Below, piece after piece: positions 1-64,000 of a stretch of DNA of 64,000 bases. The translations under genes and the position numbers were made by a program. The DNA is taken from the NCBI GenBank assembly GCA_016932315.1, contig JAFGDD010000002.1, positions 1-64,000 on the forward strand, given 5' to 3'. Each line of letters starts with the position of its first letter. The first letter of the stretch is position 1. The notes under the pieces are model-generated. The model saw only the letters and a program-made list of their open reading frames with translations. It was not told the DNA's origin and made no database searches. This DNA is from Candidatus Woesearchaeota archaeon. Its GTDB lineage: Archaea; Nanobdellota; Nanobdellia; Woesearchaeales; SM23-78.

Positions 1-485
<485 letters not shown>

Positions 486-547
486 TCTTATAATAATAAA
501 AAGAGTCTCAACAAAGACAATTGATTCGCCTATGAACAGCTATCATT

Positions 548-580
548 AATTTTTTTCTTAAGTTTTTCAATTTTTTTCGT
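548..580 (+). terminator. Probable rRNA transcription terminator (T-runs)
   Basis: Two runs of seven or more T occur shortly after the 23S rRNA 3' end, the usual archaeal intrinsic stop signal. Nothing else is recognisable between 490 and 651, which is A/T-rich and non-coding. Confidence 0.4.
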
Positions 581-651
581 TAGAATTAGTTGTATTAATT
601 TAATTATATCATTTTTGTTAATATCAAATAGAAAAATAAAAAATTTTATTC

Positions 652-1311
652 TTAGAAGTCAACGCCTATTGTGACTCTGTGTTGCACTCTTGGTGCTAGC
701 TTTCCCTGTGAGATTAGTGCAGGGTTGTATGCTATACTGACGCCGTCCCACACGTATTTTTTTAGGCTGACTTCTCCGTACTCCCAGATTGGTCCGCCTT
801 TTGCAGCAAGGTTTAGATCGCCAAAGCTGCTTATGCTCAAGCCTTTTCCGAGTTGTACATCTGCGAAGTAACCTGCCATGAATCGGTCTTGTATAATACT
901 CCCTCTTTTATCGATGCTTAATGGCAGTGCTTTGACTTGTAATGTTGTGCCTTTTGGTGTAGGCAGCTTTGCTTCCAGACCCAATCTAATTTGACTTAGT
1001 GGTTCGTTGCAGTGCACGATTTCTCCTTTTGCTGAGACTCCTTTGACGATTTCTCGTCCTAACATGGTCTTTCCAAAGTAGCCTCCGTCTTGGTAAAGTT
1101 CTATGAATGTATAGCTCCCTATTTTTCCTGGCAATCCGTAAAAGAAATTACCTCTCAAATAAGTGCTTTGCTTGGTTTGCCCTGCTATTCCTTCCAGGCT
1201 TCCGCTTACTTGTGCTTTTGCTTTTATGGGCAGTGATAGTGCGCCGACTATTGCAGCGCAGATTATTGCTTGTTTTCCTTTCTCTTTTATTTTTTTTATA
1301 ATCTTTTTCAT
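652..1311 (-). CDS. Exported protein with outer-membrane-barrel-like features
   Basis: Unknown 219-residue protein. A basic, hydrophobic signal peptide (residues 1-33) ends in AKA before a Gln, a good signal peptidase I site. The mature part is built of short strands with alternating polar and hydrophobic residues and many Gly/Tyr/Trp, and ends in VTIGVDF with a terminal Phe, like bacterial beta-barrel outer-membrane proteins. The start at 1311 is chosen because GGGGGAT lies just upstream, although an in-frame extension to 1371 exists. The leader is nearly identical to that of the next gene upstream (1355-1759), so the pair is probably co-expressed. The barrel idea is inference; another beta-rich surface protein is possible. 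Confidence 0.6.
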   Translation of the reverse strand: MKKIIKKIKEKGKQAIICAAIVGALSLPIKAKAQVSGSLEGIAGQTKQSTYLRGNFFYGLPGKIGSYTFIELYQDGGYFGKTMLGREIVKGVSAKGEIVHCNEPLSQIRLGLEAKLPTPKGTTLQVKALPLSIDKRGSIIQDRFMAGYFADVQLGKGLSISSFGDLNLAAKGGPIWEYGEVSLKKYVWDGVSIAYNPALISQGKLAPRVQHRVTIGVDF

Positions 1312-1354
1312 TTTTAATCCCCCTCTCTTTTTTGTTGGCTTGACTATTGCTCGA

Positions 1355-1759
1355 TTATTTGTTCGCTTCAAAATATTCTGATCTTACTGGCTGGATAATG
1401 CCGCGCAGTGCGGCCTGGTTTGAAAACTTGTACAGTGCCATTCCTCCTTCTGGAAAAACCGCGTATCCACTTTCAGGTGCGCCGTTGTTGTCGTGGTCGA
1501 AATAATATGCTACGACCTTATCAGCGATTGAATCGCGATCGCTTGTTTCGGTGTAAGTGCGGCAACCGTCTCTGCTTACTCTAGTTAAATTATACAGCTG
1601 TTTCAGATGTGGCGGCTGATGCTTTGGTTCGATCCCTTTGATTAACATTATTGCTGCATATCCTGCGGCTAGTGTTGCTGCGATTCGCATTGCAAGCGAT
1701 TGCTTGCTTTTTGTTGTTTCATCTCCTCTGAATTTTTTTTCAAGTGTGCTTTTGTTCAT
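1355..1759 (-). CDS. Small membrane-anchored protein, unknown
   Basis: 134 residues, not recognised. A Lys-rich N-terminus is followed by one membrane segment (about residues 23-42) and an external domain. Within that domain DHDNNGAPESG resembles an acidic calcium-loop-like stretch, though no full EF-hand is present. The start at 1759 is supported by GAGGGGGATTAAAA directly upstream, the same leader as the exported gene at 652-1311, 43 bases downstream. A TATA-like ATTTATATAG at 1831-1840 could serve this gene as well as the divergent regulator. Confidence 0.55.
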   Translation of the reverse strand: MNKSTLEKKFRGDETTKSKQSLAMRIAATLAAGYAAIMLIKGIEPKHQPPHLKQLYNLTRVSRDGCRTYTETSDRDSIADKVVAYYFDHDNNGAPESGYAVFPEGGMALYKFSNQAALRGIIQPVRSEYFEANK

Positions 1760-1848
1760 TTTTAATCCCCCTCTTTTTTCAATGTTTTAAGCCCGTCCAG
1801 CTTTTTTTTAATCACTTATCAGTAGATAAACTATATAAATATTACCTA

Positions 1849-1860
1849 CCCCTATAGGGG
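1849..1860. promoter_or_regulatory. Perfect 12-bp palindrome, candidate TrmB operator
   Basis: CCCCTATAGGGG lies between the TATA-like element 1831-1840 and the expected start of transcription of the regulator gene at 1900. It sits in the only intergenic space shared with the divergent exported-protein genes. Its position fits an operator for autoregulation and control of the neighbours. This is inference from symmetry and position. Confidence 0.4.
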
Positions 1861-1899
1861 GAGAAGTTAGAAAAGAATATAAAGGAGAACATCTTTAAT

Positions 1900-3051
1900 A
1901 TGCTTATGGATATGAACATACTTGAGCAAATAGGCCTCACAAGATCCGAGATAAAGGTTTATTTGGCGCTTCTTGAACTTGGTGTCACAACAACAGGACC
2001 AATAGTTAACAAGTCAGGAGCATCAAGCTCAAAGATATACGAAATACTTGATAGGCTCATAAAAAAAGGGTTAGTGAGCTATATAAGAAAAGGTAAAACA
2101 AAGAACTTTGAAGCAGCCCCTCCATCAAGAATACTTGATTATTTCAAAGAAAAAGATGAAGAATTAGATAGACAAAGAAAACAAGTTGAACAACTGTTGC
2201 CGGAGCTAGAAATAAAAAGACAATTATCAAAGCACCAGGAAGAAGCTACTATATATAAAGGAATGAAAGGAGTTGAGACTGCTTTTTATGATGCCTTGAA
2301 ACTAATGAAAAAAGGCGAGACCTTCTATGTATATGGCATTCCCCCACGCTCAGACAAGATAAATTACTTCTTTGTTAAGTGGAACAAGGAGCGTGCAAAG
2401 CTGGGAATAAAAGCCAAGCAACTTTTCAATGAGAGCGCAAGAGGAGAATTACAAGCACTGCCAGAGAATAATCCATTATCGCAAATAAAGGTTATGCAGC
2501 AAGATCAGGTAATGCCTGTCGGAATTAATATATTCAATGACCAAGTTATTCTTTTTCCCTCTGAAACAGAAAAGCAACCTCTGCTTATAGTGATAAATAA
2601 TAAAGAGATTGCGCAATCATTCAAAACCCAGTTTGATATTTTTTGGAACCAGCAAACCAAAATATTTACTGGCCTTGAAGGCCCGAGATTTGTACTGAAA
2701 GATATGGTTGAGACAGGTCATGAAATACTGGCTTTTGGACTGGAGGAATATAAGTTACAGGATCAGTTGCCAAAAGAGCTTCTTGAATTCAAGAGAGAAG
2801 TTGAGAAGAAAAATATACTTGAGCGCTTGTTATTCAAGGAAGGAACCAAGATAACTGTTCTGCCAAAAGGCTCTGCAATACGTTACCTGCCTGAAGAATA
2901 TTTCAGCCCTCTTCACGGTGAAATCTACGGCAACAAAGTTGCTATCTTTGACTGGAGCGAACCCATTACAACTATTATCATAGACAAGAAGGCTATAGCA
3001 GAGGGCTTCAGAAAATATTTCGAGTTGTTATGGAATATTGCTAAGCCATAA
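1900..3051 (+). CDS. TrmB-family transcriptional regulator with duplicated C-terminal domain
   Basis: 383 residues. An N-terminal winged HTH (about 5-75; LTRSEIKVYLALLELG) of TrmB type is followed by a short coiled linker (about 85-110). Two similar C-terminal modules (about 115-250 and 260-383) each end in a helix resembling QSFKTQFDIFWNQ / EGFRKYFELLWNI. TrmB proteins are archaeal regulators, often sugar-responsive, whose C-terminal domain binds the effector; the duplication suggests an internal dimer. AAAGGAG at 1881-1887 precedes the ATG. Its targets are unknown; the palindrome upstream suggests autoregulation. Confidence 0.85.
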   Translation: MLMDMNILEQIGLTRSEIKVYLALLELGVTTTGPIVNKSGASSSKIYEILDRLIKKGLVSYIRKGKTKNFEAAPPSRILDYFKEKDEELDRQRKQVEQLLPELEIKRQLSKHQEEATIYKGMKGVETAFYDALKLMKKGETFYVYGIPPRSDKINYFFVKWNKERAKLGIKAKQLFNESARGELQALPENNPLSQIKVMQQDQVMPVGINIFNDQVILFPSETEKQPLLIVINNKEIAQSFKTQFDIFWNQQTKIFTGLEGPRFVLKDMVETGHEILAFGLEEYKLQDQLPKELLEFKREVEKKNILERLLFKEGTKITVLPKGSAIRYLPEEYFSPLHGEIYGNKVAIFDWSEPITTIIIDKKAIAEGFRKYFELLWNIAKP

Positions 3052-3096
3052 TTTTTTCCGTAAGTTTTAAATAATCATTTAAGCAGGTGAAATGAT

Positions 3097-3645
3097 ATGC
3101 AGTCATTTGATGTTTTTGGCGGGGATTTGAAGATTCGTTATAAGGGTTCTTTTGACTGGGGCGGGCTTTACAGGCTGATATGGCAGTGGATGCAGAAGAG
3201 GCAGTTCAGGTCTCATGAGAAGCGCTACAAGGACAAGATTGATACTGCCCTGGGCAATGAGATTGAAGTGGATGTTTGGGGTGAGAAGGAGGTTTCTGAG
3301 TATTATAAGTACAAGATCATTATTGCCTATCACTTATGGGAGTCACGCGAGGTGCCTGTGATTGAAAATGGCAAGCAGGTTATGAGGATGCAGGGCAGGA
3401 TTGAGATAAGGCTTAATGGCCAGGTCATTACTGACTGGCAGGAGAAATATAATAAGAACAATACTGTGCAAAAACTAATGGAACTGTTCCTTAATAAGGT
3501 AGTACTGAAGTATGAGATTGATATCAAGCACATTGACCCATTTGATGAAGATTTGCACGCGCTTGAGTCCCAAATAAAAAAGTTTTTAAAAATAGAAGCA
3601 GATATTAGCAGTATAGGCGAAAGAAAGAGGGAGAGCAGTGGCTGA
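3097..3645 (+). CDS. Conserved-looking unknown protein, tandem paralog A
   Basis: 182 residues, cytoplasmic (no signal or membrane segment). A ribosome binding site (AGGTGA) precedes the ATG. It shares landmarks in the same order with the next gene: FDWGGLYRLIWQW, then EVSEYYKYKI, then GRIEIRLNGQVITDW, then a charged C-terminal helix. The two genes therefore arose by duplication and overlap by 8 bases. I do not recognise the family. The pairing suggests a heteromeric alpha+beta protein. Confidence 0.7.
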   Translation: MQSFDVFGGDLKIRYKGSFDWGGLYRLIWQWMQKRQFRSHEKRYKDKIDTALGNEIEVDVWGEKEVSEYYKYKIIIAYHLWESREVPVIENGKQVMRMQGRIEIRLNGQVITDWQEKYNKNNTVQKLMELFLNKVVLKYEIDIKHIDPFDEDLHALESQIKKFLKIEADISSIGERKRESSG

Positions 3646-4144
3646 GAAAAAGATTGTCTATCAGGACAAGTTTGTTTCTTTTGAAGGCTTGTTCGACTTG
3701 AAGGGCTTATTCAGGGCTATTGTGAAATGGTTTGATGAGCACGGTTATGACATGTTCGAGAACAAGAACTTTGAGGAAGTTTATGAGGACGGAAAAAAAG
3801 TCATCTTTGAACTAATCCCTTACAAGAAGGTTAGTGATTATTACAAGCTTGAGATCAGAGTGTTTGTTGTGTTTGAAAACCTTAAGGAAGTGGAGATTGA
3901 GCTGCATGGCGTAAAGCAAAGACTCCTTAAAGGAAGGGCTGATTTTACTTTCGACGCATTACTAATAACAGATTATGAAGGCAGATGGGAGACCAGGCCA
4001 GCCTATTATTTCTATAGGGCTTTGATTGACAAATTTGTCTATAAGTCATACACAGACCGGTACGAGGCAGAACTGGTAAGGGATGCCAAGGAAGTTCAGG
4101 AAGAAGTCAAAGCTTACCTTAACATGTTCAGGTACAGTGTTTGA
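3638..4144 (+). CDS. Unknown protein, tandem paralog B
   Basis: 168 residues starting with GTG at 3638, inside the end of the preceding gene, with AGAGGGAG just upstream. The landmarks FDLKGLFRAIVKW, KVSDYYKLEI and LLITDYEGRW mirror the preceding paralog. The overlap means coupled translation and probably a 1:1 product. No function recognised. Confidence 0.7.
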   Translation: MAEKKIVYQDKFVSFEGLFDLKGLFRAIVKWFDEHGYDMFENKNFEEVYEDGKKVIFELIPYKKVSDYYKLEIRVFVVFENLKEVEIELHGVKQRLLKGRADFTFDALLITDYEGRWETRPAYYFYRALIDKFVYKSYTDRYEAELVRDAKEVQEEVKAYLNMFRYSV

Positions 4145-4194
4145 GAAAATAATCATTTTATGTACTATAGTGCTATATTGTCTGCAAATAAATT

Positions 4195-4407
4195 CTAGCT
4201 TTTCTCAAGCATCCTAATAAGCTCTGTCAGAATCTTGATGTGAGCATCCTCATCAATCTTTATCTTGCTGATGGTGTTAGTTATTTCAAAGTTCTTAAAA
4301 GTAATTATATCTTCTTCATAACCTTTCCTTGCCATCATCTCGACGGCTCGGACGTCTTTCAAGCTTTCAATCAATTCTTCCTTAGAACTTATCAGATCCA
4401 CTTTCAA
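4195..4407 (-). CDS. C-terminal half of a ferritin-like four-helix protein
   Basis: 70 residues, all helical. GYEED and the later DEDAHIKIL resemble helices 3 and 4 of rubrerythrin-type ferritin-like domains, where an E and a (D/E)xxH motif bind iron. It starts within the end of the upstream ORF (26-base overlap, different frame) at TTG 4407 or GTG 4401. No good ribosome binding site is visible, so it may be made by coupling or by a frameshift from the upstream ORF. See the next entry for the other half. Confidence 0.5.
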   Translation of the reverse strand: MKVDLISSKEELIESLKDVRAVEMMARKGYEEDIITFKNFEITNTISKIKIDEDAHIKILTELIRMLEKS

Positions 4408-4624
4408 ACACCATCTGCACTAATTGGTTGAACATTTCGCTGTGGCGCATGGAATCAAACCTTATCTGCTCAAGCTTGCGCCTAATCTCTGATTTCTCTT
4501 CCTCTGTTAAGAGAGGTATGTCGTTAAGCACAGAGATAAAATAATAATTAAGATTGTAAACAAGCTGGTCCTCATAATCTTTTTCCTTATTCAGGCGGGA
4601 TAGCGTGTCGTTTTTGCTTACCAT
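4382..4624 (-). CDS. N-terminal half of a ferritin-like four-helix protein
   Basis: 80 residues, helical. YEDQL (helix 1) and FDSMRHSEMF (helix 2) match the first two metal-ligand helices of rubrerythrin-like ferritins (COG1633 type). Together with the overlapping downstream ORF it would make one complete four-helix bundle of about 145 residues. TTATAAATA lies about 27 bases before the ATG, so the transcript is probably leaderless. Either two subunits form the bundle or the gene is frameshifted. Confidence 0.5.
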   Translation of the reverse strand: MVSKNDTLSRLNKEKDYEDQLVYNLNYYFISVLNDIPLLTEEEKSEIRRKLEQIRFDSMRHSEMFNQLVQMVFESGSDKF

Positions 4625-4668
4625 AACCTAATCGTTAAACTTTCAGTATTTATAATTTTTGCATTGAA

Positions 4669-4889
4669 CCAAGCGAGCGACCGTGTTCAAAATCTTTCAA
4701 AAAGTCACCTACGCGGCACCCCGAGGGGGCGGCAAAAACTCGGTTTTTGGCGCACCAAAAATCCTTTTGGGATTTTTGCTTGCAACCCCTGCCGCGTCAG
4801 CGTCCAACAAAAATTTTGTTTAAAAAAACAAAAATTTTTGTGTTGGTGACTGCTACGGCGACTTTTTGAACACATCCTCCAAGCGAGCG
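4669..4889. repeat. Structured intergenic element, copy A, with 11-bp direct repeats
   Basis: An inverted repeat (TTCAAAAAGTC 4696-4706 against GACTTTTTGAA 4860-4870, extendable to GTGTTC...GAACAC at 4683 and 4873) closes the element. Inside are a CGCGGC/GCCGCG stem, the core ACCCCGAGGGGG (4718-4729), an extra pair of A/T hairpins not seen in other copies, GCAACCCC (4782-4789), and a second arm with CCAACA...TGTTGG. The exact direct repeat CCAAGCGAGCG flanks it at 4669-4679 and 4879-4889. It fills the space between two divergent genes, next to the ribosomal operon promoter. Confidence 0.75.
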
Positions 4890-4893
4890 TAAC

Positions 4894-5013
4894 CTTTATA
4901 AAGACCATGTTTTTCCACAGATATTGGCCCGACGAACAACTTGCTTCGTCTTACTACCTCGCGTAGGAGGGCGTCATTTAGGATAATGATTTTGTTTCAG
5001 GACTTGATTTAAC
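4894..5013 (+). promoter_or_regulatory. Promoter and structured leader of the uL1-uL10-P1 operon
   Basis: TATA-like CTTTATAAAG (4894-4903) predicts a start near 4926 and a leader of about 88 bases. The leader holds the hairpin GACGAA/TTCGTC (4931-4936 with 4945-4950) and a second small stem CCTC/GAGG (957-960 with 967-970). In methanogens uL1 represses this operon by binding an mRNA site that mimics its 23S site, so this leader is the natural place for such a site. I could not match the uL1 consensus by eye. Confidence 0.45.
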
Positions 5014-5661
5014 ATGGACAAAGAATCAGTTTTAGAAGCTCTTGAAAAGCTCAAGATAAGCGCAGAGAAAAGAGAATTCAAGCAATCAGTAGACTTAATC
5101 ATTGCGCTGAAAGACCTTGATTTTAAGAAGCCAGAGCAGCAGGTAGAAATGTTCTTGTCATTACCTCACACAACAGGCAAGAAAACCAAGGTTTGCGCAT
5201 TAGTAGGGCCAGAGCTTATTGACGAAGCTAAAAAAGTCTTTGACCTGGCAATCACTCAGGATGATTTTTCAAAATACGACAAGAGAAAGGCAAGGAAGCT
5301 TGCAGGCCAATATGATTTCTTCATAGCTCAGGCTAACATCATGACCAAGGTTGCAGCTACTTTCGGACGATATTTAGGTGTCAGGGGGAAAATGCCTAAC
5401 CCTAAGGCTGGTTGTGTTGTCCCGCCAAAAGGAGTTAACTTGTCGGTGTTGTATGATAAGTTGCAGAAGACCATGAAGGTAAGCGCCAAGAAAGTGCCAT
5501 TAATACAATTAAGAGTAGGCACAGAAGAAATGTCGCAGGAACACATAGCTGACAATATTATGTTTATCTATGACCAATTAATTCACCACCTCCCTGGCGA
5601 GAGGCATAACATCAAGGCAATATTCTTGAAATACACTATGAGCAAGCCAATAAAGCTGTAA
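5014..5661 (+). CDS. rpl1: 50S ribosomal protein uL1
   Basis: 215 residues, normal length for archaeal L1. It forms the L1 stalk of the large subunit and takes part in release of E-site tRNA. The conserved region KMPNPKAG is present, followed by the C-terminal strand-helix half. It is the first gene of the uL1-uL10-P1 operon; uL10 follows after 6 bases. Likely autoregulated, as known for methanogen uL1. Confidence 0.97.
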   Translation: MDKESVLEALEKLKISAEKREFKQSVDLIIALKDLDFKKPEQQVEMFLSLPHTTGKKTKVCALVGPELIDEAKKVFDLAITQDDFSKYDKRKARKLAGQYDFFIAQANIMTKVAATFGRYLGVRGKMPNPKAGCVVPPKGVNLSVLYDKLQKTMKVSAKKVPLIQLRVGTEEMSQEHIADNIMFIYDQLIHHLPGERHNIKAIFLKYTMSKPIKL

Positions 5662-5667
5662 TAAAAA

Positions 5668-6558
5668 ATGAATCAACCAAACAAACATGAGGAAGGAGAA
5701 AAGAAAAAAGGCAAGCATCATGTTCCAGAAAGCAAAGTAAAGCTGGTGCATGACTTGGCAGGCCTAATGGATAAGTATAGTATAATTGGCGTTGTTAACA
5801 TGGAGAACCTTCCTGCTAAGCAGCTCAGGAATATGCGAGCCCAACTTAGGGGTAAAGTAGTCTTGACAATGAGCAAGAAGAGGCTGATAAAATTAGCTGT
5901 TGAGAAGTCAAGTAAACAGAACATAAATGAATTAGAAAAACACGTCAAGGGAATGCCTGCTCTCTTATTCACCAATGATAATCCATTTGCACTTTTTAAA
6001 CTGCTAAAAAAGAATAAATCAAACGCGCCTATTAAGCCAGGCCAAAAAGCACCAAAGGAGATTGTTGTACACGCAGGAGCCACCAACTTCGCTCCAGGAC
6101 CAATTATTGGAGAGCTTGGAGGTTTCAAGATCAAAGCAGGGATTGAAGGCGGAAAAGTTGCTATCAAGGAAGACAAGGTTGTTGCCAAGGAAGGGGACTT
6201 AGTTGACAGCAGACTTGCAGGACTGCTTACAAGGCTCGGCATTGAGCCAATGGAGATAGGACTAAATTTGATTGCTGTTTATGAGAATGGCGAAATAATC
6301 ACCAGTTCAGTGCTTGACATTGACGAGGAAGCTTACAAGAACAACATCATGACAGCTGCAAGCGAAGCTTACAACCTGGCAATATTTGCGGCAATCCCGC
6401 TCAAAGACACAATCAAATCATTATTGAGCAAGGCTCATACAGAAGCTTATGCCCTTGCAAAAGAAGCCAAGATAACAACGAGCGAGACCATAAAGGAACA
6501 GCTCGCACAGGCAGAAGCTGAGATGAACGCTTTGAAGGCAACGGCAAAACTGGAGTAA
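5668..6558 (+). CDS. rplP0: 50S ribosomal protein uL10 (P0)
   Basis: 296 residues. This stalk-base protein anchors P1/L12 dimers to 23S rRNA near the uL11 site. An N-terminal rRNA-binding domain (about 20-130) is followed by a mid-domain insertion and C-terminal spine helices for P1 dimers. The protein ends KATAKLE, so it lacks the acidic tail with GLGALFG that archaeal P0 usually shares with P1. Second gene of the stalk operon. Structured element copy B separates it from P1. Confidence 0.95.
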   Translation: MNQPNKHEEGEKKKGKHHVPESKVKLVHDLAGLMDKYSIIGVVNMENLPAKQLRNMRAQLRGKVVLTMSKKRLIKLAVEKSSKQNINELEKHVKGMPALLFTNDNPFALFKLLKKNKSNAPIKPGQKAPKEIVVHAGATNFAPGPIIGELGGFKIKAGIEGGKVAIKEDKVVAKEGDLVDSRLAGLLTRLGIEPMEIGLNLIAVYENGEIITSSVLDIDEEAYKNNIMTAASEAYNLAIFAAIPLKDTIKSLLSKAHTEAYALAKEAKITTSETIKEQLAQAEAEMNALKATAKLE

Positions 6559-6585
6559 TAATTTATTTTCATAATTTCAAAAAAC

Positions 6586-6686
6586 AAAAAATTGCCCGTG
6601 CCACCCCGAGGGGGCGACCCCCGGCACGTCAGCCAGCACCTCAACATAAATGTTTTCGGTGCAGCTGCAGGCTGAGGCAATTTTTT
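6586..6686. repeat. Structured intergenic element, copy B (compact type)
   Basis: A compact clean copy, 101 bp. Outer arms AAAAAATTGCC (6586-6596) and GGCAATTTTTT (6676-6686) pair fully. Inside, CGTGCC (6597-6602) pairs with GGCACG (6623-6628) around ACCCCGAGGGGGCGACCCCC (6603-6622). The second arm is CAGCC...GGCTG with CAGCACC/GGTGCAGCTG inside. It lies inside the ribosomal stalk operon between uL10 and P1, so it must be transcribed. Confidence 0.75.
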
Positions 6687-6716
6687 ACTTAAAAAATACA
6701 ATTGGAGGAGATAAAG

Positions 6717-7025
6717 ATGGAATACGTGTACGCGGCAATGCTTTTACACAAAGCAGGCAAGAAGGTGGAAGAAGGCACAGTGAAGAAAGTCCTTGAAGCA
6801 GCAGGAGTCCACGCGGATGATGCAAGAATCAAGGCATTAGTGGCAGCCCTTGAAGGCGTCAACATTGATGAAGCCATAAAGACAGCAGCCTTTGCAGCAC
6901 CAGCGGCAGTAGCAGCTCCAGCAGCCCACGCAGCAGGAGAGCACAAGAAAGAAGAGAAGAAGCACGAGGAAGAAAAACCCTCTGCAGAAGAAGCAGCTGC
7001 AGGACTAGGCGCATTGTTCGGCTAA
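6717..7025 (+). CDS. rpl12: 50S ribosomal protein P1 (archaeal L12)
   Basis: 102 residues. The N-terminal dimerisation domain ([15 protein letters not shown], 1-60) is followed by an Ala-rich hinge, a Lys/Glu region and the factor-binding tail [10 protein letters not shown]. It recruits translation GTPases. The start at 6717 is chosen because GGAGGAG (6704-6710) is ideally spaced, although a TTG at 6702 is open. A T-rich stretch after the stop (7029-7050) looks like the operon terminator. Confidence 0.97.
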
Positions 7026-7110
7026 AAATATTTTTTTACTAAAATTTTTTCATTTGATTTAAGTTTATTTTTTGCTTTGAATTTTCATAACAGAGTTGTG
7101 GAATGTTACA

Positions 7111-8004
7111 ATGCTAGAGGAATCGGAAGTAAAATCCTTACTGGATGATTTGAAAAGAGCAGAGAACGAAGTTCTTGAGCTTAGAAAGAAGCTTAACAAA
7201 ATCAATAATGATAAGGAAGCTCTTTATCAGAAGCGTGAAAAGCTCGGCAAAGAGATAAGGGACAAGATAAAGGAGCTTACTGGTTCTAAAGAGAAGAGAA
7301 ACACTCTCACCAAGGAAGTCAAAGAGAAGAAGCAGCAGAGAGACGTTCTTAACGCCCAGATAACCAAGGAAGTGGCAGAGATAAAAAAGCTTAAGGATGA
7401 GTTCGAGAAGATAAAGGCAGAGAAGGGAGTGAAGAACGACCCTTCAGAGCTCCTCAGGCAGATAGAAGGCATAGAGTTCAAGATTCAGACAGAGCCCATG
7501 AGCTTTGACAAGGAACAAAAGCTCATGAAGAATATAAAGGACTTGAAGAAAAAATACAATGAAGTAAAAATTCTTGCTGATAAGTCAAAGGAAATAATGG
7601 TTAAGTCAAAGCTTATTGATGAGCTAAAGAAAAAGGCTAATGCATTGCACAAGGAAGTGCAACATGAAGCAGCCCAGAGCCAGACCTTCCACGAGGCATT
7701 GGTGCAGGAGTACAAGGGAATTGATGAGTACAGGAAAGAAGAGGAAGAATTAAGGACTAAGTTCGAAGAGTACAAGAATGAGTTCAACGCTATTAATGAA
7801 GAGCTGAAAAAAAAGCTTGATGAATTAAGAGCAATAAAATCAAAGCTCGAAGAGAACAAGATAGAGTATCAGGAAAGCGTCAAGGAACACGAGAAGAAAA
7901 CACTTGACGAGAAGAAGAAAGAAATAGATGAGAAGATGAGCACAGGAATGAAGCTCACAACCGAGGATATTCTGGTACTGCAGAGGCTGGAGCAGGGAAA
8001 ATAG
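7111..8004 (+). CDS. Archaeal coiled-coil protein (COG1340-like)
   Basis: 297 residues, almost entirely Lys/Glu-rich heptad coiled coil (about 1-270) with no membrane segment. It resembles the widespread archaeal COG1340 coiled-coil family, which often lies near ribosomal genes and has no settled function. ATG 7111 is preferred to the TTG at 7096, which has no better signal. The conserved-looking short C-terminus (LTTEDILVLQRLEQG) would be the non-coil landmark. Confidence 0.8.
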   Translation: MLEESEVKSLLDDLKRAENEVLELRKKLNKINNDKEALYQKREKLGKEIRDKIKELTGSKEKRNTLTKEVKEKKQQRDVLNAQITKEVAEIKKLKDEFEKIKAEKGVKNDPSELLRQIEGIEFKIQTEPMSFDKEQKLMKNIKDLKKKYNEVKILADKSKEIMVKSKLIDELKKKANALHKEVQHEAAQSQTFHEALVQEYKGIDEYRKEEEELRTKFEEYKNEFNAINEELKKKLDELRAIKSKLEENKIEYQESVKEHEKKTLDEKKKEIDEKMSTGMKLTTEDILVLQRLEQGK

Positions 8005-8041
8005 AATTTAACTGATTTTCTTTAAGAAAATAATATTAATT

Positions 8042-8365
8042 TTATTCTCTGAAAGAATGAATGCACATGGTATCAACATACCAAATATGCGTTGAAAAGC
8101 ATGATCGATCTGTGTTTTGCATAATAACTCTTTCTATAGTACCAAGTCCATACTCTTTCAAATCGCTTCTTTTCAACTCCATAACATATCCTGTTATTTT
8201 CATTCCTGGTGCTGATTGCATATTATTGCTAGGGTCATAACCTTGCATGTTAGTGGTCGGGGCAGGTGTAGCTCCGTCATAGAATTCAGCTCCTTCAAAG
8301 AGGGTAATCTCTAACTTGTTACCTTTATCAACGCCAGATTTCTTTAAATCATCAATAGTCACCAT
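8042..8365 (-). CDS. Unknown 107-residue protein
   Basis: No family recognised. Soluble, with a Thr/Pro/Asn-rich middle (about 40-55) between two predicted strand-rich parts, and Cys residues near the C-terminus. ATG 8365 follows GGAGG with 7-base spacing; the in-frame TTG at 8371 overlaps that spacing and is less likely. Single gene, convergent with the coiled-coil gene upstream. Confidence 0.55.
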   Translation of the reverse strand: MVTIDDLKKSGVDKGNKLEITLFEGAEFYDGATPAPTTNMQGYDPSNNMQSAPGMKITGYVMELKRSDLKEYGLGTIERVIMQNTDRSCFSTHIWYVDTMCIHSFRE

Positions 8366-8499
8366 TTTCAAACCTCCAAATGTAACTATTGCGAAATGAT
8401 AAATCTTTTATAAAGGTTTCGTTTACCGTTTACCCTTTACCAGTCTTAAGGTAAAAACATCAATAAGTTTAAAATGAATACGAATGTTCTAACACTAAA

Positions 8500-9255
8500 A
8501 TGACTCTTTACATGATAGGCATTGGGTTGTGGGATGAAAAAGACATCTCTGTTAAGGGGCTTGAAGCTGTTAAGCAGTGCGACAAGGTATTCCTTGAGAA
8601 TTATACTTCCAGGCTCGGCGTTGGGGCTGATAAGCTTGAGAAGCTTTATGGCAAGAAAATAATGCTTGCGAATAGGGAGCTTGTGGAGAAGAAGAGCGAT
8701 GAAATACTCAATTCAGCTAAAAATAGCAATGTTGCTTTTTTAGTCATTGGGGATGTCTTCGGAGCAACAACGCACACAGACATGTACTTGAGGGCAAAAG
8801 AAAAAAACATTGATGTTGTTGTCATAAACAATGCTTCTGTTATGAACGCAATAGGAATTGTGGGGCTTGAATTGTACAAGTACGGCAAGACGACTTCAAT
8901 ACCTTTTCATAACGCCGATGTTGAAGCTCCTTATGATGTTATTAAGCAGAACAAGAAGAACAAGCTGCACACTTTATGCTTATTGGATATTGATGCGGAA
9001 AAAAAGAAATACATGAACATAAAAGAAGCAACAGAATACTTGCTGAGAGTTGATGAGAAACGCAAGGAAAAAATATTCACAAAGAAAACAATGTGCATAG
9101 GAGTTGCAAGATTAGGCAGTGATAAGCCAAGAATAGTTTATGCAGCTGCAGAAGAACTTCTTAAGACAGACTTTGGCGAGCCATTGCACTCGTTAATTAT
9201 CCCAGGAGAGCTCCACTTTGTTGAGGAAGATGCATTGAAGATTTGGAGAAAATAA
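8500..9255 (+). CDS. dph5: Diphthine synthase
   Basis: 251 residues. The SAM-dependent tetrapyrrole-methylase fold begins MTLYMIGIGLWDEKDIS and carries the family pattern KVFLENYTS at about 33-41. It trimethylates the modified histidine of elongation factor 2 during diphthamide synthesis. Dph6, which finishes the pathway, is also present (23762). TTTAAAATG about 30 bases before the ATG suggests a leaderless transcript. Structured element copy C follows the stop. Confidence 0.93.
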   Translation: MTLYMIGIGLWDEKDISVKGLEAVKQCDKVFLENYTSRLGVGADKLEKLYGKKIMLANRELVEKKSDEILNSAKNSNVAFLVIGDVFGATTHTDMYLRAKEKNIDVVVINNASVMNAIGIVGLELYKYGKTTSIPFHNADVEAPYDVIKQNKKNKLHTLCLLDIDAEKKKYMNIKEATEYLLRVDEKRKEKIFTKKTMCIGVARLGSDKPRIVYAAAEELLKTDFGEPLHSLIIPGELHFVEEDALKIWRK

Positions 9256-9264
9256 TTAACTTCT

Positions 9265-9385
9265 GTTTAAAATGTTGCCACAGCCTACGGCACGAGCTGC
9301 ACCTGAGCATATAATGCGAAGGTCAGATCGTCGGCTGTTTGCGTGGGGGTTGCCCCCTCGGGGTGCGCAAGGCAACATTTTAAAC
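9265..9385. repeat. Structured intergenic element, copy C (reverse orientation)
   Basis: Perfect 15-bp terminal inverted repeat: GTTTAAAATGTTGCC (9265-9279) with GGCAACATTTTAAAC (9371-9385). Read on the minus strand it contains ACCCCGAGGGGGCAACCCCC inside a TTGCGC/ACGCAA-type stem, then the ACAGCC...GGCTGT arm, in the same order as copy B. A 9-base direct repeat AAATAATTA flanks it (9250-9258 and 9394-9402); it is A/T-rich and could be chance. Confidence 0.75.
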
Positions 9386-9472
9386 GCATCAGCAAATAAT
9401 TAGAAAAATATTTAAACGTCTCTGAGTAAGATTATGTTTGCGTATAGGTAAAGATATAAAAGAGGTGCGCAT

Positions 9473-9937
9473 TTGCAGGTTAATGCTGAGTTGGCAGAGT
9501 TTTCTCATGAGAAGAGAGGTATGTCGCCGTTAATAGCCACCATGCTCCTAATAGCCTTTGCAGTCGCCCTCGGCGCAATGATAATGAACTGGAGCTCCAC
9601 TCTGGGAGAGAAAGACGCTGGAGGGCCTGATTGCTCCAAGGTGATGATGGAGATAAGCCCTTACCTTTGCTACGCAGAGAACATGATAAAGATTAGCGTG
9701 AAGAACACAGGCAAAGCAGTAGAAGCAGTATCCTTAAAAATAGTTGATAGCTCCGGAGAAACCCTTAAAGTATTGCCGGATTCAAAGCTTGCTTCTGGCG
9801 AAGTCATGAACAGGGATGTTCCTTTTGCCAAGTCAGGCAAGACTTCACTTGCATTAACGCCCAGCATTAATTACAAGGGAGAAGCTGCGCCCTGCACCAA
9901 GCCAGCCATTAAGATTGATGACTTGCCGAATTGCTGA
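9473..9937 (+). CDS. Archaeal type IV pilin-like protein
   Basis: 154 residues. The class III signal (EKRG before MSPLIATMLLIAFAVALGAM, about 14-37) marks it for a prepilin peptidase such as PibD/EppA. The hydrophobic helix would pack in a pilus or similar filament. The rest is a beta-rich domain with four to five Cys. The start is TTG 9473 with AGAGGTG at 9461-9467 five bases upstream. No secretion ATPase is nearby, so its partner machinery is elsewhere. Confidence 0.8.
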   Translation: MQVNAELAEFSHEKRGMSPLIATMLLIAFAVALGAMIMNWSSTLGEKDAGGPDCSKVMMEISPYLCYAENMIKISVKNTGKAVEAVSLKIVDSSGETLKVLPDSKLASGEVMNRDVPFAKSGKTSLALTPSINYKGEAAPCTKPAIKIDDLPNC

Positions 9938-9964
9938 AATAGTTTCATTCGTATAAAAAGTTCT

Positions 9965-10117
9965 GTGCCTGCTCGCATTCTGCGTCCGACCACCTGAAAA
10001 TTTTTTATTCTTTTTTTCTTAGGCGCTACTGCCCGACTGGCGCAACCCCGTCACGCGCTCGATTATGCTTACCAAAGAAATTTTCCCTTAGGGCGGTCTC
10101 GGACTTAATGCTCGCAC
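9965..10117. repeat. Structured intergenic element, copy D (divergent)
   Basis: Interrupted outer arms pair: GTGC/GCAC, GCATT/AATGC and GTCCGA/TCGGAC, then GAAAATTT with AAATTTTC further in. The inner part carries TGCCCGACTGGCGCAACCCCG, a weakened form of the core seen in other copies. It fills the gap between the pilin-like gene and the NFACT-R gene. Membership is less certain than for copies A-C. Confidence 0.5.
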
Positions 10118-10174
10118 TTAAAAAATTTTTCTGAGCCAAAAGCTTTTTAATTCCTTGTTCTTATCCATTTGATT

Positions 10175-10948
10175 ATGAAGCTAACTTTGGATATTCGTAA
10201 GTCTGTTGAGGAGAACGCTGCATCTTATTTTGAGAAGGCAAAGAAGGAAAAGAGGAAAGTTGCAGGCGCTCGAAAGATTGTTGATGATTACAGGAAGAAG
10301 CTTAGCGCTCTTGAAGAAGAGCGTGTTGAGAAGAAAATAGTTGTAAAACCTCAGGCAAGGAAGGAATGGTATGAGAAGTTTAGATGGTTTATATCATCAG
10401 ACGGCTTCTTGGTGATTGGCGGGAGGGATGCTACAACTAACGAGCTCGTTATCAAGAAGCACACTGACAAGGATGACATGGTGTTTCACACAGACATGGC
10501 AGGAAGCCCGTTCGTCGTTATTAAGAGGGAGAATAAGCAGGGTGAATTTCCTCAATCAACAATTGCTGAAGCAGCGGCTTTTACTGCAATATTTTCTAAG
10601 GGATGGAAGCAGGGCATGAGTGGCTTTAGTGTTTTTAGCGTAAAGCCAGAGCAGGTTAGCAAGACTGCTAAGCCAGGAGAATTCATAGCCAAGGGAGCTT
10701 TCATGATTTACGGCCAGAAAGATTATCACAGGCCAGAGATGCGCTTTGCCGTAGGATTGTGCGAAGGCAAAGTCATGGGAGGCCCTTTGAGTGCTGTGCA
10801 AAAGCATTGCAAGCCGTTCGTTGAGATTATTCAGGGTGATGACAAGCTTAGTGATGTTGCTAAGCAGGTAAAATCAGCAATAGGCGGAGAATTAGATGAC
10901 CTTTTCAGAGTACTGCCTGCTAATTGCAAGCTTAAGAGAACCGCCTAG
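10175..10948 (+). CDS. NFACT-R domain protein (Rqc2/RqcH-related RNA-binding part only)
   Basis: 257 residues. A short coiled coil (about 10-60) leads into the NFACT-R/DUF814 domain (about 70-230; WYEKFRWFISSDGFLVIGGRDA is its entry and DKDDMVFHTDMAGSPF follows). Full Rqc2/RqcH/FbpA proteins of ribosome-associated quality control also have a large N-terminal NFACT-N domain, which is absent here. ATG 10175 is preferred to TTG 10169. It may be a stand-alone NFACT-R, or NFACT-N may be encoded elsewhere. Confidence 0.85.
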   Translation: MKLTLDIRKSVEENAASYFEKAKKEKRKVAGARKIVDDYRKKLSALEEERVEKKIVVKPQARKEWYEKFRWFISSDGFLVIGGRDATTNELVIKKHTDKDDMVFHTDMAGSPFVVIKRENKQGEFPQSTIAEAAAFTAIFSKGWKQGMSGFSVFSVKPEQVSKTAKPGEFIAKGAFMIYGQKDYHRPEMRFAVGLCEGKVMGGPLSAVQKHCKPFVEIIQGDDKLSDVAKQVKSAIGGELDDLFRVLPANCKLKRTA

Positions 10949-11037
10949 AACCATTCGTCGTAAAGCTCTTCTTCCAGCTCGTCCTCCTCGTCCTCTGACA
11001 AGAATTCTGTGTATACGTCCTCCTTTTTCTTTCCCAT
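10945..11037 (-). CDS. Possible very short acidic protein (30 residues)
   Basis: An open frame MGKKKEDVYTEF... ending DEWF, with a strongly acidic second half. It overlaps the stop of the NFACT-R gene on the other strand by 4 bases. TATATATAAT about 30 bases upstream suits a leaderless transcript. Too short to judge; it is kept because it fills the space and has a clean promoter. Confidence 0.35.
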   Translation of the reverse strand: MGKKKEDVYTEFLSEDEEDELEEELYDEWF

Positions 11038-11107
11038 GTATGATATTGTAATATACTTTAATTATATATACTTTTCGATTTTTAAGCTAATCGACGAGAA
11101 AAAAAGC

Positions 11108-13684
11108 TTATTTTTTTCTCTTCTTTTTCTTGCCTGCGAATGCTAAGAACAAGTAAGGAAGGAACAAGAGTATTAGGAGCAGGAATATGAGTATTATCAG
11201 AAATAATATCCAGAGCCAGGAGAGTGATGGTTTACAGGTTCTTGTGTTGGTCTTGAAATCAGAGCCATAAGTGCAGAGCTGAGTTTGTTTTGAGTTTGAG
11301 CAGGCACTCCAGGCACCACATGACCAGGTTTCAATAGTGCATATGCTGCTGCAGCCGTCGCCATCAACAACATTTCCGTCATCGCACTCCTCATTAAGGT
11401 CAGGTCTGCCATTACCACAGGCATAAGCTGAGTCCATGCAATACACCAGCTTCAAGGCTGCGAAGTCAAGAAGCTCAACAGATTCCATATTTCCAGTCCT
11501 GCTAATCCTAATCCTGATTGAAAGATTATCAGCAGCAACCGTAGGCAGAGGATCTGGCAATAAGCATTCGTCTATGCTGTCAAAAGTGCTACTGTACAAG
11601 TCGCATAGCTTGTTCCATGTTGAGCCGTCATAATATTCAAGTTTTATGTTAGCATAGGATTCTTTGTGCTCCAATGCAATGCTTATGTTCCTGAAACCTC
11701 TTAAAAGACCAAGTCCAAACCAGTGAAGGTCAATGTAGGAAGGCTCAAGGTTGCAGGCTTTCTGCTCTGCCCTAAGATTATCGCTTAGCAAAACCTCTTT
11801 TGTGACATCATCATTCTCTGCTCCGCAACCATAATCAAGGTGAGAGTAATTTACAGGCACGAAAATTTCCCTGCACACAGGTAGTTCTACATCCCAGGGT
11901 CTTGGAGTGTAAACGCAAGCCCCTCCTTGAAGAGTAATGGCTTTGCAGTTGCGAGTGCAATAAGTGCAACTCTTACCGCAATCAGGAATGCAAACAGCGC
12001 CATTATTCCTTCCGTCATCGCATTCCTCGCCAAGACCGGTTATTCCGTCGCCGCAAATAGAAGCCCTTGGCCTGTTGCAAGCCACGCCATAATAAGAGCA
12101 GGGAAGGTTCATGTATTGATTATAATAATCATAGTCATAACCATATCCATCATAATAATCATCATCGTCTTCGTTTCCTGAGCAGGATTCTCCATTAGCA
12201 TAAGTTACCTGGCAGTTAGTCCCGCAATAAGCGCAACTGTCATCACAAGAAGGAGTGCAGGCAACGCCATTATTAGAACCAGAGTCGCATTGCTCGCCGT
12301 AATCAACTATTCCATTGCCGCAGCTGCCGCCAATAATAGTTGCCCAGGTGCAACTAGCGCTGCAATAAGAGCACTGCCCGCCAGCTGGTGGAACGCAGGG
12401 TATGCCGTTGAATGCGCCATTATCACACTGCTCTCCAGAATTTACTATGTTATTGCCGCAATAAGAACTGCCAGTGCACTGGCAATTAATGCATGATTCT
12501 CCTGAAGGGCATTGAGTATTTGACTCGCATTCCTCGCCAGGATCAATTAATCCGTTGCCGCAACTAGGAATTGCTGAGTGCGAGCAGCTGCAATTAGACA
12601 AGCAAATATCCGGAGTGCCAGGATTATCGTCGTTGCAATCAGAGTTAACGCTGCAACTAGCTCCGCACTGTCCTGCAACGCATTGGTAAACGAATTCGTC
12701 CTCAAAACAACTGCATGCAGAATTGCAATAGCCAAATCCATCCCTTAATCCAAGCTTGTGGTTCAGGCATTCTTGGTCTTGCTGGCTGCAAAAAGCATTA
12801 TTATTCGTGAAAGGAAGTTCACAAACCTCTCCTGGTTCAATTATTCCATTGCCGCAAGGAGCTGAAACAGAGCAAGAATATATGAGAGTGAAATAAGCGC
12901 TGTCATCAGCTGATAAGGTTACAGTGCCAGGGTTGCATGTAAAATTAAAGCTCTTAGTATTGCAGTCACTGAAATGTATCTGTTGGCTGCAACCAGGACC
13001 ACTAACGCTTAGAGTTGCAGGATTCTTCCAAGTGCATCCGCTATTCCTTATGGTGCCTGTGAACCTGCACCTCTGACCAGCAGGCACAGTATAAGTTTTT
13101 GCTGGTGGTTCAGGATTGCATTCTGCATGGCCAATGTTGCATTGGCTGTCATCGCACATCATTCTCCCTGGGCCAGTACATGATTCTTCTCCTCCTTCCT
13201 CATCTCCTTCGCAAAAATTATAATAAGGCCACCTGCCTTCTGTTCCTGCCTGGTCGCAATGGAATCCTTCACAGCAGTCAGAACTATCCCTTCCTCCATT
13301 GCAAGGATGAGCATGCCTTCCGCAGCACTTCCCGCCCTGGCAGTCAATTACGCTGTTCTCACAAGGACCATTGCATTGGTCAGTATTAGTGCAGGAAGTT
13401 CCAATCCTTGCCATGCACATAGCATAGAAGCAGTCCATTCCTGGGCAGCAAGGAGGGTCTGCAGGATGAGAAGAGTCTCCTGTAAATCCGCAATGAGCTC
13501 CGAGGTTTCCGCAGGTTTGGCCTGCGGCGCTGTACTTACATTCAGTTCCTGCAGGAGGAATATTAATACTGAATGAAATAGAAGTGTTTATGCTTTCAGC
13601 AGCAACTGAAGAAACAGTCAGAATGATAAACATAATGAATACTAAGGTTGTACTAAATAATTTGTTGTTTTCATTGAAAAGCAT
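11108..13684 (-). CDS. Large Cys-rich surface protein with six CGNG-repeat modules
   Basis: 858 residues. The signal peptide (about 5-30) ends VAAES; the C-terminus has a membrane helix (about 820-850) and a Lys/Arg tail. Six modules start with a motif like CGNGIIEPGEVCE or CGDGITGLGEECDDG (about 280, 375, 410, 455, 545, 765). Modules of this kind (DUF4215/Myxococcus Cys-rich repeats) bind calcium or stabilise surface proteins by disulfides. A folded non-repeat domain lies near 600-750. ATG 13684 is chosen because AAGGTGAG precedes it. Likely a cell-surface or adhesion protein. Confidence 0.75.
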   Translation of the reverse strand: MLFNENNKLFSTTLVFIMFIILTVSSVAAESINTSISFSINIPPAGTECKYSAAGQTCGNLGAHCGFTGDSSHPADPPCCPGMDCFYAMCMARIGTSCTNTDQCNGPCENSVIDCQGGKCCGRHAHPCNGGRDSSDCCEGFHCDQAGTEGRWPYYNFCEGDEEGGEESCTGPGRMMCDDSQCNIGHAECNPEPPAKTYTVPAGQRCRFTGTIRNSGCTWKNPATLSVSGPGCSQQIHFSDCNTKSFNFTCNPGTVTLSADDSAYFTLIYSCSVSAPCGNGIIEPGEVCELPFTNNNAFCSQQDQECLNHKLGLRDGFGYCNSACSCFEDEFVYQCVAGQCGASCSVNSDCNDDNPGTPDICLSNCSCSHSAIPSCGNGLIDPGEECESNTQCPSGESCINCQCTGSSYCGNNIVNSGEQCDNGAFNGIPCVPPAGGQCSYCSASCTWATIIGGSCGNGIVDYGEQCDSGSNNGVACTPSCDDSCAYCGTNCQVTYANGESCSGNEDDDDYYDGYGYDYDYYNQYMNLPCSYYGVACNRPRASICGDGITGLGEECDDGRNNGAVCIPDCGKSCTYCTRNCKAITLQGGACVYTPRPWDVELPVCREIFVPVNYSHLDYGCGAENDDVTKEVLLSDNLRAEQKACNLEPSYIDLHWFGLGLLRGFRNISIALEHKESYANIKLEYYDGSTWNKLCDLYSSTFDSIDECLLPDPLPTVAADNLSIRIRISRTGNMESVELLDFAALKLVYCMDSAYACGNGRPDLNEECDDGNVVDGDGCSSICTIETWSCGAWSACSNSKQTQLCTYGSDFKTNTRTCKPSLSWLWILFLIILIFLLLILLFLPYLFLAFAGKKKKRKK

Positions 13685-13922
13685 TTGCTCCACTCACCTT
13701 ATAATTCCTTTCAAAATCCCTTTTCAAATAATTATTTACCTATCATTCATTATTTTAACTATTTATTCATTATTTTAGTTGTATTTATTATTCTTGGCAG
13801 AGCAGGTTTATAAAATTATCTTTTAATGCACGAAATTTGCGTGATAATTAATAAATTAAAAGATTAAAGGGAGGCTGAGATTTATAATAATCTTTATAAA
13901 CCAGTTATTATTCGCGAGTATT

Positions 13923-15827
13923 ATGGTGGGTGACCATAATTTCAAGACTACTGCTGATATTAAGACTTCTAAGAACATAATAGACCAGGTTATTGGGCAG
14001 GAAGAAGCAGTTAATGTCATCAGGAAGGCTAGCAAGCAGAGGCGTCATGTTCTTTTAATAGGCGAGCCAGGGACAGGTAAGTCAATGCTTGGAATGGCAT
14101 TGGCAGAGCTCTTGCCTAAGGAAAAACTAGTTGACATTCTGGCATTCCAGAATCCTAATGATGAGAATACCCCGCTTATAAGGACTGCGCCTGCAGGCCA
14201 GGGCAGGGAAATTGTTGCAAAGGCAAGGATTCAGAGCACTAGCGTCCTAAGCAAGCAGAACCTGTTTGTCTGGGTAATACTGCTCGCAGCCCTTCTGTTT
14301 CCTTACTGGGTTTGGAGGAATAATGTTTTTGCACTCGGTGAAACAGCTAACTCTATAATATACGCTGCTTCAATGATAACATTCATAGCAATAGCTGCTG
14401 TTTTCATGATGTCAATGAGCATGGGAAGGAGGCTAGCCACTCAGGGAGAAAAAATCAGCGTGCCAAAGCTTGTTGTTGACAATTTCAAGAAAGAGCACGC
14501 CCCATTTTTTGACGCAACAGGAGCACATGCAGGAGCCCTTCTCGGTGACGTACTTCACGATCCTTTTCAGAGCGGAGGATTAGGCACGCCTGCTCATGAG
14601 AGAATTGTTGCCGGCATGATTCACAAGGCTCACATGGGAGTGCTTTTTATTGATGAGATAGCAACCCTGCAGCCTCATACCCAGCAGGAATTATTGACTG
14701 CTTTGCAGGAGGGAAAATTCTCAATTACTGGCCAGAGCGAGAGAAGCGCTGGTGCAATGGTAAGAACAGAGCCTGTGCCTTGCAACTTCATCCTTGTAGC
14801 TGCTGGCAACATGGAAACAGTCAAAGAGATGCACCCTGCACTGAGGAGCAGGATAAGAGGTTATGGTTATGAGGTTTACATGAAAGAAACCATGCCTGAT
14901 ACTCCTGAGAACAGGTGGAAGATAGCTGTCTTTGTCGCCCAGGAAGTGAACAAGGATAAAAAGATTCCTCACTTCACCAAGGACGCAGTTGATTATATTG
15001 TTGAAGAAGCTCGCAGAAGGGCGAACAGAAAAGGTCATCTGAGCCTGATATTCAGGGAGCTCGGAGGATTGGTGAGAGCTGCAGGTGATGTTGCTGTGGA
15101 GGAAGGAGCAAAGCTTGTTGAGAAGAAGCACATCATCAAAGCCAAGACTATCGCCCGCAGCTTGGAAGAACAAATTGCAGATAAGTACATAGAACGAAAG
15201 AAAGAATACGACGTGATTGTCACGAGCGGCAAGCAAGTTGGCAGAGTTAATGGCTTGGCAGTCATCGGTAGCGGGAGTACATACTCAGGCATCATTCTAC
15301 CAATTGAGTCTGAAGTCACGCCTGGCGGGAGAGGAAAAACAATAATAGCCACTGGCAAGCTCGGAGAAATAGCAAAAGAAGCAATCATTAATGTGAGCGC
15401 CATCATTAAGAGATACTTTGGCGATGACATAAAAGGAAAATATGATATTTATGTTCAGTTCCTGCAAACCTATGAAGGAGTAGAAGGCGACAGCGCCAGC
15501 GTAGCAGTGGCAACAAGTATAATATCTGCGCTCAAAAAGATTCCAATAAAACAGGATATTGCAATGACAGGCAGCCTTAGCGTACGTGGAGAAGTATTGC
15601 CTGTTGGCGGTGTAACTTCAAAAGTTGAAGCAGCCATTGATGCCGACATAAAAAAGGTTATTGTTCCTAAGAGCAACATGCAGGACATAGTTCTTGACAA
15701 GAAAAAACTTGAAAGCATCAAGCTCATACCTGTAAACAGCATCAGCGAAGTCCTGAAAGAAGCGCTTGAGTGGAAAGGAAAAGAGCAGATTCTAAAGAAT
15801 ATTATGAAAAGTAATGGAAGACAGTGA
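13923..15827 (+). CDS. lonB: Membrane-anchored ATP-dependent protease LonB
   Basis: 634 residues, normal for archaeal LonB. Order: AAA+ start with Walker A GEPGTGKS (about 44), two membrane helices inserted in the AAA domain (about 115-165), Walker B VLFIDEIA, sensor region, then the Lon protease domain with catalytic Ser in EGDSAS (about 520) and Lys in [10 protein letters not shown]. It degrades damaged or regulatory proteins at the membrane. CTTTATAAACC about 28 bases before the ATG suggests a leaderless transcript. Single-gene unit. Confidence 0.97.
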
Positions 15828-15886
15828 CATAAAAAAGATATTAAAAATAAAAAAACAAAAAAGAAACAAAAAGAAAATAAGTTTTC

Positions 15887-16885
15887 TCATCCAGCATTGC
15901 AGTCGCTATTAACTGTTCCTGGCGTTCCGTAATCCCCAGTGCCATAGGAGTCGAATGCATTGCACCAGTAAACTCCATCATCATTGTCTGTTGCGCTGTA
16001 GTGAGAATAGTCTAGCTGCAATGAATAGCCTGCAATGTTAAGAATCTTCCAGGGATCAACACTTATATCATATGACACATCATCTATGATTTCATTGTTT
16101 GGATTGAGAATTACTATTGCGTCTGCGGTGTTTCCAAGTGTGAAGCTGCTGTAGCCTGCATCACAGATAATTCCTCCGTTCAGAGTGTTGTCCGTATTCT
16201 TGCACAAAACTGCGTAATCACTAGGTTGCACCAGAACATCCTGGCTAAATGTGAAAGAGTCAGTTCCCAAGTCTTGGATTGTCCAGCCATTAAGATTAAC
16301 TGCACTGCTTCCGGGGTTGTAAACCTCGAACCATTCGCCTGCAGTATCTGAGACTGCATCAGGATTGTACATTATCTCTGTGATTACTAATCCCCCAGAA
16401 TCACCTGTTCCACCACCACCGCCAGTCCCTGAACTGCTTGTTCCTGAGCAAATTCCTGAGTTGCAGACATCATTAACAGTGTCTGGGTTGTTGTCGTCGC
16501 AACTGTTCTGGTTGTATGAATAAACGCAGCCTTGGAAAAAGTCGCAAACCTCATCAGTGCAGATATTATTATCATAGCAATCAGCGTCAAGGATGCAATC
16601 TGGCAGGTTATATCCGCTTACACCAGCTTCAAGCTGCTGAACTCTCACAGTTAATGCCTGGAAGTCTGCAGTTGTTACGCTGCAGCTGCACTCTCCAGCC
16701 GGTCCTTGAGGCCCTTCAATAATGCTTATGTTCTGCACCTGATCCTGCAATACATGGATGGCATTCCATAACCGCAGAAAAGGGTTTTTAAGCCACCTGT
16801 TAGTGCTTCCTGTCGTTGCGAATACAGAGGTTGACACTATAGCAACAACCAATAAAACCAAAGCTAATGCTAAGAACTTTTTCAT
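15887..16885 (-). CDS. Secreted lamin-tail-domain (LTD) protein
   Basis: 332 residues. A signal peptide (1-24) is followed by a short coil, a collagen-like GPQGPAGE, a Cys-rich segment with repeated C-x-D spacing (about 93-140), a Gly/Ser linker, and a lamin-tail domain (about 160-315; LVITEIMYNP and GEWFEVYNP are its hallmark strands). LTDs in prokaryotes are mostly extracellular and help in adhesion or attach to nucleases; none is seen here. ATG 16885 has GGAGGTG upstream. Confidence 0.8.
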   Translation of the reverse strand: MKKFLALALVLLVVAIVSTSVFATTGSTNRWLKNPFLRLWNAIHVLQDQVQNISIIEGPQGPAGECSCSVTTADFQALTVRVQQLEAGVSGYNLPDCILDADCYDNNICTDEVCDFFQGCVYSYNQNSCDDNNPDTVNDVCNSGICSGTSSSGTGGGGGTGDSGGLVITEIMYNPDAVSDTAGEWFEVYNPGSSAVNLNGWTIQDLGTDSFTFSQDVLVQPSDYAVLCKNTDNTLNGGIICDAGYSSFTLGNTADAIVILNPNNEIIDDVSYDISVDPWKILNIAGYSLQLDYSHYSATDNDDGVYWCNAFDSYGTGDYGTPGTVNSDCNAG

Positions 16886-17062
16886 AGCACACCTCCAATT
16901 TTTTTTAATTTTTTCTTTTCCTTTCACAAAATTTTCTTTTCTTCAGTCCGTTAGAGGTGCTTTAAATAATGCTATGATGAAAAAATGGAGAAGCTCCGAC
17001 GAAAACGGAGAAATTTTAAAAAATAAAGTTAAAAGTCATTTAAATTAAGAATTATTTAATAA

Positions 17063-17560
17063 TTAATTCTTTAGAATCGTTTTTAACACGCCAATATTCT
17101 CCAGCGAATGGGCATAGCCTTGCTCTATTGCGTTTGCTTTCTCGAACTCAGCAAGGGCTTCTTCAAGGTCAGTAATTTTCTTGTCATCAGTGTTCCTGAA
17201 CCTGTCAACAAGATTAATTGCTAGGTCATAGTGATAGCTCGGATTATTAGGCTCAACAACAATGATTGCTCTGAGATGGTTTATGGCTTCACTGTATTTT
17301 CCTGCCTGATAATAAAGCACTGCAAGGTTGTTCCTTACTTCAGCATCCTCGCCAAGCAATAAGCAGTATTCATAGGCAGAAATGGCTTTAGAATAATCGC
17401 CTTGCTCTGCAAGATAATGGCCAAGGGCCTTATAGAACTGCGGGTCCTTCTGGAAATTATTATTGTCTGTCTTTACAATAATATTTGTTCCTAAAGCGAC
17501 AGTCACGAATGCTAGAGTTATAATCAATCCTAAAACCAGAATAATTGTTTTCTTTTTCAA
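17063..17560 (-). CDS. Membrane-anchored TPR protein B
   Basis: 165 residues: an N-terminal membrane helix (about 4-25) then three TPR-like repeats (YYQAGKYSEAINHLRAI type). It has the same layout as the TPR gene just upstream, including LEEALAEFEKANAIEQGYAHSLENI versus its counterpart, so the two are duplicates. TTG 17560 is chosen because AGGGGTGG precedes it; the frame stays open upstream to 17653. Probably external scaffolding. Confidence 0.7.
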   Translation of the reverse strand: MKKKTIILVLGLIITLAFVTVALGTNIIVKTDNNNFQKDPQFYKALGHYLAEQGDYSKAISAYEYCLLLGEDAEVRNNLAVLYYQAGKYSEAINHLRAIIVVEPNNPSYHYDLAINLVDRFRNTDDKKITDLEEALAEFEKANAIEQGYAHSLENIGVLKTILKN

Positions 17561-17630
17561 CAACCCACCCCTAAAATTTTTGATGTACAAAAAATAAGAA
17601 TAAGCAAAGTTTATAAAACTTCTGATTAAC

Positions 17631-18155
17631 TTAGCCCATGGATTTCTTCTCATAATATTCTTGTCTCATACCTCCTAAGAATTCTATGTTTTCCTTTGCG
17701 TTCAGGAAGCCGGGCTCTAATTGGTCTGCTGTGCTGAACTCTTGGATTGCAGTCTCAATGTCTTCTATGGTGCCTTGCTTTGTCTTCTTGATGTTCATTA
17801 CAAGGTTGATAGCGTAATCATAATGATAGCTCGGATTGGCAGGATTAATCTCCACTAATTCTTCTAGTTGAGCTGCAGCTTTCTTGTAATCGCCGACTTT
17901 ATTGTATAAGAAAGCCAGGTTGTTGCGGGCTTCCTCGTATAAGGGGTTTATCTTCACTGCTTTATCAAAACTTGCTATTGCTTTATGGTAATCGCTCTGC
18001 TTGTAAAGAACATTGCCTGTGATTAGGTACGTCTCTGGGTTTTCTGAGTTTAATGGCTTGTTAGTAATTATCAGAGTTGCTCCGAGGACCAGCGTAGGGA
18101 TTAATAAGAATATTATTAAGAGTGGGCCCACATTTTTTTTCAATCTGATCACCAT
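17631..18155 (-). CDS. Membrane-anchored TPR protein A
   Basis: 174 residues. One N-terminal membrane helix (about 8-28) precedes three TPR repeats (YKQSDYHKAIASFDKAVKI and YNKVGDYKKAAAQLEELVEI are the clearest). Upstream member of a duplicated pair; the downstream copy starts 70 bases later. No ribosome binding site is obvious at ATG 18155. Such paired anchored TPR proteins usually hold membrane complexes; the partner is unknown. Confidence 0.75.
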   Translation of the reverse strand: MVIRLKKNVGPLLIIFLLIPTLVLGATLIITNKPLNSENPETYLITGNVLYKQSDYHKAIASFDKAVKINPLYEEARNNLAFLYNKVGDYKKAAAQLEELVEINPANPSYHYDYAINLVMNIKKTKQGTIEDIETAIQEFSTADQLEPGFLNAKENIEFLGGMRQEYYEKKSMG

Positions 18156-18334
18156 TGCTCTTTTTGTAGTATTGTCAACAATAAGTATACTGATATTTAA
18201 AGGTTTCGATTCAAATAAAGTCGCCTTTCCCCCATACCAGGATAATCCTTTTTACCGTTTTATCACATTATTGTTATCTATTGTTATTATAGGGGTTACA
18301 TTTAGATTATTAAGCTTTGGTTTTTTGTAATCAT

Positions 18335-19405
18335 TCACATGAAGAAGAAGGCTGTCGCTATGATGATATAGACCGTCAATAATTGCGCTCCTTCGAGCCA
18401 GTTGCATTTGCCATCGGCAGACAAATAGTTGATTATCATGACTGCCATGACTATTGAGATGACTTCAAAAAGCGAGAATACAAGCGTGAACCCAAAATGA
18501 AATATCTCGCTCACAAGCACAAGTATGGGAACTACGAACAATGCTATCTGAATAGCGCTGCTCAAGCCTATCTCTATTGACAAGTCAAGCTTGTTCTCCC
18601 TTGCAAAGTTAATGGCGCTGGTCTTCTCAGCAATATTGGTGGCTATGGCTATGATTATCACTCCGATGAATGTCTGGGTTAATCCTGTGCTGATTGCTGC
18701 GTGCTCTATGCTTTTGACCAGGAATTCTGATTCGACGGCAACGACTATTGTTGCGATGAAGAGTATGATGGCTGCTATTTTTTTGGTCAGCACTGGCCTG
18801 TACTTTGTGGCCCTGATCTCGTCAGTTGTATCAAACAAGTCCCTGTGGGTGAATAATGAGAATATTAAGCCCGCAATGTAAACAATTGCCAGAACTATGG
18901 CTACTGCGTCGCTGAGCACAGGAATTTTTGGGCTGTTAGGGTTGGATAGCGCATAAACTGTAGGAATCACTAAACCGACCACTGCGATTATGAGCATGGT
19001 GGCGGAAACTCCGACTGCGTGCTTGTTGAATGTCTGCTGCTTGAATTTCAGCCCGCCAAACAACACACTGAGTCCTATAAGGAAAAGAATGTTGCCAAGA
19101 ATGCTTCCAATAATAGAAGCCTGCACTACCCTTATCAAGCCCTCTGCTAGTGCGAGGATGGCGATTATGAGCTCGATTACATTGCCGAAGGTTGCAGATA
19201 CCAAGCCTCCAATTGTGGGGTTGGTCTGCAAGGCGATCTCCCTGGTTGCAAAGCCGATAACTCTTGCCAATGCAACCAAAGCTATTACCGTAGTGATGAA
19301 AACCAGTGTCGTGTTAGTGGTGAATATCGCTGAGATAATGCTTATAGGTATGAAAACCAGCAGCCAGACAAAGAACTTCTCAACTTTCAAATAGTGATGC
19401 CACAT
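18335..19405 (-). CDS. cax: Calcium/proton antiporter (CaCA, CAX type)
   Basis: 356 residues with about eleven membrane segments. The two inverted alpha repeats contain the family signatures GNVIELIIAILAL (about 75) and IATNIAEKTSAINFAREN (about 255), with acidic ion-binding residues, then SSAIQIALFVVP. It would export calcium in exchange for protons. Its size matches CAX proteins. Transcribed alone; nothing in the context points to a special role. Confidence 0.93.
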   Translation of the reverse strand: MWHHYLKVEKFFVWLLVFIPISIISAIFTTNTTLVFITTVIALVALARVIGFATREIALQTNPTIGGLVSATFGNVIELIIAILALAEGLIRVVQASIIGSILGNILFLIGLSVLFGGLKFKQQTFNKHAVGVSATMLIIAVVGLVIPTVYALSNPNSPKIPVLSDAVAIVLAIVYIAGLIFSLFTHRDLFDTTDEIRATKYRPVLTKKIAAIILFIATIVVAVESEFLVKSIEHAAISTGLTQTFIGVIIIAIATNIAEKTSAINFARENKLDLSIEIGLSSAIQIALFVVPILVLVSEIFHFGFTLVFSLFEVISIVMAVMIINYLSADGKCNWLEGAQLLTVYIIIATAFFFM

Positions 19406-19461
19406 AGCGAATAATTATTTCAGAAGAACTGGAATATAAATGTTTGCAAAAAATATTGCGT

Positions 19462-20025
19462 TTATCGCACCATCCCGAATTTCTTGTTCTTTGCAGTCAT
19501 CTTAATGAAATGATTTAACCTGCTTTGGAATATTTTATTATCCTGCTGTCTTGAGTGCTCGATATAGCCTACACGCACTTTTTTATAGCCTTCTGGCAAC
19601 TTCTGGAAATTCTTCCACGCCTGCGCATCAGATTTTAATGCCTTGAGAATATCAGGGGCAATGACTAATCCTTCTTTTTTATCCTTGTCAAATGCGTGAC
19701 TGACTGCATCAAGGCCGGCAGAAGTCATTCTCCTGTTTGCAATCAGCCTGCGGATACGCTCCTTGTTCATCTCAGAAAGCACACTATTCTGCCTTCTTGG
19801 CGTAAACCTCTGGGCGAACTTTTCCTCATCAACGTGCTTAACAGTGCTGTCAATCCAGCCGTAGCAAAGAGCTTCCTCAACCGCGTCGTTGTAAGGAATC
19901 CTCGGCTTGCCAGAAGATTTCCTGTAATAAAAAAGCCAGACTTCTTTTTCTTTATCATAATTCATTTTAAGCCATGAACGCCACTGCTTCCTATTGGTAA
20001 CATACAATGTTTTTCCGAGATTCAT
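19462..20025 (-). CDS. YdeI/OmpD-associated family protein
   Basis: 187 residues. Typical start: VTNRKQWRSWL then KEVWLFYYRKSSG, YNDAVEEALCYGWIDS, and RFTPRRQNS (about 65-100), the core of the YdeI/OmpD-associated family. The C-terminal half holds the usual APDILKAL and GYIEHSRQQDNK parts. The family is cytoplasmic and poorly characterised; members are linked to stress or bacteriocin protection in bacteria. Common in bacteria and patchy in archaea, which suggests transfer. Confidence 0.88.
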   Translation of the reverse strand: MNLGKTLYVTNRKQWRSWLKMNYDKEKEVWLFYYRKSSGKPRIPYNDAVEEALCYGWIDSTVKHVDEEKFAQRFTPRRQNSVLSEMNKERIRRLIANRRMTSAGLDAVSHAFDKDKKEGLVIAPDILKALKSDAQAWKNFQKLPEGYKKVRVGYIEHSRQQDNKIFQSRLNHFIKMTAKNKKFGMVR

Positions 20026-20179
20026 ATTTTTTTTTTAACAGAAGCTTGAGGTTTATAAAACATTCCAAAAACAAAATTATTCAACTCTCGTAATTCTCAC
20101 TGGACATTCCGGAGAAGATTCGTTCTTGACTGGACATGCTCGCGTGAAGCTTATAAATATAATAATCCATTATGATTTT

Positions 20180-20425
20180 ATGAAGCACGAATTCATAACC
20201 ATTAACAACACAATACTTGACTATGACGAGTACGTGAAAAACATCATTCTCCTGAAGAATTATTTGAAGAACAAGCTCAAGGATTTCATGTTCTCAGAGA
20301 ACTTTGTGCTCACAGAAAACCGCAACACCAACTACCATGAAGCAGGGCTTGCTTTCTATAACAATGAAAAAGACCTGGAAGTGGAAATAATCATAAAAAA
20401 GAAAAATGAAGAAGTATTTGTATAA
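20180..20425 (+). CDS. Unknown 81-residue protein
   Basis: Starts MKHEFITINNTILDYDEYV; soluble, one helix followed by strands, ends in a charged strand. ATG 20180 has TTATAAATA about 27 bases upstream, so a leaderless transcript is likely; the longer open frame from 20126 lacks any start signal. Family not recognised. Confidence 0.55.
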   Translation: MKHEFITINNTILDYDEYVKNIILLKNYLKNKLKDFMFSENFVLTENRNTNYHEAGLAFYNNEKDLEVEIIIKKKNEEVFV

Positions 20426-20509
20426 TCAGCGCCCAAGTACAAATCCTATGAGTCTTTAGCGCAGTTTATTTTCAAATAAATTTTGATTATTTATTCAAAA
20501 GTTGGAAAC

Positions 20510-20872
20510 TCATTTAGTTAAGCTTCCAAGAGTGTAGCCAATGCAGTATCCAATAGCCGTTTCTGTCGCTCCTAAAACGAAACCGATCGTGCTTCTTTTC
20601 AAAGCAGAGAACTTTTCATATCCGGTCGGATAGTTAAAAAAGAAGGGTAACCCTCCGGCGAGTGTTTGTGTTGCTGTTGGAGCCAGCTCTAGCCCTCCTT
20701 TCACAAGCCCAGGCAAATATGCTCCTTTAGCGCTGCAAAAGCCAACGAAACCACCAGAAAAGATTGCAAAAATATCAGGAATGCATTTGGTGTCTGGGAT
20801 TCTTTTAACTAAGTATTCTAAAGTTCTCATTGGCTTAGTTTTTCTAGGAGTAAGATCAGTTATAAAAGTCAT
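20510..20872 (-). CDS. Small glycine-rich membrane protein, unknown
   Basis: 120 residues with two or three Gly/Ala-rich hydrophobic stretches (about 35-60 and 95-118), spaced like membrane hairpins. TTTATAAAG about 28 bases before ATG 20872 supports a leaderless start there; an upstream TTG (20890) and a downstream ATG (20830) are alternatives. Function unknown. Confidence 0.5.
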   Translation of the reverse strand: MTFITDLTPRKTKPMRTLEYLVKRIPDTKCIPDIFAIFSGGFVGFCSAKGAYLPGLVKGGLELAPTATQTLAGGLPFFFNYPTGYEKFSALKRSTIGFVLGATETAIGYCIGYTLGSLTK

Positions 20873-20932
20873 GATGAATAGGAAAGCCAAAAATCTTTAT
20901 AAACTTTATGATGGTAAAAATAGAAAGTTTTT

Positions 20933-21919
20933 TCAGCGCCACTTAACCTCAACGTCATCCGTCCTCTCATACGGTCTGATGTTTGCTTCTTCAACTTCAG
21001 TCTTCATGCCTGCCTTGTGCATTTCTATCCCGCAAATTGCTATCATTGCAGCATTGTCAATGAAGAATTGGTTCTCAAGAACAAAAAGCTTTGCTTTCCT
21101 TTCCTCGCACATTATCCTTGCCATTTCCTGCAGCCGTTTGTTGCAAGCCACTCCTCCGCCAAGGAGAAGCTCGCTCTTTCCAGTGTGAGCCATGGCTCTC
21201 TCAGCAACTTCCACCAGCATTGCAAAAACAGTTTCCTGGACGCTGAAGCACAAATCCTCTTTAGAGTCCTGCTTTGCCTTAATCCTCTTGCTAAGGTTAG
21301 TCTGCAATCCTCCAAGGCTTATATCCATTCCCTTGACACTGTAAGGAAGCTTGATGTATTTTTTTCCACTTCTTGCAAACTCCTCTATCTTAGGTCCGCC
21401 AGGGAAGCCTAGTTCTAACTCTCTTGCAAATGTGTCAATAAAGTTGCCAACACCAATGTCAAGCGTCTCTCCGAACACTCTGTACTTGCTTGCTTCGTAA
21501 GCAATAACCTGAGTATTAGCTCCAGAGACATAGAGCAGAACAGGATCTTTGGCTTCGGTGAGAAACCTTCCTATCTCTAGGTGGGCAATGCAGTGATTAA
21601 CGCCGATAAGAGGCTTTTTTAGAAGTAATGCAAGGCTTCTTGCAAATGCTGCGCCTATTCTTAATGTGTGGCCTATTCCTGGTCCTTGGCTGTAAGCAAT
21701 AAGGTCAATATTATTAAACCTGATGCCTGCTTTCTCCATTGCTTTCTTCAGGCAGTCATCAAGCACTTCTATGTGGTGCTCTGCCACTTTTGCAGGTATT
21801 ATTCCTCCGATCTCTGTCTTGTAAGCATTGATTATATTAGCCAGTACTTTCTTTCCTTTCTGGTCCACTATACCAATGCCAAAAGTATGGGCGGTGCTCT
21901 CTATTCCTAAACATATCAT
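20933..21919 (-). CDS. kae1: KEOPS complex Kae1 (tRNA t6A synthesis)
   Basis: 328 residues. Full ASKHA fold with GIESTAHTFGIGI at the start, metal-binding His in HHIEVL and NHCIAHLEIGR, and LLGGGVACNKRL late. It transfers threonylcarbamoyl to A37 of ANN-decoding tRNAs. The Bud32 kinase, fused behind Kae1 in some archaea, is absent here, as are other KEOPS genes nearby. TTTATAAACC near the start suggests a leaderless transcript. Confidence 0.96.
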   Translation of the reverse strand: MICLGIESTAHTFGIGIVDQKGKKVLANIINAYKTEIGGIIPAKVAEHHIEVLDDCLKKAMEKAGIRFNNIDLIAYSQGPGIGHTLRIGAAFARSLALLLKKPLIGVNHCIAHLEIGRFLTEAKDPVLLYVSGANTQVIAYEASKYRVFGETLDIGVGNFIDTFARELELGFPGGPKIEEFARSGKKYIKLPYSVKGMDISLGGLQTNLSKRIKAKQDSKEDLCFSVQETVFAMLVEVAERAMAHTGKSELLLGGGVACNKRLQEMARIMCEERKAKLFVLENQFFIDNAAMIAICGIEMHKAGMKTEVEEANIRPYERTDDVEVKWR

Positions 21920-21953
21920 AATAAAAAAAAAGAATAAGAAAAAGGTTTATAAA

Positions 21954-22718
21954 TTATTCTATGAGCACAGGCTCTGTGACATTGGTGAATATTCCATCTT
22001 CAATCTCTTTTAGCACAGTAACATATTTCACTCCTTTGAATTCCTTCGGATAGAAGAAGGACATCCTGTCAACGTTGCTGGCTTTGAAATAAAGGTCCAT
22101 TCCTTTTTCTATGTAATGGAACACTCTGAATGTTGAGACAAAGTCCTGGTAATCAGGTACGTCAAGCAATGCATAAATTGATTCCTTGGTCTGCCCAAGC
22201 GTGGTGTTTCCTTGCATGTATTTGGTAAATGGGGTTTTTACATTTATTGCAGTCACAGTGTTGTTCTCCAGATGATAGGTGAGCCCTGAAATTTTACCTT
22301 CAATCCCGATCCTGTTCCTGTACTCCATATTCTTGTAACTCTCATCAGCAGGTATGAACATGACGTCAGGAATTCCTAGCTTCTCTATGACTGATTCATA
22401 AGAGTCTCCAAGCATCACCCCGAAGAAAGCTATTTCGGTGCTGGTAAAGTTGCCTTTAGATAAAGTGAAGATGTCATCCCTTGCAATCTCATACTTAGCC
22501 TCTGGGTTTGTAGTGTAATTGAACATGAACTCAATAAAATTATCAACAGGCTCTACATTCTCTGTTAGGTCCTCTAATCCCTGGTTAATGCTGTCATTGA
22601 ACAAGTTATCAGGAATATTGTCTGTTGGCTGCTTTGGCATGCAGCTCGTAACTAATAGCAATAAAGCTAATGCTATCAAAGCCGTCGTAATCATTGTAAT
22701 GAAGCTTGTTTTTCTCAT
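21954..22718 (-). CDS. Putative lipoprotein
   Basis: 254 residues. The hydrophobic N-terminus ends LVTSCMPK, a lipobox-like cysteine site. The external part contains GVMLGDSYESVIEKLGIP and a second TLGQTKESIYALLDVP, two copies of a short motif seen in SmpA/OmlA-type small domains. The start is ATG 22718 with AAGGTGAG just upstream. Function unknown; probably anchored outside the membrane. Confidence 0.65.
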   Translation of the reverse strand: MRKTSFITMITTALIALALLLLVTSCMPKQPTDNIPDNLFNDSINQGLEDLTENVEPVDNFIEFMFNYTTNPEAKYEIARDDIFTLSKGNFTSTEIAFFGVMLGDSYESVIEKLGIPDVMFIPADESYKNMEYRNRIGIEGKISGLTYHLENNTVTAINVKTPFTKYMQGNTTLGQTKESIYALLDVPDYQDFVSTFRVFHYIEKGMDLYFKASNVDRMSFFYPKEFKGVKYVTVLKEIEDGIFTNVTEPVLIE

Positions 22719-22934
22719 GAATCTCACCTTAACATATTATTATCTTATGCTCTGAAAATAGCCAGCCATATAAAAATCTTTTCATAAGTTTCACTCAGGT
22801 TGAAACATTCGGCTTTCAGTGTTATTGAAAATAACCGCTATAAAGTGGAAATTTCAAATATATTTCAAATATTAATAACAGGGCTTTTCACTTTTCAAAA
22901 GCTTTAAATACTAAAAAATTAAGAAAACAGAATT

Positions 22935-23222
22935 ATGCGGGAAAAACTTATCCTCCTTGGCTTATTAGCCTTATTCGGGGTTTTCTTGTTAAGGGGTGGA
23001 ATGACTGGCTCTGCAATCGCAGAACAATGCTCTTCTGACGAGAACTGCCTATATGGAGGAGCAAGCCTTGAGCAGCCAGCATATCTTACACTGGAAGACA
23101 GCCAGGCATTATCCTATGTGGGACTTCTCGTAGTGATAATATCATCTGCTTTGGTGTTCGGCTACTTGAGAAAAAAAGCATGGCAAGAAAAATCTCAGAA
23201 CAATTCTTTTGATGACGCATAA
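22935..23222 (+). CDS. Small two-helix membrane protein, unknown
   Basis: 95 residues: an N-terminal hydrophobic segment (4-22), a short acidic loop with two Cys (about 33-40), and a second membrane helix (about 58-80) with a basic end. GCTTTAAATAC about 28 bases before the ATG fits a leaderless transcript. No family recognised. Confidence 0.6.
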   Translation: MREKLILLGLLALFGVFLLRGGMTGSAIAEQCSSDENCLYGGASLEQPAYLTLEDSQALSYVGLLVVIISSALVFGYLRKKAWQEKSQNNSFDDA

Positions 23223-23254
23223 ATTTTTATACTACTCCATTCTAATTGTTTGTT

Positions 23255-23707
23255 ATGAAGCGGATATTAATCATTTGCACCAATATTATTGAGCATAAAG
23301 GCAGGATACTCCTGGTCAAAGAAGCAGGAGGCTACAAGGTAGGCACTTACAGCCTTCCAGGAGGCAAGCTTAACCCTCACGAAAGCATTGTGCAAGCAGC
23401 AATAAGAGAAGCAAAAGAAGAAACAGGGCTTAACATAAAGCCAGAGAAGTTTGTTGGCATCTACCAATTACCAACAAGCAAGAAAGGAGACAACCTCACA
23501 GTGTTTGTCTTCAAATCAAGAATTATGTCAGGAAAGCTCAGGACATGCGAAGAACACCCAGAAGTCAGATTCTTTTCCTACAATGAGATAAAGGAGCTGG
23601 CAAGGAAAAAACTCCTGAGAACGCCGTCAATAATGATTGCACTGAAAGATGTCAAGAAAGGAAAATTCCTTGAGCTGTCTGCGCTCAGAAGGTTATATGC
23701 AGAATGA
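23255..23707 (+). CDS. Nudix hydrolase
   Basis: 150 residues. The full Nudix box GX5EX7REUXEEXGU is present from GGKLNPHESIVQAAIREAKE to ETGL (about 35-60), with the metal-binding REAKEE. It hydrolyses nucleoside diphosphate-linked compounds; the substrate cannot be told, although the N-terminal strand layout is like small house-cleaning Nudix enzymes. ATG 23255 follows a TATA-like TTTTTATAC by about 27 bases, so leaderless. Confidence 0.93.
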   Translation: MKRILIICTNIIEHKGRILLVKEAGGYKVGTYSLPGGKLNPHESIVQAAIREAKEETGLNIKPEKFVGIYQLPTSKKGDNLTVFVFKSRIMSGKLRTCEEHPEVRFFSYNEIKELARKKLLRTPSIMIALKDVKKGKFLELSALRRLYAE

Positions 23708-23761
23708 TTTTCTAATTTTTCTCAATAACTTTTTTAAACTGGGCAGGATATCTTTTTCTTT

Positions 23762-24457
23762 ATGAAGCTAGGCGTGTTGTTTTCAGGAGGTAAAGACTCG
23801 ACCTTTGCAATGTACAAGGCTATGGAAGAAAAAGGTAATGAGCAAAATAATGAGGTTGCTTGCCTGATTACTTTGATTTCCAAGAATTCTGACAGCTACA
23901 TGTTTCACACGCCTAACATTAGTCTTACTAAGCTGCAGGCAGAAGCTATTGGCTTGCCTTTCATAGAGCAGAAAACCCTGGGAGAGAAAGAAAAAGAGCT
24001 CTTTGACTTGAAAAAGGCTATAAAAAAAGCAAAGGATAAGTACAAGATAGAAGGCATAGTCAGCGGTGCTTTTGCTTCAAAGTATCAGAAGGAAAGGATT
24101 GAAAGGATTTGTTCTGAACTCAAGTTGAAATCAATCACTCCGCTCTGGGGGGAGGATCCTGAGAAGATGATGCGCGAGATGATAACCAAAGGCTTCAGGT
24201 TCTTGCTCTCAAGCATTGCAGCGCTAGGCTTGGATGAAAGTTGGCTTGGACGTGTGTTGACAGACAAGGACATTGACAAGCTTGTAGTGCTTAATAAGAA
24301 AGTCGGCATTCACATAGCCTTCGAGGGTGGAGAAGCAGAAAGCCTTATGATTGAAGGTCCTGTTTTCAAGAAAAAAATAATCATTAAGGAAGCAAAAAAA
24401 ATAATGGAGAACGAGAACACCGGGGTTTATCTTATTACCCGTGCGGAGCTTGAATAA
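23762..24457 (+). CDS. dph6: Diphthine--ammonia ligase
   Basis: 231 residues. The ATP-PPase loop SGGKDS (about 8) and the family pieces GIVSGAFASKYQKERIE and PLWGEDPEKMM identify Dph6 (COG2102). It makes the final amide of diphthamide on EF2. Its pathway partner dph5 is at 8500. It ends with EGGEAESLMIEGPVF, also typical. Normal length for the archaeal form, which lacks the eukaryotic C-terminal extension. Confidence 0.95.
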   Translation: MKLGVLFSGGKDSTFAMYKAMEEKGNEQNNEVACLITLISKNSDSYMFHTPNISLTKLQAEAIGLPFIEQKTLGEKEKELFDLKKAIKKAKDKYKIEGIVSGAFASKYQKERIERICSELKLKSITPLWGEDPEKMMREMITKGFRFLLSSIAALGLDESWLGRVLTDKDIDKLVVLNKKVGIHIAFEGGEAESLMIEGPVFKKKIIIKEAKKIMENENTGVYLITRAELE

Positions 24458-24533
24458 CCAATTTCAATAATTCCGTGATTCTTACGCTTTTTTCTAATAG
24501 CATTTAATAAACTACTTCCTGAAAAACAAGATT

Positions 24534-24872
24534 ATGAATGAGTCTTTGCTATTAAAAGCAGCCTTGATAACAGCAATAATAGGATTAGCAGCAATAATTA
24601 TTATCATAAAACTCAGCGGAATTAGCGAGATGAACATTGGAGAAGCAAAGCAGCAAGAAGAAGGAGAACTGGTGAAAGTAACAGGAACAATAACAAGGAT
24701 TACTGCAAAAGAAGGCTTTTCAATCATTAATATAAGAAAAGAAGAAGAGATAAGCATAGTATTGTTCGACAGCATCAACCTGAGCAAAGGGCAGAAAGTT
24801 GAAGTAACAGGCAAGACGCAGGAATATGAAGGAAAGAAAGAATTAATAGCTGAGAAGATTGTGGTGAAATAA
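24534..24872 (+). CDS. Membrane-anchored OB-fold protein
   Basis: 112 residues: one N-terminal membrane helix (about 7-27) and a five-strand OB-like domain (about 45-112; VKVTGTITRITAKEGFSIINI, then KGQKVEVTGKTQEYEG), similar to tRNA_anti-type nucleic-acid binding domains. It could bind nucleic acid or oligosaccharide at the membrane. Similar small proteins are frequent in this kind of archaeon; the function is unknown. Confidence 0.65.
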   Translation: MNESLLLKAALITAIIGLAAIIIIIKLSGISEMNIGEAKQQEEGELVKVTGTITRITAKEGFSIINIRKEEEISIVLFDSINLSKGQKVEVTGKTQEYEGKKELIAEKIVVK

Positions 24873-24875
24873 CTT

Positions 24876-25613
24876 TTAGCCTTTGTAAGCCCTTGCTTGT
24901 TTTACGACGTCCATGAAGTCATGGATTTCTTTCCTGTCAAATGTGTTAGTAGTGTCGTTTGCTATCTTGAAGTATGTCCCGACTATTGCCCCATCACCGA
25001 TGATTAGCTGCTCGTACACGTTCTTCTTGTTAAGGCCTGCACCAATTATTAACGGGCGCCTGTCAAGAATTCTTTTGAAATTCTTTATCTTTTCTATAGG
25101 AGTGGTTACGCCTGTGCCTGCGCCGGTTACAACGATTGTTTCTGCCCTCTTCATTCCCTCTTTTAAATCAATCTTCAGATTTGAGCCAGGCAAGGGAGCA
25201 TAATATTTTGGGTGCACACCCCCCAATACTATGATGTCAGGATATTGTTCCTTAAAATATTCATAAGTATCATAAGGAAGTTTTCCCTGGGTATATTCTC
25301 CAGCGACATGGTCAAGCTGGATGAATTTTGCATCGAATTGCTTTGCCAGAGGAAAAGCTATGTAAAACTCATTAGGCAGCAAATTAACCCCAAGAACTAC
25401 TTTTGTTTTGATTTTAGAAACCTCTTCAAGAGTTTTTACCACGTCATCAATGGTTCCGTGATAATTCTCAATTATAGCCCCGTCAATTCCTTCTTTTTCA
25501 AGAATCTCGATTTCATTCAAAGCCCTCTTGACAGGGTTTCTTCCTGCAAGGTGGATCATCCCAAATATGGGCTTTGGGCCAAATACTTTATTGAAATTAT
25601 CATTCAGATGCAT
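24876..25613 (-). CDS. BtpA/SgcQ family TIM-barrel protein
   Basis: 245 residues. The (beta/alpha)8 pattern with PIFGMIHLAG at the start, DGAIIENYHG, FIQLDHVAGEYTQG and VVTGAGTGVTTPIEKI identifies the BtpA family (COG0434). In cyanobacteria BtpA stabilises photosystem I; archaeal members have other, unestablished roles. Cytoplasmic. Convergent with the OB-fold gene (3-base gap). Confidence 0.88.
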   Translation of the reverse strand: MHLNDNFNKVFGPKPIFGMIHLAGRNPVKRALNEIEILEKEGIDGAIIENYHGTIDDVVKTLEEVSKIKTKVVLGVNLLPNEFYIAFPLAKQFDAKFIQLDHVAGEYTQGKLPYDTYEYFKEQYPDIIVLGGVHPKYYAPLPGSNLKIDLKEGMKRAETIVVTGAGTGVTTPIEKIKNFKRILDRRPLIIGAGLNKKNVYEQLIIGDGAIVGTYFKIANDTTNTFDRKEIHDFMDVVKQARAYKG

Positions 25614-25779
25614 AAGCTATGGGACTAATGGCGGGTTAATAAATATTATGTAAAGGCAAACGGCGTTGCTCGCGCTGTTGGATGTGATAACTTTTTTAAC
25701 TCAACTAAAGAAACATTTATAAAATCTGTATTTCTTTCAGTAGAGAATAGGTTTTGAATAGGTTTTGGAGTGGGCCCGA

Positions 25780-27006
25780 TTGGTTACTAAGAGCGATTTT
25801 GTTATGGAATGGGACAAGGCATTAGGCTTTAAGGGAGACCCTTTCCCTGAGAAGGTTCTATTGCCTATCAATACATTCCTGGTGAACAGGAAGGATGAGA
25901 AGGAGAAGCTTAACTGGTTCTTTATTAAGGGCTATTATTTTGGCACCATTATTGGCGAGCCTGGAGTTGGCAAAACTGTTGTTCTAAAATGGCTTGAGGA
26001 TAGGCTTAGTAAGTATAACAGGCTTCATGCAGTCTACATCAATGCTGCGGTGTTTAAGGAGCAGATTAACATTCCGCAGAGGATGCTCTTGCCTTTATTA
26101 TCATTCCAAGAGAGATTATTCACTCAGCCACACAAGAAATTAGGCTCAATAGAAATCATGAACTTGCTTAAGAAGAAGCTTCAGCACAAAGCAGTGGCTT
26201 TGCTTATAGATAATGCCCAGCACCTGACTGAGAAAAACCTTGAGCTTATTAAGGGGATGAAGAGGGACGGGTTCAGGATGCAGATAATCATTGCCAGCAA
26301 TCCAAAAGAGTACGGCAAGAGTAGGCTTTCTGAAATTGGGCCTGATGAGCTGAACATTACGTTGAGGCGATTGAATTTTGAAGAAGTCAAGGAAATGCTG
26401 GCTAAGAGGATTGAAGCTTTTGGAGGCAGAGGGCTTTACCCTTTCTCAGAGAATGATTTGAAAGAGATGTATGACAAGGCTGACAAGAATCCAAAGGAAT
26501 TCCTTAAATTATGCCGTGACGAAGCTATTAAGATACTAATCCATAAGCGAGAAGCACTTGAGAAGCAAGCCTACGCCCAAGCCAGTGAGATAAGAGAATC
26601 AAAACCTTTAAAAACAAGCATTAAAAAAACTTTTCCTAGTGATAATAAGATGGATGTTAAGATAAGGAAGGCAAATGAGAAGGATATGAGGGAAGAAGAG
26701 AAAGAACAGAAAGGTAAGCTTATAAGAATAAAATTTGCATTTGGTAAAAGGGATGAGCATGAAAAGTCAATGAAGCCTGCAATGCAGCCGATGCAATCAA
26801 GCCAGCCAAAGCAATCACTAGCCATAAAAAAAGATGATAAGAGAGCTATTTACAGCGATGAGCACAAAGAAGCGCTTGTTAACCAGCTCAGCAGCACCAG
26901 CCCAAGAAGAAAAACTGTTGAGGATGATAAGAAAAAGAACGAGAAATATGTTTCTGAAACAGACAAATTGCTCAGGGAGCTAGCAGATGAGTTTGAAGTC
27001 AAATAG
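25780..27006 (+). CDS. AAA+ ATPase, ExeA/Cdc6-like, with charged C-terminal tail
   Basis: 408 residues. The first 30 residues recall ExeA-type ATPases (WDKALGFKGDPFP), then Walker A GEPGVGKT (about 60), Walker B ALLIDNAQ and sensor IIIASNP. The ATPase core ends near 255; after it comes a low-complexity Lys/Glu/Ser tail (about 265-408) probably used for partner binding. TTG 25780 is chosen because GGAGTGG lies 6 bases before. The class often drives secretion or DNA transactions; which applies here is unknown. Confidence 0.75.
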   Translation: MVTKSDFVMEWDKALGFKGDPFPEKVLLPINTFLVNRKDEKEKLNWFFIKGYYFGTIIGEPGVGKTVVLKWLEDRLSKYNRLHAVYINAAVFKEQINIPQRMLLPLLSFQERLFTQPHKKLGSIEIMNLLKKKLQHKAVALLIDNAQHLTEKNLELIKGMKRDGFRMQIIIASNPKEYGKSRLSEIGPDELNITLRRLNFEEVKEMLAKRIEAFGGRGLYPFSENDLKEMYDKADKNPKEFLKLCRDEAIKILIHKREALEKQAYAQASEIRESKPLKTSIKKTFPSDNKMDVKIRKANEKDMREEEKEQKGKLIRIKFAFGKRDEHEKSMKPAMQPMQSSQPKQSLAIKKDDKRAIYSDEHKEALVNQLSSTSPRRKTVEDDKKKNEKYVSETDKLLRELADEFEVK

Positions 27007-27022
27007 AGCCTTTTTCTCTGAA

Positions 27023-27166
27023 AATTTTAAAAATGTTGCGCCGCTCGGGCGCGATTATTTTCTTTGAGCACTTCAGCTCCCCGGATGGGGCGTCCCCCTC
27101 TTCCGTGATTAATTCTTTTTTCGATGAATGCCCTCGCATATTGGCGCAACCAACATTTTTAAAATT
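27023..27166. repeat. Structured intergenic element, copy E
   Basis: The outer arms AATTTTAAAAATGTTG + CGCC (27023-27042) and GGCGCAAC + CAACATTTTTAAAATT (27143-27166) pair over about 20 bp with a small duplication. The inner part contains CCCCGGATGGGGCGTCCCCC (27079-27098), the same C-G-C tract core as copies A-C. It lies between the ATPase gene and the next, same-direction gene. Confidence 0.7.
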
Positions 27167-27252
27167 CCATTCCCTCGGGAAAACATTTATATATTCCATA
27201 ACTATTTTTCCTGTTATTAATCTATTCATGAATATGAGTGGTAGGTGAGAAA

Positions 27253-28113
27253 ATGGCTGAAGGCATTGAGATTGTTATTGACCCTAAAAAGATTTTGACG
27301 CATGGGATTTATATTGTGATAATAATAGTTCTGGCAGTGCTGCTAATAACGCACTGGAAAGGAGGCAGCTGTGATGTTGACAAACAGGCAAAGGAAACAG
27401 ATGTCCAGGCAGGCGCTGGCCTGAACCAGACTAATCAAACCAACCTGACTGCCGCGACCAGCGCAGCAATCCTGTGCTCTAATGGAATAAAAGACCAGGA
27501 TGAAAGTGATGTTGACTGCGGAGGAAGCACTTGCGATAAGTGCGCAGAGTTCAAGAGCTGCAATGTGAATGCTGACTGCGAATCAGGGTGGTGCAGGGAT
27601 TCTATCAAATGCCTGACTCCTACATGTGATGACGGAGTGAAGAACAAGGACGAGACCAACATTGACTGCGGAGGCCACTGCAAGAGTACCAAAGGAGAAT
27701 TCTATTATGACGGAGCATGCCATAAGGAAGTCAAGCTGAGTTATTCAGGAAGAGTTGATTTAACCATAGTTGATGTTGATACTTCAGTTAATTCAGATAG
27801 TGGATATGCAAAGGTCGAATCTGTTCAGTTTAAGGTTTCTAATGGCAAGGAGGCAGCATTGGTTGTGACTGCTTATATCTATGCTAGGGATAGGCATGGC
27901 ATGTCTTATTATGAGAGCTCAACTACAGGAGATGAGATTCCTATGAAGACTATCGAAATCCCAAGCCTAGCCCAGGGAGCTAATTACACTGAAACTGTAA
28001 CTATTGCAAGAACCCTTACAGAAACAGAGCCTGATGAAGAATATCAGATAGTTATAGAGCTTAGGGATGATGATGACGAGCTCGTAAAGTCAGCGACTTG
28101 GACTAACAGCTAA
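27253..28113 (+). CDS. Membrane-anchored Cys-rich surface protein
   Basis: 286 residues. One N-terminal membrane helix (about 18-38) is followed by an Asn/Thr/Gln linker. Two modules with DVDCGGSTCDKC and NIDCGGHCKST (about 72-145; spacing as in CGNG-type surface repeats) precede a beta-sandwich domain (about 160-286). ATG 27253 has AGGTGAG upstream. It resembles the Cys-rich protein at 11108 in composition and probably sits on the outside of the cell. Confidence 0.7.
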   Translation: MAEGIEIVIDPKKILTHGIYIVIIIVLAVLLITHWKGGSCDVDKQAKETDVQAGAGLNQTNQTNLTAATSAAILCSNGIKDQDESDVDCGGSTCDKCAEFKSCNVNADCESGWCRDSIKCLTPTCDDGVKNKDETNIDCGGHCKSTKGEFYYDGACHKEVKLSYSGRVDLTIVDVDTSVNSDSGYAKVESVQFKVSNGKEAALVVTAYIYARDRHGMSYYESSTTGDEIPMKTIEIPSLAQGANYTETVTIARTLTETEPDEEYQIVIELRDDDDELVKSATWTNS

Positions 28114-28151
28114 ATTTTATTGAGGATTTTTATTAAATATTATTAAATTTT

Positions 28152-28946
28152 TCATCCTCCAATCTTAGCTTTGAATCCAGAGTCTTCAAAATATTTTTTT
28201 ATCTCTTCAATTCTTTCTTTAGAAGGAGATTCCATTCCTTTGAGGCGATATTCTAATCCAAGCCTTGCATACTTGGCTTCTGCAAAGTTGTGGTAAGGAA
28301 GCAAATCTATTTCAGCTATCCCTTCGAGAGAGAGCATTAATTCCTTGATTTGCCTGATATTATGCTCTGTGTCAGTGATGCTAGGTATGACTGGGAACCT
28401 TATGATTATTTTGCTCTTGTCTTCAAAGCTTCTCAGGTTCGTAAGTATCATGTCATTAGGTATCCCTGCGTATTGCTTATGCTCTTCACAATTCATGAGC
28501 TTCAAGTCATAAAGCACAATATCAAACTTGCTGGCTATTCTGTTGAAAGTTTCAGTATCAGCATAGCCTGTAGTGTCAAGCGTTAGGTGGTACTGATGTC
28601 TTTCGTCCTTGCACTTATTAACCAGCTCATCAAGGAACTCTGGCTGCAACAATGGCTCTCCCCCAGAAAGGGTTATCCCGCCGCCAGATTGCTCATAGAA
28701 TATTCTGTCTTTCTCAAGCTCTGCAACGAGCTCATCAACGCTGACAACTCTCTCAATGCCAAGAATGTTTTTTTCATTATCTTTATTTTGCTCATTTAAT
28801 TTATTGTTTTCTGGCGTAAAAAACGATTCAGGATTATGGCACCACCAGCACTTTGCAGCGCAGCCCTTGAAGAATATGGTTGTCCTTATGCCGGGGCCGT
28901 CATGGATTGAGAAGCGCTGTATCTTGTAGATTGTTCCTTTTGCCAT
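28152..28946 (-). CDS. pflA: Glycyl-radical enzyme activase (PflA type radical SAM)
   Basis: 264 residues. Begins with IQRFSIHDGPGIRTTIFFKG and the cluster motif CAAKCWWCHNPE (CX3CX2C), then GGGITLSGGEPLLQ (about 90). This is the classic activating enzyme that puts a glycyl radical on pyruvate formate-lyase or relatives. No glycyl-radical enzyme is in the window, so its partner lies elsewhere. ATG 28946 is preferred; the longer frame starts at 28964. Confidence 0.92.
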   Translation of the reverse strand: MAKGTIYKIQRFSIHDGPGIRTTIFFKGCAAKCWWCHNPESFFTPENNKLNEQNKDNEKNILGIERVVSVDELVAELEKDRIFYEQSGGGITLSGGEPLLQPEFLDELVNKCKDERHQYHLTLDTTGYADTETFNRIASKFDIVLYDLKLMNCEEHKQYAGIPNDMILTNLRSFEDKSKIIIRFPVIPSITDTEHNIRQIKELMLSLEGIAEIDLLPYHNFAEAKYARLGLEYRLKGMESPSKERIEEIKKYFEDSGFKAKIGG

Positions 28947-29039
28947 CTTGTTCAAGTTCTGCAAAAATCTTGTTTTTAATAAAAAATTTCCGATTTTTCA
29001 TGATAGCATTATATAAAATACCCTTTCAAGAAAATTTTC

Positions 29040-30239
29040 ATGCTCATAGAAATAGCAGTAGCTGTATTACTAGGCATATTCATAGGCATCTTCACGGGCA
29101 TCACTCCAGGCATTCACGTGAACCTCGTAGCAGCTACTCTTCTAGCATTCTCTCCAATCTTGCTCAAACAATTTGCTCCTCTTACACTTGCTGTTTTTAT
29201 CATGGCGCTGGCAGTAACCCATTCATTTCTTGACACTATTCCTTCAATTTATCTAGGAGCTCCTGATGATGAGAATGCATTGTCTGTGCTTCCAGGTCAA
29301 AGAATGCTACTAAGAGGAGAAGGCTACCAGGCAGTAAAGATAACCATCCTGGGAACATATACGGGCCTTGTCACTGCAATCTGCTTCATCCCTGTTTTCA
29401 TCCTTATAGCTAACAAGCTTTACCCAATACTAAAGCCTTACCTTGTTTATGCATTAATCCTAATTATTATTTTCATGATATTCAGGGAAAAGAATTGGTT
29501 GTGGAGCTTTATCTTGTTTTCAATATCAGGTACGCTTGGGGTTCTGGTATTCTCAATCCCTAACATGAAAGAACCAATGTTCCCGTTATTATCAGGATTA
29601 TTCGGAGTGTCAGGGTTATTAATAAGTTTTTTTGAAAACACAAAAATTCCTGCACAAAAAATAACCAAGGACATAGAGTTCAAACTAAAAGAGCTCCTGA
29701 AAGTTTTATCAGCCAGCTCAATAGCAGTATTTTTCATCCAGTTCTTTCCAGGAATGGGCCCAAGCCAAGGAGCCGTAATCTCAAGCCAGCTCATACGCAA
29801 TATCAAAGACAAAGGCTATCTTTGCCTTGTAGGAGCAATGGGAACCATGAGCGTTGTGTTCTCGCTCGTAACATTCTACACATTGAATAAAGCCAAGGAC
29901 GGCTCAATAGTTGTGATGTCAAAGCTCACACAAATAAATTTCAACTCATTCATGATAATAGTTCTTACGTTTCTCACAGCAGGCTCTGTTGCAGTCTTCC
30001 TAACGCTCTGGTTTGCAAAACAATTCTCAAGGATAATAATAAAAATAAACTACAAGCTTCTGGTAATATCAATCATAGCCTTTGTTACAGGCATGGCAAT
30101 CTTCCTCGACAAATGGACAGGACTTCTAGTGCTGGTAACAGCAGCAGCTGTCGGATTAATAGCGCCGCTAAAGAACATCGGAAGAAACCACGCAATGGGA
30201 TGCCTTCTGCTCCCTGTATTAGTTTATCTTGTCCTCTAA
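29040..30239 (+). CDS. TctA-like membrane protein (COG1784)
   Basis: 399 residues with about ten membrane segments. The N-terminal GIFTGITPGIHVNL and the mirrored FFPGMGPSQGAVIS (about 240) are the duplicated signatures of the TctA/DUF112 superfamily, here the archaeal COG1784 branch. Family relatives are the large permease of tripartite tricarboxylate transporters; TctB and TctC partners are not seen, so the substrate is open. It overlaps speD at the 3' ends by 21 bases (opposite strands). Confidence 0.85.
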   Translation: MLIEIAVAVLLGIFIGIFTGITPGIHVNLVAATLLAFSPILLKQFAPLTLAVFIMALAVTHSFLDTIPSIYLGAPDDENALSVLPGQRMLLRGEGYQAVKITILGTYTGLVTAICFIPVFILIANKLYPILKPYLVYALILIIIFMIFREKNWLWSFILFSISGTLGVLVFSIPNMKEPMFPLLSGLFGVSGLLISFFENTKIPAQKITKDIEFKLKELLKVLSASSIAVFFIQFFPGMGPSQGAVISSQLIRNIKDKGYLCLVGAMGTMSVVFSLVTFYTLNKAKDGSIVVMSKLTQINFNSFMIIVLTFLTAGSVAVFLTLWFAKQFSRIIIKINYKLLVISIIAFVTGMAIFLDKWTGLLVLVTAAAVGLIAPLKNIGRNHAMGCLLLPVLVYLVL

Positions 30240-30617
30240 TAATCCGTTTTCGCCGCTTTTATAAGCTTCCTGTACAAGGCCGCGCTCAAGTTGCTTTACA
30301 TTAATGTTGCTTGAGCCGAAAGATTTTTTCATGTAATCAATAGCAGCCTCCTCGTTCATAGTCTCACTGCAGGTGAAGATGTCAACAGCGCAGTAGTTGT
30401 GCTCAGGCCAAGTGTGGATTGAGAAATGTGATTCTGAAATTATTATCATGCCGCTCACGCCGTAAGGAGAAAAGTTGTGGAAGTCATACATCACAATATG
30501 GGCTTTTGCAATCTTCGCAGCTTCGAGAAGAATAGATTCGACACTATCACGATGAGAAATACGATTCGGGTCGCACCCGTAATACTCCACTATGTAATGC
30601 TTTCCAAGTGCATTCAT
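30219..30617 (-). CDS. speD: S-adenosylmethionine decarboxylase proenzyme
   Basis: 132 residues, class 1B small form. ISESHFSIHTWPEHNYCAVDIFTC contains the self-processing Ser (ESHFS) that becomes the pyruvoyl group, and the later catalytic Cys. It makes decarboxylated SAM for polyamine synthesis. Its end runs 21 bases into the end of the opposite-strand transporter gene. No spermidine synthase nearby. Confidence 0.94.
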   Translation of the reverse strand: MNALGKHYIVEYYGCDPNRISHRDSVESILLEAAKIAKAHIVMYDFHNFSPYGVSGMIIISESHFSIHTWPEHNYCAVDIFTCSETMNEEAAIDYMKKSFGSSNINVKQLERGLVQEAYKSGENGLLEDKIN

Positions 30618-30770
30618 CTTTGACTATTTTTTTTCGCCAGAAGCTAATAAAAATCCTCCTCGCTCTTTTTGTATATTTTATTATCGTCTATAAGGCATTG
30701 CAGAGGTTCTATTTTTAAATTTAATTGTTTTTGCAAAACATTTAAATCAAAACCCTTTTTCTTAAGCCCT

Positions 30771-31181
30771 ATGAAAAGAGTTTTAGTCTTCGGAACATTC
30801 GACATATTTCATCTTGGCCACGAGTATTTTCTAAAAGAGGCAAAGAAACATGGTGATGAGCTTGTCGTGGTGGTTGCTAGGGATTCAACAGTCCAGCAGG
30901 TGAAAGGCAGTCTGCCGCATCACAATGAGGATTATCGCTTGAACATCATCCAGAAGCTTGACTATGTTGACAAGGCAATACTCGGTCATGAAACAGCAGA
31001 CAAATACAAAATAATTGATGAGATAAAGCCAGATACAATATGCCTTGGCTATGACCAGACGCATTTTGTTGATGGGCTGGAGAAAAAGCTCAGAGAACTT
31101 GAGCTAAGAACAGAAATAATCCGCCTGGAACCTTACAAACCCCACCTATACAAGAGCTCACACTACAAAAAAACGCAGTAG
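30771..31181 (+). CDS. ribL: Cytidylyltransferase-like protein, probably FAD synthase RibL
   Basis: 136 residues. RVLVFGTFDIFHLGHEYFL carries the HxGH nucleotidyltransferase motif; the C-terminal part has TICLGYDQTHF. This short archaeal form matches RibL, which adenylylates FMN to FAD, more than bacterial TagD, but the substrate choice is inference. ATG 30771 has CATTTAAATC about 27 bases before it; the open frame to 30669 is not supported. Confidence 0.8.
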   Translation: MKRVLVFGTFDIFHLGHEYFLKEAKKHGDELVVVVARDSTVQQVKGSLPHHNEDYRLNIIQKLDYVDKAILGHETADKYKIIDEIKPDTICLGYDQTHFVDGLEKKLRELELRTEIIRLEPYKPHLYKSSHYKKTQ

Positions 31182-31354
31182 AAAGTCCTACTTTGTTCAA
31201 TTGGTTTTTAACCTCTTTTTTTCATGTTCTCTAAAATATCGCACTGAACTTCCAGGCTTATTGCACCTCGTGTTATCACAGGCGGCCTTTATTGTCATCT
31301 TATTCTTCTGTTTGCTTCTTGGAGTGTGGTGTATGTTGTAAGCTTATGGATATT

Positions 31355-32509
31355 CTATTCTCTTCTCGGCAATGTGAATTTGGTTAAGTCCAGATGGTCT
31401 TGTTGTGAATAACAGATATTTTCTCCCTGGCAAATTGGATGATAAAATGTGTTCTTGAATAGTTGAGCAGTATCCCAGTATTCTCTTACCTTTCCAATGT
31501 ATTCTTTATTTACTGTATCAAAATGAGATAGATATTCCATTAAATCTTCCCACACTATAAATCTTTTTTTACGTTCCTGAAAATAAGTACAAAAGTCAGC
31601 TATTATCGGCAATTTGAAACGATATATCCCTTCATGACCATTTCCTTTACTAAATACAGGAATTTGTTCAGAGAAAAATTCTAAGCCCGCATCTTCGCAA
31701 ATAGATCTAGCTTTTTCATGTTCTTCAATCAATAATGATTCAGAAACTTGATAGAATCCGCAGTTTTCAATATCCCAATATGACTTCATTAGGTTCTTTT
31801 CAACTAATGGGTTAATTGCCTTCAATGCTTGAAGTAGTTTTGATTCTATACTGCTAGTTATTCCCAATAAACTAAAATAAACTCGTTTAGCCCCCGCATT
31901 TTGAAAGTGTCTTAACAATGAGCCTAATTGCTTCTCATCATTTAATCCGGCGATATGAGGAGTTAGATGAAATGAAGCAGGAATACCTCTTCTTGCTAAT
32001 TCTCTTACAACATGAAGCCTTTGTTCTGCTGTCGGGGACCTTCTTTCGAGATGATATCTGACTCCTTCATCTAAACTAATCAGCGTAGATACAACTTCAA
32101 CAAGACCTTTATTCCCCATTTCTTCTAATATGTCTGCATCCCGTAAAACTCCTTGCATTCTGGTAAATAACAATACTGGAAAATTACATGAATTAAATAC
32201 CTTTAGAATATTACGAGTTACTTCTAATCTTCTCTCGAGAGGTTGATAACTATCACAAGAATGACCTATAGAAGTTATAAATCTGTGATCTGATTGCATA
32301 AGGAACTCCCGCAGTTCTTCCATATCTCTATGAGAAACAGATGGTTTTTTCTGTTGGTTAGTCTCTTGGTTATACATGCAATATGTGCACCCTTGGCTAC
32401 ATCCATTATAGGGTTCTAAAGTAAATGTTGTTGGATGTGCTCTTAGATTAGCTAGAGAAGCATGAAATCTTTCCAAAGGATGACCGTATGAATTTTCTAT
32501 TGAAGTCAT
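31355..32509 (-). CDS. Radical SAM protein, SplB-like, operon gene 4
   Basis: 384 residues. The cluster motif CSQGCTYCMY (CX3CX2C, about 41-50) is followed by a TIM-barrel-like body with HSCDSYQPLE and a C-terminal CQGENICYSQ. It looks like COG1533, the family of spore photoproduct lyase and related enzymes. It lies last in the operon, 1 base after the unknown gene, with GGGAG upstream. The substrate is unknown; the neighbours suggest a shared modification pathway. Confidence 0.75.
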   Translation of the reverse strand: MTSIENSYGHPLERFHASLANLRAHPTTFTLEPYNGCSQGCTYCMYNQETNQQKKPSVSHRDMEELREFLMQSDHRFITSIGHSCDSYQPLERRLEVTRNILKVFNSCNFPVLLFTRMQGVLRDADILEEMGNKGLVEVVSTLISLDEGVRYHLERRSPTAEQRLHVVRELARRGIPASFHLTPHIAGLNDEKQLGSLLRHFQNAGAKRVYFSLLGITSSIESKLLQALKAINPLVEKNLMKSYWDIENCGFYQVSESLLIEEHEKARSICEDAGLEFFSEQIPVFSKGNGHEGIYRFKLPIIADFCTYFQERKKRFIVWEDLMEYLSHFDTVNKEYIGKVREYWDTAQLFKNTFYHPICQGENICYSQQDHLDLTKFTLPRRE

Positions 32510-32510
32510 G

Positions 32511-33014
32511 CTATTCTCCCAGATAGACTCTTCCTAGATTTACTTTTCTCGATCTTTCAATTCTAGCTATTTCTTCAGGATACAATTCGTCTTTAATATC
32601 TGCATCTCGGCTCAAAAATTGAATGATCCCTCTCAGCGGTATCTTAGATAAAACATTTGGTTCGCATAGTTTTAAAACATATTCGCATATACTTAAATTA
32701 CCTATCATTCTATCATTTATCGCTCCACCAACTAAGATTTTTGCACTGTCAGGGTCATATTGAAAATCCCATCTTCGTAATCCTCTATAATTCCCTCTAA
32801 CTGGTCCTAGGAAGGGTCTTTGATATTGACTGTTCGGTCTATATAGTCCTAAAAAAGGCAGATCAAAATCAGCAGCTCCCGCTTCCCGTATTCTCTTAAT
32901 AAAATTTCTTCTTCCTTCTAAATTAACCAAATATATTTTATCTTCAAACATTCCTGTATCACAAGGATGTATTTTTGTATTAATTAACCAAATCTTCCTC
33001 ATTGTTAATCTCAT
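32511..33014 (-). CDS. Unknown protein of radical-SAM operon, gene 3
   Basis: 167 residues; no family recognised. It begins MRLTMRKIWLINTKIHPC and has an Arg-rich middle with DLPFLGLYRPN and GNYRGLRRWDF, then CEYVLKLCEP. No membrane or signal segment. The start ATG overlaps the stop of the preceding gene (TGATG), the usual sign of coupled translation; a second ATG follows at 33002. Small size and position make it a candidate substrate carrier or accessory subunit, but this is guesswork. Confidence 0.65.
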   Translation of the reverse strand: MRLTMRKIWLINTKIHPCDTGMFEDKIYLVNLEGRRNFIKRIREAGAADFDLPFLGLYRPNSQYQRPFLGPVRGNYRGLRRWDFQYDPDSAKILVGGAINDRMIGNLSICEYVLKLCEPNVLSKIPLRGIIQFLSRDADIKDELYPEEIARIERSRKVNLGRVYLGE

Positions 33015-34408
33015 CAGACCAATTTTGTTATTTCTTGGATTAGACCATCATAAGCAGGTTTTAATTCTGGAAACCTTATCATCTTTGCCAGAATTCTTGC
33101 TTGATATCTCTTATCTGAATAAAATGTTTTAAATAACTCCTGTCTTGCTCTTAAGAGTGCAGATTCATTTAATCGCCCGCCTAATACATAATGACCGCCC
33201 CCTTCATAATGATCCCAATTATAATCAGCGATTAATCCTTTTCTTTCTTGGCTTCGAAAATAAGCAGTTCCTGGAAATGGGGTTACGAATGATATCCTTA
33301 TTTGATCTAGAGGAATTTTAGTTATGGTATCTTGAAAGGTTATAATATCATCTTGTGATTGATGCGGATAACCAATCATATAGTAACCTCTTGTTATCAT
33401 CCCAGCATCATTTGCAGCTTCTATAGATTTCCCTATCTGCTCTACAGTTATGCCTTTTCCAATCTCAGCCAGAACCCTATCATCCAGACTCTCTATTCCG
33501 AACCCAATTCTTACACACCCAGATTCTCTCATATATTTAAGCATTTCTTCATCATCGGTGACTCTACAAGAGCAAGACCAATTAATCCCAATGTTTCTTC
33601 TTCTAATTTCTTTACATAATTCGATAACTCGTTCTTTATCTTCATTGAATGTTAAATCCGTAAAAAAAATAGCATTTGTCCCAAATCGATTTCTTAAATA
33701 TTCCAATTCGTCCGCTACATTTTCTGCGCTTCTATAATAAACTTGTTTTCCCCACATTTGGGGAGAATTACAAAAAGAACAATTATGTAAACATCCTCTT
33801 GACCATGCAATTTGTGCAAAAGCTCTTTGATTTTCTGGAATTGGAATCATGGGGTTTCCTTGTGAACATTCTTCTAATCCGTATCTATCCGGAAAAGGCA
33901 AATCATCCAAACTTGAAATTCGCGGCGCTCTTTCTGTAAACCTTAACTCTTCATTTTTTTTAAAACCTAAAGAACCAATTTCTTCAAGAGGGGTATTATT
34001 TTCCAGGGCATCGATCAAATTAAAACATGTTTCTTCTCCCTCTCCCATCACAATAAAATCAACACAATCTTCTCCTAATATTTTTGGCACTCCTGTCGGG
34101 TGATATCCCCCAAGGATAATTTTTGTTTTAGGAAACATCTTCTTTATTCTTCTGCTCATATCTAAAGAGTGATTTGCACATGAAGTCATCACAGATAAAC
34201 CAACATAATCCGGGCAAAATCCTTTGATCATCCTTAAAACTTTTTCATCGCTTTCTCTTCTCTGTTGAAATACCTGTGTTTCTAATCCTCTAGACCTTAA
34301 ATAACTTGAAATATAGCCTATGCTTATCGGATCCATTCTGTTTCCGCCCAGTTCAAAGGAACCTTGCCATGATGCCGGATTCAATTCTGCAAGAAATATT
34401 CGTGGCAT
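33014..34408 (-). CDS. B12-binding radical SAM protein, operon gene 2
   Basis: 464 residues. N-terminal cobalamin-binding domain (about 1-150; the B12 loop is not fully classical, but LGGYHPTGVPKILG and DFIVMGEGEE are typical) and a radical SAM domain with CLHNCSFCNSP (about 202), GFGIESLDD and GYYMIGYPHQ. This is the BchE/P-methylase-like class, methyltransferases or ring-forming enzymes. The start is ATG 34408 with GGAGGTAA, 4 bases after the methyltransferase gene. The true reaction is unknown. Confidence 0.85.
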   Translation of the reverse strand: MPRIFLAELNPASWQGSFELGGNRMDPISIGYISSYLRSRGLETQVFQQRRESDEKVLRMIKGFCPDYVGLSVMTSCANHSLDMSRRIKKMFPKTKIILGGYHPTGVPKILGEDCVDFIVMGEGEETCFNLIDALENNTPLEEIGSLGFKKNEELRFTERAPRISSLDDLPFPDRYGLEECSQGNPMIPIPENQRAFAQIAWSRGCLHNCSFCNSPQMWGKQVYYRSAENVADELEYLRNRFGTNAIFFTDLTFNEDKERVIELCKEIRRRNIGINWSCSCRVTDDEEMLKYMRESGCVRIGFGIESLDDRVLAEIGKGITVEQIGKSIEAANDAGMITRGYYMIGYPHQSQDDIITFQDTITKIPLDQIRISFVTPFPGTAYFRSQERKGLIADYNWDHYEGGGHYVLGGRLNESALLRARQELFKTFYSDKRYQARILAKMIRFPELKPAYDGLIQEITKLV

Positions 34409-34412
34409 ATTA

Positions 34413-35075
34413 TTACCTCCTATACCACAATTTAACAATATGATAATTTTTCTTATTAAATATAGAATCAATTAACTCTAAAGACATTTTCCCTATTCTT
34501 AAAAACTCAAAAAATATTTGATAATTTAAAGAATCGGTTATAATCAGAATAATGAACCCTTTCTTAGTTAGGTAATCTCTTGCTTGCTTTAAAAAAAGGC
34601 CTAAATGCTTATTTTCTCTATCCCCGCAGGCAGCTTCAATAATATCCTTTGGTTCTTCGTCATAAAATGGAGGATTCCAAATTATCACATCAAATTTATC
34701 TTTTATATTCTCGAATAAATCACTTTGAAGAACTTTAATCTTGTTCTTAAGACCATGAAGTAATACATTCTTTTCAGCGCACTCAACAGAAGCAGCATTG
34801 ATATCTGCTGCTACAACTTCGGATGCTTTATCTGAAGAAAAAATTGCTTGTATTCCTGAACCAGTGCCCATATCTAAAACCTTACTGTTTTGAGAAATTA
34901 TTTCATTAAGCTTGGAAGCTAAAAATTGTGAATCTTGAAAAATTGGATCAAAACTTCCGGGCAAAACAATAATTTTCTTTCCCAGTACCTCTCTTTCTAT
35001 TGGCTTATCTATTCTTTTCAAATGATTAATCGCATCCCTGTATCCTTCTGCTGATGTTGCTTTGATTTCTTTCAT
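34413..35075 (-). CDS. Class I SAM methyltransferase (NPPF type), operon gene 1
   Basis: 220 residues. SAM-binding VLDMGTGSGIQAI (about 68) and the substrate motif IIWNPPFYDEEP (about 128) place it among N-methyltransferases of the HemK/PrmC/RlmG class. ATG 35075 has GGGGGAG close upstream. First gene of the four-gene radical SAM operon; its promoter (AATTATATATG) leaves a short leader. Its target may be a protein or small molecule handled by the operon. Confidence 0.85.
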   Translation of the reverse strand: MKEIKATSAEGYRDAINHLKRIDKPIEREVLGKKIIVLPGSFDPIFQDSQFLASKLNEIISQNSKVLDMGTGSGIQAIFSSDKASEVVAADINAASVECAEKNVLLHGLKNKIKVLQSDLFENIKDKFDVIIWNPPFYDEEPKDIIEAACGDRENKHLGLFLKQARDYLTKKGFIILIITDSLNYQIFFEFLRIGKMSLELIDSIFNKKNYHIVKLWYRR

Positions 35076-35194
35076 TATTTCTCCCCCATGGCAATTACTA
35101 CACCTAAGTAATAATATCGGCATATATAATTATTTCTACTAAAAATTGGATAAAAACAGCAAAATTTATATATTAATTTATGTCAATATAAAAT

Positions 35195-36184
35195 GTGACT
35201 TATAAATTAGATTTGAAAGAAAAAAGAATGCTGTACGAGCTAGACGTTAACGCGAGGGTTTCAACGACTCGATTAGCTAAGAAAGTCAAGTTAAGCCAAC
35301 CAGCAGCTCATTACCGCCTAAATAATTTAATAAAGAAGGGTATAATAAAATTCTTTCTAACCAATATTGATTACGGGTTCTTCGGGTATTTTCCGTATAG
35401 ATTCTTTACAAGGCTTCAAAACCTAACTGAAAAAAAAGAGGAAGAGCTAATTGATTATCTAAAAAATCATGAATTCGTTCCTTTTTTAGCCTCCTGCACC
35501 GGCAGATACGATTTAATGTTCTGTATTATGGCGAAAAATATGTCTGAATTAAAGAAAACAATAAATGAAGTAAAAAATAAATATGGAGAATTTTTTTCAG
35601 AACAACAAATAGCCACTATAATAACCGGCGACTTTTACCCGAGGGATTATCTCTTATCTAAAGAAAAAAGAATTTCCTTTTCTGAAAAAGAGTTCGGAGA
35701 GCAGGCAGCAAGACCCAGACTAGATAAAAAGGATTTAATAATTTTGAAAGAAATATCAAATAATTGCAGAATCTCGAGTTTGGAGCTTGCTGAAAAAATT
35801 AAGCTTTCACTTGATGCAGTAAGATACAGGATAAAAAATCTTGAGAAAAGCAAGATAATCAACGGCTATACTATTTACCTGGACAACAAGATGCTCAACC
35901 AATTCAGGTACAAAATAATGGTTCAAATAAATGGCTCTAATGAGGAAAAAGAAAACCAAATAATAAATTTTGCAAAGCAATTCTCAAATGTAGTCTACTC
36001 AGTAAAAACCTTTGGCATTTGGGACTTGGAAATCGATATTGAAGTTGATAACCCTGAAAAATTTAATGATATTCTGAGAAAAATAAAAAACATTCAACCA
36101 GGATTAATAACAGAATACCAAACGATTCAATTGACCGGTGTTCACAAATACACTCATCTACCGATGAGTTTTGACATGGCTTAA
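35195..36184 (+). CDS. Lrp/AsnC-like regulator with two HTH modules
   Basis: 329 residues. Two tandem units: HTH 1 (about 5-55; TTRLAKKVKLSQPAAHYRLN) with an alpha+beta domain to about 150, and HTH 2 (about 175-225; LAEKIKLSLDAVRYRIKN) with a second such domain. The start GTG 35195 follows TATA-like ATTTATATATT by about 27 bases, so leaderless. Divergent from the radical SAM operon across about 120 bases; it probably controls it. Confidence 0.85.
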   Translation: MTYKLDLKEKRMLYELDVNARVSTTRLAKKVKLSQPAAHYRLNNLIKKGIIKFFLTNIDYGFFGYFPYRFFTRLQNLTEKKEEELIDYLKNHEFVPFLASCTGRYDLMFCIMAKNMSELKKTINEVKNKYGEFFSEQQIATIITGDFYPRDYLLSKEKRISFSEKEFGEQAARPRLDKKDLIILKEISNNCRISSLELAEKIKLSLDAVRYRIKNLEKSKIINGYTIYLDNKMLNQFRYKIMVQINGSNEEKENQIINFAKQFSNVVYSVKTFGIWDLEIDIEVDNPEKFNDILRKIKNIQPGLITEYQTIQLTGVHKYTHLPMSFDMA

Positions 36185-36232
36185 CTTGGCAAAAGCAAAA
36201 AGATTAAAAACAGCAGAGAAGTATCCTGCTTT

Positions 36233-37252
36233 ATGACGCCTGAAGAGAAGTTTGATATTATCAGGAGGAACACACAGGAGATTGTTACTGAGGAAGAGCT
36301 TAAGGCATTGCTGAAGACCAAGAAAAACCCTTCTGTTTACCTTGGCACCGCAATAACTGGAAGGCCTCACATTGGATATTTTGTCTGGGTGCTCAAGCTT
36401 GCAGACTTCCTTAAGGCTGGTTTTAAGGTGAAGCTTTTGCTCGCTGACCTTCACGGCGCACTTGACCAGACTCCCTGGGAGCTTTTGGAGAAGAGGTTTG
36501 AGTATTACAAAATAATCATTCCCAATATGTTTGAGGCAATAGGTGCTGACATAAAGAATTTTGAGATAGTGAAAGGCTCTGACTTTCAGAAGAACGCGAA
36601 TTACTTCTATGACGTCCTGAGAGTATCTACTTATGCCACTGTTCATGATGCTAAGAAAGCAGGCTCTGAAGTGGTTAAGCAGAGCGATAACCCAAGGCTT
36701 GCTGGCCTGATTTATCCTATTATGCAAGCGCTTGACGAGGAATACCTGGGCGTTGACATACAGTACGGCGGAGTTGACCAGAGAAAGATATTGATGTTCG
36801 CCCGTGAGTACCTGCCGAAAGTAGGCTACCAGTCCAGGGTAGAAGTGATGACTCCGCTCATACCCGGGCTTATTGGGGAGAAGATGAGCGCTTCAAAGGA
36901 AGATTCCAAGATAGACTTGCTCGACTCTGATGAAAATGTGAAGAATAAGCTGAAAAAGGCTTTCTGCCCTGCAGGAGTTGTTGAAGGTAACGGAGTATTG
37001 GCATTTGCAAAGCACGTCCTAATGGTTATTAAACAAGACCAGAAAAAGCCTTTCGTAATAGAGCGAGCTGAAAAATTCGGAGGAAAACTTTCCTACAATT
37101 CGTACGAAGCATTAGAGCAGGATTATGTTAACAAAAAACTGCATCCTGAAGACTTAAAAAAAGCTGTTGCTGATGAAATAATCGGGCTTCTCAAGCCGAT
37201 GAAGAAAGATATTGAAAAGAAGCTTAAGATAATCAAGGAAGCTTATCCTTGA
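36233..37252 (+). CDS. tyrS: Tyrosyl-tRNA synthetase
   Basis: 339 residues. Class I signatures GRPHIGYFV (HIGH-like) and KMSASKED are present, with tyrosine-binding YGGVDQRK and the archaeal/eukaryotic compact architecture lacking the bacterial S4 domain. It charges tRNA-Tyr. The following GDPD gene starts 19 bases after the stop. Confidence 0.96.
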   Translation: MTPEEKFDIIRRNTQEIVTEEELKALLKTKKNPSVYLGTAITGRPHIGYFVWVLKLADFLKAGFKVKLLLADLHGALDQTPWELLEKRFEYYKIIIPNMFEAIGADIKNFEIVKGSDFQKNANYFYDVLRVSTYATVHDAKKAGSEVVKQSDNPRLAGLIYPIMQALDEEYLGVDIQYGGVDQRKILMFAREYLPKVGYQSRVEVMTPLIPGLIGEKMSASKEDSKIDLLDSDENVKNKLKKAFCPAGVVEGNGVLAFAKHVLMVIKQDQKKPFVIERAEKFGGKLSYNSYEALEQDYVNKKLHPEDLKKAVADEIIGLLKPMKKDIEKKLKIIKEAYP

Positions 37253-37271
37253 GCGCGCGGAATGATTTCTC

Positions 37272-38114
37272 ATGACTCATATCATTGCTCACAGGGGGTT
37301 TTCTGGCAAATACCCTGAGAACACTCTCTTAGCGATAAGAAAGGCAGTTGAATTAGGTGTTGACTGGATTGAAATTGATGTTTGGCTGACATCAGATCAT
37401 AACATGGTGGTTATTCATGATCACAAGCTGAACAGAACCACTGCTGGCAAAGGATGGATTCTTAAAAAACCTTTTTCAGAGATAAGAAAATACAAGATTG
37501 AGGGAAGCAATGAGAAAATTCCTTCTCTTGAAGAAGTATTAAACATGATGAAGAAAAGCAATGTTAGGCTTAATATTGAGATTAAGAATGTCTGGGCTGC
37601 CAAGCCTGTAGTTGAAATGATAAAAAAGCACAATATTCAATCTAAGGTGATGGTTTCATCCAGCAGCATTTTTGCATTGAAGATAGTGCGGCGCGAGATG
37701 CCCTCATTAAAAACAGCATACATCTTCTTCACATCATCTAATGCAAAATGGGGAGTTTTTGTCACCCTGCTAGCTAAGCTCTTCTCACAACTCACTCAAA
37801 GAATCATAATAAAAACTGCAAAATCATTGAAAGTGGATTATGTTCACCCTTCCTACCCTTTTGCTGTTAACGGCTTTATCAAGAAATTAAAAAAACACGG
37901 CTTCAAGGTTAACGTCTGGACAGTAAATACCAAGCCATTGATGCGCAAGGTTATTAAGAAGGGTGTTGACGGGATAATAACCAATCATCCTGACCAGTTA
38001 AAGGCAGTTCTTTCTGAGAAACCCAAAACCCGAAAAATAGGCCTGAGAAGAATAGGAAAAAAGATTAAGCTTCCGAGTATAAGGCTGAGAAGAAAGAAAG
38101 CAAGACAAAAATAA
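37272..38114 (+). CDS. ugpQ: Glycerophosphodiester phosphodiesterase
   Basis: 280 residues. IIAHRGFSGKYPENTLLAI and DWIEIDVWLTSD are the GDPD signatures, with catalytic His/Glu/Asp, and VNVWTVNT near the end. It cleaves glycerophosphodiesters or similar lipid head-group linkages. It ends in a strongly basic tail (RLRRKKARQK), which could contact membrane or RNA. Intracellular, no signal. Confidence 0.92.
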   Translation: MTHIIAHRGFSGKYPENTLLAIRKAVELGVDWIEIDVWLTSDHNMVVIHDHKLNRTTAGKGWILKKPFSEIRKYKIEGSNEKIPSLEEVLNMMKKSNVRLNIEIKNVWAAKPVVEMIKKHNIQSKVMVSSSSIFALKIVRREMPSLKTAYIFFTSSNAKWGVFVTLLAKLFSQLTQRIIIKTAKSLKVDYVHPSYPFAVNGFIKKLKKHGFKVNVWTVNTKPLMRKVIKKGVDGIITNHPDQLKAVLSEKPKTRKIGLRRIGKKIKLPSIRLRRKKARQK

Positions 38115-38151
38115 TCAAAGATAAATAAAGAAAATTTATTTTGTATGTTAT

Positions 38152-39456
38152 TCAATCATTTTTATTAGTTCTCTCAACAGCATCATTCACACTTAATATT
38201 TCCTCATTTCCAGTCTTCATGTTGCGCAACTTTACTTTGTTCTGCTGCAATTCCTGCTCTCCGACAATGATTGCATAAGGAATTTTCATTGCATTAACAT
38301 ATGATAGGTTCTTGCTTATGCCCCTGGCCATGAAGTCCATGTCAGCACTTATTCCTGCATCCCTGAGATCTTTGCATATTGAGAAGCACTGCTTCATTGT
38401 CTTGATTGGAACAATAAAAACCTTGGTTACTGTTTTCTTTTCAAAGTCTTTCTTCTCTGCCTTGAAAACATCAGTTATGACGTCCAAGCCAAAGCTTATG
38501 CCTACGCAAGGAAATTCTTTTTTATTCTCAAGCAAGCCAGTAATCATGTTATCATACCTGCCTCCGCCGCAAATGGATGAAGTCACTTCGCTCTTCCTTG
38601 CAAAACCCTCAAATATTGTGCCTGTGTAATAGCCAAGCCCTCTTGCCAGGGCAACGTTGAAGATTATATTCTTCTTTTGCTCATCTGAAAAGTAAGAGAA
38701 TACTTCCTCAATTTCTGCTATGCCTTGTTTCCCAATATCATTCTTTATGATGTCTTTGAGCATGCGGATTTTTTCCTCAAAACTGCCTGAGATGTCAAAT
38801 GCGCTTAGCAGCTTTGCAATCTTGTCGTCATCAATCCCTTTCTGCTCCAGCTCTTTCCTGACTTCATCTTTGCCGAACTTCTTAAGCTTGTCAATTGATA
38901 TGATGACAGAGTCTGCTAGTTCGTCCTTGATGCCTGCGAACTCAATAATGCCCTTAAGAAGCTTCCTGTTGTTAACCTCTAGGAAGGCATCCAAGCCAAG
39001 TTCCTTGAAGGCGTCCAATGCTAAGAGCAGGATCTCAGAGTCAATGCTCATCTCCTTACATCCTACAACGTCAACATCGCACTGCCAGAACTGCCTGTAC
39101 CTGCCGAGCTTTATGGGCCCATCCCTGAAAACAGGCCCTATTTCGTAGCGCTTGAAAGGCATGTTCAGCGTCGGGTTCATGCCTATAAACCTTGCAAATG
39201 ACAAAGTCTGCTCGAACTTCAAGCCCAGCTTCCTGTTACCTTGGTCTGTGAGCGTGAAGACTTCCTTCATAGCATCAGATTCCTCACCAGCTCCAGATTT
39301 GGCAGATAATAGCTCGTAACGCTCAATAATAGGAGTCTCCAAAGGTGAATAGCCGTACCTCTCAAAAACCTTTACAAGTCTGCCGACTACCTCATTCCTA
39401 AGAATCTTCTCCTCAGGACCAAAGTCCTTAGTTCCTTTTGAATTCTCAAGCTTCAT
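38152..39456 (-). CDS. hisS: Histidyl-tRNA synthetase
   Basis: 434 residues. Class II core with KGTKDFGPEE, the motif 2 region FRDGPIKLGRYRQFWQ, the histidine-specific LGYYTGTIFEG, and motif 3 around GGGRYDNMI, then an anticodon-binding domain. ATG 39456 is chosen by promoter spacing; an ATG at 39468 is also open. The intron-containing tRNA-His lies 55 bases upstream on the same strand, possibly co-transcribed. Confidence 0.96.
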   Translation of the reverse strand: MKLENSKGTKDFGPEEKILRNEVVGRLVKVFERYGYSPLETPIIERYELLSAKSGAGEESDAMKEVFTLTDQGNRKLGLKFEQTLSFARFIGMNPTLNMPFKRYEIGPVFRDGPIKLGRYRQFWQCDVDVVGCKEMSIDSEILLLALDAFKELGLDAFLEVNNRKLLKGIIEFAGIKDELADSVIISIDKLKKFGKDEVRKELEQKGIDDDKIAKLLSAFDISGSFEEKIRMLKDIIKNDIGKQGIAEIEEVFSYFSDEQKKNIIFNVALARGLGYYTGTIFEGFARKSEVTSSICGGGRYDNMITGLLENKKEFPCVGISFGLDVITDVFKAEKKDFEKKTVTKVFIVPIKTMKQCFSICKDLRDAGISADMDFMARGISKNLSYVNAMKIPYAIIVGEQELQQNKVKLRNMKTGNEEILSVNDAVERTNKND

Positions 39457-39511
39457 GATATTACCCATTTGAAATTCTTTTTATATAAATCTTTCCAAAG
39501 AAAAAGAAAAG

Positions 39512-39600
39512 GGCGGTACCCGGGATTTGAACCCGGACCAGAAGATTTCTGCTTTGAAACCCACAGTCTCCTATGCTAGCCAGGTTACACAAATACCGCC
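39512..39600 (-). tRNA. tRNA-His (GTG) with short intron at 37/38
   Basis: On the minus strand GGCGGTAT pairs with GTACCGCC as an 8-bp acceptor stem, the G-1:C73 feature of tRNA-His. The D-arm, the anticodon loop CTGTGG (GTG) and the T-arm CCGGGTTCAAATCCCGG follow. Between G37 and base 38 sits about 14 extra bases (GTTTCAAAGCAGAA); without them the anticodon stem GGAGA pairs with TCTTC. CCA is not encoded. Read without an intron it could be mistaken for a long-variable-arm tRNA. TTTATATAAG is about 40 bases upstream. Confidence 0.85.
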
Positions 39601-39818
39601 AAACCTCTATGAAGATAATCACCAAGAAATTTGTTGCTTATATAAAGGTAACTATTTAGAACTCGTTCTCTAGTTATGAAGACAATCAACTCGTGTCATT
39701 GTAGCGTTATGGTTATTACTAGAATTTATAAAGTTTTTGCAAAAAGGATCATGTTACTACTATGAGATAGGCATATAAACGAAAAATTTAAATACTGGCC
39801 TGGGATATTGAAAATAAT

Positions 39819-40106
39819 ATGACTGAATACGGCTGCGAATTTAGGGAGTTCTGTGACATGTATGTAAATAAAGGAAAATACAAAAAAAGTCCTATATTAT
39901 CTGGAAGTTTTCCAGCTATATGCGATAATACCCCTCAGGATTCAGTTCCGGAGATATTATGCCCATTTTATGATTCTATTTTATCACAGATGAATCCGGA
40001 AGTATCTGGGCTTATTGATAGAATTAGTATCAACTTAGGGCAGACTCAGAAAACTTTGGAAAAAATTCTTCAAAAACTACAGGGTTCTTCTAGAGAAAAG
40101 ATATAA
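39819..40106 (+). CDS. Unknown small Cys-containing protein
   Basis: 95 residues. Starts MTEYGCEFREFCDMYV and has further Cys near residues 35 and 48, spaced as a possible metal site, then a helical C-terminus. AAATTTAAATAC about 28 bases before the ATG suits a leaderless transcript. Upstream 39601-39818 holds only promoter-like A/T sequence for this gene and the tRNA. Not recognised. Confidence 0.55.
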   Translation: MTEYGCEFREFCDMYVNKGKYKKSPILSGSFPAICDNTPQDSVPEILCPFYDSILSQMNPEVSGLIDRISINLGQTQKTLEKILQKLQGSSREKI

Positions 40107-40159
40107 TTATTTTTAATATAGGGGTATTATACTTTATATTATTAAAATAGAATATAGGA

Positions 40160-40888
40160 TTATAATAATGAATCAACAAGCTCAAAATACATTCTCCTGT
40201 TATCCTTGCCCTTGTTCTCGAGCTTTGCTATCTTTATGCCTTTTATCTCTCCTGTGCTAGCCAGATGAGTGCCTCCGCAGCCTTCGATAGTAAAGTTTTC
40301 AATCTCAACAAGCCTAACTTCTTTTATCTCAGGAGGGAATCCCTTGGCAAGAGTTGTTAACCTGCTCAGCTTCTGCTCAGCCTCCTCTCGACTGACTATT
40401 GAGAGGTTTACTTTTCGGTTTTCCCTGATTATCTCATTGGCTTTCTTCTCGTACTCTACAAATTTCTCCCTGTCAAAATTCTCAAGGCTGAAGTCAATCC
40501 TTGAAGTCTCAAGCCCTAACTGGTTGCCGGTAATCTTTGCGCCTGCTTCTTTTTCAATAACATTAGCAATCACGTGAGCTGCTGTGTGCATGCGCATATG
40601 CCTGTACCTCCTGTCCCAGTCAATGATTCCTTTGACCTTGTCGCCTGGCTTCAAGCCTGCAGGAGAGAACTCATGGCTGATTACATCGCCGAACTTGGCA
40701 ACATAAACAATAGCGAATTCTGCATTATCGCTCAGCCTGATAATTTTTCCAGTATCATAAGGCTGGCCTCCAGCATTTGGGTAAAAAGCAGTCTTGTCAA
40801 GAACAACAAATTTGTCATCTTTTACAGATTCAACATTTGCCTCGAATTCTTTCAGGTAACAATCTAGCATATAAATCGCATTGGTCAT
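40160..40888 (-). CDS. alaX: Alanyl-tRNA editing protein AlaX
   Basis: 242 residues, AlaX-M-like size. NAGGQPYDTGKI, the zinc ligands HTAAHV (about 101) and CGGTHLAST (about 205) mark the AlaRS-type editing domain acting alone. It removes Ser or Gly wrongly attached to tRNA-Ala. GAGGTGA precedes the ATG. The lytic transglycosylase gene ends 7 bases away on the same strand, upstream of it. Confidence 0.94.
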   Translation of the reverse strand: MTNAIYMLDCYLKEFEANVESVKDDKFVVLDKTAFYPNAGGQPYDTGKIIRLSDNAEFAIVYVAKFGDVISHEFSPAGLKPGDKVKGIIDWDRRYRHMRMHTAAHVIANVIEKEAGAKITGNQLGLETSRIDFSLENFDREKFVEYEKKANEIIRENRKVNLSIVSREEAEQKLSRLTTLAKGFPPEIKEVRLVEIENFTIEGCGGTHLASTGEIKGIKIAKLENKGKDNRRMYFELVDSLL

Positions 40889-40895
40889 TCATCAT

Positions 40896-41966
40896 TCACC
40901 TCGGTGCTAGTATAATTATGCTCTGCATGAACGGATAAGATGTTCCTTTTAATATTTTACTCAAAGGATTAAGTAGAATGCTATTCTCCCACTGAATTGT
41001 AATTATTTTCTCGTGTTTTCTCACGTATTTTAAGTCGCTCTCATTCCATTTTGATTTATTCGCTATCTCAATCACTGCTTGCACATAGAATGCTGAATGA
41101 TTATAATCCCAGAGTGCTTTCCAGTTGGCGCTGCCCGGAGTCGGGATTATATTGTTCTTTGATGGATCCCAGCCGCTCTGCTTTAGATAATAAGCAGAGG
41201 AGTATATTGAGTCAATCATATTCATTGGGTCTGCATCGAAATCACCTTTTTTGCCTATGAACAAGCGATTGAGGGATGAAGGCATGAACTGGGCGCAGCC
41301 GATTGCACCAGCGTAGGATGAAGTAAAATCATAAATGCCCTTCTGGTTTTTCTCGCAGTAAGCCAGGTATTCTTTTAATTCGTTGTACGCCAATTCCTTT
41401 CTGCCTCCCAGGTACATGGATATTAATGCGTTGAATGCAAGGTATTTTCCCAGATTTTTCCCGTAATCGCTCTCAATGCCTTTTATGGCGGCAATATACC
41501 TCCTGTCAACTCCGTGCATTGATTCTGCCAAGCACAGGTCATCAATATATTTGTGCATGAAAGCAGGAGCCTTGCTTATCTTGTCATCAAGCGCCAAGAG
41601 CTTCCTGTAGCCGTCATAACTGAATTTTTTTCTCGCAGAAATTGCCTTTGTGCTCGGGCTGAAGAAATGGATAATGCTTTTTTCAACACTGAACCTGTCA
41701 TCAAGGTAAAGCCTCATTATTTCCTCATTGTCAAACCCGTCTTTTACGAGCTTCGAGCGGATGTTTTCCAACTCAATGACTGTTTTGACTTCTGGAAGTG
41801 GCAAATACTTGATGGCAGGAACAAACGGATCCCTGTTGGCAGGGAGCTTGTATTTATACGGGTTTGATGAATTTGGTGATTGATTCTGCGCATTGGCAGG
41901 AAGAATTCCTAGGCCAAGAGCTAGCGCCCCGCATAATACTGCCTTCTTCAGCTTGCTAACTCCCAT
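40896..41966 (-). CDS. Secreted lytic murein transglycosylase, MltB/SLT_2-like
   Basis: 356 residues. Signal peptide (1-29) ending PANAQ. The catalytic core (about 130-290) shows GVDRRYIAAIKGIESDYGKN, with the catalytic Glu in IESDYG, then SSYAGAIGCAQFMPSSLNR and IYSSAYYLKQSGW, the MltB order. MltB cleaves bacterial peptidoglycan glycan strands. Archaea have no murein, so the target must be other cells. ATG 41966 with TATAAA about 28 bases upstream supports a leaderless start. Confidence 0.85.
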   Translation of the reverse strand: MGVSKLKKAVLCGALALGLGILPANAQNQSPNSSNPYKYKLPANRDPFVPAIKYLPLPEVKTVIELENIRSKLVKDGFDNEEIMRLYLDDRFSVEKSIIHFFSPSTKAISARKKFSYDGYRKLLALDDKISKAPAFMHKYIDDLCLAESMHGVDRRYIAAIKGIESDYGKNLGKYLAFNALISMYLGGRKELAYNELKEYLAYCEKNQKGIYDFTSSYAGAIGCAQFMPSSLNRLFIGKKGDFDADPMNMIDSIYSSAYYLKQSGWDPSKNNIIPTPGSANWKALWDYNHSAFYVQAVIEIANKSKWNESDLKYVRKHEKIITIQWENSILLNPLSKILKGTSYPFMQSIIILAPR

Positions 41967-42072
41967 GTGGCTGAGTATACCCTTTTGTTTTATAAAATTT
42001 TCCTGAATAACCACTCTCAAATGGAAATATTTTTATATGCGCTGTTTAAAGAAGCATAAAGGGGTGGTAAAT

Positions 42073-42906
42073 ATGGAAGATTCTAAAGAGAATTCTGGTA
42101 AAGAAAAGCTTAAATGGTACCAGAAAGAAGTAACCAAAGTTACAGGTTTGTCTTCGAGAACGACAGAAGTAAAAAATAAGAAGTGGCCATTCTTTGCAGG
42201 GATTGTTGCTTTTCTAGGAATCGCAGCAGCAGCAGACAACTATGTGATCAAGTCAGGCGTTACAGAAAGCGTGATATCTGCATTGCGCGGGGAAAAGAAA
42301 ACAGCAGAAGTCATTTATCCTGTGCACACAGGAACGGTTGATTTCGCAACTAACAAATACTTTTCGATGGCAGAAGATGACTTAGAATATGTTATCAGCG
42401 ATTATAATGCGAAAGAATTAAAGGGGAAAGGTCAGATCATAGTCAGTGGCAACACTGCCCCTGGCAACCCTGACCTCACACTGGTTGAAAAGATAACCAA
42501 GCCAGGTGACAAGAAGAAAACGCCTGCGCTTTACACCAAAGTGCAAGCACCTGATTATTCTGACGCAACAGTCGCTGACAAGATGGGTTATACTTGGCTG
42601 AGAAACCTCAAATTCAGCGATAAAACTGGCTGGGAGAAGCAGCCTGAGGCTGTGCGTGTGTTTGGCAGGATAAACACAGCAGAGAACTACATTGAAATAC
42701 TGGAGAAGAACAAGCCAGTCGGCAAGGTTATTGTGAGCGGCATTAATGAATACGCTTCTTTCCAGCTCCAGCAGTTCGGAGAAGAGAACACATACATGTT
42801 CTACCTGAAAAGAGGGGAAACAGTTCAGTGGTCTGAGCGCCAGAAAACCAAGGAATTATTCATAGCCAGGGTTTTAGGTTTGGACAAGTTGGAAATAAAG
42901 CAATGA
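42073..42906 (+). CDS. Membrane-anchored unknown protein
   Basis: 277 residues. One membrane helix (about 38-58) after a Lys-rich cytoplasmic start; the rest is an external strand-rich domain with an odd DKMGYTWLRNLKF centre. No family recognised. ATG 42073 is supported by GGGGTGG upstream. Divergent from the MltB-like gene, sharing a 106-base promoter region, so the two may be co-regulated. Confidence 0.65.
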   Translation: MEDSKENSGKEKLKWYQKEVTKVTGLSSRTTEVKNKKWPFFAGIVAFLGIAAAADNYVIKSGVTESVISALRGEKKTAEVIYPVHTGTVDFATNKYFSMAEDDLEYVISDYNAKELKGKGQIIVSGNTAPGNPDLTLVEKITKPGDKKKTPALYTKVQAPDYSDATVADKMGYTWLRNLKFSDKTGWEKQPEAVRVFGRINTAENYIEILEKNKPVGKVIVSGINEYASFQLQQFGEENTYMFYLKRGETVQWSERQKTKELFIARVLGLDKLEIKQ

Positions 42907-42998
42907 AATCATTTTAAATTTTTTTATAATTTTTTCTTTCTTAGTTAGAGTTAGTTTTAGTTAGTATTTTAGCATTAATAATATTAGAATAAACTGAT

Positions 42999-43574
42999 TT
43001 AAGCTTCAACCTTGTAGTCAAAATAATCATCCCAAGGGTTCTCGAGCTTGCCCATCTCTGCAATTGAGAATTTCTCAAAGTAGCGCCTAAAAGGCCGCAT
43101 TGAGTTGCCGTGAGCTGAGATTGCAACATTAACCTTTTCTCTTTTCATGAAAGGGATAAGATACTTGATGAACTCAAGCACTCTATTCTCAACCATCTTC
43201 ACGCTCTCTCCGCCTGGCGGAGGAAAATCATAAGCCCTGTGCCACTTGTCGAACATCTCCTTGCCGTACTTTGCAATAATGGTCTTATGGTATAATCCCT
43301 GAAACTTGCCGTAGCTTCTCTCAATCATCTTGTCATTGACGATTATGGTTTTGCATTCAGGATGGTGCTTTAGAACGTATTTCATGGTGTCCTTGGACCG
43401 CGATAATCGCGTTACAAAAGCCACGCCAATACTCTTTCCTTTAAGCTTCTCAGCAATCTTTTTTGCGTCAGCAATGCCTTGAGGCGTGAGCTTGGAGTCC
43501 TTCCAGCCAGTAAACCTCTTATCCCTGTTAAAATAAGTCTGGCCATGCCTGAATAAGTAGATGTGTAGTTTCAT
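42999..43574 (-). CDS. gpmA: Histidine phosphatase / phosphoglycerate mutase (2,3-BPG type)
   Basis: 191 residues. IYLFRHGQTYFNRDKRFTGW has the catalytic RHG and VAISAHGNSMRP the second His. The layout with KLTPQG and ERSYGKFQG is that of dependent phosphoglycerate mutase, but short, so a broader sugar-phosphate phosphatase is possible. AGGTGAG precedes the ATG. Downstream partner of the SDR gene (21-base gap). Confidence 0.85.
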   Translation of the reverse strand: MKLHIYLFRHGQTYFNRDKRFTGWKDSKLTPQGIADAKKIAEKLKGKSIGVAFVTRLSRSKDTMKYVLKHHPECKTIIVNDKMIERSYGKFQGLYHKTIIAKYGKEMFDKWHRAYDFPPPGGESVKMVENRVLEFIKYLIPFMKREKVNVAISAHGNSMRPFRRYFEKFSIAEMGKLENPWDDYFDYKVEA

Positions 43575-43595
43575 GTTCTCTCACCTGCACTAACC

Positions 43596-44330
43596 TCAGC
43601 CATAGCCTCCATCAATCTTTAGCGTAGTTCCATTAATATAGTTTGCATCGTCAGATGCTAAGAATAGTATGGCTTTTGCAATTTCTTCTGGCTTGGCAAA
43701 GCGTTTGAGATAAATCTTCTCAGTTTCTTCTTTCACGAATTTCTTAGGTAAATCCTTGTTCATGTCAGTATCAACCCATCCTGGAGCTACAGCATTCACT
43801 CTTATTTGTGGGGCGAGTTCTTTAGCTAGGTCTCGTGTCATAATGATAATCCCTGCTTTTGAAGCATCGTAATCTATAGCATCAGGATTAAAATTATCTA
43901 TTCCATTTGTCGATGCAACATTTACAATCTTTCCACCCTTGGGCATGTGAGGAGCAACGTATTTAGCGCATAGAAAAACACCTAGCAAATTCACATCTAA
44001 TGTTCTCTTCCATTGCTCAATAGTCCTTTTTTGAAACGGGACATCAAAAACAATACCTGCGTTATTAACAAGAATATCAATTCTTCCAAACTTTTCAATG
44101 GCAGCTTTAATCATCTGCTTGACTTGCTCTTCCTGAGAAACATCGCACTTTACAGCAACTGCGTCAGAACCAAGCTTCCTAATCTCTTCGACCACGCCAT
44201 AAGCTTCTTTTTCAGATTCAACATAATTAACGATTACTTTTGCTCCTTCTCTTGCAAACAGCAGAGCAGTTGCTCTTCCGATTCCTCGGCTAGAGCCGGT
44301 TACTAACGCAACTTTATCTTTTAGCTTCAT
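43596..44330 (-). CDS. Short-chain dehydrogenase, FabG-like
   Basis: 244 residues. NAD(P)-binding TGSSRGIGRA, NNAG, catalytic Ser in NVASTNG, and Tyr/Lys in DYDASKAG, ending DGGYG. It is the FabG/3-oxoacyl-reductase-like branch, but archaeal members reduce other ketones, so the substrate is open. It starts an operon with the histidine phosphatase. Confidence 0.9.
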   Translation of the reverse strand: MKLKDKVALVTGSSRGIGRATALLFAREGAKVIVNYVESEKEAYGVVEEIRKLGSDAVAVKCDVSQEEQVKQMIKAAIEKFGRIDILVNNAGIVFDVPFQKRTIEQWKRTLDVNLLGVFLCAKYVAPHMPKGGKIVNVASTNGIDNFNPDAIDYDASKAGIIIMTRDLAKELAPQIRVNAVAPGWVDTDMNKDLPKKFVKEETEKIYLKRFAKPEEIAKAILFLASDDANYINGTTLKIDGGYG

Positions 44331-44388
44331 GAATAGAATAACAACAACAAAGAATATAAAAAGTTAACTGAAAATCTAATCATAGAGC

Positions 44389-45036
44389 CTACTTCAGCAC
44401 CCGTCCTGTCTTCATAGACCACATGTAAAGGTCTAGTTCTGCGCAGCTCATTCCCAGCTTGGTTGCAAGCTGCCTGAATTTTTCTTCTATTTCAAGATAA
44501 GTCTTTTTCGTCAGGCTTTTGGGCTTTTCTTTTATTATTCTGTCTTCTTTCATCAGGTTGAGTATGTGCCTGTCAAGCACTGCAAGGTCAAAGTAGCCAA
44601 CGTTCCGTAGGAGATGGCTTGCTTCCTTGTAGCCCAGTCCTTTAACATTTTTTACCAGCCATTCTCTCGCAATAATTTGTCCTTTGCCTTCTGAACTATC
44701 AGCAATTGGCTTGATAATATCTTTTATGTTAATGTTCTTCCTCGCCTCAACAATGAATCTTGCTTTATTATTATGGAACCTGTGCTTGTTTCTTTTTATT
44801 GCGCCTCTTATATCATCAAGGCACATGGTGCAGAATCCTGAGGCGGTTAATTCTTTTTGTATTGCAATGGCAGTCTTTGCCTTGGAATTAGCAGTCAGGA
44901 TGCAGAAGCACAACTCGCTAAACCATTCGTTATTGCTCTTGTCTTTAAAGCTAGAAAATATTCTTAGTTTCTTATCTATCTCTTTTTTTACTCTGCTCTT
45001 CCTAAGTTCTTTTATGGTTCTTATCAAGCCTTCCAT
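44389..45036 (-). CDS. ogg: 8-oxoguanine DNA glycosylase, Ogg2 type
   Basis: 215 residues. HhH-GPD fold with [17 protein letters not shown] and the catalytic Lys/Asp pair in GYKEASH and VLDRHI; the end [15 protein letters not shown] is typical for archaeal Ogg2 (COG1059). It removes oxidised guanine. ATG 45036 is chosen by family alignment; it starts inside the desulfoferrodoxin end (13-base overlap). Last gene of the oxidative-stress operon. Confidence 0.93.
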
Positions 45037-45401
45037 AATCCGTGAAGATTGCAGTATTCCCTTGCAGTAACCTTGCTTGCCTCTACGCAGAACTCTGCCT
45101 CTGGCTTCATGCCTGGCTTCAGGAATTCCTTGTAGGATTTTCCATCTGCAATGAGCTCTATCCACTGGATATGATGCTTGTCCTCCATTGGGTGAGGCAC
45201 ACTTCCAACCTTTACCTTGAATCCATCAGTAGTTTTTTCTATTACAGGAACATGTTTTTCCTGCGCAGCATCAGTTGTATTTTCCTTGAGCAGCTGCATT
45301 GGCTGTCCGCAGCACACAAGTTGACCTCCACCGGCAAAGTTGACCTCGACAATGTTGCCGCAAATATTGCACTTGTAAACCTGATTTATCTCAACATTCA
45401 T
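45024..45401 (-). CDS. dfx: Desulfoferrodoxin / superoxide reductase
   Basis: 125 residues. N-terminal rubredoxin-like iron site (CNICGN and CCGQPM) and the catalytic neelaredoxin domain with [14 protein letters not shown] and CNLHGLW. It reduces superoxide to peroxide. AAGGAGG precedes the ATG. Third gene of the operon Fur/PerR, rubrerythrin, dfx, ogg. Confidence 0.96.
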
Positions 45402-45431
45402 TTTTACAACCTCCTTAATTTCTTTTTACTT

Positions 45432-46016
45432 TTAATACTCCTCGCACTTGACCTGGTAGAATGATGACGGGTGGTCGCATGCCGGGCACTTGACTGGCGG
45501 TTCCTTGCCAAAGTGCACATAGCCGCATTCCCTGCAAACCCACCAGATTTCTTTTCCTTTCTTAAAGACTGTGCCTGCTTCCATCTCCTTGAGCAGCTTC
45601 TTGTATCTTTCCTCGTGATGCTCTTCTGCTTTTGCAATAGCTAACATTCTCTTGGCGAGCTCGGGCAATCCTTCTTTCTCTGCTACCTTTGCGAATTCAG
45701 GGTACATGCTTGAGTACTCGTGGTTCTCCCCGGCTATTGCTGCTTTGAGGTTGTCAATGGTCGTGCCGTAGGTTGTGGGCGCGTCTGCTTCTACCATGAT
45801 TGAGTCAAATTTTTCCTGACTTTGCTTCTTCAGGTTGTTTATGGCTTCAAACAGCCTTTTGGCGTGTATCCTTTCGTTCTCTGCTGTTATGTTGAATATT
45901 TCTGCTATTTGCTCGTAGCCTTCTTTCTGCGCGACTTTTGCGTAGAACGAGTACCTATTCCTTGCCTGGCTTTCTCCTATGAATGCCTTGGTCAAATTTT
46001 GTATTGTTTGCTTCAT
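45432..46016 (-). CDS. rbr: Rubrerythrin
   Basis: 194 residues. N-terminal four-helix diiron domain ([55 protein letters not shown]) and C-terminal rubredoxin-type domain CRECGY...CPACDH. It reduces hydrogen peroxide. GAGAGGTAA precedes the ATG. Second gene of the stress operon. Confidence 0.97.
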
Positions 46017-46046
46017 TTTATTTTACCTCTCAATTTTTTGATATTC

Positions 46047-46430
46047 TTATTTTCCTTTACAGCCTTTGCAAATGCCGTAGATAATGACATTAACGCTCTG
46101 GGGCTCAAAATTAGTTGTCCTGGCTTTTTTTATTGTGTCTTCTGTTATTTTTTTCTCAAACAAATCCTGTATATGACCGCATTTCTTGCATATGCAGTGC
46201 TGGTGGAAGCTCATGTCTGCGTCAAACCTGCTGGTGCAATTAACTTCAAACCTCTGGATTTCGCAGTTTTCAGCAAGATGATTCAGGTTTCTGTAAACTG
46301 TGGCCAGGGTTATGTTTGGGAGTTCTTTTGCAACTTCTTTGTAGACCATTTCTGCAGTTGGATGAGTCTTGACGCTTCTCAAGTACTCCAGAATTTTAAG
46401 ACGCTGATTGGTCATCCTGTTTTTTTTCAT
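46047..46430 (-). CDS. perR: Fur-family regulator, PerR-like
   Basis: 127 residues. HTH part TNQRLKILEYLR and TLATVYRNLNHLAE, a regulatory metal part with HQHCICKKCGH, and a C-terminal CKGCKGK zinc site. Its operon (peroxide and superoxide reductases, repair glycosylase) argues for a peroxide or iron sensor. ATG 46430 has AGGTGAG upstream. A perfect PerR-type core box lies just upstream, so it likely represses itself. Confidence 0.9.
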   Translation of the reverse strand: MKKNRMTNQRLKILEYLRSVKTHPTAEMVYKEVAKELPNITLATVYRNLNHLAENCEIQRFEVNCTSRFDADMSFHQHCICKKCGHIQDLFEKKITEDTIKKARTTNFEPQSVNVIIYGICKGCKGK

Positions 46431-46466
46431 CGCACTCACCTGATATTAAAAAGCAAATTATCCTTA

Positions 46467-46483
46467 TTGATAATGATTATTAA
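46467..46483. promoter_or_regulatory. PerR/Fur box in front of the stress operon
   Basis: TTGATAATGATTATTAA contains ATAATnATTAT, the core of the bacterial PerR consensus TTATAATnATTATAA. It is about 35 bases upstream of the Fur-family gene and about 20-30 downstream of the TATA-like TTTATAAAT near 46500, so it covers the start of transcription. This fits repression by the operon's own regulator. Confidence 0.6.
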
Positions 46484-46549
46484 TTGGAAATAAATATTGA
46501 TTTATAAAGTTTGCGTTTTTTGCCTTTCTTCGCTGAATGAACAATAAAA

Positions 46550-46557
46550 TTTAAAAA
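46550..46557 (+). promoter_or_regulatory. Promoter of the candidate RNA at 46579
   Basis: TTTAAAAA is a TATA-like box about 26 bases before the first base of the structured segment at 46579, the spacing expected for a transcript that begins exactly with the outer stem. Confidence 0.45.
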
Positions 46558-46578
46558 CTAGCATTATTTAACATTGTT

Positions 46579-46682
46579 TGGAGGGTGGGAGAGCAGAACG
46601 TTTTTCAAAGTTCTAAATCCAATCTGTAATCACCGTTGCAAGCTTGGTTTGGTGCACGAGAGACACAAGCTCTCCCTCTCCC
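46579..46682 (+). ncRNA. Candidate structured RNA, three-way junction
   Basis: GGAG and GGGAGAGC (46580-46583, 46587-46594) pair with GCTCTCCC and CTCC (46669-46676, 46678-46681). Inside are hairpins AGAAC/GTTCT (46595-46599, 46610-46614) and CACC/GGTG (46631-46634, 46651-46654). The sequence is GC-rich beside A/T-rich flanks, and a TATA box fits its 5' end. Not tRNA, 5S, SRP or RNase P RNA by eye. It may also be a leader for the zinc-finger gene 40 bases on. Confidence 0.5.
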
Positions 46683-46721
46683 TGATTAATCTAGAACAAT
46701 AAGAAAAAGGGGGCGGGAAAG

Positions 46722-46886
46722 TTGACAAAGTGCAGAATATGTGGTGTTGATTTTACAGATCAGACTAATTCTATCGTGATGTGCAGAAACAAGCAAGGAG
46801 ATGTGCACCTTGGATGCTGCCTTGACCTTTGCAGCTGGGACAAGAAGCCATGCCAGCACGCAGTTGGGGTTTTTGAAAAGATATAG
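46722..46886 (+). CDS. 54-residue zinc-binding protein
   Basis: Starts at TTG 46722 (AAGGGGG upstream) and encodes MTKCRICGVDF with later CCLDLC and CQHAV, giving six to seven Cys plus His in zinc-finger-like spacing. Too short for standard ORF calls; the cysteine pattern and ribosome binding site make it credible. No family recognised. After it, 46887-47147 holds small A/T hairpins (such as GTTGAAC/GTTCAAC) and the next promoter, nothing else. Confidence 0.6.
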   Translation: MTKCRICGVDFTDQTNSIVMCRNKQGDVHLGCCLDLCSWDKKPCQHAVGVFEKI

Positions 46887-47147
46887 GATATGAAGGATAT
46901 TAAAAATTTATTTTGAAATTATTGAGTTGAACCTTAATCTAATCTAAAGTTTCTAGTTTTTTTGATTGATTTGTCTCAGCAGTTACTCCATTTCATCATT
47001 CAACAAAAGATTTCTCTTTTGAGTGTTGAACGAAGTTCAACAGTTCAGTTGGGGATAACCTCATCATTGACAACCAGGGGATTTTTTAGGTGTTTATATA
47101 TCTTGCCTTAGCAAATTTTATAAACCTAGCATAGAATAGCCTTGCTT

Positions 47148-48212
47148 ATGGAGGAATACGATGTAGTCATCGTAGGCGCAGGCCCTGCAGGCCTTAGGTG
47201 TGCAGAGATTCTTGCACAGAGCGACAGGAAAGTTCTTGTTCTTGAAAAAAACAGGGTTATTGGAGACAAAGTGTGCGCTGGCGGGCTTACGCGCAAGGGT
47301 TTGGAACTCGGAATCCCCGGCGGCTTGCTTCAGCGGAAATTCAAAAAGGTTCTTGTGCACACCCCGCATCAATGCACAGAGGTAAAGCTTAAAAAGCCTT
47401 TTATAGCAACCATTGACCGAAAAGATCTTGGTGCGTGGATGGCTGGCAAAGCTCGGCGGCAAGGCGCAGATATAAGAGTGAATTCTTGTGCTGTCGGGAT
47501 AAACAAGACAACGATTGTAGTTAATGATAATAACAATTGCAGTAAGAAGAATAGTGATAAGATCAGATACAAATATTTGGTAGGCGCTGATGGGTCGAAC
47601 TCAATGGTCAGAAAATATTTGGGCTTAAAGACAGATAAGTTTCTAGAGACCTTCCAGTATCTGGTCAAGCAAAGGTCAGAGAATCTTGAAGTGCATGTGG
47701 ATCCGAAAAAGTTCGGGCCTTTTTATACATGGCTTTTTCCCCATAAAAACTTGAGCGCCATCGGCTGTGGGGCTGATTTCCGGAGAGGGTTTAGCAAGCC
47801 GCCTTTCAATCTCACATTAATAGATGTTAGGAAGAATACAGAGGATCACTGGAAAAAAAGGTTTGATATACGCTCAGCCAAGTTTCAGGCGGCAATCATA
47901 AATTACGACTACAAAGGCTATGATTTTGGCAACAAGTTCTTGATTGGGGACGCAGCAGGACTTGCTTCGGGGCTGACAGGAGAAGGAATTTATTTTGCAA
48001 TAAAATCCGGTGAAGATGTCGCGAAAAAAATAATCAATGCCGACCATGTTTGTGCCAATATTAAGCACATACTCAGAGTCAAAAAATATCAGGAAAAAAC
48101 CCTGAGAGCATTGGAAATAAGCAAGCCTTTATCTCTGATGGGAATGGAATTGGTTAATTTTTTATTTAGATTCAAGTGGTTTGATGAATTCGGCTTAAGA
48201 ATGGCTGATTAA
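47148..48212 (+). CDS. Geranylgeranyl reductase-family flavoprotein
   Basis: 354 residues. N-terminal FAD site DVVIVGAGPAGLRCAE, VCAGGLTRKG, then LIGDAAGLASGLTGEGIYFA (about 260). This COG0644 group saturates isoprenoid chains of archaeal membrane lipids; other oxidoreductase roles are possible. ATG 47148 has AATTTTATAAACC about 28 bases before; TTG 47142 is less likely. The stop overlaps the end of ftsY by 4 bases. Confidence 0.88.
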   Translation: MEEYDVVIVGAGPAGLRCAEILAQSDRKVLVLEKNRVIGDKVCAGGLTRKGLELGIPGGLLQRKFKKVLVHTPHQCTEVKLKKPFIATIDRKDLGAWMAGKARRQGADIRVNSCAVGINKTTIVVNDNNNCSKKNSDKIRYKYLVGADGSNSMVRKYLGLKTDKFLETFQYLVKQRSENLEVHVDPKKFGPFYTWLFPHKNLSAIGCGADFRRGFSKPPFNLTLIDVRKNTEDHWKKRFDIRSAKFQAAIINYDYKGYDFGNKFLIGDAAGLASGLTGEGIYFAIKSGEDVAKKIINADHVCANIKHILRVKKYQEKTLRALEISKPLSLMGMELVNFLFRFKWFDEFGLRMAD

Positions 48213-49993
48213 AGACCTATATTCTTTATTATCACTTCAGGCTTGAACTCTTCTAAATCTTCGTATCTCTGGCCAGTGCCTAGATATATTATCGGCTTTC
48301 CTGTTACATAGCTTACGCTTACAGCAGCTCCGCCTTTCTCATCAATATCTGCCTTGGCAAGGATGATTGCGTCAATACCCGCTGCTCCATTGAAAAGCTT
48401 TGCCTGCTCCACACAGTCATTGCCTGTGATGCTCTCGCCGACAAATATTTTCAAATCTGGCTTGTTAACTCTCACCAGTTTTTTGAGCTCGTTCATCAGA
48501 TTATCATTTGAGTGCAGCCTGCCTGCAGTGTCTATGAGGACAACATCAATGCCTTTTGCCTTGGCATGTTTTATGGCGTCAAATGCAACAGCAGCAGGAT
48601 CTGACTCGTAATCATGCCTTATCATCTTTACTCCGAGCTTGTCTGCGTGCTCCTGCAATTGCTGGATGGCTGCTGCCCTGAAAGTGTCGCTGGCAGCAAA
48701 AACAACAGACAGTTTGTTCTTCATTAACAAGCTGGCGACTTTGGCCATGGTGGTGGTCTTGCCGCTGCCATTCACCCCAATAAAAGCAATTACATAAGGC
48801 TTATCCTTCTTTTTTCTTGCTGCCTCCACAATGTTTAAGCGTTGGCCAACAAATAATTCTTCGATTGACTTTCTTAATGAGTCCTCTATAAGGCCGTCCA
48901 CTCCTCGCCTGCTTACCTTGCCTGTTGTGAGATCTTTTCTTAAGTCATTTTTTATCTTTTCGATAACTTCTACAGCGACGTTGTTCTCCATGAGAGGGAC
49001 TTCCAGTTCCCAGAATAATTCCTCAAATTTCTCATCAGAAAGCTTGACAGTGGTGAAGCTCTCCTTTATTCTTGCAAAGAAACCTCTCTTCTCCTCTTCT
49101 TCAGGCTCTTCCTTTTCCTCTTTTTTCTCTTCAACTCCCTTGATTTTTTCTGCTTTCTTTTTTCTCTCAGCAGCTTCTGCAGTTTCAACAGCAACAGGTT
49201 TGGCAGGTTTTGCTTCTTCTTTTTTCAATTCTGCTTTTAACTCTGCTTTTTCTTCAGCAGGCTTCTCCTTTTTGCCAAAAATCTTCTTGAAAAATGATTT
49301 CTTCTCATGCAATGCTTCCTCTTCCTCTAAAACAGGCACTTCTTTAACTTCTTTAGGAAAGGCTTTCTCTTTCTCCTTTTCTTGCCTCTCATCGCTTCTG
49401 GCCTCCAGCTCTTCTTTTATTCCTTTTAATTCCTCTTCAATATCTGCTTCTGTCTTCTCCTTCTCTTCTTCTTCAGGTATAGAAGCCTCCTCTTCGAACT
49501 CTTCCTTGACCTCTTTTATTTCTTCTTCGATCTCAACAGGGGTTCGTTCTCTCTTTTCTTCTTCCTGCTCTTTCTCAAAATCCTTCTTGACCTCAAAAAT
49601 CTCTGCTTCGATCTCTGACTCTCTCTTCTTCTGCTCTGACTTTTCCTCCTCTGATAATGCTTCTGTCTTCTCCTTGTCTTCTGGCTCGAGCTCTTTTGGT
49701 TCAGGCTCAGAAATTTCATCTACTGGCGCTTCCTCAACAACCTCATAGATTTCCCTGATAATCTCAGCAGGTTTTTCTTCAGGTTTTTCCTCTATTTTTT
49801 CTTCAGCTTCTTCTTGTTCTGCTTCTTTTACTTCTAATTTTGCTTCCTCTTTTATTTCCTGCTTTATTTCTTCTTCTGGCTCAGGAGACTTTTTCTCTTC
49901 TTTTACCTCTTCCTTAATATCTGCCTCTTCCTCGACCTTTCTCGAGAAAATAGAAACAGCCTTCTTCAGCTTTTCCTTCAGAAACTTGAACAT
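48209..49993 (-). CDS. ftsY: Signal recognition particle receptor FtsY
   Basis: 594 residues, far longer than usual archaeal FtsY (about 300-400). Residues about 20-300 are a low-complexity Glu/Lys region; the NG GTPase domain (about 305-594) has GVNGSGKTTTMAKVA, DTAGRLHSN and LAKADIDEKGG. It docks SRP-ribosome complexes at the membrane. GAGGGTT precedes the ATG. Prefoldin alpha lies 54 bases upstream, the common archaeal neighbour. Confidence 0.95.
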   Translation of the reverse strand: MFKFLKEKLKKAVSIFSRKVEEEADIKEEVKEEKKSPEPEEEIKQEIKEEAKLEVKEAEQEEAEEKIEEKPEEKPAEIIREIYEVVEEAPVDEISEPEPKELEPEDKEKTEALSEEEKSEQKKRESEIEAEIFEVKKDFEKEQEEEKRERTPVEIEEEIKEVKEEFEEEASIPEEEEKEKTEADIEEELKGIKEELEARSDERQEKEKEKAFPKEVKEVPVLEEEEALHEKKSFFKKIFGKKEKPAEEKAELKAELKKEEAKPAKPVAVETAEAAERKKKAEKIKGVEEKKEEKEEPEEEEKRGFFARIKESFTTVKLSDEKFEELFWELEVPLMENNVAVEVIEKIKNDLRKDLTTGKVSRRGVDGLIEDSLRKSIEELFVGQRLNIVEAARKKKDKPYVIAFIGVNGSGKTTTMAKVASLLMKNKLSVVFAASDTFRAAAIQQLQEHADKLGVKMIRHDYESDPAAVAFDAIKHAKAKGIDVVLIDTAGRLHSNDNLMNELKKLVRVNKPDLKIFVGESITGNDCVEQAKLFNGAAGIDAIILAKADIDEKGGAAVSVSYVTGKPIIYLGTGQRYEDLEEFKPEVIIKNIGL

Positions 49994-50047
49994 TGCCTAA
50001 CCCTCTTTTATATTAACTATAAACTATAACGCCCTCTCTTGTTTTTA

Positions 50048-50479
50048 TTATTTTTGCAATTCCTCTGCCTGCTTTATAAGCTCATCAAGCTTTGCAATTA
50101 CCTCGCTCCTGTACTGTGTTACTTCTGCTTCCTGGCTTTGGAGCATTTTTATAGCATCCTCTGTGCTCTTATTTACAACAGTGTTGTTGCCCACGTTCAT
50201 CCTTACTTCCTTATTATCTTCAAGCTTTGCCTTGATGAATATGCCGTTCGCAATAGGCGCTAATATGGTGTCTCCTTTTTTCAGCTTTGCCAGCTCATTA
50301 ATGGAGTTAATCACGCTCCTGATTTCCAATAGCTGCTGGTCAAAGGTATGCAGGTATTGCTGTAACTGCCTGGCCTGCTGGTCAATCAATTGGAGCTGCA
50401 CATACTTGTTCTGCTCAAACTCTTTCTTTGCATCATTATCTTTAGCTTCAATTTTCTTAACAATCTTTTTAGCTGCCAT
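50048..50479 (-). CDS. pfdA: Prefoldin alpha subunit
   Basis: 143 residues. Two long coiled-coil helices flank the beta-hairpin part KKGDTILAPIANGIFIKAKL, the alpha-type double hairpin. It takes part in chaperone delivery to the thermosome. Upstream in the same operon as ftsY; structured element copy J lies between it and scpA. Confidence 0.93.
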   Translation of the reverse strand: MAAKKIVKKIEAKDNDAKKEFEQNKYVQLQLIDQQARQLQQYLHTFDQQLLEIRSVINSINELAKLKKGDTILAPIANGIFIKAKLEDNKEVRMNVGNNTVVNKSTEDAIKMLQSQEAEVTQYRSEVIAKLDELIKQAEELQK

Positions 50480-50526
50480 AACAAGGAAAGAAAAAGCCTG
50501 GGTTTAAAAAGGTTTATTATTGTGCA

Positions 50527-50656
50527 GAAAAAATCGCCTTGGCCGCTCGCTCTGCAAATTTTTTGCAAAAAAATAATTGAAGAAAATTTGTGCCTGCGGT
50601 TAAGCTTCGCTTCCTATCCGCCTCGCTCGCATCTTGGCCTAGGCGGCGATTTTTTC
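50527..50656. repeat. Structured intergenic element, copy J (core-less type)
   Basis: Perfect 12-bp arms GAAAAAATCGCC (50527-50538) and GGCGATTTTTTC (50645-50656), with inner GGCC/GGCC and CTCGCTCGCATCTTGG similar to the CTCGCATATTGG of copy E. The C-G-C tract core is absent. Located between scpA and pfdA, which run the same way. Confidence 0.6.
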
Positions 50657-50665
50657 AAGAATTCT

Positions 50666-51589
50666 TTATTCTTCAGGAGGCGTCTCTCCAGAATCAAAGC
50701 CGAATTCTGCGCTGCCGTCTTCTTTCACAGGGATTGCTGCAAGGTTAAGAGGCGCATTATTCTTTAACAATTCAATCTCAATCTCTCCGAAATGCATCTG
50801 CTGGTACATATCTACTTTGCGCTGGTTCTCAAGGTGCAGTAGCGGGATGAATGTGTAAACCTTGTCTTCTTTGCTGTCAGAAGGAATTAGCTCGCTGAAT
50901 GTGAGCTTCTGGGGCTGGCCTTTCTCGTCTGCCTTTCCGTTTGAGCTGTAATATGTTTCTACTTTTTGAAACACTCCTTGGATCAGCTCGCCCATGTCAA
51001 TGAATTTTTCAGGCGCTTTTAGCTTGACTGTCGGCTCGACATAAACCGGTCGCCTGTACTCTACTTCTAAGGCTTTCTCTAATGCTTCGATTAAGTCGTA
51101 AACAGAGACTTTTCTTTTTCTCGGCTGCGGGGTTCTAGGCATTAATCCCGGAGCAAGTATCTTTTCTCTCTTAGGGGTTCCGCCTTCCAATCCGAGCTCG
51201 TCCAGCAATTCACCAGGATCGTCCATCGATGATATCATATTGTCCCAGGCAGTAATATCTTCTTCCAATAGCTTTTCTGATTTCAGTTTTAGCAGTAGAG
51301 CTGATGCTAGCACGACTTTGCCGCTAATCCTGAAATCCATTTCTCTCAGCTTTCTGAGCATTCCTAAAAACTTATGGGCGATCTCAGAAATGTTGATGTC
51401 CCACGGATCCATGCCTTCCTGTCTTACAAGGTCGTAGATTATGTTCTGCCAGGTAATCTCGTCTTCCTGAAATAGGATGCTGAATATTCTGTCTTGCGAG
51501 CTCTGATTTTCCAAAGATGTTAATTCCATATCAGTATGGTTTTCAGGTACGTTGCTATTTAAATCTTCCGATTTCTCCTCTGCACTCAT
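50666..51589 (-). CDS. scpA: Segregation and condensation protein A
   Basis: 307 residues. The N-terminal part after a polar tail has NIIYDLVRQEGMDPWDINISEIA, DFRISGKVVLASALLLKLKSE, and a C-terminal winged-helix (about 255-295; FGEIEIELLKN). This kleisin bridges SMC heads in condensin. The SMC and ScpB genes are not in the window. Longer than the bacterial form because of a charged middle. Confidence 0.93.
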   Translation of the reverse strand: MSAEEKSEDLNSNVPENHTDMELTSLENQSSQDRIFSILFQEDEITWQNIIYDLVRQEGMDPWDINISEIAHKFLGMLRKLREMDFRISGKVVLASALLLKLKSEKLLEEDITAWDNMISSMDDPGELLDELGLEGGTPKREKILAPGLMPRTPQPRKRKVSVYDLIEALEKALEVEYRRPVYVEPTVKLKAPEKFIDMGELIQGVFQKVETYYSSNGKADEKGQPQKLTFSELIPSDSKEDKVYTFIPLLHLENQRKVDMYQQMHFGEIEIELLKNNAPLNLAAIPVKEDGSAEFGFDSGETPPEE

Positions 51590-51645
51590 TAATGCAAGGA
51601 TTAGAAAGTTTTTTAAAAAGCTTACTAAAACAAAAACAATGAAGC

Positions 51646-51798
51646 GGGCCTGTGGTTTAGTGGCTTAACCTTTTGCTAAGTCAAAAGGCTCCACGGATAA
51701 TGTCGCCTTTACACGGCGAAGGTCACCGGTTCGAGAACAAAAACAAGGTTTTTGACTTTCCTCAAAGCCTTGCTTTGACGAAACTCCGGTCAGGCCCA
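51646..51798 (+). tRNA. tRNA-Val (TAC) with extra sequence in D-loop and T-loop
   Basis: Acceptor GGGCCTG (51646-51652) pairs with CAGGCCC (51791-51797), A73 follows. Anticodon stem TCGCC/GGCGA (51703-51707, 51715-51719) encloses TTTACAC with anticodon TAC (51710-51712). The D-loop holds about 33 extra bases (about 51664-51696) with the hairpin CCTTTTG/CAAAAGG, and the T-loop TTCGA...CT holds about 49 extra bases (51735-51783). The anticodon loop itself is normal. The extras fit introns at unusual sites. Confidence 0.85.
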
Positions 51799-51821
51799 TT
51801 ATTTTCCTTAAAGGTGGTTTC

Positions 51822-52207
51822 ATGAAGTCTCATTTTGATGAGTTCTACAAGCTATTGAAAATTGACAGGAAGAGATCTCCTGTAGCCAAAGAGTTCACGT
51901 TTGAAAAGCGCTTCGAAGAATTAACTAAGGAAATCGAAGAGATAAAACAAGCCTTGGAAAAAAATGATGTTAATAATTTAGAGGAAGAACTTGGCGATGC
52001 TCTATGGGATTTGTTGGCCTTAATAGTAATATCTGAAGATAAATACGGCTTTGAAGCAAAAAAATAGTAAAGAATGCCATTGACAAGCTTCACCGCCGGA
52101 AACCATGGCTTTTCAAGAATGAACCGATCACCAGGGAAGAAGAATTAAGCATATGGGCTGCTGTTAAGCAAAAAGAAAAATCTGCGAAAGAAAATGATAA
52201 GAAATAA
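51822..52207 (+). pseudogene. mazG: MazG-like NTP pyrophosphohydrolase, frameshifted
   Basis: The first 81 residues have EEIKQALEKNDVNNLEEELGD, the metal-binding MazG motif, then stop at 52067. In the next frame the sequence continues VKNAIDKLHRRKPWLF and EEELSIWAAVK, the usual second half, to 52207. The break is at a run of seven A (52058-52064); one more A would restore one frame of 128 residues. AAAGGTGG precedes the ATG. It could be a true mutation, a sequencing error or slippage. The nth start overlaps its end. Confidence 0.7.
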
Positions 52208-52838
52208 AGATATTATTACGGTCATAAAAACACTAAAAGAGAAGTCAAAGCTATCAATGCTCGGCCAGTTCTCGCGTGAGGAACCGTTTTATGTCTTAAT
52301 AAGCACAGTGCTTTCTGCAAGGAACAAGGACGATATGACCATTATAGCTACAAAGAAACTGTTCGCTAAGTACAAGACGCCAAAGCAAATCGCAAGCGCG
52401 CCGCTCAAAAAGCTTGAGCCACTCATAAAGCAGTCAGGATTCTACAAGACCAAAGCCAAGAGGATAAAGGAGATAAGCAGAATTCTGCTGGAGAAATACA
52501 AAGGCAAAGTACCTGAGGACTTTGACAAGCTGGTTGAGTTGCCAGGCGTTGGAAGGAAGACAGCAGGTTGCGTCATGGTTTATGCCTTTGGAAAGCCTGC
52601 AATACCAGTTGACACTCATGTTCACAGGATTTCTAACAGGCTTGGCTGGGTTCAGACCAAGACCCCTGAGCAGACAGAGCAAGCATTAATGAAGATAGTG
52701 CCAAGGAACCTTTGGATTGACGTCAATGAAGTGTTGGTCATTCATGGCCAGACAATATGCAAGCCAATAAGGCCTTGGTGTGATGAATGTAAAGTAAGCA
52801 AATACTGTGATTTTTATTGGAAAAAGACTACAAATTAA
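52194..52838 (+). CDS. nth: Endonuclease III
   Basis: 214 residues. HhH motif with catalytic Lys in LPGVGRKTAG (about 115), Asp in PVDTHVHRI (about 138) and the C-terminal 4Fe-4S site CX6CX2CX5C (CKPIRPWCDECKVSKYC). It excises oxidised pyrimidines. It starts in the last 14 bases of mazG, so both are one transcript. Confidence 0.96.
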   Translation: MIRNKDIITVIKTLKEKSKLSMLGQFSREEPFYVLISTVLSARNKDDMTIIATKKLFAKYKTPKQIASAPLKKLEPLIKQSGFYKTKAKRIKEISRILLEKYKGKVPEDFDKLVELPGVGRKTAGCVMVYAFGKPAIPVDTHVHRISNRLGWVQTKTPEQTEQALMKIVPRNLWIDVNEVLVIHGQTICKPIRPWCDECKVSKYCDFYWKKTTN

Positions 52839-52944
52839 CAAAATTTATAAATCTACTAATAATTTTTATTCTTTAGTAACATATTAGAAAGATGAAAAGC
52901 TTTTTCTTCTATGTTATATTAAATAAGTAATTGGAGGCAGAAAC

Positions 52945-53112
52945 ATGGGAGAGTTTAGAGGCGGCGGCGGATTCCGCAGGGATTTTGGCCCGCGAGAAAT
53001 GCACAAGGCAATTTGCTCTGAATGCGGAAAGGAATGCGAAGTTCCTTTCAAGCCAATGGAAGGCAAGCCAGTCTTTTGCAAAGAATGCTATATGAAGAAG
53101 AAGAAGTTTTAA
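52945..53112 (+). CDS. 55-residue zinc-ribbon protein
   Basis: A Gly/Arg-rich start (MGEFRGGGGFRRDF) is followed by CSECGK and CKECYM, a four-Cys zinc ribbon, and a Lys tail. TTGGAGG lies 5-6 bases before the ATG. Similar small CxxC...CxxC proteins are common in archaea and uncultivated bacteria and are thought to bind nucleic acid. No specific function. Confidence 0.75.
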   Translation: MGEFRGGGGFRRDFGPREMHKAICSECGKECEVPFKPMEGKPVFCKECYMKKKKF

Positions 53113-53297
53113 TGATTCTTTGAGTATAGTCTATATTTTTACATTATTTTTTTGTTTTTTTGCTTTTATTTCTGTTTTTTTCAAATCATGGCATTCCAAT
53201 ATATCCTCCAGTATACAAATGTTTAAAAACATGATTTCCAATAAAGCCCCCTTAATTCGTACGTTTTGAATCATAGTTGTGAAAAAGGTGGTGTTAT

Positions 53298-53642
53298 ATG
53301 TTCGAGGAAATCGAGGATATAAGAAAAGCGCTTTGCGAGAGGTGCAGGAAGTTCGTTCCAGTAGCTGACATAAAATATCTCCCTAAAGGAGACAATGCTA
53401 GAATGGCTCTTTGCAAGTCATGCCTGAAAACCTTCAATTCGGCAGATGCAAAGAAAAATTTTCCTGCAAAAGCAACCAACGTGGCATCTGGCAATTCATA
53501 CTTCTGCGGGAGGTGCAGGTACAAGTTCAAGTTCAATCCTGCAGGCAACGCAACCCTTAGGTGCCCTTTCTGTGGCAAGAGTGACAAGGTGATTGAGAAC
53601 AAGGATATTGATGCAGAATCAATCCTGAGAAGCTCTGATTAG
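53298..53642 (+). CDS. Double zinc-ribbon protein
   Basis: 114 residues. Two pairs of Cys: CERCRK...CKSCLK (about 13-45) and CGRCRYKFKF...CPFCGK (about 70-95), each a ribbon. AAAAGGTGG with TTAT lies before the ATG. The second ribbon resembles the C-terminal zinc ribbons of transcription or translation factors. The 53113-53297 stretch upstream holds T-runs and a TATA-like TTTAAAAAC near 53220. Confidence 0.7.
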   Translation: MFEEIEDIRKALCERCRKFVPVADIKYLPKGDNARMALCKSCLKTFNSADAKKNFPAKATNVASGNSYFCGRCRYKFKFNPAGNATLRCPFCGKSDKVIENKDIDAESILRSSD

Positions 53643-53783
53643 TGAAATAGTTGGTTAAGCTCATCATTAGATTATTATTTAATTTTATTATTTGTTTAGT
53701 TTTATTATCTTTTACCTGAAGATGCTTTATTCTTTCTTATTTGAGAAAAAAGTTAAAAAAACAATATAAAAAATTTTATTTAT

Positions 53784-54137
53784 TTAGCTCTTGGCTAATG
53801 CAAACAATGCCTTGATTGCTACGACAGCTGCTGCTGGCGCCATGAAGACGCTGAGCAAGGTAAAGAATGTTCCTATGCCTGTCCATCCTCCAGCGAGTGT
53901 TGTTAGCACGTCACCGAGGGATTTGAAGCTTAGCAAAAAGGCGATTGCAGCTATCAGGAACTTCTGGACTTCTGCTGCTGTTACGTTCAACAGCCCCACA
54001 ATGATACCGAGGACTGCGAGCACTATTATAGCCCATTGCGGCGTTACTGGCCCGCTGACAATAGCGATGATTATAGCCAATATCAGGCCTATAATGAATG
54101 CCCAGGCTCCTAGTTTAAAGTTTCCTTTCTCTGCCAT
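53784..54137 (-). CDS. Four-helix membrane protein, unknown
   Basis: 117 residues, four hydrophobic segments (about 12-32, 38-55, 60-80, 92-115), few charges. GGGAGGTGA precedes ATG 54137. Not recognised; the size and Ala/Gly/Ile-rich composition are like small archaeal membrane proteins of unknown role. Confidence 0.65.
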   Translation of the reverse strand: MAEKGNFKLGAWAFIIGLILAIIIAIVSGPVTPQWAIIVLAVLGIIVGLLNVTAAEVQKFLIAAIAFLLSFKSLGDVLTTLAGGWTGIGTFFTLLSVFMAPAAAVVAIKALFALAKS

Positions 54138-54268
54138 GCTATTCACCTCCCAAATTTTTTTTACTTCTAAATGCGTAAAGATACCTAAAAAAAGGTTATA
54201 TATAAATGTTATGGGATAGTTATGTGAGTTTCGTATTTTTTATAAATAAGAACCTTTTCTGTTTTTCA

Positions 54269-56962
54269 ATGGCTATTGAATTCATGACCAAGCCTTACTC
54301 TGATGAGCAGATAATCAGGAGTATGCATCCTCTTGTTAAGGAGTGGTTCCTGCAAAAGTTCAAGGTGTTTGCGCCTCCGCAGAAGTTTGCAATACTTAAT
54401 GTTCACAGCAGGATAAACACTTTAATAAGCAGTCCTACTGGAAGCGGTAAGACCCTTAGCGCCTTCCTTGCAATAATTAATGAGCTGATAGGATTATCAG
54501 AGCACAATCTGCTTGAGGATAAAGTGTATTGTGTTTATATCAGCCCTCTTAAGGCATTGGCTAATGACATCTCACGCAACCTTATTGAGCCGTTGACAGA
54601 GATGGAAGATTTTGCCGGCAGGAAAATGCCTATTCGCGTCGGTGTCCGCACAGGAGACACTGCTTCCAGTAAGAAGCAGTCCATGCTTATCAAGCCGCCG
54701 CACATTTTAATCACAACGCCAGAGAGTTTTGCAATCATGCTTACTTCTACCAAGTTCAGCGAAAAGCTCAGAGATGTGCAGTGGTGCATTGTTGATGAGA
54801 TTCATGCATTGGCGAGCAGCAAGAGAGGAGCTCATCTTGCATTAAGCCTTGAAAGGCTTCAGACCAGGACAAAGTTCACAAGGATTGGGCTCTCAGCCAC
54901 TGTTGCCCCGCTTGAAGAAGTTGCCAAGTTCCTTGTAGGATTTGATGTGGAATCTGGAAAGCCCAGAGATTGCAAGATTGTTGATGTTAACTTTGCAAAA
55001 CAACTTGACTTGAAAGTTCTTAGCCCTGTGAAGAACCTCATCACTGCGACTTATGACGATATAAGCACAGAGACTTATAAGCTCATAGACCAGCTTGTGC
55101 AGAGCCACAAGACAACGCTCATATTCACGAACACGCGAAGCGCAACAGAGAGAGTGGTTCACCACCTTAAGGAAAGGTTTCCTAAGCATTACATGAAAAT
55201 AGAAGATGCCAAGGAAGAAGCTAGTAAGAAAGAAACAATAGAGATAAAGGAAACTGGAGAAGATATTGGCGGCTACAAGAGCCTTATTGGTGCGCATCAC
55301 GGAAGCCTTAGCAAGGAGCACAGGCTTAGTGTCGAGGAAAAACTCAAGAAAGGAGAGTTGCGCGTGGTTGTGTCCTCTACTAGTCTTGAGCTGGGGATTG
55401 ATATAGGATATATTGACTTGGTTATTTTGTTGGGAAGTCCTAAAAGCGTTGCCAGGGCTCTTCAGAGGATTGGGCGCAGCGGGCATAAACTGCATGATAC
55501 TGCCATGGGAAGAATTATTGTAATGGACAGGGATGATCTCATTGAGTGCAGTGTGCTGTTGAAGGCAGCGCTGGAGAAGAAGATTGACAAGATAGACATA
55601 CCGCACAACTGCTTGGACGTTCTTGCCCAGCAAATACTTGGCATTGCTATTGAGGAGCAAAGGCATATTGATGATGTTCTCAAGATTGTCCGCGGAAGCT
55701 ACAATTTCCATGAGCTAAGCAAGGAAAATTTCTTGCAGATAATAAGCTATCTCGTAGGAGAGTATGCCAGCCTGGAAGATAGGAATGTGTATGCAAAAGT
55801 TTGGTATGACAAGGATACTGGTATGATTGGCAAGAAAGGAAAGATGACCCGCGTAATTTACATGACCAATATCGGCACCATACCTGATGAGACTAATATA
55901 AAGGTTAAAGTGAATAACAGCCTTATTGGCTACATTGCAGAGCCATTCCTTGAGAGGCTAAGGAGGAATGATATCTTTGTGCTTGGAGGAAACACTTACG
56001 AGTTCCTGCACACCAAAGGCATGACTGCTTATGTTAAGGCGACTACTAACAGGCCGCCGACAGTTCCTTCATGGTACAGCGAGATGCTTCCCCTCAGCTA
56101 TGACTTGGCTTTGGAAATCCAGAAGTTTAGGAGATTAATGGAGGAGCACCTGCGATATGATACAAGGAAAGAAGATATCATTGATTTTATTCATTCATAT
56201 CTTTATGTTGATGAGTACAGCGCCAACAGCGTTTATGAATACTTTAAGGAGCAGTTCTTGTTCGCAGAAATACCTCATGACAAAAAAATAGTGATTGAGC
56301 ATTACTCTGAGGGCAGCAGAGGGGATGAGAAGAAAATAATATTTCACACATTATTCGGCAGAAGAGTTAATGATGTTCTTAGCAGGGCTTTTGCATTCGC
56401 AGTTTCACGCATTAACAAAAAGGATGTTGAAATAGGAGTGAGTGATAATGGCTTTTATGTTGCGACTAACAAGAGCGTGCAGGCAGCAAGGGCTTTTGGA
56501 GTGATAAAGAGCGACAAGCTAAGGCAGCTCATGGGATTTGCTCTTGACAAGACAGAAGTGCTTAATAGGAGGTTCAGGCACTGCGCAGCCAGGGCATTAA
56601 TGATACTCAGGGCTTACAAAGGGTATACTAAGAGTGTTGGCAGGCAGCAGAGTAGCTCAAGGCTTTTGCTAAGCGCAGTGAAGAGGATAAGCAATGAATT
56701 CCCAATACTTGAAGAAGCGCGCAGAGAAGTGCTTGAGGATTTGATGGATATAAAGCATGCAGAAGAAGTTCTTGCGCTTGTTGAGAAAGGAGAAATTCAA
56801 GTAAAAGAAGTATTCACAGACATACCTACTCCTTTTGCCTTCAACATGGTAGCCATGGGCTATGCTGACATCATGAAGATGGAAGACAGGCTTGCATTCC
56901 TAAGAAGAATGCACAACATGGTGCTGGCTAAGATTGATATGAAGCAGAGAAAGAACGAATAA
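54269..56962 (+). CDS. Lhr-like ATP-dependent helicase
   Basis: 897 residues. Order: Walker A SPTGSGKT (about 60), the VDEIHAL box, LSATV, then TNTRSATERVVHHL and QRIGRSGH of the second RecA domain, then winged-helix and the long C-terminal Lhr domain. Family members unwind DNA or RNA in repair or stalled replication. ATG 54269 has TTTATAAATAAG about 27 bases upstream, so leaderless; the frame to 54206 is open. Confidence 0.94.
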   Translation: MAIEFMTKPYSDEQIIRSMHPLVKEWFLQKFKVFAPPQKFAILNVHSRINTLISSPTGSGKTLSAFLAIINELIGLSEHNLLEDKVYCVYISPLKALANDISRNLIEPLTEMEDFAGRKMPIRVGVRTGDTASSKKQSMLIKPPHILITTPESFAIMLTSTKFSEKLRDVQWCIVDEIHALASSKRGAHLALSLERLQTRTKFTRIGLSATVAPLEEVAKFLVGFDVESGKPRDCKIVDVNFAKQLDLKVLSPVKNLITATYDDISTETYKLIDQLVQSHKTTLIFTNTRSATERVVHHLKERFPKHYMKIEDAKEEASKKETIEIKETGEDIGGYKSLIGAHHGSLSKEHRLSVEEKLKKGELRVVVSSTSLELGIDIGYIDLVILLGSPKSVARALQRIGRSGHKLHDTAMGRIIVMDRDDLIECSVLLKAALEKKIDKIDIPHNCLDVLAQQILGIAIEEQRHIDDVLKIVRGSYNFHELSKENFLQIISYLVGEYASLEDRNVYAKVWYDKDTGMIGKKGKMTRVIYMTNIGTIPDETNIKVKVNNSLIGYIAEPFLERLRRNDIFVLGGNTYEFLHTKGMTAYVKATTNRPPTVPSWYSEMLPLSYDLALEIQKFRRLMEEHLRYDTRKEDIIDFIHSYLYVDEYSANSVYEYFKEQFLFAEIPHDKKIVIEHYSEGSRGDEKKIIFHTLFGRRVNDVLSRAFAFAVSRINKKDVEIGVSDNGFYVATNKSVQAARAFGVIKSDKLRQLMGFALDKTEVLNRRFRHCAARALMILRAYKGYTKSVGRQQSSSRLLLSAVKRISNEFPILEEARREVLEDLMDIKHAEEVLALVEKGEIQVKEVFTDIPTPFAFNMVAMGYADIMKMEDRLAFLRRMHNMVLAKIDMKQRKNE

Positions 56963-57021
56963 TCTTATCTAATACATTACTATTATACCTGGCCACTAAA
57001 TTTTATTCTTTTATTATTCTT

Positions 57022-57342
57022 TTATACTTCTACCCAGAACAAGAAAAAGAGGACGCCTATTATGATAGCAGATATGCCTATGAAGATTAATACTCCTAAT
57101 ATTCTGTCAATGAATTTAATCTTTATTCCTTCATGCTCTCTTAGGATTAAGTCAAACACTGCCAGGAAGAACATTACTAGTATGAGGCTGAACACAACTA
57201 TGAGTATGAGAGGCATGCTTACCTTGCCTGTGCTTTTCTCCAGCGCAGCATAAAGAGTTCCGGCCCCCCATATTATTAGGAATGATGCAAGGCTGAAGTA
57301 AACAGAATCGCTGAGGCTGGTTTTAAGAATTAATTTGTCCAT
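57022..57342 (-). CDS. Three-helix membrane protein, unknown
   Basis: 106 residues with hydrophobic segments at about 15-33, 42-65 and 80-104, basic loop between the last two. No signature recognised. Structured element copy F lies just upstream of it on this strand. Confidence 0.6.
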   Translation of the reverse strand: MDKLILKTSLSDSVYFSLASFLIIWGAGTLYAALEKSTGKVSMPLILIVVFSLILVMFFLAVFDLILREHEGIKIKFIDRILGVLIFIGISAIIIGVLFFLFWVEV

Positions 57343-57401
57343 AAAGACTCTGTTGTGGCTGTAAGGCTATAAATATTTTTCCTACAATAAGTTATTTTCT
57401 G

Positions 57402-57516
57402 AAAAAAGTTGCCAGTGGGAGCCCGGAGGGCGCAACCCCACCCACATCAGCCATCCTGCAAATCATTCGCAAATGCTCATGATGTTGCACTTGCTGTTGG
57501 CTGCGGCAACTTTTTT
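57402..57516. repeat. Structured intergenic element, copy F
   Basis: Arms AAAAAAGTTGCC (57402-57413) and GGCAACTTTTTT (57505-57516) pair perfectly. GTGGG pairs with CCCAC around GCCCGGAGGGCGCAACCCC, then CAGCCA...TGGCTG holds the inner stem TGCAAATCAT/ATGATGTTGCA. A 6-base repeat AAGTTA flanks it (57389-57394 and 57520-57525). Lies between two minus-strand genes. Confidence 0.7.
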
Positions 57517-57534
57517 GTTAAGTTACATTAAAAA

Positions 57535-57780
57535 CTAGAACGCTATGTGCAGGTAATGCGCTGCAATGACTATTATGAATCCTATGATGCCTCCTATGGC
57601 TGTTATTATGACGCTCCAGAAGCTTATCTTGATGCCTGCATGGAACAAATAGTTGAAGCCGAACAAGGCGAATAATCCAATTACGCTGTTGATGAAGAGT
57701 ATTACAACCCTTCTTACAAGCCAGAACAATAAGAGGACCAGAATGACTGCCGCGACTATCGCTATTATGCCCCACAGCAT
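57535..57780 (-). CDS. BofA-like small membrane protein
   Basis: 81 residues with two membrane parts (about 3-22 and 28-80). NSVIGLFALFGFNYLF and WSVIITAIGGIIGFIIVIA resemble the BofA (pro-sigmaK processing inhibitor) family, whose archaeal members have no known sigma-factor link. AGGTGAG precedes the ATG. The DUF5679 zinc protein gene lies 68 bases upstream on the same strand. Confidence 0.65.
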   Translation of the reverse strand: MLWGIIAIVAAVILVLLLFWLVRRVVILFINSVIGLFALFGFNYLFHAGIKISFWSVIITAIGGIIGFIIVIAAHYLHIAF

Positions 57781-57848
57781 GCTCTCACCTGCTTATTACG
57801 AACAAAATTTTAAATGAAAAAAGAAAAATGAAAGAATTTATCGTTTGA

Positions 57849-57989
57849 TTAGCCAAGGATTCTGCACACAGTTGTGCCGCACTTTGGGCATTTGCCCTTG
57901 TACATCTTTCTTCCTTTCTTGTTGGTTACTTCCTTGCCTTCCTTGGACTCTACTTTCTTTTTGCACTTAACGCAATATGCTTCTACCAT
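57849..57989 (-). CDS. DUF5679-type 46-residue zinc protein
   Basis: Too short for usual ORF lists. Starts MVEAYCVKCKKKVESKEGKE and ends CPKCGTTVCRILG; the CVKC...CPKC pair is a zinc ribbon and the length is that of DUF5679 proteins. GAGGTGA lies upstream. Function unknown. The first gene of a small unit with the BofA-like gene. Confidence 0.8.
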   Translation of the reverse strand: MVEAYCVKCKKKVESKEGKEVTNKKGRKMYKGKCPKCGTTVCRILG

Positions 57990-58110
57990 TTCAAAATCAC
58001 CTCGCTAAAAATGATTTATACCTATTTTTTATTATTTCCTATATAAACTTTGCCTTTTTTACGAATAAATCATGCATAAAACCGCTAAAAATGAGCACAA
58101 ATCTAATTGC

Positions 58111-58307
58111 CTTAAGGTCGAAATGTCTTCGAAAACCAGAATCTAATGCGTTGCGGGGGGTTGCCCCCAACAAAAACTGCGGTTTTCCAAAAATAAGATT
58201 TTTGGATTCACAAATCATAGATTTGTGATTTTGAGCATGCAAATTAAAATTTGCATACTACGGGGAGACAGCATCTTCAAAGAAAAGAAGTTTACATTTC
58301 GAAGGTA
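58111..58307. repeat. Structured intergenic element, copy G (multi-hairpin)
   Basis: CCTT...TCGAAATGT (58118-58126) pairs with ACATTTCGA (58294-58302). Between them, GGGGGGTTGCCCCC (58155-58168) is the inverted G-CRA-C core. Three further hairpins follow: CCAAAAAT/ATTTTTGG (58188-58205), CACAAATC/GATTTGTG (58210-58228) and ATGCAAATT/AATTTGCAT (58237-58256). It fills most of the 437-base space between the DUF5679 gene and gdh. Confidence 0.55.
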
Positions 58308-58426
58308 ATGATTTGTGCGCGAACCTGGCGCTTTTAGGGCAAAAATTATTTCTAATCCAGAAAATATAAAAACAGTTCGTATTTTTTGCCTTTAATAAAA
58401 AGAAAAAAATATGTGGGTGATGAAAT

Positions 58427-59539
58427 ATGGTTTCTCATGATGAATTAGGACCTGAGAAGATATTGGAAGTTTTTGACTCAAAAACAGGGATGCGTGGCTT
58501 TGTTGTGATTGACAACACTGCTCTTGGTCCTGGCAAGGGCGGGATTAGGATGACTCCTAGTGTCAGTATTGATGAGGTTGCCAAGTTGGCGAGGGCTATG
58601 ACTTATAAGTGCGCTCTTGCAGGATTGCCTTTTGGCGGTGGCAAGTCTGGCATTGTGGCTGATCCGCGGAAGATGTCTCCTGAGCAGAAGAATGCAATCA
58701 TTGCTTCATTCTCAAAGGCTCTCAAGGTTGTTTGTCCTAAGCTTTATGTTTCTGCGCCTGACATTAATACTGCAGAGCATGAGATGAAAATCTTTGCAGA
58801 GGCTAATGGTTCTATGAAGAGCTGCACTGGAAAGCCAGCAAGCATGGGTGGCATTCCGCATGAGCTGGGCAGCACTGGCTTTGGTGTTCATCACGCAACT
58901 TTGGTGGCTGTTAAGCATTTAGGGCTTGATATTAAGAATCTTTCTTTTGCAGTTGAAGGCTTTGGCAATGTTGGCTGGTTTGCTGCTAAGTTTTTGACAG
59001 AGAAAGGAGCTAAGCTTGTTGCAACGAGCGACAGCAAGGGATTGGTTTATGTTCCTGATGGCATGGATTTCAATAAGCTGGTTGATGTTAAGAAGGAGAA
59101 GGGAACTGTGACTGCTTATCCTAGCGGCCAGATCATGAAAGGAGAAGATATTGTTGGTTTGGACGTTGATATTCTTGTGACTGCTGCTGTTCCTGACTTG
59201 ATTACAGAAGCAAACAAGGACAGCATCAAGGCTAAGATTGTTGTGGAAGGCTCTAACATTCCTACTACTGCAGATATTGAGCAGTACTTGCATGATAAGG
59301 GAATCCTTGTTGTTCCTGACTTTGTGGCTAATGCTGGCGGAGTCATAAGCAGTTATGTGGAGTACATTGGCGGCACTCCTGAGAGGATGTTCAAGATGGT
59401 TGAGTCCAAGGTTGTTAAGAACACAGCAAAGGTATTGAAGGTTGCGAAGAAGCAGAAGATAAAGCCAAGGGACGCTGCAGTTCATGTTGCTATCGAAAGA
59501 ATAAAGAAAAAAATGGAGAAGAAAGCTAGTAAGATTTAG
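58427..59539 (+). CDS. gdhA: Glutamate dehydrogenase, short form
   Basis: 370 residues. AGLPFGGGKSGI with the substrate Lys, VSAPDI, EGFGNVG for the nucleotide, and PDFVANAGGVI give the Glu/Leu/Phe/Val dehydrogenase family. It begins later than typical 415-residue archaeal enzymes, lacking about 40 N-terminal residues that help the hexamer contact. GGGTGATG lies before the ATG and no longer start is available in frame. It may act on glutamate or a branched-chain amino acid. Confidence 0.9.
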   Translation: MVSHDELGPEKILEVFDSKTGMRGFVVIDNTALGPGKGGIRMTPSVSIDEVAKLARAMTYKCALAGLPFGGGKSGIVADPRKMSPEQKNAIIASFSKALKVVCPKLYVSAPDINTAEHEMKIFAEANGSMKSCTGKPASMGGIPHELGSTGFGVHHATLVAVKHLGLDIKNLSFAVEGFGNVGWFAAKFLTEKGAKLVATSDSKGLVYVPDGMDFNKLVDVKKEKGTVTAYPSGQIMKGEDIVGLDVDILVTAAVPDLITEANKDSIKAKIVVEGSNIPTTADIEQYLHDKGILVVPDFVANAGGVISSYVEYIGGTPERMFKMVESKVVKNTAKVLKVAKKQKIKPRDAAVHVAIERIKKKMEKKASKI

Positions 59540-59552
59540 TTTTGAATTTATA

Positions 59553-59671
59553 AGAAATTCTTGACCGTCGAAGCCTTCATATGCAACTCAAAAGCTTGCT
59601 TTTGTTGTGCATGGCGAGACGGAGCTGAGCGAGCGCAAGTGTGAGCGAAGCGGAGTAGGGCAAGAATTTCT
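59553..59671. repeat. Structured intergenic element, copy H (core-less type)
   Basis: Perfect 11-bp arms AGAAATTCTTG (59553-59563) and CAAGAATTTCT (59661-59671). The inner part has ATGCAAC/GTTGTGCAT around AAAAGC/GCTTTT and a GAGCGAGCG-rich tract like the direct repeat of copy A. No C-G-C core. Its end runs into the ribosome binding site of the next gene, so folding could affect that start. Confidence 0.6.
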
Positions 59672-59683
59672 GGTGGTGTGATT

Positions 59684-60517
59684 ATGAAGTCTCTCTTGTT
59701 CGGTCCTGCAGGCGTTCCTTTGAGTGCGCCATCGCGCAGCACTTTGGACGGCGTGCCTAGGGTTCGTGAGCTCGGCTTGGGTTGCATGGAATTGGAGTTT
59801 GTGCGCGGCGTTAGGATGGCTCCTACCATGGCAAAGCAGGTTCGTGTTCTTGCTGAGAAAAACAATGTTGTTCTTACTGCTCACGGTCCTTATTACATTA
59901 ATCTTAACTCGCAGGATAATTCTATTACTAGCGCGAGTATTAACAGGATTCTTGAGACTGCAAGGATTTCTAGCCTTTGCGGTGCTTTCAGCATTACTTT
60001 TCACGCAGCTTATTATATGAGTTTGCAAAAGGAGCGCGTGTATGAGCTTGTTAAAAGCCATATGCGCAACATTACACGAACTTTGAAGAATGAAAATATA
60101 AAATTATGGGTGAGGCCAGAAACCACTGGCAAAGCAACTCAGTTCGGAGATGTTGATGAATTGATAAAGCTCAGCCAGGAAGTTGAGCAGGTGTTGCCAT
60201 GCGTTGATTTTGCCCATTTGCATGCCCGTAGCAACGGGAAAATAAATTCCTATGCTGAATTCTCTTCTGTGCTCGAAAAGCTCGAGAAAGGCATTGGAAG
60301 AGAGGCTCTTGATAATATGCACATCCATATATCTGGCATTGAATATGGTGAAAAAGGAGAGAAGAATCATCTTGTTCTGAAAGAATCTGATATGAATTAC
60401 AAGGATTTAATGCGAGCGCTAAAAGATTTTAAGTGCAAAGGCTGCGTTATCAATGAGAGCCCGAATCTTGAAGTAGATGCTGAGCTGATGAAGAAGGAGT
60501 ATGAAAAATTAAAATAA
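59684..60517 (+). CDS. nfo: Endonuclease IV (AP endonuclease)
   Basis: 277 residues. TIM-barrel with LTAHGPYYINLNSQD (about 65), ETTGKATQFGDVDEL, CVDFAHLHAR (about 175) and MHIHISGIEYG, all metal-binding steps of endonuclease IV. It nicks at abasic sites left by nth/ogg products. ATG 59684 has GGTGG at 7 bases. Upstream is structured element copy H. Confidence 0.95.
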   Translation: MKSLLFGPAGVPLSAPSRSTLDGVPRVRELGLGCMELEFVRGVRMAPTMAKQVRVLAEKNNVVLTAHGPYYINLNSQDNSITSASINRILETARISSLCGAFSITFHAAYYMSLQKERVYELVKSHMRNITRTLKNENIKLWVRPETTGKATQFGDVDELIKLSQEVEQVLPCVDFAHLHARSNGKINSYAEFSSVLEKLEKGIGREALDNMHIHISGIEYGEKGEKNHLVLKESDMNYKDLMRALKDFKCKGCVINESPNLEVDAELMKKEYEKLK

Positions 60518-60549
60518 TTTTATTGAATGTGTTTTATTGGCTATTTTTA

Positions 60550-61233
60550 TCAGCGCTTGTTTCCACAGTAGAATATCTTTTGGATTGATACATCTGCAGG
60601 CGCTACTCCGTTTCTATCTATGGGTTGGTCTATTTTTCTCTCTGGCTCTGAATTGGCTGTTGGATAACTGTGCCCTTGCGGCTTTGGCTTTGGCTTGTCC
60701 CCGCAGTAGAATATGTTTTCGACTGCAACATCAGCTGGAGCAATCCCGTTTCTGTCTATGGGTTTGTCCAGCTTGCGTTGCACCTCTTTTTCCGGTTGGA
60801 ACTCTTCGACGTGTCTTGATTCTCTAACTTCTCTCTTAGCTTGACGAGGCTCTTCCCTGAATGTATCATGAATGTTGTCTTTGAGTGCGTTAAGCTTCTT
60901 GTCAAATACTGCTTGGTTCATTTCTATCATGCTTATGGTTTTGATGAGTTCGTTAAGCTTCTCTGTGACTTTGACTAGTTGCTCTGCTACCACACTGGTT
61001 TTTTGGGCTGAGCTTTCCTTAAAGATCCAGAGCCTTTGGAGCGTGTTCATCATCTCATCGTACTGGGCTTTGCTGAGCTGCACCATTTCCAGCTGGGCGT
61101 CCACTGTCTCTGTATCTGCGCCATATATCTGCCCTGCCTGGGCAATGGCCTCCTGGGAACTTTGGGCAAATCCGTACTTCCTGAGTTCTTTAGAAAGATT
61201 ATTCATTCTGATAGTTTGCTCTACACTGTCCAT
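60550..61233 (-). CDS. Coiled-coil protein with repeated PIDRNG...FYCG C-terminal motif
   Basis: 227 residues. A helical, coiled first 145 residues; then a hydrophilic region with two near-identical segments, each PIDRNGxAPADV followed by IFYCGxK (about 155-180 and 203-227, the last at the very C-terminus). No membrane part. AGGTG lies before the ATG. Family not recognised. The repeated terminal segment looks like a binding or sorting tag with a free cysteine. Confidence 0.65.
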   Translation of the reverse strand: MDSVEQTIRMNNLSKELRKYGFAQSSQEAIAQAGQIYGADTETVDAQLEMVQLSKAQYDEMMNTLQRLWIFKESSAQKTSVVAEQLVKVTEKLNELIKTISMIEMNQAVFDKKLNALKDNIHDTFREEPRQAKREVRESRHVEEFQPEKEVQRKLDKPIDRNGIAPADVAVENIFYCGDKPKPKPQGHSYPTANSEPERKIDQPIDRNGVAPADVSIQKIFYCGNKR

Positions 61234-61455
61234 CCTATATTACACCTCGTTGCAAGCTAATTTGGTATGAATAACACAATTAGTATTATAAAATCTATAC
61301 TAGTAGTGCTAATATTTAAATATTTCGGTTTTAAATTTCTCGAGGACAAAAGAAAATAAGAATAAAATACGCGAAAATAATCGACGAGAAAAATAATTAA
61401 TTCAGAGAAACACAAGCTTTTTAAAGAGCAACCAAATCCAGAAAGAAGATAAAAA

Positions 61456-61710
61456 ATGCAAGGAACCATCAATCATTTCAGAAGAAGCAGAAGAGTATTA
61501 TCAGAGACACAGATGATAATATTAATTGACGGCATAAACAAAAAAGAAGACGCAGCCAAGCTCGTCGGAAAAAAAGTAGTCTACAATACCGGCAAGAAAG
61601 AGCTAGCCGGAAAGATAAGCGCAGCCCACGGCAACACAGGAGCAGTGCGCGTGATATTCTCTACAGGCATGCCGGGCCAGGCAATAGGAAAAAAAGTAAA
61701 AATCGAATAA
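61456..61710 (+). CDS. rpl35ae: 50S ribosomal protein eL33 (L35Ae)
   Basis: 84 residues, normal length. The family features GTINHFRRSRR, AKLVGKKVVYN and AAHGNTGAVRVIFSTGMPGQ are present. GCTTTTTAAAG about 32 bases before the ATG is the promoter. The 61234-61455 stretch has no gene; it holds this promoter and that of the gene on the other strand. Confidence 0.96.
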   Translation: MQGTINHFRRSRRVLSETQMIILIDGINKKEDAAKLVGKKVVYNTGKKELAGKISAAHGNTGAVRVIFSTGMPGQAIGKKVKIE

Positions 61711-61734
61711 ATTAAATAATCTCTTCTTATAATT

Positions 61735-62388
61735 ATGATAATGAGCAATAAAAATAAGTATTCACTCGAAACAGTCGAGAAAGTCTATTCCTACTGGGGA
61801 AAATCACTTCTCACCTACAAGCTAGGCGTATCATTCTTTGGATTTGACTCATACATCAGAAGGAAGGCACTCGAGGAACTGAAACTCAAGAAAGGCAGCA
61901 CTGTCGTCGACTTGGCATGCGGCCAAGGAATAATGTTCAGGCTTCTAGAGGAAAAAATAGGCGAAAAAGGAAGAATAATAGCAGTAGACTATGTTGAAGA
62001 GATGATAAAGCAGTGCAGAAAACTAGCTGCAAGAAAAAAATGGGGTAACATAACATTCATCAAGCAAGACGCTGCAAAGCTCAGGCTGAAAAATAATTAT
62101 GCAGACGGAATAATATCAGTGATAGGGCTAAGCGCAATACCAGACCACAAAAAAGCACTTAAGAACTGCCATCATGCACTGAAAAAAGGAAGTAGATTAG
62201 TGGTGATTGACGGCAAAGATTTCAGCAGCAAGTACAAATTTCTAAACCCAATATTAAAGCTTCTCAGATGGTCCAAGAGCTACGAGAAAAAAGACCTGAT
62301 AAACGACATAAAAAAAATATTTGGCAACATCAAAGTCAATGAGTATTTCCTGGGAAGCACATTCATGGCAGTGGCTGTGAAGAGATAA
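61735..62388 (+). CDS. UbiE-like SAM methyltransferase
   Basis: 217 residues. STVVDLACGQGIMFRLLEE (about 55) is the SAM motif and RIIAVDYVEEMIKQC the second. C-terminal part has LKKGSRLVVIDGKDF. The N-terminus (KVYSYWGKSLLTYKL) fits the UbiE/COG2226 group. Substrate unknown. Just after eL33, probably one transcript. ATG 61741 is an equal alternative start. Confidence 0.85.
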   Translation: MIMSNKNKYSLETVEKVYSYWGKSLLTYKLGVSFFGFDSYIRRKALEELKLKKGSTVVDLACGQGIMFRLLEEKIGEKGRIIAVDYVEEMIKQCRKLAARKKWGNITFIKQDAAKLRLKNNYADGIISVIGLSAIPDHKKALKNCHHALKKGSRLVVIDGKDFSSKYKFLNPILKLLRWSKSYEKKDLINDIKKIFGNIKVNEYFLGSTFMAVAVKR

Positions 62389-62406
62389 GATACTTTCAAA
62401 TTTTGA

Positions 62407-62518
62407 AAAAAGTCGCCGCAGCCTGCAGCAGATGCAACGCAGTTTACGCAGTAAACAAGTTGCAGCTTGGCTGCATTGACAGGGGTTGCCCCGTACGGGG
62501 TGGCAATGGCGACTTTTT
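62407..62518. repeat. Structured intergenic element, copy I (reverse orientation)
   Basis: Arms AAAAAGTCGCC (62407-62417) and GGCGACTTTTT (62508-62518) pair fully. On the plus strand the order is reversed relative to copies B and F: first the GCAGCC/GGCTGC arm with GCAAC/GTTGC and GTTTAC/GTAAAC, then AGGGGTTGCCCCGTACGGGG (62481-62500). Reverse complemented it aligns with copy F, including GGGGCAACCCC. Confidence 0.75.
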
Positions 62519-62591
62519 GAACATACCTGAAAATAAAAAATAGAAATATTTATATACAATCAATATAAAAGAAATAATCGAGGTGATATTT

Positions 62592-62723
62592 GTGAAATTA
62601 AACAAGAAAGCATACTTACACCACCCTGTTGTTGCAATCATTATAGGATTCTTAGTAGGATTGGTCCTGATGTGGCTAGTGTGCAAAGGAATCCTACATA
62701 TAGGCTCATTCAAGATTTGTTAA
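62592..62723 (+). CDS. 43-residue single-helix membrane protein
   Basis: GTG start at 62592 with AGGTGAT (62581-62587) four bases upstream. MKLNKKAYLHHPVVAIII, then a Gly/Leu-rich membrane helix and a short Cys-containing end. Too short for usual ORF lists; the ribosome binding site and a TATA-like ATTTATATAC upstream support it. Function unknown. Confidence 0.6.
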   Translation: MKLNKKAYLHHPVVAIIIGFLVGLVLMWLVCKGILHIGSFKIC

Positions 62724-62802
62724 AAAATATTTTTTATAACTATTTCTGACTGCATTAATTAGTTAAATAAGATGAAAAAATAATAAAAATAAAAAATTTA
62801 GT

Positions 62803-63744
62803 TTACCTTGCACGAATCTCCTCGTAACGGGCGAGACCGTAAATGTCCTTTAAGTGCTGGTAAAGCTCATTAAATAAAGTTTCCTGATGCTTCTTAATCT
62901 CTGCCAATTCAGCCTGAGGGAACTTCTCCTCTTCAAGCTTCTTATCAAGCTCAGGCAACTTGTCCTTGATGAAAGAAAGCATCTCGACGTACAAGTAAGT
63001 ATCCTTAGTGATTATGTCATAGACATAATCAGCCTCTATCTTCATGGAATCAAACACTTTCTTATCAATCTTAAAGATTCGCTCCAATTCCTTCTTAGCA
63101 TCATCAAACTTCTTTTCCTTCACCAAGTAAGCAATTTTGTCAAAGAAGCGATAAAGCTTGTCAATGCCGCGCATCTCTGACTTAACATACTTCTTCTCAA
63201 GCCTAGCCTCCCTCCTAATAGTGCGCTCAATACCCCTCTCAGACCTGAACTTCATCAAGAAATCCTGCCTAGTAACACCGGCAACATTATCAGACTTCAA
63301 ATAAGCCAAAACCCTCCTAATCTGGTCAGTCCTGGCGCGAATGTCGCTGCAAACTTGGTGCAAAGGATCATCAATCTTCCTCTTGTACTCATCAAATAAT
63401 TCCTTGTGCGAAGAAGCAAGCTGGTCAAGGAAAGGCTTTAATTGGTTATTCAAATCAACCTCCTTGCCAATAGCCTTCTCCTCCTCGTTAAGCAAGATGA
63501 GCTCGTCCTTCTCAATAATGTAAAGGTAATGCTCCTTCTTCTCAGCCAATCCGAGAATATGCTCAAAAGCATTCTTAACGCCGTCAATATCACCCTTATC
63601 AATAGCCTTCCTAAGCTTATCCTCATGCTCCTTCAAGTGCTTAGCAAACCTCTTCCTCCTCATCCTGCCAGCCAATCTCCTGACCTGCTGAGCCAAGCCA
63701 GCAGTAGTCCTCAAATGCATGAAATCAAGTTGTGTCGTTACCAT
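62803..63744 (-). CDS. Helical coiled-coil protein, unknown
   Basis: 313 residues, nearly all helix with many Lys/Glu/Leu heptads; basic N-terminus (RRLAGRMRRKRFAKHL). No signal or membrane segment. AGGTGA lies before the ATG. No family recognised. Length and layout resemble other archaeal helical scaffolds such as the protein at 7111, but they are not obviously related. Confidence 0.6.
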   Translation of the reverse strand: MVTTQLDFMHLRTTAGLAQQVRRLAGRMRRKRFAKHLKEHEDKLRKAIDKGDIDGVKNAFEHILGLAEKKEHYLYIIEKDELILLNEEEKAIGKEVDLNNQLKPFLDQLASSHKELFDEYKRKIDDPLHQVCSDIRARTDQIRRVLAYLKSDNVAGVTRQDFLMKFRSERGIERTIRREARLEKKYVKSEMRGIDKLYRFFDKIAYLVKEKKFDDAKKELERIFKIDKKVFDSMKIEADYVYDIITKDTYLYVEMLSFIKDKLPELDKKLEEEKFPQAELAEIKKHQETLFNELYQHLKDIYGLARYEEIRAR

Positions 63745-63785
63745 TCTTAATTCACCTGCTTATTTTTCTTCACCTCTTATGATCA

Positions 63786-64000
63786 TTAATTGAGTTTAAG
63801 TAATGATTCACTTTCTTTTTGTTCAATATGCTGAATTATTTTAACAGCCATTTCAATATAATCAGTTATTTGCTTATGGGTGTAAGTTAAATTGCCTATT
63901 TCTTTAAATTGCGTCAAGGCCTCTCCATTATCAGCTTTTAATAATTCATCTTTTATTTTACCAGTGGATTCATTATGGGATTGAACTGCTTTTTGAAGAA
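63786..64000 (-). CDS. C-terminal part of an unknown helical protein (partial)
   Basis: An open frame runs from the window edge to a stop at 63786 on the minus strand. About 70 residues, helical and Gln/Lys-rich, ending SLLKLN. The start is outside the window. It is upstream of the helical gene 62803-63744 on the same strand, with 41 bases between. Confidence 0.5.
   Translation of the reverse strand, partial: LQKAVQSHNESTGKIKDELLKADNGEALTQFKEIGNLTYTHKQITDYIEMAVKIIQHIEQKESESLLKLN

Follow-up and report, generated by a model that had tools for sequence, protein, structure and literature searches.

A low-GC3 radical SAM operon with a divergent two-module Lrp regulator: a possible laterally acquired tailoring pathway in a woesearchaeal genome

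What does a tight cluster of two radical SAM enzymes, a methyltransferase and an orphan protein do in an archaeon with a genome of 1.34 Mb, from a lineage generally portrayed as metabolically poor, and how did it come to be there? The cluster is a four-gene minus-strand operon facing a divergent Lrp gene, and all five genes are present in the 64,000-nucleotide stretch of woesearchaeal DNA analysed here (hereafter the window; Table 1). We put at about even odds (roughly 50%) the reading that this is a laterally acquired tailoring operon, forming a single transcription unit under the control of a divergent two-module Lrp regulator that came along with it.

The open reading frames place the operon at 31355-35123 on the minus strand, with its genes translationally coupled. 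The first-pass annotation had described gaps and overlaps of a few bases between the four genes, and this arrangement was recovered, with two starts corrected. Judging from the upstream sequence, translation of the B12-binding radical SAM enzyme (the B12 enzyme) most likely begins at the ATG that follows a perfect Shine-Dalgarno site, AGGAGGTAATAATATG, leaving a 4-nt gap to the methyltransferase gene rather than an overlap, and that of the methyltransferase most likely at the ATG that follows GGGGGAG. The corrected starts tighten the operon, in which the gene for the 167-residue orphan (U167) and the B12 enzyme gene share 1 base (TGATG), and 1 base separates the U167 stop from the start of the SplB-like gene. 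A sigma-70 promoter scan, using a model unsuited to archaea, gave no excess over shuffled sequences. A 17-nt near-repeat, AAAAATTGGATMAAAAC, is found with one mismatch inside the methyltransferase gene (34938-34954) and in the intergenic region (35141-35157), 203 bp apart; it could represent paired operators or chance.

Table 1 Positions in the window of the operon genes, the divergent regulator and the insertion that holds them
Feature	Position	Strand	Basis
SplB-like radical SAM enzyme, 384 aa	31355..32509	-	PF04055, PA0069 family, AlphaFold model, Terriglobia (L084) relative
U167, orphan 167-aa protein	32511..33014	-	Coupled on both sides; searches without match
B12-binding radical SAM enzyme, 464 aa from ATG 34408 (most likely start)	33014..34408	-	ORF open to 34471; PF02310 + PF04055
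MTS-fold methyltransferase with NPPF, 220 aa from ATG 35075 (most likely start)	34413..35075	-	ORF open to 35123; PF05175
Divergent intergenic region, 119 bp	35076..35194	.	Holds the 19-nt element ATAAAAACAGCAAAATTTA at 35151-35169
Two-module Lrp/AsnC regulator, 329 aa	35195..36184	+	Two HTH_AsnC and two RAM stretches
Insertion, approximate extent, cytidylyltransferase to TyrRS	31182..36232	.	The two flanking genes are adjacent in congeners

The block had been noted as more A/T-rich than its flanks, with a hint of transfer, and both points were strengthened by our analysis. The 1-kb windows across 31001-36000 have a GC content of 31.6-35.5%, versus about 37-47% elsewhere in the window, and the GC3 of the operon genes is 0.22-0.245, versus 0.46 ± 0.05 for the 55 other window genes (z about -4.0 to -4.5). 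When 141 genes drawn from six stretches of the genome are ordered by lowest GC3, they take ranks 1, 3, 4 and 5. Two congeners show an empty site: the cytidylyltransferase gene is followed by the TyrRS gene, with the block absent, after 14 bp in G371 (locus L048) and after about 30 bp in G280 (locus L027), while 5.05 kb lie between the cytidylyltransferase gene (30669-31181) and the TyrRS gene (from 36233) in the window. The window's TyrRS is 79% identical to that of G371 and about 34-36% identical to that of G280, which may, from its divergence, be a replaced copy. No terminal repeats, integrase or transposase were found at the insertion. Lateral acquisition of the operon is well supported by the empty site in two congeners, by GC3 and by the lack of relatives of the operon within the genus. 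Immediately to the left of the insertion are a pyruvate-formate-lyase-activase-like radical SAM gene (28152-28964) and an AdoMet decarboxylase gene (30219-30617), neither of them low in GC3. We rejected a defence system, for which PADLOC gave only generic methyltransferase matches and a weak radical SAM one, and also a viral, phage or plasmid origin, as those sets held no relative of U167.

The NPPF methyltransferase and B12-binding radical SAM enzyme named in the first-pass annotation were both confirmed by Pfam. The B12 enzyme carries a B12-binding domain (PF02310, 64.4 bits versus a cut-off of 32.1) and a radical SAM domain (PF04055, 95.2 bits versus 29.5), which places it in the B12-binding radical SAM superfamily. 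It is similar over nearly its whole length to the HpnJ/BchE class, in which a Rossmann-type B12-binding domain precedes the radical SAM core, but it falls below the NCBIfam cut-offs of both the hopanoid enzyme HpnJ (TIGR03471; 179.9 bits versus 577.6) and BchE (TIGR02026; 163.7 bits versus 481), and its operon has no hopanoid or bacteriochlorophyll gene. The nearest PDB sequences are AprD4 and an unnamed radical SAM protein (9ccb), with TokK and OxsB weaker. Published reactions of B12 radical SAM enzymes include methylation, ring formation, ring contraction and thioether formation (PMC13331322). Enzymes of this class, at ~30-35% identity, occur in 105 of 279 genomes of the phylum, so that what sets this gene apart is its neighbours rather than the gene itself. 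The host genome also encodes a BtuR-type corrinoid adenosyltransferase, its gene adjoining one for a class-II-type ribonucleotide reductase, which makes cobalamin use plausible. The methyltransferase has an MTS domain (PF05175, 77 bits) with the NPPF motif, and its relatives in the PDB are of the HemK/PrmC, RsmC, MJ0882 and GenN types. As a PrmC/HemK protein glutamine methyltransferase it was rejected (69.6 bits versus the NCBIfam cut-off of 199), and its PrmC/RsmC/GenN-type kinship is too generic for naming a substrate.

The last enzyme of the operon had been called SplB-like. As a statement about the predicted fold this probably stands: the best PDB matches of its AlphaFold model (mean pLDDT 65, weak at the C terminus) are spore photoproduct lyases (TM 0.51-0.58), with SuiB, SkfB and Mmp10 among the further matches; as a spore photoproduct lyase it fails, with 12.2 bits versus the cut-off of 400 for that family (NCBIfam TIGR04070). 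The protein has a radical SAM domain (PF04055, 50 bits), cysteines in the arrangement C37-x3-C41-x2-C44 and a C-terminal extension from about residue 245. It shares the radical SAM core, the positions of the cluster cysteines and a D-x-Y-Q-P motif with the PA0069/Rv2578c family, but its score of 131 bits versus a cut-off of 360 comes from residues 30-234, the core only, and its extra ~140 C-terminal residues are common only to one protein from a Terriglobia MAG. A place as radical SAM mobile pair protein B was likewise rejected (TIGR04470; 50.6 bits versus 410): in both cases two radical SAM genes, one of them SplB-like, form a pair that looks mobile, but here the partner is a B12 enzyme and a methyltransferase and U167 are added.

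We searched widely for relatives of this enzyme. The pattern EPYxGCxxxCxYC, scanned across 84,980 species, returned 15 stretches, one of which, in the Terriglobia MAG (L084:3884-5026), encodes the only full-length relative found (29% over 375 aa, C-terminal region included); a pattern search steered by a designed degenerate alignment gave no result. The SplB-like profile matched nothing in the six remaining genus members, searches of 320 other genomes of the window's order matched radical SAM cores only, viral matches were PA0069-type or generic cores, and of 395 other genomes of the Terriglobia relative's phylum a single one scored, by its core alone. The Terriglobia gene immediately follows one that, as read by eye, probably encodes a CDP-alcohol phosphatidyltransferase, with a TolC-like gene also adjoining; the former neighbour is a weak hint at a lipid substrate.

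The fold matches to spore photoproduct lyases, together with RsmC among the PDB matches of the methyltransferase and a weak match to the PHROG 'DNA repair photolyase', could be taken to mean that the operon serves nucleic-acid modification or repair, with the SplB-like enzyme acting on DNA or RNA as a spore photoproduct lyase, the methyltransferase modifying a base and the B12 enzyme adding a carbon-bound methyl group to RNA. The NPPF motif would fit as well, as it also occurs in RsmC-type RNA methyltransferases. Nonetheless, this is unlikely: the window protein and its Terriglobia relative (26 bits) both score far under the lyase cut-off, no BchE/HpnJ-type enzyme is known to act on RNA, and Pfam detected no RNA-binding domain in any of the four proteins.

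U167, already set down as unknown in the first-pass annotation, matched nothing in Pfam, NCBIfam, PHROGs, PADLOC, the PDB, plasmids, phages or viral contigs, nor did an 8-mer scan of 84,980 species find a relative, at a limited sensitivity and with records near the window's own possibly missing from the scan. Its single-sequence structure model (pLDDT 31) is meaningless. We take it for a real gene because it has the same extreme GC3 value as its operon neighbours and its start is coupled to theirs. Its position between two radical SAM genes, and the presence of SuiB, SkfB and Mmp10 among the fold matches above, would suit a RiPP-like peptide maturation in which both radical SAM enzymes act on U167 or on the product of a small unannotated ORF. 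Such a role seems quite improbable, given that the 167 residues are a mixed sequence with no evident leader and core or repeats, that Pfam detected no SPASM domain in either radical SAM enzyme, and that no RRE or precursor family was found with Pfam and NCBIfam.

The first-pass annotation saw a complete small pathway in these genes and made that reading depend on their recurring together in other genomes. We found no such co-occurrence: among the genomes searched, at limited sensitivity, no second one had the complete set, U167 was found in 0 of 370 and the SplB-like protein (E<=1e-20) in 0 of 278 other genomes of the phylum, and the 8-mer scan added none. The 14-kb neighbourhood of the Terriglobia relative has none of the other three operon genes, and its genome has no match to U167. 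The gene set was thus seen once, a complete pathway is not borne out, and functional linkage rests on one operon. The first-pass annotation recognised no known pathway with this set, and we found none either; literature searches on PA0069 together with radical SAM, on Lrp or B12-binding radical SAM in Woesearchaeota, and on the radical SAM mobile pair came up empty. An absence of co-occurrence is also what one would expect of four accessory genes with no relation to each other that happened to accumulate in an AT-rich island, co-transcribed and with no common substrate, but the start/stop coupling at three junctions and the one common GC3 value argue against this, and we hold it to be rather doubtful.

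For the tailoring operon, the following scheme can be proposed. The B12 enzyme, with its MetH-type Rossmann domain and radical SAM core, would methylate an unactivated carbon, a BchE-like ring closure being less likely; the SplB-like enzyme would perform another radical reaction on the same scaffold; the methyltransferase would methylate an N or O atom; and U167 may bind, present or further process the substrate. A small molecule or a lipid intermediate is the most likely substrate, although no sequence feature firmly favours a small molecule over RNA or a peptide. The four genes would be co-regulated by the Lrp protein.

This regulator has the two-module form and divergent position described before, the gap being 119 bp rather than 120. 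Pfam detects both the AsnC-type HTH and the RAM domain twice, which places it in the Lrp/AsnC family. Like the archaeal regulators LrpA, LysM and PH1519 it combines an HTH with a RAM module, but it has two complete modules per chain, is multicopy and is, in this order, often divergent from radical SAM genes. A siroheme/heme d1 pathway, with the protein as an AhbA/AhbB siroheme decarboxylase, was rejected (NF040708; 20.5 bits versus 140), and the operon has no AhbC or AhbD.

An 84% identical copy of the regulator occurs in the same genome (G000:C14:275108-276085). The DNA similarity between the two sites, 78% across window positions 35124 to 36167, covers the gene and its divergent upstream region and ends at both sides. 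Among 177 loci, the exact 19-nt element in this region is found at these two sites only. At this second locus (G000:C14:275108-276977; L034, L041) the regulator copy diverges from a gene for a 260-aa orphan with a GC3 of 0.245, which is absent from 18 relatives, including six congeners, has no Pfam, NCBIfam or plasmid match and has no similarity to U167. Two more low-GC3 genes lie near this site (L041:1-2719), the first NodU-type carbamoyltransferase-like by eye. In G372 the syntenic neighbourhood is intact (NrdR, ribonucleotide reductase, BtuR, three to four small genes, a CofD-like gene, HAD and GlmS) and has neither the Lrp gene nor the 260-aa orphan; the host genome therefore has two insertion-type loci with the regulator in common but not the cargo. 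That one regulator accompanies two unrelated acquired cargos in the same genome is new here. In the window, the regulator may have come in together with the operon and not have been copied there at a later time.

Are such regulators associated with radical SAM genes more generally? The seven genus members hold 33 related Lrp genes, mostly two-module, 8 of them in the host genome, where two of these loci contain 4 of the 15 radical SAM domains over cut-off. At six of the 33 loci (the window, L102, L105, L109, L112 and L124) the divergent unit has one or two radical SAM genes; these do not count as six independent cases, since L105 and L109 are apparent orthologues and the L124 regulator has a single module. 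In L105 and L109, from two congeners, the unit divergent from a two-module Lrp gene contains an HD-domain-like gene and, behind it, two radical SAM/SPASM genes. We also compared the 11 closest Lrp relatives from outside the genus (34-42% identity). Six of these, from other families of the order (L129, L131, L132, L133, L135 and L138), diverge from a conserved ~335-aa protein with radical-SAM-like features by alignment (Pfam support is weak, 17 bits in one member), unusual C-x(n)-C-x2-C cysteines and a SPASM-like C terminus, perhaps, by these sequence features, an unrecognised radical SAM family. In another (L136) the divergent gene is plainly a radical SAM gene, and in two more it is Asn-synthase-like, by Pfam in L130 and by sequence resemblance only in L134. 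The frequent divergence of two-module Lrp genes from radical SAM genes, or genes resembling them, in the window's order is a suggestive association. A bolder reading, which we offer tentatively and regard as somewhat unlikely, is that two-module Lrps are portable control heads, the regulator and its divergent promoter having entered this genome twice with unrelated low-GC3 cargo while its relatives diverge from radical SAM enzymes, and that the operon encodes a novel radical SAM pathway in which U167 represents a new protein family.

If the operon does form a pathway, it would add an uncharacterised combination of B12 and radical SAM enzymes, together with an orphan protein, to a lineage usually called metabolically poor, and would mean that archaea of this kind acquire complete enzyme operons, regulators included. 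If, moreover, this regulator family travels with its cargo, acquired metabolic islands might be found by searching for two-module Lrp genes and reading the divergent unit.
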